23,358 nt of DNA from a virus: the IMG/VR virus record IMGVR_UViG_3300030098_006137, positions 1-23,358 of that record, one strand, 5' to 3'. The position numbers and the translations under genes are program-made. Numbering within the stretch: position 1 is the first letter of the stretch; each line of letters begins with the position of its first letter. Shown in pieces: positions 1 through 23,358 of this stretch. Below the pieces are notes generated by a model. That model did not search any database. It was given only the letters and a program-made list of their open reading frames with translations, and was not told the origin of the DNA.

Positions 1-522
1 TTTTTGCAATCTGCCATACCTCAAGCTCAGCAAATTCCTCTTCTGTATATAACCTTTCGGTAAGATTGCAATCTTTAAACAAGCAAAATCTGAGCATCTC
101 ATCGCTTGATCTGCTGACAGCGTAATCGTCCGCCGTCTTACCTATAACCTCCTGCTTTTTGATTAACAGGTCGGCAACCTCCGTACGTCTTTCTTCTAGT
201 GTTTTTCTAATCTCATCTTGCTGAGAGGGCAAAAAGATACTCTTTACGGTTTTCTTTAGATTTTCTATTTCGAATTGCAGAGATTCGATTTTTTGATCTT
301 CCTCATGCGTCCAGATACCATCTTCTATGACGCGCTTTTGCCTATCCTCTCTGCTTTCGACACCCTTTGACAGTGCAATCTCTTTGTATCTGTCATGATA
401 CTTCTGAAGGTATCTTTGATCCCTAATGTTTATGTGTCTAATATAAACAAGCCTGTCATCTAGGGTAGCTTCAGTATACCCATCAAATGCTTCACCGATT
501 AGCGAGATGTAAAATTCTTCAT
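1..522 (-). CDS. Phage protein of probable tail-assembly role, 3' end off window
   Basis: The reading frame starts at the ATG at 522 and stays open to position 1, so at least 174 residues are present and the C-terminus lies outside the window. The N-terminus is MNEEFYISLIGEAFDGY. A charged helical stretch follows (about residues 70-125, rich in Glu, Lys, Gln and Arg), which suggests a coiled coil. The start immediately follows the TGA stop of the upstream gene (523-525), so translational coupling is likely. I recognise no catalytic motif. Its place just behind two small tail-region genes would fit a tail-assembly chaperone or a gene lying before the tape measure, but that is inference from gene order only. 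Confidence 0.8.
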
Positions 523-1278
523 TCAAAGTTCGCCTTTTTCCATCTGCTCGATAAGCGCATTAAACTCATCAGGAGTGGAGGCTTGATTAAAGAACCAAAA
601 AGCCAAAATTGTAGTAACCTTTTTTACTAGTTGGAGATAAAAATCATCCGATTGATCCTCTTTTTTGTAATAGTCTTCCACTCGCTGTTCAAAATCCTCA
701 CCAGTAAAATATGGCGTTGGCTGTTCCTCATCGTCAGTCTGAACGTGAGTTAGCATTAAGGTATACCACAGCAATAGCCTGTTTTGAGCCTTTGTGTCGG
801 CTGTATGATCAAAAAGGGTGTGCATGGTGGATTCAACCTCAACCATCTTTTGCTTAGTTGCGCCCAAGTCCTCTTTAATCTTTTCCAAGCGTTTTTTCTG
901 CTTATCTGTTTTCTTATCAGCAGAATCCAAGCGCACATATTCATTCTGTAGATTTAGCACCTCGGTATAAAGCTTGCCGTAATCCTTTGCATCTTGCTCA
1001 CTAAAAACACCACCAGTGTCACTGTATTTCTTATAGAGCATTGCCTTTGTAAGGATGCCCCTTTTGACACAACGACTCATTTCAACAGAGTATTCTAATT
1101 CTGCATCTTCAAGCTCCCTTCTGGATGGGCGCTTGATCCTTACCTGCACAGGCACCTTCTCGGTAACTGTTTTGGTGACTGTTGTTTCCTCGCCAGTTTT
1201 CTTGTTTTTGCGAGTGTGACTCTTTTCTACCTCTTTTTCTTGGTCGAGGCTAAATGTATATAATTCTTTAAAATCCAT
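523..1278 (-). CDS. Phage protein of unknown function, tail-region gene
   Basis: A 251-aa protein beginning MDFKELYTFSLDQEKEVEK. The N-terminal third contains a basic and acidic segment with KVPVQVRIKRPSRRELEDAE. The middle (about residues 100-150) is a heptad-like charged helix and probable coiled coil. The C-terminal part has aromatic helices (LAFWFFNQAS). AAGGAT directly precedes the ATG, with an AGGA a few bases further upstream. The gene lies 12 nt after the 95-aa gene and abuts the partial gene at 522, so the three form one minus-strand unit. An initiation-like regulatory or tail-chaperone role is possible, but no known family is clear from sequence alone. Confidence 0.8.
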   Translation of the reverse strand: MDFKELYTFSLDQEKEVEKSHTRKNKKTGEETTVTKTVTEKVPVQVRIKRPSRRELEDAELEYSVEMSRCVKRGILTKAMLYKKYSDTGGVFSEQDAKDYGKLYTEVLNLQNEYVRLDSADKKTDKQKKRLEKIKEDLGATKQKMVEVESTMHTLFDHTADTKAQNRLLLWYTLMLTHVQTDDEEQPTPYFTGEDFEQRVEDYYKKEDQSDDFYLQLVKKVTTILAFWFFNQASTPDEFNALIEQMEKGEL

Positions 1279-1290
1279 ATCCTTATTCCT

Positions 1291-1578
1291 TTATTTGAAG
1301 ACAAAGCTTACAGTATAATTATCAAGCTCAGATCCTAAATTTCTAATTGATTCGTTACCGAAGTCTAAAATTCTTTTGCGAATCCAGTTTACCTTTTCTG
1401 GGGTAAAGTGATCAGCCGTGTCAATAATCGGGTGGTATTTTTTAGGAATGTTGTCATAAAGCTTTTGATAATGAAAATCATGGTCTTTTTTCATATCCTC
1501 CACCAGCAAAAGCATTGTTTTAAACAGTGCAGAAATCTCCCTTTGTGACCTAAGAGTTAAATTTTTTTTGGCGTTCAT
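1291..1578 (-). CDS. Small phage protein of unknown function
   Basis: A 95-aa, mostly helical, basic protein (MNAKKNLTLRSQREISALF) with no signal peptide, membrane segment or cysteine motif. It is the first gene of the leftmost minus-strand unit and starts 45 nt from the divergent plus-strand gene at 1624, so both share one short promoter region. Its size and position next to tail-tube and connector genes would suit a tail-assembly chaperone, but nothing in the sequence proves this. Confidence 0.7.
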   Translation of the reverse strand: MNAKKNLTLRSQREISALFKTMLLLVEDMKKDHDFHYQKLYDNIPKKYHPIIDTADHFTPEKVNWIRKRILDFGNESIRNLGSELDNYTVSFVFK

Positions 1579-1598
1579 ACCTTAAACCTATCTTATTA

Positions 1599-1614
1599 TA
1601 TAAATAAAAGTGTA
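1599..1614 (+). promoter_or_regulatory. Candidate late promoter TATAAATA plus GTGTA
   Basis: TATAAATA at 1599-1606 is followed by GTGTA at 1610-1614, which ends 9 nt before the ATG at 1624. TATAAATA is the known T4 late promoter box, read by a phage sigma factor (gp55). The same GTGTA motif precedes several other late genes in this window. It lies in the 45-nt divergent gap between the genes starting at 1578 and 1624. Confidence 0.5.
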
Positions 1615-1623
1615 AAAATCAAT

Positions 1624-2091
1624 ATGGCGGGATTTTTATCAGCAGATCAAATCAATAAAATTAAAAGTTTAGCAGATACTTTGCATACAACCTTTGCTCA
1701 GACAATAACTGTATACAAGAATGCAAAAAAAACTCTTATTGCCTCGACCCCAAAATGGAACTCTTTATACGGTAGAACCAACACGGGTTCAAATAGCTCG
1801 GTTGAATACACGACTATTTCTGAGACGTTTTCCGCAAGAGTGTATTATAAGCAGATGGATAAGGAGCTTATGTCGTCGGGCGGTGACGCGCAGGCTGGAA
1901 GTCAAAATAAAGTGGTTCTGCCAGATGGTTCTGTGGCTATTGTTGTTAAGGAGGCTGGCTACAATTACATTCGAGAAGCGCGTAGGGTAGAGTTTGATGG
2001 TCGCTTCTTCGCGATTACCAGCGATGGCAAACCATCAGGCTTGATCGACAATCAATTCTTTACCTTTGTTCTTGTCCCAATTGACGAATAA
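1624..2091 (+). CDS. Probable head-tail connector or neck protein
   Basis: A 155-aa protein starting MAGFLSADQINKIKSLADTL. It begins with a helical segment and continues as a predominantly beta-type sequence, with ARVYYKQMDKELM and a C-terminal strand set ending FTFVLVPIDE. It is the first gene of a plus-strand block that also carries a tail-tube-like protein. Its stop overlaps the next ATG by one base (TAATG at 2089-2093), so translation is coupled. Size, position and coupling fit a head-completion or connector protein. The specific family is not recognised. Confidence 0.75.
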   Translation: MAGFLSADQINKIKSLADTLHTTFAQTITVYKNAKKTLIASTPKWNSLYGRTNTGSNSSVEYTTISETFSARVYYKQMDKELMSSGGDAQAGSQNKVVLPDGSVAIVVKEAGYNYIREARRVEFDGRFFAITSDGKPSGLIDNQFFTFVLVPIDE

Positions 2092-2672
2092 TGGCCGCAC
2101 TTCCACCAGATGTAATTGCAGCGCTTCGAAAACAGGCCCCCAAGGCTATGCGTAGGGGAATGGAGAAGGAGGTCAAAAAAGAATTTGACAGAATCAAACA
2201 AGAAATGATTAAGGAATTTTTGGGCAACCCAATTACCCAAGAGATCTTGGCGGGTCCAGACGCAGGGAATATCAGTGGAACCTTGGGCGGTGTATCAAAC
2301 CTGTTTGCCTTTATTGGTTTTGACAGGGGCGAGCAGCCCATTGGACCAATTTTGGACCTTTTTGAGAAAATGACGATTAAATTTGAAAGAGAAATTAAAA
2401 GGCCAAAAATAGGAAACAGGTTCAGAGTAGACCTTCCTACAGCAGAAGATATTTTTGCAATAACCCCTCTTCCATGGGCTACAGGCCGCAGTTGGGCGCA
2501 GGGAATAGAGCGCGGGCTTTCAGGATTGGGCTATCTCTTGAGAAAAAATAAGGGTAGATCAGGCGCTGCAATCCAAAGCCGTGTAAAAGTAAGGGCAGGC
2601 AAGTTTCAAAACTCCCCCTACATATCTGCCTTAATAAGCAAATATAAGAAAAAGTTTGAAGAATTACGATGA
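2091..2672 (+). CDS. Probable neck / tail-completion protein
   Basis: A 193-aa basic protein starting MAALPPDVIAALRKQAPKAM. The N-terminal half is helical and charged (EKEVKKEFDRIKQEMIKEF). The middle is Gly/Pro-rich, and the C-terminus carries many Lys and Arg (RVKVRAGKFQNSPYISALI). The ATG uses the last base of the upstream TAA, and the gene's own TGA overlaps the next ATG (ATGA at 2669-2672), so it is tightly coupled on both sides. A small basic protein placed between a connector and a tail-tube gene resembles HK97-gp10-like tail-completion proteins by position. The assignment is inference. Confidence 0.7.
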   Translation: MAALPPDVIAALRKQAPKAMRRGMEKEVKKEFDRIKQEMIKEFLGNPITQEILAGPDAGNISGTLGGVSNLFAFIGFDRGEQPIGPILDLFEKMTIKFEREIKRPKIGNRFRVDLPTAEDIFAITPLPWATGRSWAQGIERGLSGLGYLLRKNKGRSGAAIQSRVKVRAGKFQNSPYISALISKYKKKFEELR

Positions 2673-3538
2673 TCGAGCAATTCCAACATAAGTTAACCAC
2701 TTCATTTTTTATGTGGTTTGATAATTTTCTCTTGAGCAAAGGAGAGGCTTACACCAATACCACTGGCGAATTTTTCTACTATGATGACCCAAGGGTCGAT
2801 TCTGACTACAATGTCTTCGGAAGCCCTTATAAACAGTGGGTTACAGACAGCAGCATCAATGGGGTAACGGTTCCAACTGGGGTTTTTGTTGGCCCAAGAT
2901 CTAATCCGCACAATGGTGAATCTGGCAGACCTGATGGTTTTATTTTTGATTTTGAAAACGGCAGGGTCTTAACACCCACAACGGTTACAAGCGGATCATC
3001 TGTTACTGGTTCCTTCGCGGTAAAAGATTTTAATGTTTATTTTACTAATGATACTGAGGATGACTTGATTATCGAAAACAAGTATAAGGTCAATTCTCGC
3101 TTACCTTCGGCAGATTATAATTACATTGAGCCTTATGACGACGTTGTTCCCGCTATTTTTCTGTCTGTGGCGCAGGCTGAAAACAAAGGTTTTGCACTTG
3201 GCGGAATGATGGACACAGTTGTGCAAGCGAAGGCTGTGGTGATGGCTGAAGACCCCTATCAACTTGATGGCGCTTTATCCATTTTTGCTGATTCGGTCAA
3301 TGAGATCTTTACATCAATCCCCTTTACAGGATATCCAATCACCGAGTTGGGTGACCTAAAAAACAATTCCTATTCATATTCTGGGGTCAAGGAGCCTTAT
3401 GAAACCAATACTAGCTTTTACGTTGATAAGGTAAGAACCTCAAAGTTAAGCGATAAGGTCAAAAAATCTTTAGCGAACGAATTATATGTGGGCTTTATAG
3501 ATTTTGACCTGCAACAACATAGATTCCGCTTCTCTTAA
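2669..3538 (+). CDS. Phage structural protein, probable neck/tail component
   Basis: A 289-aa protein starting MIEQFQHKLTTSFFMWFDNF. It is rich in Asn, Asp, Tyr, Ser and Phe, as is typical of beta-rich virion proteins, with many short hydrophobic strands (for example GFIFDFENGRVLTP and VTGSFAVKDFNVYF). It starts in an ATGA overlap with the upstream gene and lies 49 nt before the tail-tube-like gene. No enzyme motif is visible. The position suggests a neck or tail-terminator-type component. Confidence 0.75.
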   Translation: MIEQFQHKLTTSFFMWFDNFLLSKGEAYTNTTGEFFYYDDPRVDSDYNVFGSPYKQWVTDSSINGVTVPTGVFVGPRSNPHNGESGRPDGFIFDFENGRVLTPTTVTSGSSVTGSFAVKDFNVYFTNDTEDDLIIENKYKVNSRLPSADYNYIEPYDDVVPAIFLSVAQAENKGFALGGMMDTVVQAKAVVMAEDPYQLDGALSIFADSVNEIFTSIPFTGYPITELGDLKNNSYSYSGVKEPYETNTSFYVDKVRTSKLSDKVKKSLANELYVGFIDFDLQQHRFRFS

Positions 3539-3587
3539 TTTCATATTTTAACAATAAAACTGTAAACACAAGAAAGAATAATTTATT

Positions 3588-4811
3588 ATGGCCAGAAATA
3601 GAGTAATTTACCAATCCGAAGCTCTTTATGTTAGTAAAGACGCATCTTCTACTGCATCGGGCGATCACGCGCAATTAGAGCGTGTGCAAAGCGCCAACTA
3701 CAGTTTCAACATTAACCGTCAGGACGTTAACCAATATGGCACATTAGCGCGTATTGGAACGGAAATCATTGAGCCTCCCACGGTTACAGCAGACTTTTCT
3801 TACTATCTTACGCAAGGCTTCAATGAAAAAGCCCTGAACTTTTCAGTTCAAACAGGATTTAAAAACTCTGGAAACTTCCCCTCTGGTCACATGGTCGGAG
3901 GAAGTGGTCAAAACCTTTTTATTCTTACCGTTCCCGAAGGTGAGGACGCAGACGATATAGATGCTGGCGAGATCAATCCTGGGACGCAGCCAAACGCACT
4001 ACAAGTTGTAGGTATTGGCAACTGCTATATCTCTGATTACACTGTCGATCTGGCCGTCGGCGCACTTCCAACGGTTTCGGTAACAATGGAAGGCTCGAAC
4101 GTCGTTTCTGATACTACTGTTTCGGGTGTTAATGCCACAGGGCTTACAGGAATTGAAACGCCTGCTGTTAACCAAGAGTCGGGAACTGACTTAGGGTTTT
4201 TTGTGCAGCTTCCATACCCAAGTAGTGGAGTTACCGATGATAATACAATGCCAGTTGCTCTTCGTCCTGCGGACGTTACGGTATCTCTTAAAAATCTACA
4301 GGATGACAGCATGGTTGTTATTGATGGGTCTGATGAGGCTCACATTCAAAGCTGCTCGATCTCGTTGCCGCTTTCCAGAACACCTCTTAACAGGCTTGGA
4401 AGTAAGTTCGCTTATGCGCGGACAGTGGATTTCCCAATTGCAGCGACAATGAGCATTAACGCTATCGTTAACGAGCAAAAAGCATTAAACCTCGCGGATC
4501 GCTTGGACACTTTTGACCAACAGGAAATCAGCGTTGTTATTGCTAACCCAAAAGCTACAGGTAAGGCTTTGCCATTCGATTACGATACCAATAATACTAG
4601 AGCGATAGCTTACACCTTTAAGGGCGCCTCTTTGGACAACACCTCAATCTCTTCAAGTATTGGAGCCAACAAGTCTGTAGACTTGACCTTCTCTACTGAA
4701 ATTGGTGGAGTAAACGATGCTGATCACGGTATCTTCGTTCACGTTGCGTCGGGTATTATTAGTGGGGATGCTCCAATTTGGGGTCCAGGTCTCCCAGCCA
4801 ACTTCGGATAA
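3588..4811 (+). CDS. Tail-tube-like structural protein (paralogue 1)
   Basis: A 407-aa beta-rich protein (MARNRVIYQSEALYVSKDAS) with abundant Thr, Ser, Val, Gly and Asn, as expected of a major virion protein. Residues 145-153 (NCYISDYTV) and 264-272 (RTPLNRLGS) match KCYLQDYTV and RTPVFTLGS of the protein at 18693-19559. The two N-termini also align around the tyrosine-valine of ALYV and PVYV. They look like diverged paralogues, and this copy has extra loops. It is the longest gene in the plus-strand block and is followed at once by the strongest terminator in the window, which fits an abundant product. A major tail-tube role is inferred; a decoration protein is the alternative. Confidence 0.7.
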   Translation: MARNRVIYQSEALYVSKDASSTASGDHAQLERVQSANYSFNINRQDVNQYGTLARIGTEIIEPPTVTADFSYYLTQGFNEKALNFSVQTGFKNSGNFPSGHMVGGSGQNLFILTVPEGEDADDIDAGEINPGTQPNALQVVGIGNCYISDYTVDLAVGALPTVSVTMEGSNVVSDTTVSGVNATGLTGIETPAVNQESGTDLGFFVQLPYPSSGVTDDNTMPVALRPADVTVSLKNLQDDSMVVIDGSDEAHIQSCSISLPLSRTPLNRLGSKFAYARTVDFPIAATMSINAIVNEQKALNLADRLDTFDQQEISVVIANPKATGKALPFDYDTNNTRAIAYTFKGASLDNTSISSSIGANKSVDLTFSTEIGGVNDADHGIFVHVASGIISGDAPIWGPGLPANFG

Positions 4812-4837
4812 TACTTAACTTAAAACAAATTAAAAAA

Positions 4838-4864
4838 CCCCACTTTCCGAAGTGGGGTTTTTTT
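4838..4864 (+). terminator. Strong rho-independent terminator
   Basis: Perfect 8-bp stem CCCCACTT / AAGTGGGG (4838-4845 with 4850-4857), loop TCCG, then seven T. A six-A run precedes the stem, so it could also work on the opposite strand. It lies 27 nt after the stop of the tail-tube-like gene. Confidence 0.92.
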
Positions 4865-4869
4865 GTGTA
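4865..4869 (+). promoter_or_regulatory. GTGTA late-gene motif
   Basis: GTGTAATA directly follows the terminator T-run. GTGTA ends 12 nt before the ATG at 4882, at the same relative position as before several other late genes. It would restart transcription after the terminator if it is a promoter element. Confidence 0.35.
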
Positions 4870-4881
4870 ATAAAATATACT

Positions 4882-5124
4882 ATGCCTGATAAAGATAAAT
4901 CCCCTAAAACAAAATGGGTAGCGCCGAAATCAGCGCCAGATCCAAAACCTTCCCAAAAGGTGGATTTTGGCCCAGTTCGTCACGGACCACATCTTAAGAA
5001 GACAATCCTTAAAATGAACGATAACGAGTTGAAGTCATACAGTAAACAGATAGGAGTGCCTTTTAATGGTGACAAAATTGATTTCCTCTGGGCAGCTATA
5101 ACCAAGTATAACAGCCAACAATAA
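4882..5124 (+). CDS. Small basic protein with SAP/HeH-like C-terminus
   Basis: An 80-aa protein read from the ATG at 4882 (MPDKDKSPKTKWVAPKSAPD). The in-frame ATG at 4852 lies inside the terminator stem and is rejected as a start. The N-terminal half is Pro/Lys-rich and probably disordered. The C-terminal 40 residues (MNDNELKSYSKQIGVPFNG then DKIDFLWAAI) have the helix-extension-helix rhythm of SAP or LEM-like nucleic-acid-binding domains. It sits 6 nt before another Lys-rich small gene. DNA binding is inferred, not shown. Confidence 0.65.
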   Translation: MPDKDKSPKTKWVAPKSAPDPKPSQKVDFGPVRHGPHLKKTILKMNDNELKSYSKQIGVPFNGDKIDFLWAAITKYNSQQ

Positions 5125-5130
5125 TTTAAA

Positions 5131-5397
5131 ATGAGCGACAAAAAAGATAAAAAAACCGCACCTAAGAAAGCTAAAGCCGCAGCTAAGCCCAAGGCAGAAG
5201 CTAAGCCTAAAACAGAAGTTAAGCCTAAAGCAGAAGTTAAGCCTAAAGCTGCGCCAAAGACCGATAAGCCTACTGATCTAGCAAGCTTAAAAGCTAAGTT
5301 TAAAAAGGAAGCTCAGGCTCTTAGAAACGACAAAGCTAAGTCTCAGGAGCTTAAAGCTCAATACATAAAAGACATAGCTAAGCTTCGCGGCTTCTAA
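5131..5397 (+). CDS. Histone H1-like Lys/Ala/Pro-rich protein
   Basis: An 88-aa protein whose first half is almost only Lys, Ala, Pro and Glu, built on a KPKAE(A/V) hexapeptide. The second half is a charged helix (LASLKAKFKKEAQALRNDK) ending IAKLRGF. The composition matches the C-terminal tails of histone H1-like proteins, suggesting a DNA-binding or DNA-condensing role, or a disordered virion linker. It follows the 80-aa basic protein with a 6-nt gap and is the last gene of the plus block, ending 40 nt from the convergent minus gene. There is no clear terminator after it. Confidence 0.75.
   Translation: MSDKKDKKTAPKKAKAAAKPKAEAKPKTEVKPKAEVKPKAAPKTDKPTDLASLKAKFKKEAQALRNDKAKSQELKAQYIKDIAKLRGF
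5185..5252 (+). repeat. 18-bp tandem repeat, about 3.8 copies
   Basis: The unit AAGCCTAAAGCAGAAGTT, encoding KPKAEV, begins at 5185, 5203 and 5221, and a partial copy begins at 5239. Copies differ at a few third-codon positions and at one Ala/Thr change. It lies inside the H1-like gene. Confidence 0.9.
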
Positions 5398-5437
5398 GGA
5401 AGCTCATCGCGCAATCTTCTGTATTTAATACTTCTAC

Positions 5438-5920
5438 CTAGAAGGGGTATATTGTTCCGCTTGCGTCAATACCTCCCAACTGAAGAGGCTGCGCCTCATA
5501 GATGTTGTATTGAGCCGATAAACGCTCTACATTAGCCATAGAGTCGCTTGCAAGCCCCCTATAGACCTTGGATACCTCGTTCCTGTTAACGAAGGTTACA
5601 GAGCTTTCTCCGTCCCTTAAAGACAGTATGTTGTCGCCACTCACATTGGAGTTAACTATACCCCTAAGAGAGTTCCTAGCTTCCTTTGTGTAGTAGTTAT
5701 ACAGGTAAAGCTCTTTAAGTATATTCTGAGCTTGTGTATCAAGAGTCCCGCGACTACCAGAAGCGTTAGCGCCTGAAAAGTCGCTATAGATATGGGTGTT
5801 GAGACGACCAAGATTTTCAAATAGCCAACCACTAATTGCACCAGTGGTAGTGACACCTGTATCGTTATTGAATTCAGTATTTAAAATACCCGAAGCTAAT
5901 TGCCATAATACCGTAGACAT
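5438..5920 (-). CDS. Phage virion-associated protein of unknown function
   Basis: A 160-aa protein (MSTVLWQLASGILNTEFNND). It has the segment GAISGWLFENLGRLNTHIYS, then a helical middle (AQNILKELYLYNYYTKEARN), a short strand pair around ESSVTFVNRNEVSKVYRG, and a Gly-rich tail. A GTGTA motif ends 9 nt upstream of the ATG, so it has its own late-type signal although it is last in the minus-strand operon. It converges with the H1-like gene 40 nt away. A head-completion role is possible by location behind the capsid gene; the family is not identified. Confidence 0.72.
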   Translation of the reverse strand: MSTVLWQLASGILNTEFNNDTGVTTTGAISGWLFENLGRLNTHIYSDFSGANASGSRGTLDTQAQNILKELYLYNYYTKEARNSLRGIVNSNVSGDNILSLRDGESSVTFVNRNEVSKVYRGLASDSMANVERLSAQYNIYEAQPLQLGGIDASGTIYPF

Positions 5921-5929
5921 GCTTCTTAT

Positions 5930-5934
5930 TACAC
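5930..5934 (-). promoter_or_regulatory. GTGTA late-gene motif
   Basis: CAGTGTAATAAGAAGC runs into the ATG at 5920. GTGTA ends 9 nt before the start and is followed by an AAGAAG sequence that could act as a weak ribosome binding site. Confidence 0.35.
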
Positions 5935-5941
5935 TGATATA

Positions 5942-6376
5942 TTAAATATCTCGTAGAATTTTAAGAGTTTCAGCGTGAACTGGGTTGTTTGGGTCAAGCT
6001 CCATCTGCTTCACAGGTTCAGGAATGATATTCCTGCGATTATTTCTGCTATACGCCTTAAACTCTTTAAGTAGCGCTTTCTTCATTCTTGGTTTATCCAA
6101 GACTGGATTGAGTCCCGCCTCTTTGGCCATACGCATCATATCCGTCACATCCATTTCTTTTAGGTTTTCTTCAAAAATATCAAGCTCATTAGTCTTAAAC
6201 GGGCTTAATTGAGGCACCCCAAGGATAACTTCTAGCTCTTGAATTTTAGCTCTAAATTCTGGGCTTCTAGTGTTTCCACTAGCCTTCATCTCTTGAATCT
6301 CCTCGATCAACCCTTTTTTCTTAGGCTGCTCCTGTCCCGTGGTTACCTCTTCGTACGGCTGCTCTTCTTTGCTCAT
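5942..6376 (-). CDS. Phage protein of unknown function
   Basis: A 144-aa, highly charged protein starting MSKEEQPYEEVTTGQEQPKK. The first 40 residues are probably disordered. The rest is helical, with EENLKEMDVTDMMRMAKEAG and a basic patch (RMKKALLKEFKAYSRNNRRN). It has no signal, membrane or metal-binding motif. It sits after the capsid gene, separated from it by a good terminator and preceded by its own GTGTA motif, and lies 21 nt upstream of the next gene. Function unknown. Confidence 0.72.
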   Translation of the reverse strand: MSKEEQPYEEVTTGQEQPKKKGLIEEIQEMKASGNTRSPEFRAKIQELEVILGVPQLSPFKTNELDIFEENLKEMDVTDMMRMAKEAGLNPVLDKPRMKKALLKEFKAYSRNNRRNIIPEPVKQMELDPNNPVHAETLKILRDI

Positions 6377-6387
6377 ATACTATTATA

Positions 6388-6392
6388 TACAC
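6388..6392 (-). promoter_or_regulatory. GTGTA late-gene motif
   Basis: TTTTAAGTGTATATAATAG precedes the ATG at 6376. GTGTA ends 11 nt before it, just after the capsid-gene terminator. Confidence 0.35.
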
Positions 6393-6408
6393 TTAAAAGG
6401 TTAATTAC

Positions 6409-6441
6409 AAAAAAAAGGGGCCGCTCCTTTCGGAGCGACCC
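6409..6441 (-). terminator. Rho-independent terminator after capsid gene
   Basis: Read on the minus strand: GGGTCGCTCC, loop GAAA, GGAGCGGCCC (6441-6418; nine of ten positions pair), then C and a run of eight T. It lies 28-60 nt after the stop of the major capsid gene, as expected for a highly expressed gene. Confidence 0.9.
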
Positions 6442-6468
6442 ACAATTTTTAAGGTTTGATTTCAACCG

Positions 6469-7602
6469 TTAGGCTTTCGGGATCATCTTACCTACGAGAA
6501 CGCGATTGTCGAGAACGACACGGCCTTCTTCGATGGAGCCGAAGTAGCCAATCTTGTTCTGGCGGATGCTATACTGATCATCAGCAAGGAGAGTAAACTC
6601 ACCACCGCTTTCGGAATCGGTTGCTACAGCACGAATCAGAGAGTCCCTACTGCGATCTACGCCGACAACAATGTCGTCGCCATCCTCAAATGCCTCGCCC
6701 AGAGTGCCATCAGGCCGCTCATAAGTGCCGCCTTGAGCAGTGAACAGGTTAGTGAACCTTTGGTTTGCACCCAATTCGTTAAGCTCCATGATAGAGATAC
6801 CGTAGAACTCGGGAAGACCCGCATTTTCATACAGTTGGCTCCTGATAGAATCAGGCGCAGCAATACCGTCCTCGGTGTTTGCTGGGGCGGCACCATCAGC
6901 AGCAACGCTGTTGATTGGGTTGTAAGCCATTGCGCGAAGATCTTCAACAATCTCAGGAGAGCAAAGAAGATCAGTGATCCCCTTAGTGCGATTGGTGGGG
7001 GTTCCACCAACCCATGAAGTATTAATCCTCTTGGCAAGAGTAAGAAGCTCATTAAGGTCATTCAAGATGAAACGATCATCTTGAGTACTCTTTTGAACAT
7101 GTTCCTTGCCGTTAGTTGTGGCGTTAGCCAAAGCCGACATAATCAATGTCGCAGATGTAGTTTCCTGCTTAATAAGAATATTTTGAGCTACGCGAGTGAA
7201 GGTCTTGCTGACCACATCCATACGGCTCTTGGCAGCATAGCGACGGTCAAAATCTACAGCACTATCAAGGCTGTAGGTAGCAAGCTTCAACTCAGAAGCT
7301 GTTGGCAACACTTGACTGGAGGGAAGACCGCCAGCGTGGCTTTGGCTCCAAATCTGAACATAATCCTCATCGGAAATGTTGTAGTAGAGATCCAAAGGAA
7401 TGCTTGGATTGTCATCCGCATCAAATTGAAGTGTTTGAAAGAGATTGCTCACGGTTGGAGCCTGATTGAGAACTTCGGCCAAAACTGGTCCGATGAATTC
7501 TGCAAGCGCGACCTGAGCCTCATAGGCAACCTGACGGTTGCGAGAAGCCATAGCTTTTACAAGCTCGACTTGTTCTGGTGTTCTTTTTAAAGTAATTTTC
7601 AT
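6469..7602 (-). CDS. Major capsid protein, HK97 fold
   Basis: A 377-aa protein (MKITLKRTPEQVELVKAMAS). A helical N-terminal arm (about residues 1-50) is followed by mixed alpha/beta sequence and by a typical C-terminal capsid segment (YSIRQNKIGYFGSIEEGRVV). The assignment rests on order (portal, protease/scaffold, decoration candidate, this gene), on length within the usual HK97-fold range, and on its own terminator. A perfect AGGAGG (7617-7622) lies unusually far, 14 nt, upstream of the ATG; no closer start codon is available in frame. The N-terminal arm may be trimmed by the protease encoded upstream. Confidence 0.85.
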   Translation of the reverse strand: MKITLKRTPEQVELVKAMASRNRQVAYEAQVALAEFIGPVLAEVLNQAPTVSNLFQTLQFDADDNPSIPLDLYYNISDEDYVQIWSQSHAGGLPSSQVLPTASELKLATYSLDSAVDFDRRYAAKSRMDVVSKTFTRVAQNILIKQETTSATLIMSALANATTNGKEHVQKSTQDDRFILNDLNELLTLAKRINTSWVGGTPTNRTKGITDLLCSPEIVEDLRAMAYNPINSVAADGAAPANTEDGIAAPDSIRSQLYENAGLPEFYGISIMELNELGANQRFTNLFTAQGGTYERPDGTLGEAFEDGDDIVVGVDRSRDSLIRAVATDSESGGEFTLLADDQYSIRQNKIGYFGSIEEGRVVLDNRVLVGKMIPKA

Positions 7603-7616
7603 TTTAGATTATTGAT

Positions 7617-7622
7617 CCTCCT
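7617..7622 (-). promoter_or_regulatory. AGGAGG ribosome binding site with long spacing
   Basis: This is a full-consensus Shine-Dalgarno for the capsid gene, 14 nt from its ATG instead of the usual 5-9. Most other genes in the window have only weak sites. Confidence 0.6.
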
Positions 7623-7631
7623 GAGTTTTAA

Positions 7632-8282
7632 TTAGAGTTTAATTACGATGTATTCACCCAAAAACTGGTCGCTTGTTGGACCTTGGTTTTCGCGGATTCC
7701 TGTTCCAATAACCATTCCGAAATGACCAGACTGATGCCCATGGTGACTGTGACCATTGGCCGCTGCCCCTGCGCCAGTAACTTTTCCTGGGGTTACAGCA
7801 GACATCTTCACTGATGTGCCAATTGGATAAGCGGAAACAGAACCGTCAAATCCACTATTGCTTAGAGTAAAGATACCCTTGGTTGCAATTGGGACAGCCT
7901 GTCCTGGGAGCATTGCCTGAAGCTCAGTTTGTTTGGTTGGATTGTAGAGAAGTTTTTCTCCGTTTTCGTCATTTTTTGCAGTTTGGAACAGGGTGATTCC
8001 TAATGGATGTTGCCCTGCGGTGGCCGCATTGACCTTAAGATTGACTTCGGGATACATCGCTGTGCCACCAAGAAACGGATAGCTGGTGTCACCCAGATAA
8101 GTGTTTGTTTGGTAGGTTACAGGATCATTATTCCAGTTGCCATCTGTGATAGAGACAAAGACTCCAGCATCGCCAGAGCCTACGTCAGTAGTTGAGTCGA
8201 GAACCGAGTTGTTGTCCAACGCATAAAGGTTAACGACATCAGCATCATCATATTGCCTGAAAGGTAGAATTCTAATAGCCAT
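7632..8282 (-). CDS. Probable capsid decoration / head protein
   Basis: A 216-aa beta-rich protein (MAIRILPFRQYDDADVVNLY). The middle reads like a small beta-barrel, with PGQAVPIATKGIFTLSN and the Gly/Ala-rich SVKMSAVTPGKVTGAGAAAN. Near the C-terminus is a histidine cluster, HSHHGHQSGHFG, which could bind metal. It lies between the protease/scaffold gene (21-nt gap) and the capsid gene (29-nt gap), the usual place of head-decoration proteins. The role is inferred from position and composition. Confidence 0.7.
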   Translation of the reverse strand: MAIRILPFRQYDDADVVNLYALDNNSVLDSTTDVGSGDAGVFVSITDGNWNNDPVTYQTNTYLGDTSYPFLGGTAMYPEVNLKVNAATAGQHPLGITLFQTAKNDENGEKLLYNPTKQTELQAMLPGQAVPIATKGIFTLSNSGFDGSVSAYPIGTSVKMSAVTPGKVTGAGAAANGHSHHGHQSGHFGMVIGTGIRENQGPTSDQFLGEYIVIKL

Positions 8283-8303
8283 ATTGTTTAATGTTAAAGT
8301 TTG

Positions 8304-8975
8304 TTAAGAGATTTCGATATTGTCACGGGTGAAAGCCGCCCTGAATTTCTCTCTCAGGGTAGGCTCTTTGGAAGCCACTGCCTCATTGGCATTGGCCACA
8401 GGAGCATCGGTAGCTTCAGCAGCGTCAAGAGCCTCTTCCACTTCCACTTCTTCAGTAGATGCGGTGCTAACCCTTTTGGCGACTTCTTCGTCGATGCGTT
8501 CTTGAATTTCAGCATTAAAAGCAGCCTGAGCTTCTTTATTCTTATGCTTCCAAAGAACTTCAAGTTTGCCAGCGAAGGAAGCGTAAGCCTCTTCATCACC
8601 AACCTCTTTTAGCTCATTAGCAAGAAATTCACGATCTTGATCGTCAAGTTCGAACTTCTGATCAAGGTCATCCATGCGCTCATTGAAGCGAGCGACGGCC
8701 TCTTCGGCCTTCTTGTCGTTCTCAAAAGCCGAAATGCGCTCATTGGCGGCACCAAGCTTTTCTTCAAGTTCTGCAACAGAAGACTTTAATTCTTCGTGTT
8801 CCTTGACAGCGGATTCTTTGGCCGACTTAGCCTCTTCAATATCCTTACGGTATTGTTCGTCTCTTTCTTTGATTGCTTGCGCGAAAGTGTCGGTCATTGA
8901 AGCGACAGCCTCTTTATTGAATTTCTTCTCATTAAGAAGCTCTTTAAGTTCTGAAATAGTGTTTTCAATTTCCAT
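8304..8975 (-). CDS. Possible nested scaffold protein from internal start
   Basis: Inside the protease-scaffold frame, AAAGGA lies 10 nt upstream of an in-frame ATG at 8975. The product would be 223 aa beginning MEIENTISELKELLNEKKF, exactly the start of the coiled-coil scaffold. Lambda C/Nu3 uses the same layout (known). That it is used here is inferred from the start context and from the domain boundary coinciding with the ATG. Confidence 0.45.
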   Translation of the reverse strand: MEIENTISELKELLNEKKFNKEAVASMTDTFAQAIKERDEQYRKDIEEAKSAKESAVKEHEELKSSVAELEEKLGAANERISAFENDKKAEEAVARFNERMDDLDQKFELDDQDREFLANELKEVGDEEAYASFAGKLEVLWKHKNKEAQAAFNAEIQERIDEEVAKRVSTASTEEVEVEEALDAAEATDAPVANANEAVASKEPTLREKFRAAFTRDNIEIS

Positions 8976-9794
8976 AGCGATAATATCCTTTTTGGTGTTT
9001 ACATTAATTTTATTGTTTTGTGAAATTTTATCACGCTTATCGTTTATAAAAGGGACTGGTTTATCATCCAATTCTGAATACAAGCCCTTTACATCCGCAG
9101 CGGGATTTAACGTATAAGCAATCCCTAATGGGTAAATGTCACCTGTTATTAACCTAAAAATACTTTCGCCATCTTGAGTCTTTCCTGAACCACCATAGGT
9201 CCTTAAAAAACCCTTCATTTCCTCTATTTTACTAGGATCAGAGATGATTCTAGCGTCTTCTAAATCATCACTGCCAACGGCTAAAACATAATTACTGAAT
9301 CCGACCTCCCAGCTTGCAGAAACCTTTTTGTATGCTGAGTCATTCGGGTCAATTGACCTTTCAACGAGATCGGTGAAATTTTTATTAACGGACTTATAAA
9401 TTACTGCCCCCAAAGCAATATTAAATGGATTTTTTTTATTTTTAACTTGCTCATCGCTTAGCAACTTGCTTGAACCATACTCGCTGAAGCCCGCAGAAAC
9501 TATGTGTCCCACGACCTTTTGTTTATCGTGTTCTATGTTCGTGGGCTTATGAACAAAATTCTTTGTGTATTTTAGGGCGGTGGAGGTATCCATGCCGTCC
9601 CCATTTCTATTGAACTTATTAACAAGCGCAGCGTTAAAAGCCACGCCCAGCAAATCGATATTGCTATCGTAGTCTATGTCGGTTGGAACGAGTGGAGCTA
9701 AGTTGTCTAGTGAGGCTTGAGATATCAAAGAAGATTCATTGATTTCACACGCTAAAATCGGGGACTCAAAAGTTGTGGTATACTTGTAGTCCAT
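8304..9794 (-). CDS. Prohead protease fused to scaffold domain
   Basis: A 496-aa protein with two parts. Residues 1 to about 240 look like a prohead maturation protease of the T4 gp21/HK97 type: NFVHKPTNIEHDKQKVVGHI supplies a candidate catalytic His (H89), and KKVSASWEVGFSNY supplies a candidate catalytic Ser (S159 or S161). Residues from about 274 to 496 are an extremely charged coiled coil (Glu, Lys, Ala), as in scaffolding proteins, ending in a short basic tail (LREKFRAAFTRDNIEIS). The ATG at 9794 overlaps the stop of the upstream reading frame (TAATG). The product would process the prohead and remove its own scaffold. An internal start at 8975 may give scaffold alone. Confidence 0.85.
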   Translation of the reverse strand: MDYKYTTTFESPILACEINESSLISQASLDNLAPLVPTDIDYDSNIDLLGVAFNAALVNKFNRNGDGMDTSTALKYTKNFVHKPTNIEHDKQKVVGHIVSAGFSEYGSSKLLSDEQVKNKKNPFNIALGAVIYKSVNKNFTDLVERSIDPNDSAYKKVSASWEVGFSNYVLAVGSDDLEDARIISDPSKIEEMKGFLRTYGGSGKTQDGESIFRLITGDIYPLGIAYTLNPAADVKGLYSELDDKPVPFINDKRDKISQNNKINVNTKKDIIAMEIENTISELKELLNEKKFNKEAVASMTDTFAQAIKERDEQYRKDIEEAKSAKESAVKEHEELKSSVAELEEKLGAANERISAFENDKKAEEAVARFNERMDDLDQKFELDDQDREFLANELKEVGDEEAYASFAGKLEVLWKHKNKEAQAAFNAEIQERIDEEVAKRVSTASTEEVEVEEALDAAEATDAPVANANEAVASKEPTLREKFRAAFTRDNIEIS

Positions 9795-10003
9795 TATTTT
9801 TTCTCCATCCAGCTTTTAGGCAGGGCGCTTTCTGCTCCTATTTTTTTAGCTCTTCGTATAAGTTTCCTCTTAAACTCTTCAAAAGTCATTGATCCCTTAT
9901 ATCGACCCCAGCTACTAACGGCATTTCTTACATCTCTAGCTGACAAAACTGGAAAAGATCTTCTTTTTGGGTCAAGGAAATCACTATCATTTAGTTCGCT
10001 TCT
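9794..10003 (-). CDS. -1 frame C-terminal domain reached by frameshift on A9 run
   Basis: This frame is open for 69 codons and ends in a TAA that overlaps the protease ATG (TAATG at 9796-9792). It encodes RSELNDSDFLDPKRRSFPVL and continues with ARDVRNAVSSWGRYKG, EEFKRKLIRRAKKIG and a final LPKSWMEKK. The pattern (acidic SDF, RR.FP, DVRNAV, basic helix, LP.SW) resembles a small domain I recall at the ends of phage head proteins. No ATG, GTG or TTG precedes the conserved part; the stop upstream in this frame is a TGA 15 nt before the A-run. It would be joined to the repeat protein by a -1 slip at A-AAA-AAA (10003-10011). The alternatives are a one-base homopolymer error or an initiation I cannot see. 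An ATG at 9889 would give only 31 aa. Confidence 0.6.
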   Translation of the reverse strand, partial: RSELNDSDFLDPKRRSFPVLSARDVRNAVSSWGRYKGSMTFEEFKRKLIRRAKKIGAESALPKSWMEKK

Positions 10004-10968
10004 TTTTTTTTGCCGAATCTCTCAGCAGCAATATCGCTGAGCATTTCAGCATAGCTCGCTTTAGGCTTGATCTTTTCTTCATCCTTACCATCAGATTTCT
10101 TTTTGTCCTTGCGGAGCATTTGGAAATCCTCTTTGGTAATTTTTCCGTCCTTGTTTTTATCAAGGGCTGATTTTTGCTTATCAGTCATTTCAGCGATGAC
10201 TGGTTTACGAGGATAGCCTCTAACGGCGTCTCCTTCCACTTTCGTCTTAGGCGCCTTACCGACGTATTCGCCATCTTTTACCATCTCGGCCATCATTGGT
10301 TTACGAGGGTAGCCCCTCACGGCATCTCCCTCGACTTTCGTCTTAGGTGCCTTACCAACGTATTCGCCATCTTTTACCATCTCCGCCATTATTGGTTTAC
10401 GAGGGTAACCCCTCACGGCATCTCCCTCGACTTTCGTCTTAGGTGCCTTACCAACGTATTCGCCATCTTTCACCATTTCGGCTACTATTGGTTTACGAGG
10501 GTAGCCCCTCACGGCATCTCCCTCGACTTTCGTCTTAGGCGCCTTACCGACGTATTCGCCATCTTTTACCATCTCCGCCATTATTGGTTTACGGGGGTAT
10601 CCCCTGATAGCGTCTCCCTCCATCTTGGTTTCGGGTGGTTTACCAACATATTCGCCATCTTTTACCATGTTAGCATCTGACTCATTGCGAATATCGCCCT
10701 CGTCTTGCTTCATGTCCTTTTCAAGTGCAGCGATCTCAGCCTTAATGTTTTTAACGGCATCTTCGTGATGCTTAAGCATCTCCTTAAGATTTTCATGGGC
10801 AAGTTCCCGCTTATCCTTCGCGTCTTGGTCTAGCGTAATCCGCCTTTTTTCTTCTTGCAGATTAGAATAAGGTTTTCCAAATTCAGCCTTGGCTTGCTCT
10901 TTTTCAAAAACGCTAACTTCAAATTCGCCGTTTTTAAAACTTACTTTTGAATCAAGATTTTCTTTCAT
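9991..10968 (-). CDS. Repeat protein with coiled coil and EF-hand
   Basis: A 325-aa protein in four parts. Residues 1-98 are charged and helical. Residues 99-258 hold five tandem 32-residue repeats, each containing MVKDGEYVGK and GYPRKP. Residues 270-281 (DKNKDGKITKED) form a textbook EF-hand/dockerin-type calcium loop. A Lys-rich tail ends GKKKEAN. It lies between portal and protease, overlapping the portal gene by 17 nt. In the zero frame it stops at 9991 just after an A9 run; a -1 shift there would append a further 69 residues. By position it could be a head-internal or prohead-core protein. Repeat copy number may vary between relatives. Function is not known. Confidence 0.8.
   Translation of the reverse strand: MKENLDSKVSFKNGEFEVSVFEKEQAKAEFGKPYSNLQEEKRRITLDQDAKDKRELAHENLKEMLKHHEDAVKNIKAEIAALEKDMKQDEGDIRNESDANMVKDGEYVGKPPETKMEGDAIRGYPRKPIMAEMVKDGEYVGKAPKTKVEGDAVRGYPRKPIVAEMVKDGEYVGKAPKTKVEGDAVRGYPRKPIMAEMVKDGEYVGKAPKTKVEGDAVRGYPRKPMMAEMVKDGEYVGKAPKTKVEGDAVRGYPRKPVIAEMTDKQKSALDKNKDGKITKEDFQMLRKDKKKSDGKDEEKIKPKASYAEMLSDIAAERFGKKKEAN
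10195..10674 (-). repeat. Five 96-bp tandem repeats
   Basis: Units at 10579-10674, 10483-10578, 10387-10482, 10291-10386 and 10195-10290 (minus order) encode the 32-residue repeats. The first copy is the most diverged (PPETKMEGDAI in place of APKTKVEGDAV). The other four are nearly identical, with mostly synonymous changes, which suggests recent duplication or gene conversion with selection on the protein. Confidence 0.95.
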
Positions 10969-12952
10969 TACTGTGATAAAGGATTGCAGCGGGATAAACT
11001 TCTAAATTGTGAGTGTTAGATATATCTAAAACCTCGTCCAGAGTATCCAATTTTTGTATTTTGTTAAAATCCTTTACACAAGATTCAAGAGTTTCTACCC
11101 AAGATTCTTTATCTTTGGAGCAAACAATGGATTCACACAACTTTTCAAAAGCTTCAAGTTGAGCATCCGAAGCATTTTTGGCTTTGGAAATACCCAATTT
11201 CTTAAGCATTTTTGGTTTAGCCTCAGCAATAAACTTTTCTATTTGATATACGGTTTGTTGTATGTTTTCCCGAGAATAACTTGCCTCAAGTGGTATTCCT
11301 GTAGTTCCCTCGGGTCTGCCAGCTTGGCGAGGAGTTGTGTTTTTTTGGGGAGGAGTGGCTGCTCCGCCTGCTCCTACCATTGGAACACCTCCAACAAGCG
11401 GGTTGTAGAAACCCTCTTCCCTTTGTTTGACAAACTGTCCTTGAGCGGGAGCAATGTCTTTGGCTTCAGGGAAACGCCCCGTATTAAACATGTCCATACC
11501 CTGCTGTGGGGTGAGAATACCTAATTCCATTAAACGTGTAGAAACTTTCATCAATTGGGTCTCATCCCTCATGTCTACGTCCTTCATGCGAACAGTTGGG
11601 TAAGACCTTAAGCCCAGTTCCCTAGACACCCTCTTGACCTCCCTTTGCAGAAAATCGTTAACAAATCCGTGTCTTGCCTCTTTGAGTCTATCAACAAAAA
11701 TCTGCGCTTTTACTTGAGTAGCGCTATACTTCTCTTCACCAATAACGATATTCTGTAAACCTTGCCTAATATCCTCGTTAAGTATCTCGTATTTTTCTGG
11801 CCCCAAAACCCTGTTAAGCTCTGGAATGATAAATTCAGCCTTGGTTGTGTAATCGGAAACCAAAACACGCCCAACACTCTCGTTTTTGAAGAGGTTTTGC
11901 ATCGCCTTTAAATTGTTCGCATTTATACCACCCTTATCAGGATCAGCGCCCATCGTTATCAGTAGAATTACATTCTCTACTGTTCTGGTTATAGCCTGAT
12001 CCATTTTCTTCAACTCAAGCTTAGCGTTTATGTCCTCTAGCACAGGGAATCCGAAGGGGATAGCGAATGGCTCATAATCCTGCTTCTTGTAAAAAGAGTA
12101 GGATAACCTATACGGGTCAAGCTTTACCTTTACTCCGTCTTTATGGTAACCACCTCTTAGAATTAATTCTTTAACTTCAGGCTCCAAGCTATTAAAAATT
12201 TCTAAATCCTCTTCTGTTTGGGGATTCCGAAGTCTAGCCATCTCGTAATCAGAAAGGATTTTTTCATAACCATCAATGGCAAAGCTGGAGGCTTTTTTAG
12301 CTATAATGTCATACGGATTGAGTAAAATATAACGAAGTGGAATTTTATTAGAGGAGGGATTAATTGCGCCAACTTGATTCATTAACTTGGCATAATCTTC
12401 AGTTTTAAATTTACCATCAATTCTATAAAGAAACACGTTACCACTGCGATAATATTCTCTAAAATACTGGTCTTTAAGGTTTATTAAATTAATTTTCCTG
12501 AACCACTCAGTGAAAAATTCACGACTCTTTTTTGTTCCACCCTCCAAGTAAACGTCTGTATTCGTGAATTCAGCCATGATGTCAATGGCGTTTCTAAAAA
12601 TAGCTACATTTGCATAAGCTTTTTGACAAAGCTCTATACCGTCTCGGGCGCTACACCCATCAGCGGCGTAGCTATAGGGTAGTAGGCCAACTTTAATGCT
12701 AGAAAATCTATCGTGCTGATTACGATAAGCTACTCTATTTGTGCGAGTGCCAGTTCTTGTGCCGACATCTAAATTTGTTCGTGCTTTGGCCACATCTGAA
12801 TAAGATGCATCAGACGTATAAAACGGTTCACCCAATAGATCGGGTATTGTGGTACTAGCTGAAGGCGCAACATATGAGCCTTCTGACTGCTCGTTATCCT
12901 TTTCAAACTTTTTCCAATAATCAGACTTCTTATTATATTTTCTCTTAGCCAT
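10952..12952 (-). CDS. Portal protein
   Basis: A 666-aa protein (MAKRKYNKKSDYWKKFEKDN). After a basic N-terminus, residues about 90-480 show the portal pattern: an early helical block (NVAIFRNAIDIMAEFTNTDV), FREYYRSGNVFLYRIDGKF, the NPYDI segment, and a long helical stem region with DRLKEARHGFVNDFLQREV followed by LMELGILTPQQGMDMFNTG, which is common in T4-like portals. The C-terminal 130 residues are Gly/Pro-rich and then helical. It forms the DNA-packaging ring that TerL docks on. It follows terL by 49 nt and overlaps the repeat-protein gene. A GTGTA motif ends 16 nt upstream of the ATG. Confidence 0.88.
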   Translation of the reverse strand: MAKRKYNKKSDYWKKFEKDNEQSEGSYVAPSASTTIPDLLGEPFYTSDASYSDVAKARTNLDVGTRTGTRTNRVAYRNQHDRFSSIKVGLLPYSYAADGCSARDGIELCQKAYANVAIFRNAIDIMAEFTNTDVYLEGGTKKSREFFTEWFRKINLINLKDQYFREYYRSGNVFLYRIDGKFKTEDYAKLMNQVGAINPSSNKIPLRYILLNPYDIIAKKASSFAIDGYEKILSDYEMARLRNPQTEEDLEIFNSLEPEVKELILRGGYHKDGVKVKLDPYRLSYSFYKKQDYEPFAIPFGFPVLEDINAKLELKKMDQAITRTVENVILLITMGADPDKGGINANNLKAMQNLFKNESVGRVLVSDYTTKAEFIIPELNRVLGPEKYEILNEDIRQGLQNIVIGEEKYSATQVKAQIFVDRLKEARHGFVNDFLQREVKRVSRELGLRSYPTVRMKDVDMRDETQLMKVSTRLMELGILTPQQGMDMFNTGRFPEAKDIAPAQGQFVKQREEGFYNPLVGGVPMVGAGGAATPPQKNTTPRQAGRPEGTTGIPLEASYSRENIQQTVYQIEKFIAEAKPKMLKKLGISKAKNASDAQLEAFEKLCESIVCSKDKESWVETLESCVKDFNKIQKLDTLDEVLDISNTHNLEVYPAAILYHSNERKS

Positions 12953-12968
12953 GGGATGTGATTTATAT

Positions 12969-12973
12969 TACAC
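12969..12973 (-). promoter_or_regulatory. GTGTA late-gene motif
   Basis: GGGGTGTAATATAAATCAC precedes the portal ATG. GTGTA ends 16 nt before it, and TATAAATC is one base from the T4 late box. Confidence 0.35.
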
Positions 12974-12976
12974 CCC

Positions 12977-12995
12977 AAAGTTGACTTTCAACTTT
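12977..12995. other. Inverted repeat between terL and portal
   Basis: AAAGTTGA-CTT-TCAACTTT is a perfect 8-bp inverted repeat with a 3-nt centre, 7 nt after the terL stop. It has no T-run on either strand, so it is not a standard terminator. It could be an RNA hairpin or a protein site. Confidence 0.5.
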
Positions 12996-13001
12996 TAAAT
13001 G

Positions 13002-14867
13002 TTAAGAAATAAACATTGGAGTGAACGTAGAATGCGCTTGGTCGCCCTCATGGCTTTCCATATCAAGGAAAACACCAACCATCCAATTTCCAAGGACTAA
13101 TGCCGAGTAGGAGTCTTTCCGAGCTTTATCAGCACCCTTTTGTTTTCTTAGGTTTGGGGGCAAATCAAAGCTTTGCGTTCCTTGAACCGAAGTTGTTACA
13201 TGGACAAGAGCGCACTGCACCTTGATCAAATCCATCATGTCTTTTTGATGCTCAACGAAATCAATCATCCTCGCTCCAACGGCACTTGTCTCATTTGGGT
13301 CATTCCTTAGAAACTTTAATTCCTTAATTGGGATTCTGGCCTTCCTCTGGTTATTGTAATCATCATCCATAGCCGCCCCAGCAAAAAATATCTTCTTATG
13401 ATCAAATGCTGCTTGCAAACTTTCATTTGCATATCGAATCCACTGGGAGCTAGGCTTTCTCAAGAAAACAAACTTTCTATTTGTTTTGTTGTATTGGTTT
13501 TTTAATTTTAATATATTTTTATTGTAATCCTGCGCTTTATCCAATTCCGCGTCAATTGCCTCCAACCTAAGGTTTTGCTTCTTGAATACCTCACTTTCAT
13601 TACAAGAATTCATGAACTGCACCCCACCATTGTAGTCACCCACAACTGCAACGATATTGAAATATGTTAGCAGGTAAGCGGCATACTTGATATGTGTTTT
13701 TAAATTGGCTCCTGACAAGGCGTAGCTGTGAACCACCGTGCCTTTACGGGTGTCCCTATTTAATTTAATTAAAAGCATCGCGAAATCATCAGAGCTTTCA
13801 CTTTCAGACCATGATGGGTCAAAGGCTAAAATATATTCATCCTGTGGATTGCCTATAACTTCCACACACTGCCCCTCTCCGTCTGGCAAAGTGCAGTCTG
13901 CCATTTTACTAACTTTAAAATACCCAGAGCTATCATCTGTGAATAAAGCTCCAAACTCCCTGTCGAATTGTGACTGACTCATGCTGGCCTGCGCCTGACT
14001 TATAAGGTTCTGGTCGTATAGCTGTTCGGGCGCACAGTCATAGCTAAAATGCATAATTGTTCTATGCGCTCCATCCTGCTTGTTCTCATTTAGTATGAGG
14101 CTCTCATACTGTTGATAGAGCTTGTAAAGGTATTCAAACTTATAAGATGCAGATGACAAACCTATGATTTTGTTGTTTGGCCATACACGCCTTTCCTCTT
14201 CTTTCATTTTTCCAGCCTCAATCAACTGGGTTTCCAGATCATGTATCTCCTGACGCTCAGTGGGGTTTTCCACTACAGACAGGAACGGCATAATCACCTC
14301 GTTATAAATCTTTTCGGGCATTAGCAACAACTCATCAATAATCATGCGTTGAAATCTAAAACCCCTGAGCTTTTCGCCGTCGCCCAGTGGTAAAGCGCGA
14401 ATGCTACTCCTACCAATCTCCATAACCCACTCATCATTCATTTTTGAAGTTCGGGTAATGCACTGAGCAAAAAAGGTGGCCTTCGGGCTTTTTGATATCT
14501 CCTCTATCTTTTTGAAGATCATTTTTGATTGCCTAAAAGACTTAGACAAAATACCTATCTGCACACCTTGATTCAGAATAGCGTCTAAGAGCGCGAAAAT
14601 GGCCGTAGAGAAGCTTTTGGACATTCCACGGCTCCAGATGCCCAAAAAGTAATCGGACTCCATCATGGCCTTTATAGCCATATGTTGAAAGGGGAATAAT
14701 TTTACCCCAGTTAACAATTCAGAAGCAAATGAAGGATTTTCCCTAAGAAACTTATAAAGCAAAATTTTTGCCTCAGTTTCTTCTAAATACCCCTCTTTTT
14801 CTAAAACTTCTGTGTTTATATCTTTGAACCCTCGGTTCAGTTTCTGCTTTCCTGTTTCCCAAGCCAT
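13002..14867 (-). CDS. terL: Terminase large subunit (packaging ATPase-nuclease)
   Basis: A 621-aa protein. The ATPase domain has a TerL-style P-loop SRGMSKS (residues 79-85), and a Walker B with catalytic Glu, MIIDE (175-179), preceded by GEKLRGFRF. The C-terminal RNase H-like nuclease has the expected acidic residues: AFDPSW (D350), VVGDYNGG (D411) and RKDSYSALVLG (D585). The length is normal for the family. The enzyme pumps DNA into the prohead through the portal and cuts the concatemer. The ATG at 14867 is the only sensible start, since the next Met is residue 63. This start lies 95 nt inside the upstream nuclease gene. Confidence 0.95.
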   Translation of the reverse strand: MAWETGKQKLNRGFKDINTEVLEKEGYLEETEAKILLYKFLRENPSFASELLTGVKLFPFQHMAIKAMMESDYFLGIWSRGMSKSFSTAIFALLDAILNQGVQIGILSKSFRQSKMIFKKIEEISKSPKATFFAQCITRTSKMNDEWVMEIGRSSIRALPLGDGEKLRGFRFQRMIIDELLLMPEKIYNEVIMPFLSVVENPTERQEIHDLETQLIEAGKMKEEERRVWPNNKIIGLSSASYKFEYLYKLYQQYESLILNENKQDGAHRTIMHFSYDCAPEQLYDQNLISQAQASMSQSQFDREFGALFTDDSSGYFKVSKMADCTLPDGEGQCVEVIGNPQDEYILAFDPSWSESESSDDFAMLLIKLNRDTRKGTVVHSYALSGANLKTHIKYAAYLLTYFNIVAVVGDYNGGVQFMNSCNESEVFKKQNLRLEAIDAELDKAQDYNKNILKLKNQYNKTNRKFVFLRKPSSQWIRYANESLQAAFDHKKIFFAGAAMDDDYNNQRKARIPIKELKFLRNDPNETSAVGARMIDFVEHQKDMMDLIKVQCALVHVTTSVQGTQSFDLPPNLRKQKGADKARKDSYSALVLGNWMVGVFLDMESHEGDQAHSTFTPMFIS

Positions 14868-15783
14868 TTTTCTTAATCTTTTTATTCCAGAAGTATTGCA
14901 GGTCTACCCGCCAAAGTTTTTTGCCTAAAACAAGAATCTTTGGTATTAGAGTTACACTTTCGTCTCGGCATCCACTAAACACAAATTGACAGCAATCTGA
15001 ATAGTCCGCCTGAATCTTTCTCATCTGGTGGCACACATACCCCAAATTAAATTTTTTATAACTAGCTCTGTTTTCTCTCTCGATGTCATCAAAAGCGCAT
15101 TCTACAACTATAAACAAAAAACAACCTAAACTTCTGCATCTTTCTAATTCTTTTATAAATCTCGCGTAGCCGCCAGTTACAGTAGCACCAAAATCCTGGT
15201 AAGACTTTCGATCCACAAATGTATAATCATAAAGTTCTCCAGAAACGCCATAGTCCCCAACGTCCAGCTTCAACAACTCACTGTTCTTAAAGGACAAGGG
15301 CTGCTGCTCTCTTGTATCTATCAGGATGGGGGTTTTAGAGAAGTCGTTATTGAACTCTTTTGGTAGTTGCCCTGAGAGCATAGGCAACATACCAAACTTT
15401 TCGCAGGTAGCGCTATAGCTGCCGAATATCTCTTTACATATCTCCATATCAGGCAAGCCAGAGGTCTCTAGGTAGAGAGCGGGCGGTCCTGCTTTGATTT
15501 TTTTGGATGTGAGCTTATCTTTAATGGATTTAATCACAAAACTCTCAACTTCTTCCTTGGGAGCAGTCTTGCACCACTTCCTCATGTTTGATGCATTTAG
15601 AAATGAGGTGTGGAAGTATTGATCGTATTTCTTGAATGGAATTAGCTCACCAGTGAGCTTGTCCTTACGCTGAAAGTGTTTAACGTAGTAATCCCCTAGC
15701 AGCATATCATGTTTTTTGATATGTGCATGGAGACTACGCAATGAGCCAAACTCTTCTCCGCATTCTTTGCATTTATATTGCAT
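14773..15783 (-). CDS. ERCC4-type nuclease with N-terminal C2H2 zinc finger
   Basis: A 336-aa protein. Residues 5-25 form a classical C2H2 finger (C5, C8, H21, H25; spacing x2, x12, x3). Residues about 152-235 carry the ERCC4/XPF-Mus81 nuclease pattern: ILIDTREQQP, then KLDVGDYGV (D177), FVDRKSYQD (D191, R192, K193, D197), then a helix and the strand CFLFIVVE. This family cuts branched or structured DNA. The C-terminal 35 residues are very basic and are encoded inside terL (95-nt overlap). It starts 11 nt before the end of the gene upstream. Placed between the small-terminase candidate and TerL, it may act on branched replicative DNA before packaging. That role is inferred. Confidence 0.85.
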   Translation of the reverse strand: MQYKCKECGEEFGSLRSLHAHIKKHDMLLGDYYVKHFQRKDKLTGELIPFKKYDQYFHTSFLNASNMRKWCKTAPKEEVESFVIKSIKDKLTSKKIKAGPPALYLETSGLPDMEICKEIFGSYSATCEKFGMLPMLSGQLPKEFNNDFSKTPILIDTREQQPLSFKNSELLKLDVGDYGVSGELYDYTFVDRKSYQDFGATVTGGYARFIKELERCRSLGCFLFIVVECAFDDIERENRASYKKFNLGYVCHQMRKIQADYSDCCQFVFSGCRDESVTLIPKILVLGKKLWRVDLQYFWNKKIKKNGLGNRKAETEPRVQRYKHRSFRKRGVFRRN

Positions 15784-16822
15784 CTTCTTTTGATATACCC
15801 AAAACTCTTGCTTTCCACTCGGACATGTTCTCTAGCCTGTCTGCTTCCTCTCGAACGGTTTGCTTTTGCATCTCAGCGATCTTAGCCATCGTTTTCCGTT
15901 CCTCTTCTTCTTGAAACAATTGAACAATAGAAAGAAAAGAAGCATTTTCCTTCTGTAACTTCTTCATTCTCTCACCGCGATCACCCTGAAGCTTTTTTGT
16001 TAGGTTCTCTATCCTACTTTCGCACTGATGATACTCAGAACTCTTGGCTTTGATGATCTCTGCTAGGCGAATAGACATTTCTTGCTGATCGTCAGCAACA
16101 TCGAACATGTCGTTCAATTTATTAAGGTGAGAGCTAACTACCTCCAAATTAATAACCTCCTTGCAGACATTTAAATACAAATTAATTTCATCCGCCGTCA
16201 AATCAGGCTTATCCCAAGTCAAACGAACGAACTCATGCTCAAACAGCACCCTATCGTCCTCGTTGAGGTAATTGTTTATAATTTTTAGAAAACGAGAGTT
16301 GGAAAGGTTGATGCCCAACTTTTCTATGCAAATTTGCTTCTGTCTGTTAATCTTCGATTCATCTAAACCGATTCCAGTAGCGTCATTGATTTTTTTAATG
16401 ATTCTGGACGGAGACTTAGGTGAAATGTATGAATGTAGCGCTCCACTATCTTGCGAAGGCAAAATGTCGGGATTGACTGAACGAATTTCTGACAAAACCG
16501 CTCTCTGCTCATTACTCAGTGGCGGCACAGTGCGGTCTGGAAAAACTATTCGGGCAATTTCCAGCGACGACAATCCATTTTCCGCCTGTTGCATGATGAA
16601 TTCACGTTGTTCGCGTGTAAACTCTATATTTTCCGTCGGCTGGCGAGAAGTTGTGCGAAAATCGATAGAATTTTCAACGAGAAATTTTCTAACAGCCCTT
16701 CCTTGCCTAGACCTACCATCGAGGGTGTCATCATCGAAGCATTGGCGTGTCAAATCGATTAAGTCGGGAATACGAGAGGCATTCTCTCTTAAAAAGGTTT
16801 TTTGTTGTTCATTTAAATCCAT
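15773..16822 (-). CDS. DNA-binding-like protein, candidate small terminase subunit
   Basis: A 349-aa protein. The N-terminal region contains two helix-turn-helix-like units, one around DLTRQCFDDDTLDGRSRQGR and AVRKFLVEN, the second around REFIMQQAENGLSSLEIARI. The C-terminal third is a long coiled coil (LTKKLQGDRGERMKKLQKEN and then QEEEERKTMAKIAEMQKQ). It is the first of the packaging genes (this gene, nuclease, TerL, portal). DNA-binding units plus an oligomerising coiled coil would suit a small terminase, but the length is above the usual range for that role, so another DNA-binding function is possible. It overlaps the sigma gene by 14 nt and the nuclease gene by 11 nt. Confidence 0.75.
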   Translation of the reverse strand: MDLNEQQKTFLRENASRIPDLIDLTRQCFDDDTLDGRSRQGRAVRKFLVENSIDFRTTSRQPTENIEFTREQREFIMQQAENGLSSLEIARIVFPDRTVPPLSNEQRAVLSEIRSVNPDILPSQDSGALHSYISPKSPSRIIKKINDATGIGLDESKINRQKQICIEKLGINLSNSRFLKIINNYLNEDDRVLFEHEFVRLTWDKPDLTADEINLYLNVCKEVINLEVVSSHLNKLNDMFDVADDQQEMSIRLAEIIKAKSSEYHQCESRIENLTKKLQGDRGERMKKLQKENASFLSIVQLFQEEEERKTMAKIAEMQKQTVREEADRLENMSEWKARVLGISKEDAI

Positions 16823-17519
16823 CGGTTATAATGTCGTGTTCTTTTAGAATTTCTAAGGCCACCTCAAGGAATTTCTTTTTAAGGTTCTTAACCTGCCTGT
16901 ATCCCAGCTTCCTTTTTTGTGGGGAAATTTTGTAACCCATATACTTGGCAACGTCTTCTTCATTTTTGTCCTCGAAGTATAACATTCGATAAGCAATGTA
17001 ATGAGTGGGGCTTAGTTTGATCTCCATGTAAATATCCAGCCTCTTCAGTGATGTATCGAAATCAAAGTCTGTATATTCCTTACTATTGACCTCTGTGTGA
17101 AAGTCTTCGGTGGAAAGCGGTATCTTTAGCTCTAAACCTGATTTTTTGAATTTGGCCCACTTCGCATAAAGGTCACATGTCGTATCTTGTTTTTTTGTGC
17201 GTGTATGGGTGCAAAAATCTCCGTGAGCGTATTTACAGTTTGTACATGGCTTCACATAGTTCCCGTAATGATTACGAATGAGATTGCGAAGCTGGTTGGA
17301 GATTATTCTACCAATCCACGGCTCTAGCGGGCGCTCTTGGTCCCACATGTGCCATTTCTTCGCTATGTGGGTTTTGATGATCTGTTCGACATCTTCAAAG
17401 TCGAACCACTTTACAGCATTAAGTCTCCACTTAGAACGTTGTTTTTTTATAGCAAGGTCGATGACATCAGAGAAATCTTCGTAACTGTATTCACTCTTTC
17501 TTTTCATCAATGAATTCAT
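16809..17519 (-). CDS. Phage RNA polymerase sigma factor with zinc insertion
   Basis: A 236-aa protein. Residues 38-85 look like sigma region 2: FDFEDVEQIIKTHIAKKW, then PLEPWIGRIISNQLRNLIRN. Residues 92-115 hold four cysteines (C92, C95, C103, C115) that could bind zinc. Residues 170-225 look like region 4 with a DNA-binding helix (EEDVAKYMGYKISPQKRK, then RQVKNLKKKF). It would direct host RNA polymerase to phage promoters, as T4 gp55 does for late genes. It overlaps the zinc-ribbon gene by 29 nt (Met5 is an alternative start) and the next gene by 14 nt. Its likely targets are the TATAAATA/GTGTA motifs in this window. Confidence 0.8.
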   Translation of the reverse strand: MNSLMKRKSEYSYEDFSDVIDLAIKKQRSKWRLNAVKWFDFEDVEQIIKTHIAKKWHMWDQERPLEPWIGRIISNQLRNLIRNHYGNYVKPCTNCKYAHGDFCTHTRTKKQDTTCDLYAKWAKFKKSGLELKIPLSTEDFHTEVNSKEYTDFDFDTSLKRLDIYMEIKLSPTHYIAYRMLYFEDKNEEDVAKYMGYKISPQKRKLGYRQVKNLKKKFLEVALEILKEHDIITDGFK

Positions 17520-17817
17520 TTACGGATCTAGGCCCCTTGCGTGGCCTATAATCTGGGGGAGTGTCTTTTCCCGCCAATGAACCCAAAGTGAAGGTGTTGT
17601 TACCATGAGCTTCATACTCTACTTGAATATTTGAAATAGAGGGTATGTTCTCAGCGTTGGTCTCGTCATCAGAGATTGCTTCTGAGCCAACTGGAGCATC
17701 AGGCTTTTTAGCACTTGAAATGCTATTTAACGCCTGCCCACATTTAACACAAAAATTAGGTTGAGCGTGAGCATACTCGATTTTAGTTCCACAGCTATGA
17801 CAGAATAAATGGGCCAT
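17491..17817 (-). CDS. Zinc-ribbon protein
   Basis: A 108-aa protein with an N-terminal four-cysteine zinc ribbon (C6-x2-C9 and C23-x2-C26; LFCHSCG and FCVKCGQ). An acidic, probably disordered middle and a basic tail (DYRPRKGPRSVNEFIDEKKE) follow. Its 3' end overlaps the sigma gene by 29 nt, so the two are co-translated. AAGGA lies 4 nt upstream of the ATG. Small zinc ribbons often act in transcription or as protein adaptors. Partnership with the sigma factor, in the manner of a late co-activator, is speculation from adjacency. Confidence 0.8.
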   Translation of the reverse strand: MAHLFCHSCGTKIEYAHAQPNFCVKCGQALNSISSAKKPDAPVGSEAISDDETNAENIPSISNIQVEYEAHGNNTFTLGSLAGKDTPPDYRPRKGPRSVNEFIDEKKE

Positions 17818-17828
17818 CGGTTCCTTAA

Positions 17829-17836
17829 TATTTATA
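17829..17836 (-). promoter_or_regulatory. TATAAATA late-promoter-like box
   Basis: TATAAATA in an AT-rich setting, ending 11 nt upstream of the ATG of the zinc-ribbon/sigma unit. If it is used as a late promoter, the sigma factor would drive its own operon. Confidence 0.4.
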
Positions 17837-17869
17837 AAATAAATACTTACTTTTTCTAATTAAAATGTT

Positions 17870-17886
17870 AAAAACAAGTGACTTGT
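17870..17886 (-). terminator. Weak terminator-like hairpin after phoH
   Basis: ACAAGTCACTTGT followed by TTTT on the minus strand, within the 132-nt gap after the phoH stop. The stem is only 5 bp with a 3-nt loop, so termination may be weak. The rest of the gap (17818-17949) holds the TATAAATA box, a second TATAAATA on the plus strand (17893-17900) with no gene behind it, and no ATG-started reading frame that I can support. Confidence 0.3.
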
Positions 17887-17949
17887 CCTGTGTATAAATA
17901 GCTGTTCGCCGCTTCCGCGTTGACGTTGCTCTTGTTATACTCTATTATA

Positions 17950-18669
17950 TTACACTTGTTTATGAGATTCTAATTTAGAAATGATAAACTTTAAGATTTT
18001 ACTCCTGACGATATCCTTTTGATTGAAGGAAAACGAAACGATTCCATTTTCTTTTGATTCTTCGTCCTTGAAAAGCTTGAACATTTCTTCGAATCCGCTT
18101 TTTCCATTTATGTCACTTTGCATGAAGTCTCCACAAATAACCAACTTGCTACCTTCTCCGATACGGGTAACGAGTGTCGTTAATTCCTTGAAAGTGAAAT
18201 TCTGAGCTTCATCAGCAATAACCAACTTGTTATTCCAACTTGCCCCACGCATAAAGTTAATCGGAACCGCAGAAATCCTGCCCTGCCTTCTCAAGAAGTC
18301 CTTGTCACCCTCGAAAACGATTTCGTCGAGTTTGTCATACAGCGGCATGAGAAACGGGTTGAACTTCTCGCTTATGTCCCCTGGTAGGCTTCCTAGTCCC
18401 CTGTCGGCGCTTTCAGCTATGCTTCGGACATAAAGTAGTTCTCTATCGGCGTCGTCTGCCATCAGACGCAGGCAACCATAAAGAGACATATATGTCTTAC
18501 TGGAGCCTGCTGGGCCTGATACAAACAGTATCTTGTTTTCGGGGTCAAGAAAAACATTAAGGAACCTTTTTTGTTTTGCGGTAAATTTAAACCGCCGCTC
18601 CTTAAACTTTATAGAATTGTGGAAATGGGGCCTTAGCTCTAAGGAGCTTGCCAATTTTTTGACTGCCAT
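17950..18669 (-). CDS. phoH: PhoH-like P-loop ATPase
   Basis: A 239-aa protein. FTAKQKRFLNVFLDPE precedes the Walker A motif GPAGSSKT (52-59). Walker B is VIADEAQN (149-156), and a later GDFMQSDI fits the conserved segment behind Walker B. LLYVRSIAESADRGLGSLPG is the RP-like loop region typical of PhoH. PhoH-like genes are frequent in marine and T4-like phages; an RNA-helicase-like or stress role has been proposed, but the phage function is unsettled. The stop codon lies within CAAGTGTAATAT, so the late motif sequence overlaps the gene end. A TATAAATA plus GTGTA signal precedes the start. Confidence 0.9.
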   Translation of the reverse strand: MAVKKLASSLELRPHFHNSIKFKERRFKFTAKQKRFLNVFLDPENKILFVSGPAGSSKTYMSLYGCLRLMADDADRELLYVRSIAESADRGLGSLPGDISEKFNPFLMPLYDKLDEIVFEGDKDFLRRQGRISAVPINFMRGASWNNKLVIADEAQNFTFKELTTLVTRIGEGSKLVICGDFMQSDINGKSGFEEMFKLFKDEESKENGIVSFSFNQKDIVRSKILKFIISKLESHKQV

Positions 18670-18683
18670 GTAACACCTATAGT

Positions 18684-18697
18684 TACACTTATTTATA
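18684..18697 (-). promoter_or_regulatory. Candidate late promoter TATAAATAAGTGTA
   Basis: TATAAATA (18697-18690) runs directly into AGTGTA, which ends 14 nt before the phoH ATG. The box includes the stop codon of the tail-tube-like gene. It is the best match to the combined late motif in the window. Confidence 0.55.
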
Positions 18698-19559
18698 AAA
18701 TTATCTCACTTAAAGTGGCACTTGTTTCTAAAGTATCGCCGCCTGCCACAGAATAGCTTTCTTGGTGAACCTCTGCGCCCCCGCTAACAACTATTCCAGT
18801 CAGGTATCTTATTGAATCTCCTTTTGTTGTATTTAAGGCGATCCCAATATCATTTGTCGTTGTATCACCGCTGAAATTAATCAAGTTCTCTAATCCTGTG
18901 GAGGTTATTGTTGTTTGTGTTTCAATGCTATTTAATAGCACATCGGTTGCATTAATTGAACCCAATGTGAATACTGGGGTTCTACCATATGACCTTCTGT
19001 GTGTTATTGAAGCCTGAACAGAACCCACAACGTCAGTCATGTTTTCTACGCTGCAAGTGTGGCCATAAACAACTTCGTCCCCATCAAATGGGGGATCTTG
19101 ATTGAATGGATTTTCGTATGGGTTAGGATCACCAGAAATCTCCTGCTCAGTGGCTGGATCTAAAGAAACAAAACTAACATCAACAATTACAGGCTGATAA
19201 GGCTGAATTGAAACCGTATAGTCTTGTAGGTAGCATTTATTGAAAACACCACTGCCAACTTGCACTGGGAAAAATCCCGCATCGTTTCCAGACAAGAATG
19301 CGTAACCGCTTTCATGAAAGGGCATATTGTTAACCAAAAGCGTTTGAAACGACAATTGCGCTGATAGCGGACCCCCTATGTTGTATTGGTCTGTTTGTAA
19401 AATCTCTTTACCCAACTTTCTGTTCGCAGAAGCTTGCGCCGCATATGTTAACGATACATTTGTTGCGGGTAGCATAGCCATTTGCTCGCTAGGCTTGGTT
19501 GGCTCGGAACTGTTTCTATGTCCCACATAAACAGGGAGATTGGTGTAACTTAAGCTCAT
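18693..19559 (-). CDS. Tail-tube-like structural protein (paralogue 2)
   Basis: A 288-aa beta-rich protein (MSLSYTNLPVYVGHRNSSEP). KCYLQDYTV (108-116) and RTPVFTLGS (193-201) match corresponding motifs in the 407-aa protein at 3588-4811, in the same order and at similar spacing. The strand VIVDVSFVSLD behind the first motif matches TVSVTMEGSNV. It has a Pro/Asn/Asp-rich loop (DPNPYENPFNQDPPFDGDE) that the other lacks. It is separated from other structural genes by the packaging genes and sits next to phoH. It could be a minor tail protein or a second tube subunit. Confidence 0.7.
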   Translation of the reverse strand: MSLSYTNLPVYVGHRNSSEPTKPSEQMAMLPATNVSLTYAAQASANRKLGKEILQTDQYNIGGPLSAQLSFQTLLVNNMPFHESGYAFLSGNDAGFFPVQVGSGVFNKCYLQDYTVSIQPYQPVIVDVSFVSLDPATEQEISGDPNPYENPFNQDPPFDGDEVVYGHTCSVENMTDVVGSVQASITHRRSYGRTPVFTLGSINATDVLLNSIETQTTITSTGLENLINFSGDTTTNDIGIALNTTKGDSIRYLTGIVVSGGAEVHQESYSVAGGDTLETSATLSEIIL

Positions 19560-19568
19560 TTACAACTA

Positions 19569-19579
19569 TTACACTTATT
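19569..19579 (-). promoter_or_regulatory. AATAAGTGTAA late-gene motif
   Basis: AATAAGTGTAA precedes the ATG at 19559, with GTGTA (19574-19570) ending 10 nt before the start. The sequence is nearly the same as that before phoH. Confidence 0.4.
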
Positions 19580-19611
19580 AATGTTTTTGGGGCTATGGGC
19601 TTTTTTGTGTT

Positions 19612-19773
19612 TTATTGGTTTCCCGCAACGGTAAGGCCAAAGTTAGCCGTGGCATAGGAAATCCACACCATGCTCCAAGCATATTCGCTCTTAAACAGAT
19701 ACGCCAAGCCAACGACCGCATACATTACCCCAGCTATCGCTGGCAGAAGCTTTGTGATAAGATCAAGCGTCAT
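19612..19773 (-). CDS. Small two-helix membrane protein
   Basis: A 53-aa reading frame, MTLDLITKLLPAIAGVMYAV to TANFGLTVAGNQ. Two hydrophobic segments (about residues 8-27 and 33-50) are separated by a short polar turn (KSEYAW). Small proteins with this pattern, including a WISYATANFGL-like second helix, are common in marine phages, where their function is unknown. It is the rightmost gene of the minus-strand late operon, with a divergent junction beyond it. No clear Shine-Dalgarno or GTGTA motif precedes it. Confidence 0.65.
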   Translation of the reverse strand: MTLDLITKLLPAIAGVMYAVVGLAYLFKSEYAWSMVWISYATANFGLTVAGNQ

Positions 19774-19822
19774 TTGTAATTATATGGGCTGGATATTTTT
19801 TTTAAACAGCAAAGAAGATAAC

Positions 19823-19972
19823 ATGACCCCCAAAGACCCGTTCGGACAAATGGGTAGGGGTATGGGAATTGACAGAATGAGAAAACAGTCCCCCCGCGAC
19901 TGTTATGATAATTATAACTTTTTTTTTCTTAGAAATGGGGGGGGTAAAAACTTGTCAAGTTTTTTTGTGTGA
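19823..19972 (+). CDS. Doubtful small ORF
   Basis: A 49-aa frame (MTPKDPFGQMGRGMGIDRMR) with AAGAAGA a few bases upstream of its ATG. The first half reads like a plausible protein. The second half is coded by homopolymer runs (T9, G8, T7) and by a hairpin, so the 3' end may be non-coding. It lies in the divergent gap 19774-20092, which otherwise holds only a promoter and an operator-like palindrome. Confidence 0.3.
   Translation: MTPKDPFGQMGRGMGIDRMRKQSPRDCYDNYNFFFLRNGGGKNLSSFFV
19946..19966 (+). terminator. AT-rich terminator-like hairpin
   Basis: AAAAACTT-GTC-AAGTTTTT with two further T. The stem is 8 bp but nearly all A-T, so it is weak. It overlaps the end of the doubtful ORF. Confidence 0.35.
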
Positions 19973-19987
19973 CAATATTGTAACAAT
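19972..19987. promoter_or_regulatory. Overlapping palindromes, possible operator
   Basis: ACAATATTGT (19972-19981, perfect) overlaps ATTGTAACAAT (19977-19987, perfect around a central A). This gives three alternating ACAAT/ATTGT half-sites about 18-33 bp upstream of the -35 of the first early promoter. Confidence 0.35.
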
Positions 19988-20004
19988 TAAAAGATAAATA
20001 ACGC

Positions 20005-20033
20005 TTGCAATTCTTTCGATTGTGTGATATACT
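20005..20033 (+). promoter_or_regulatory. Sigma70-type promoter of first early unit
   Basis: -35 TTGCAA (20005-20010), 17-bp spacer, -10 TATACT (20028-20033). It differs from the six downstream promoters, which all use TTGACT and TATAGT. Its leader is about 52-59 nt and carries the TAACTTAACTC/ACTACCTA motif. Confidence 0.8.
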
Positions 20034-20070
20034 TACAGAGTAATAGGCAATTAAATAAGCCTTTTAATTC

Positions 20071-20089
20071 TAACTTAACTCACTACCTA
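20071..20089 (+). promoter_or_regulatory. Shared leader motif TAACTTAACTC...ACTACCTA
   Basis: TAACTTAACTC (20071-20081) and ACTACCTA (20082-20089) lie directly before the ATG at 20093. The same pair occurs in the leader of the gene at 22254. No Shine-Dalgarno is present, so the motif may serve translation or bind a regulator. Confidence 0.45.
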
Positions 20090-20092
20090 ATA

Positions 20093-20371
20093 ATGAAAAA
20101 CACAATGCTCGCTTCCTTCCCTTCCTTTATCGGTGACGTTCTCGGTAACGTCTTGCGCTACCGTCACGATGATCTCCCCGTTCTTGTCGCGCAACTTGTG
20201 CGCGATTACCCGCAGTTTCGTGCGGACGTTGTCGAGGAGGTCGTAAGCATGGCTTGCGATACTTCCCGCAATTCTAACTTCAGGGATAACCTCGCGCTTG
20301 AGCGTAACCCTGACGTTATGAACATCATGCAAATCTGCATGATAAAGCACTCAGGCAATGTCGGGTGCTAA
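20093..20371 (+). CDS. Early-region protein of unknown function
   Basis: A 92-aa protein read from the ATG at 20093 (MKNTMLASFPSFIGDVLGNV). The longer in-frame start at 20024 lies inside the promoter and is rejected. It is helical with VLVAQLVRDYPQFRADVVEE and VVSMACDTSRN. Its codons are richer in CGT, CGC and GTC than those of the left-hand genes. It is the only gene behind the 20005 promoter and is followed within 20 nt by the next promoter. The VVSMACD segment recalls VLSLAYD in the 21263 product. Function unknown. Confidence 0.75.
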   Translation: MKNTMLASFPSFIGDVLGNVLRYRHDDLPVLVAQLVRDYPQFRADVVEEVVSMACDTSRNSNFRDNLALERNPDVMNIMQICMIKHSGNVGC

Positions 20372-20388
20372 ACAAATAAAAATAATTC

Positions 20389-20417
20389 TTGACTTACATA
20401 TAAATCTATCGTATAGT
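20389..20417 (+). promoter_or_regulatory. Early promoter P1
   Basis: TTGACT, 17 bp, TATAGT, ending 11 nt before the ATG at 20429. Predicted mRNA leader only about 3-5 nt. Confidence 0.85.
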
Positions 20418-20428
20418 TACCTAACGTT

Positions 20429-20683
20429 ATGAAAATGAAATCACCTGACACTACTCCGTTCTTCGTCCTGTTCGCTAAAAAGAAAACTAGCCGAGGCATT
20501 TCTGATGAGGTCTGCTTTGGTGGCAACTTCAGGCGTGAAAAGTGCGAGCGTCTTATCCGTAACCCGTTCTCTAAGATAGCCGAAGGCACTGCTCGCATCG
20601 TCGAGTTTCCTAGCAAGAAAGAAGCATGGAAAGCACACGGCGATCTACTCGACGTTGCTCATGGTCGCGTTACCTTTCCTTAA
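20429..20683 (+). CDS. Early-region protein of unknown function
   Basis: An 84-aa basic protein (MKMKSPDTTPFFVLFAKKKT). It has two strands at the start, GNFRREKCERLIRNPFSKIA in the middle, and a final helix with KKEAWKAHGDLLDVAHGRV. The start sits 11 nt after the -10 box, leaving no room for a normal ribosome binding site. It heads a four-gene unit of small basic proteins (to 21099), with its TAA two bases from the next ATG. Function unknown. Confidence 0.75.
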   Translation: MKMKSPDTTPFFVLFAKKKTSRGISDEVCFGGNFRREKCERLIRNPFSKIAEGTARIVEFPSKKEAWKAHGDLLDVAHGRVTFP

Positions 20684-20685
20684 TC

Positions 20686-20808
20686 ATGCCTAAAGAAATA
20701 CACGAAACCGTCAACAGCCTTTCACGCAATGATGAAAAGGCTATGAAGAAACGGCGCAGAAAAAAACAACGCCAACTTGATCGTAAGAAATCACAACTTG
20801 ACTACTAA
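20686..20808 (+). CDS. 40-aa strongly basic protein
   Basis: MPKEIHETVNSLSRNDEKAM followed by an almost pure Lys/Arg/Gln stretch (KKRRRKKQRQLDRKK). The upstream in-frame ATG at 20626 lies inside the previous gene and is rejected. The arginine-rich helix could bind RNA or DNA. It is the second gene of the P1 unit, starting 2 nt after the previous stop. Confidence 0.65.
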   Translation: MPKEIHETVNSLSRNDEKAMKKRRRKKQRQLDRKKSQLDY

Positions 20809-20812
20809 CACC

Positions 20813-20932
20813 ATGCAAACATACAGCAAAAAGAAACACAACAAAGAACTCAAGCGCAAACGCAAGCGCAAGATTGTGCGACTAGATAAACTGCGCCAGA
20901 CTATCAGCAAGCGCAGACTTAGCAAGCCATGA
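20813..20932 (+). CDS. 39-aa strongly basic protein
   Basis: MQTYSKKKHNKELKRKRKRK, then IVRLDKLRQTISKRRLSKP. More than a third of the residues are Lys or Arg. Its TGA overlaps the next ATG (ATGA at 20929-20932), which supports it as a real coupled gene. It is a probable nucleic-acid-binding peptide, third in the P1 unit. Confidence 0.65.
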   Translation: MQTYSKKKHNKELKRKRKRKIVRLDKLRQTISKRRLSKP

Positions 20933-21099
20933 AGCGAATCATCGAGACACCACAGGAACGCTTGCGCTCATGGGAAGAGATGCCACAGCCACGGCCAACG
21001 TGGGAAAGCTTCAAGCGTCTGCTCGCATCGTGTGGTAACGATGAGACGCTCGCCCGAAAAAAATGGAAAAAAAAACTTGACATCATGTTGAAAGACTAG
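20929..21099 (+). CDS. 56-aa basic protein
   Basis: MKRIIETPQERLRSWEEMPQ, then PRPTWESFKRLLASCGNDET and a Lys/Trp-rich end (ARKKWKKKLDIMLKD). It is the fourth and last gene of the P1 unit, coupled by ATGA to the previous gene. Its last codons contain the CTTGACA that precedes hairpin element A, so the element begins within or just after this gene. Function unknown. Confidence 0.65.
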   Translation: MKRIIETPQERLRSWEEMPQPRPTWESFKRLLASCGNDETLARKKWKKKLDIMLKD

Positions 21100-21104
21100 C
21101 ACTC

Positions 21105-21197
21105 ATAACTACCTAAGCCTCAACGAGTTACGACGCGGGGGCCACCCGCGCGGTGTAACTCCTTGACAATCAACGACTTACGAGGGTTAACACGCGA
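21105..21197 (+). repeat. Hairpin element, copy A
   Basis: The core is TCAACGAGTTAC (21120-21131), a GC hairpin CGCGGG/CCCGCG (21134-21139 with 21145-21150), and GTAACTCCTTGA (21155-21166). The outer 12-nt arms pair with each other except at one C-C position. A second arm pair follows (TCAACGACTTAC, 21170-21181). The left outer arm (ATAACTACCTAA) is degenerate. There is no T-run, so it is not a simple terminator. An A-rich tract follows and then promoter P2. Confidence 0.75.
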
Positions 21198-21228
21198 AAA
21201 AAAAATGCAATAAAAACAAAAAAAGAAC

Positions 21229-21257
21229 TTGACTTTTATCTCAGGGTATGGTATAGT
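21229..21257 (+). promoter_or_regulatory. Early promoter P2, leaderless
   Basis: TTGACT, 17 bp, TATAGT, only 5 nt before the ATG at 21263. Transcription starting 6-8 nt after the -10 box would begin at or next to the A of ATG. A-rich sequence upstream could act as an UP element. Confidence 0.85.
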
Positions 21258-21262
21258 TAGCC

Positions 21263-21490
21263 ATGCTTACATCATATGACCTTGTTGTTTCCGCCCTTCG
21301 TTTCATCCGCCAGCCCGTCTCTAAGGCGGTGCGTTATGCGATGCTTGTCGATGCCTTCGACGGCGTGGCTGATGTGGATAACCACGTTATCCAGTGCGTT
21401 CTATCGCTGGCCTATGATGCGTGTGACGCAGGTGATGACCTGCGTGACTTCCGTGGCACTTGCGAGTTCATCCACAGGATGGCTTGCTAA
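21263..21490 (+). CDS. Early-region protein of unknown function
   Basis: A 75-aa acidic, helical protein (MLTSYDLVVSALRFIRQPVS) with FDGVADVDNHVIQCVLSLAY and DACDAGDDLRDF. The start is fixed by the promoter 5 nt upstream, and the mRNA is probably leaderless. A parallel frame (21276-21503) on the same strand is a shadow. It is a single-gene unit between promoters P2 and P3. Function unknown. Confidence 0.75.
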   Translation: MLTSYDLVVSALRFIRQPVSKAVRYAMLVDAFDGVADVDNHVIQCVLSLAYDACDAGDDLRDFRGTCEFIHRMAC

Positions 21491-21516
21491 CCCCAAAAAA
21501 TAATTCCTTTTTTCTC

Positions 21517-21545
21517 TTGACTTTAACCTTAGCCTGTCGTATAGT
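21517..21545 (+). promoter_or_regulatory. Early promoter P3, leaderless
   Basis: TTGACT, 17 bp, TATAGT, 5 nt before the ATG at 21551. Confidence 0.85.
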
Positions 21546-21550
21546 ATAGC

Positions 21551-21790
21551 ATGTTTCAAAATAACCTTTTCAAGTTCACCATCATTGAGTTCCAGCAAAA
21601 CCCGCCCTCTTTGGGTGGCAACTATGAGTGTGGGACGGATACCCGCGTGTGCATCTCACCGTCACCTAAGAAGGCCATGGCCTTTCAGGGTGCTGTCACG
21701 CGCCGTTTCGAGGGTGAGGTTGGCTGTCCCGTCCTCCGCCAGCGCGTCTTCTCCAAGGGTGGCAAGGTGCTGTGGCAAAAGTGGGATTAA
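21551..21790 (+). CDS. Early-region protein of unknown function
   Basis: A 79-aa, probably beta-rich protein: MFQNNLFKFTIIEFQQNPPS, then a middle with NYECGTDTRVCISPSPKKAM, ending GGKVLWQKWD. It has three cysteines, two of them in the middle. The start is fixed by the P3 -10 box 5 nt upstream; the overlapping frame from 21585 is a shadow. Hairpin element B follows 25 nt after the stop. Function unknown. Confidence 0.75.
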   Translation: MFQNNLFKFTIIEFQQNPPSLGGNYECGTDTRVCISPSPKKAMAFQGAVTRRFEGEVGCPVLRQRVFSKGGKVLWQKWD

Positions 21791-21815
21791 AAAAGTAAAA
21801 AAAATACTTGACACC

Positions 21816-21892
21816 GTAACTCCCTGAGTATCAAAGACTTAGGGCTGCGGGGCGGCCCGCGCGTCGTAACTCCTTGATAACCAACGACTTAC
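21816..21892 (+). repeat. Hairpin element, copy B
   Basis: Arms GTAACTCCCTGA (21816-21827), TCAAAGACTTAG (21831-21842), GTAACTCCTTGA (21866-21877) and CCAACGACTTAC (21881-21892) flank a GC hairpin GCGGG/CCCGC (21847-21851 with 21856-21860). CTTGACACC directly precedes it, as in copy C. The A-rich stretch 21893-21992 separates it from P4; I see no gene there. Confidence 0.8.
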
Positions 21893-21992
21893 ACAAGTTA
21901 ATACTCAAAGTCCTGTCAAGTAAAAAGTTAAAAAAGTTACACAAGCTATTACGCAAAAAACGTGTTAAGGCAAAAAAAACAATAAAAAGTGT

Positions 21993-22021
21993 TTGACTAT
22001 TGTCTGAGGCTGTGGTATAGT
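21993..22021 (+). promoter_or_regulatory. Early promoter P4, leaderless
   Basis: TTGACT, 17 bp, TATAGT, 6 nt before the ATG at 22028. Confidence 0.85.
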
Positions 22022-22027
22022 TACCCC

Positions 22028-22159
22028 ATGAATGACCTAATGAATACCATCGCCCTTTATATGTTCCTTGTCTGTGTTTATGCCGTGCCTGTGTTTGGCC
22101 TTGTTAGCTGGGCAAGCGATAAGATTCGCGGCGTATACCTTGGTAGCAGTGACCGATAA
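22028..22159 (+). CDS. 43-aa single-pass membrane protein
   Basis: MNDLMNTIALYMFLVCVYAV then PVFGLVSWASDKIRG and a polar tail YLGSSDR. One hydrophobic segment (about residues 7-28) should cross the inner membrane, with a short charged C-terminus. It has its own promoter 6 nt from the ATG and lies one unit upstream of the endolysin operon, so a holin-like or lysis-helper role is conceivable but unproven. Confidence 0.65.
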   Translation: MNDLMNTIALYMFLVCVYAVPVFGLVSWASDKIRGVYLGSSDR

Positions 22160-22185
22160 AAAACAAAAATAATTAATCTTTTCCC

Positions 22186-22214
22186 TTGACTTATACCTGA
22201 GCCTATGGTATAGT
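22186..22214 (+). promoter_or_regulatory. Early promoter P5
   Basis: TTGACT, 17 bp, TATAGT, followed by a 39-nt gap to the ATG at 22254 (leader about 31-33 nt). It drives the 109-aa gene and the endolysin. Confidence 0.85.
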
Positions 22215-22230
22215 TACCTATAATCAACGT

Positions 22231-22254
22231 TAACTTAACTCTAAAAACTACCTA
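22231..22254 (+). promoter_or_regulatory. Shared leader motif TAACTTAACTC...ACTACCTA
   Basis: TAACTTAACTC (22231-22241) and ACTACCTA (22247-22254), whose last A is the A of the ATG. This matches the leader of the gene at 20093. No Shine-Dalgarno is present. Confidence 0.45.
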
Positions 22255-22583
22255 TGCAATTCTCTATCTCAACTCTTACTGACCTGTTCCACAAGTTCCC
22301 CGCTTCTCACGCTTTCCGCACTGACAAGTTCCGCGAGGCTCTCAACGATAAAGTGGTGGACTACTGCGCCGCCGTTTCCCACCATGGCACGGATGTCATT
22401 CGCAAGTTCCTCATCCATGACGTTGAGTCCTCATGGATTGCCGAGTCTAACGGCGCGGCTGTCATCTCTGTCGATGTCGTGGAAATGGAGACTGGCGAAA
22501 ATCGCCACATCACCATGCGTGTCGGCAGGATCGAAAAGATCAACGGTGAGCCTGTTGCCGAAGTGGTTAAGTGGGTAGGGTAA
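22254..22583 (+). CDS. Early-region protein of unknown function
   Basis: A 109-aa protein (MQFSISTLTDLFHKFPASHA). A helical first half (FREALNDKVVDYCAAVSHHG) is followed by a beta-rich second half (AAVISVDVVEMETGENRHIT, then MRVGRIEKINGEPVAEVVKW). It starts directly after the ACTACCTA leader motif and lies 4 nt before the endolysin gene in the same unit. No known family is recognised. Confidence 0.75.
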   Translation: MQFSISTLTDLFHKFPASHAFRTDKFREALNDKVVDYCAAVSHHGTDVIRKFLIHDVESSWIAESNGAAVISVDVVEMETGENRHITMRVGRIEKINGEPVAEVVKWVG

Positions 22584-22587
22584 AGTT

Positions 22588-23106
22588 ATGTTCAGCAAAA
22601 ACATTCGCACCAATATCTTGATAACCGAAAAAATAAAAACGCCTAGCCTTAAGTCCATGCTCTCTAAAGTTCTCATTCTCATCTTTTTTATAGTCGCGCA
22701 ATTAATACAATCAAAAGGTAGTGAGCAACGCATACTTGCCCAGACCATTCTCGCGGAAGCTCGCGGGGATGGTCGGGCGGGTATGTATGCCGTCGCCGCT
22801 TGCATCAAGGTCAGAGCGCAGAAAAGAAATCTTTCTTTTAAACAAGTATGCCTGCAACCGTATCAGTTCAGTTGCTGGAATAAGAACGACCCCAACCGTA
22901 AAAAAATGGATCTCTTGCTAACTCTACCACAGGCAGAATATGCTTGGCAGTTGGCTCGCAATATGGACAAGGTGAACACTGAAGTAATCAACCAAGCCGA
23001 CCACTACATGACTATAAAGCTATGGAAGACTGGCAAGGTTAAGTGGGCGCGAGGTCATAAGCCTGTCGCCTTTTGGGGAGGTCACGCATTTTTTAAATTA
23101 AAATAA
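22588..23106 (+). CDS. SleB-type endolysin with N-terminal signal anchor
   Basis: A 172-aa protein. After a basic N-terminus, residues 24-42 are hydrophobic (MLSKVLILIFFIVAQLIQS), a signal anchor or signal peptide. The catalytic domain follows: QTILAEARGDGRAGMYAVAA (catalytic Glu E57), then VCLQPYQFSCW, which match the cell wall hydrolase SleB/Hydrolase_2 family. It would cut peptidoglycan in the periplasm at lysis and, if anchored, could be exported without a holin. Met24 (22657) is an alternative start that gives a classic signal sequence. It lies 4 nt after the 109-aa gene, in the P5 unit. Confidence 0.88.
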   Translation: MFSKNIRTNILITEKIKTPSLKSMLSKVLILIFFIVAQLIQSKGSEQRILAQTILAEARGDGRAGMYAVAACIKVRAQKRNLSFKQVCLQPYQFSCWNKNDPNRKKMDLLLTLPQAEYAWQLARNMDKVNTEVINQADHYMTIKLWKTGKVKWARGHKPVAFWGGHAFFKLK

Positions 23107-23122
23107 AAAAAAACTTGACACC

Positions 23123-23199
23123 GTAACTCGTTGAGCCTCAAGGAGTTACGGGGCGCGGGCCACCCCCGCGCCATAACTCGTTGACAGTGAAGGACTTAC
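23123..23199 (+). repeat. Hairpin element, copy C
   Basis: This is the best-preserved copy. Arms GTAACTCGTTGA (23123-23134), TCAAGGAGTTAC (23138-23149), ATAACTCGTTGA (23173-23184) and TGAAGGACTTAC (23188-23199) flank an 8-bp GC stem GGCGCGGG/CCCGCGCC (23152-23159 with 23165-23172). The inner arms extend the stem to TCAA/TTGA with one G-G mismatch. CTTGACACC precedes it, and an A-rich tract and P6 follow. Confidence 0.85.
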
Positions 23200-23246
23200 A
23201 GAAGTTGTTACTCGAAAAAAAAATCACCGAAACACAAAAAAACTAC

Positions 23247-23275
23247 TTGACTTTTAAATCAACCTGTGGTATAGT
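23247..23275 (+). promoter_or_regulatory. Early promoter P6, leaderless
   Basis: TTGACT, 17 bp, TATAGT, 5 nt before the ATG at 23281. Confidence 0.85.
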
Positions 23276-23280
23276 TAGGC

Positions 23281-23358
23281 ATGAATATGAATAACCTTCC
23301 TACCACCTTCGTCCTCACTGGAAACTTCGGCCCTTACGCGGCTGGCACTACCTTCTCA
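23281..23358 (+). CDS. Early-region protein, 3' end off window
   Basis: The first 26 codons of an open frame (MNMNNLPTTFVLTGNFGPYA). It is supported by its position 5 nt after a P6-type promoter, the same layout as three complete genes upstream. Too short to assign. Confidence 0.65.
   Translation, partial: MNMNNLPTTFVLTGNFGPYAAGTTFS

Follow-up and report, generated by a model that had tools for sequence, protein, structure and literature searches.

A run of nine adenines in a phage head-module gene as a probable site of programmed slippage into a conserved DUF6582-like domain

Comparison of viral sequences from a family of uncultured phages indicates that one gene in the head module of a double-stranded DNA phage very probably has two products, both of them forms of a head-assembly protein. 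Standard decoding would yield a 325-aa form ending in GKKKEAN, and in some expression events an additional A would in effect be read within a run of nine A's (A9), producing a 391-aa form that continues as GKKK-RSELNDSDFLDPK... and carries a DUF6582-like domain. Programmed slippage at one level or another is highly likely to be responsible, and the balance of the evidence tips toward transcription as the main level: RNA polymerase would add an A on the A9 run, and the resulting A10 mRNA would be translated normally into the fusion. This proposal is based on the observations that the domain is conserved, is selected in the -1 frame, and can be reached only through the run; that the nine A's are kept; and that the predicted fusion equals the product of those relatives that encode the domain in frame.

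Gene order and reading frames at the A9 run

The window (the whole stretch of DNA analyzed here, 23,358 nucleotides) belongs to a virus record of 28,167 bases. On its minus strand, the genes for the terminase large subunit (13002..14867), a portal-like protein (10952..12952), and the repeat protein are followed by a 496-aa open reading frame (ORF; 8304..9794) and then by further genes. The terminase gene puts the site in the head/packaging module, and the portal-like gene produced tblastn matches to the portal proteins of Bacillus phages Slash and Stills. No close relative of this phage was found in the phage collection searched, and the host search of genome contigs returned just two matches, both of them distant and in metagenome-assembled genomes.

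The frame-0 ORF (9991..10968, minus strand) encodes the truncated product, which consists of an N-terminal part, near-identical 33-aa repeats, and an EF-hand-like DKNKDGKI segment. The tandem repeats (window positions 10200-10680) form an array that is missing in the relatives displayed, and the length of the fused ORF differs widely among relatives. Around the run, the minus strand reads ...GAG AGA TTC GGC AAA AAA AAA GAA GCG AAC TAA, so that the nine A's (10003..10011), which include the heptamer A_AAA_AAA, fall into frame 0 as GGC AAA AAA AAA GAA, with the TAA stop codon (9991..9993) located 9 bases past the run. All A9 members have a TAA at this distance. From the run onward, the -1 frame (9797..10003, minus strand) encodes 69 aa, RSELNDSDFLDPKRRSFPVLSARDVRNAVSSWGRYKGSMTFEEFKRKLIRRAKKIGAESALPKSWMEKK, including the tryptic peptide SELNDSDFLDPK, and terminates in TAATG (9792..9796), the ATG of which is the start codon of the 496-aa ORF; most relatives share this overlap. 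The original prediction had described the run, the stop, the 69-codon frame, and the TAATG overlap correctly, and its estimate of 325 and about 390 aa for the two products agrees with the counted 325 and 391 (322 + 69) aa. In all A9 members except the window, a T precedes the run and forms with its first two A's a TAA codon that shuts the -1 frame, so the frame change must fall inside the run.

Runs of nine A's are present in a few further ORFs of these genomes, and therefore such a run is not diagnostic by itself. A possible second slip-prone site is seen in three related phages, L195, L197, and L202, in which A9 runs occupy approximately codons 4 to 6 of a small (~97-aa) ORF (ATGGATGCGAAAAAAAAATTA); its possible counterpart in the window is located at 1291-1578 on the minus strand.

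Distribution, selection, and history of the A9 allele

Viral contigs were searched with the 69-aa domain alone, a query blind to the run, and 64 loci were retrieved. In 28 of these, as in the window, the run counts exactly nine A's and the domain after it is in the -1 frame; in the other 36 (first set), the domain is read in frame and the runs are short. An eight-A run was not found at any of the retrieved loci. A separate scan for the A9 pattern returned 29 contigs, all of them already known: the same 28 and a distant phage, L128. The 29 A9 contigs of the main lineage, window included, come from ~20 metagenomes, and comparing the run and both frames among related phages, as the original prediction had proposed, shows that the run has been kept in every one of them. 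The exact length of the slippery run is thus conserved across diverged homologues, a mark of programmed recoding sites. In one member of the A9 lineage, L029, the run has ten A's and the domain is read in frame, so the short form need not be essential. Relatives with both parts in one frame and no slippery run had been named as a finding that would speak against slippage. Such relatives do exist, but the slippage reading survives them, because the fused product is the standard product of the family, put behind a slippery run in one allele lineage; even the junction has the same length in the fusion (FGKKKRSEL) and in the in-frame relatives (FGGKKRSAL).

The shifted-frame product is under strong purifying selection, another criterion for recoding sites: across 20 distinct A9 sequences of the domain, the -1 frame has a pN/pS of 0.04 and a pS of 0.62, compared with a pN/pS of 0.06 in the in-frame homologues. 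Given this value and the conservation of the domain in dozens of phages, it is not a chance product of the -1 frame. Selection is also evident at the nucleotide level. The codon is invariant in only 7 of the 60 amino-acid-invariant columns around the site, and AAA AAA AAA AGA at the site itself accounts for four of the seven, whereas 53 of the 56 amino-acid-invariant columns away from the slip-site codons vary synonymously. The hypergeometric chance of finding all four slip-site codons among the seven is 7e-5, a count that ignores shared ancestry; elsewhere in the same genes, AAA makes up 64% of the Lys codons. Taken together, the low pN/pS and the codon invariance at the site indicate that the domain is in use and that the run itself is preserved in the DNA.

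The A9 alleles group into one clade (support 100/99) in the tree built from the domain DNA and have diverged to ~80% nucleotide identity; L029, nested within this clade, represents a single return to the in-frame state. When a tree is built from the downstream ORF, seven changes of the A9 label are required, and the closest relative of the window by that ORF, L040 (94%), has the domain in frame. These two sequence trees would be explained most simply if recombination carries the A9-domain allele from one phage background to another. L128, the portal of which is 51% identical, has the same layout, FN-A9-GAAGTGAATTAA, with exactly nine A's. Its domain falls in another clade, and placing all A9 alleles in a single clade is rejected (AU p 0.008), so this arrangement has arisen at least twice, unless the junction alone was transferred.

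Transcriptional or ribosomal slippage

The A9 run fits both mechanisms, as A_AAA_AAA is also a known ribosomal heptamer. Uninterrupted runs of about nine or more A's are a mark of transcriptional slippage, and bacterial RNA polymerase can slip on a run of nine, Thermus dnaX being an example (PMC1088944, PMC5009743), although the polymerase used here may differ. The first two A's, which lie outside the heptamer, are invariant as well, and both independent A9 lineages have the Lys codon AAA where in-frame homologues have Gly, resulting in nine A's rather than seven. Folding of the members revealed no conserved downstream RNA structure at the site (mean z of -0.25 to -0.45), and no Shine-Dalgarno (SD)-like element was detected upstream of the run; folding can, however, miss stimulators of ribosomal shifting. 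The invariant first two A's, the gain of nine A's in two lineages, and the lack of a conserved structure or SD-like stimulator slightly favor the polymerase.

A GCCGAA...TTCGGT hairpin that abuts the run on its 5' side in several members was considered as a conserved stimulator and rejected: it is missing in L006, L015, L021, and L128 and its overall strength does not exceed what the choice of synonymous codons permits. In ~20 loci (e.g., L004, L010, and L042), a GC-rich stretch and the T9 after it (CCTGCGGGGGGTGGCTTTTTTTTT) are conserved some 3.6 kb downstream of the run. This element resembles an intrinsic terminator and would be consistent with a cellular-type polymerase transcribing these genes, which tentatively adds to the preference for the polymerase.

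The main competing explanation, programmed -1 ribosomal frameshifting at A_AAA_AAA_G, is a serious possibility, albeit not the one we consider probable. According to it, the Lys-tRNAs in the P and A sites would re-pair one base back, and the ribosome would go on to read AGA AGC GAA into the domain. Ribosomal -1 shifting is used in tail-chaperone genes and in genes of A2 and T3-type phages. At the present site, an X_XXY_YYZ heptamer is found in frame 0 (A_AAA_AAA before GAA, beginning at the third A of the run), it is invariant, and the frame-0 stop follows three codons past it. Extensions of phage virion proteins by -1 shifting at their C termini are well documented (PMC5009743), and A_AAA_AAA is a proven motif in insertion sequence elements (PMC4066793, PMC3711429). 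On the other hand, the first two A's are superfluous for the heptamer, yet both A9 lineages have Lys AAA at the Gly position of in-frame homologues, and neither of the stimulators that commonly, if not universally, accompany such sites, a downstream structure and an upstream SD-like element, was detected. The original prediction of a programmed -1 slip that yields two forms is therefore upheld as to the frame change inside the run; the level at which it placed this change, the ribosome, is now slightly less favored than the polymerase.

Other explanations of the split gene

Phase variation appears improbable. Under this explanation, the run would be a mutational contingency site, with the domain made only by an A10 subpopulation and A9 genomes doing without it. 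The ten in-frame A's of L029, inside the A9 lineage, are what such a switch would produce, and homopolymers are hypermutable (PMC1088944). However, there are 29 A9 runs against one A10 and no A8, even though ~60% of the synonymous sites differ, and selection on the domain is as strong in the A9 phages as in the in-frame ones, which fits its expression in most generations.

Translation of the domain as a separate gene, from its own (perhaps noncanonical) start or by reinitiation past the frame-0 stop, is more doubtful still. Small stand-alone ORFs with this domain do exist in other phages (L127 and L163), but in all A9 members checked, the domain frame past the run contains no standard start codon until domain residue 19 or later, in line with the original prediction that none precedes the conserved part. 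Not only ATG, GTG, and TTG but also ATT, ATC, ATA, and CTG are absent before that residue, and the ATG found past the frame-0 stop in the window is out of frame and is missing in the relatives shown. An independent start of the domain was rejected on these grounds.

Finally, an artifact of sequencing or assembly, or a recent one-base deletion that inactivated the gene, which the original prediction had offered as its alternative and which the error-prone nature of homopolymers and the existence of in-frame homologues could suggest, is effectively ruled out by the same nine A's in 29 contigs from ~20 metagenomes and in a distant phage, by the well-supported and diverged A9 clade, and by a pN/pS that contradicts decay.

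The domain and its possible role

The profile search with the 69-aa sequence that had been proposed as a check identified no established family at the curated threshold, only a weak match to the Pfam family DUF6582 (PF20223): the window domain and eight other members match it over the core with E values of 0.0005 to 0.01, and the window domain scores 19.1 bits, under the gathering cutoff of 27.3. Judging from these matches, the domain may represent a sister family of DUF6582. There was no mention of DUF6582 in the literature searched. The AlphaFold2 model of the domain is compact and of high confidence (pLDDT of 88). A search of the PDB with this model produced no match, and its matches elsewhere were limited to other phage proteins, mostly of unknown function. 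Among the phage proteins predicted to have this fold are some with the annotations Dps-like, NUDIX hydrolase, and ADP-ribosyltransferase; an idea suggested by these models is that the domain might serve as a capsid cargo or targeting tag.

The domain is an element of phage head modules, found elsewhere on or beside portal, protease, or capsid proteins. It is fused to the portal protein (PF04860) in L133, to the prohead protease (PF04586) in L129, L136, and L142, and to protease-capsid polyproteins in L141 and L190, and it is present in the capsid maturation proteases of Gordonia phages, such as DalanDe. In L057, one protein seems to carry two copies of a DUF6582-like domain (FAYIKAGG...RTVPRSLRQFPL and FLDPKRRSFPV). 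We infer that a fraction of the repeat protein delivers the domain, which would act as an interaction module in head assembly. More tentatively, the fused form would bring it to the assembling head at a substoichiometric ratio.

The downstream gene

Profile searches with the 496-aa ORF (8304..9794) yielded no match, and its predicted model was too poor for a structure search. By its position and motifs, the product is putatively prohead-protease/scaffold-like. In L128, a PAP2 acid-phosphatase domain (PF01569, E = 9e-10) is fused to the N terminus of the protease-like ORF downstream (L128:3208-5493), which is unusual for a head module. In many members, GGAG is found just ahead of the ATG of the next gene. 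By analogy with known systems, slippage may be coupled to the expression of this gene through TAATG: ribosomes that end the fusion there could pass to the next gene, and slippage may in this way tune its expression.

The full scheme suggested by these sequence comparisons is more tentative than its parts. In it, RNA polymerase slippage on A9 in a double-stranded DNA phage head-assembly gene would set the ratio of the two forms and, via TAATG, the dose of the next gene, and the A9 allele would recombine between in-frame backgrounds, having arisen at least twice. We regard this combination as possible, though short of probable.

Significance and comparison with known systems

As a recoding site, the A9 run is well supported and departs from the usual theme of tail-chaperone genes. 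Closely related phages hold natural alleles of the same gene, with the domain behind an A9 slip, in frame behind A10, or in frame behind a short run, so the benefit of the two-product arrangement is directly comparable among them. A domain of unknown function that recurs on portals, proteases, and capsid polyproteins could, it appears, be supplied substoichiometrically. In addition, gene callers will give a truncated protein that misses the domain in all such phages.

Slippage on A9 is already known, as are frameshifted extensions of phage virion proteins. In the literature searched, itself partial, no report of polymerase slippage in a head gene of a double-stranded DNA phage was found; the nearest precedent is the suggestion made for a poly-A frameshift in a methyltransferase gene of a Campylobacter phage (PMC2853527).

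In dnaX of Thermus thermophilus, transcriptional slippage takes place on nine A's (PMC1088944, PMC3711429). Shared features are nine A's in the coding strand, a nearby stop, and two products expected to differ at their C termini. However, the long form of dnaX is the unslipped one, whereas here the domain-bearing long form needs the slip, and slippage was demonstrated for dnaX, whereas here it is inferred from sequence. The case of Citrobacter rodentium tssM1 (PMC4256274) is similar in that a poly-A run lies just ahead of a stop, slippage restores a conserved C-terminal domain, and there are no stimulators nearby; it differs in having A11 rather than A9, in being a chromosomal secretion gene, and in having been proven by experiment.

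Transcriptional slippage in Shigella spa13 affects the next gene, spa32 (described in PMC5009743). There, the end of the slipped C-terminal extension overlaps the start of the next gene, as in the present order of domain, TAATG, and next gene. However, spa13 is a bacterial secretion gene for which the effect on the next gene is described, whereas the gene described here is a phage head gene for which such an effect is suggested by analogy.

The capsid and tail proteins of T3, A2, PSA, and A118 (PMC5009743) are comparable in that a frame change adds a domain to a fraction of a virion protein and that relatives can have a domain of this type in frame. In those phages, ribosomal shifting adds Ig-like or other extensions to a major capsid or tail protein; in the present case, a DUF6582-like head-module domain would be added, at an A9 run, to a small repeat protein encoded between portal and protease-like genes.
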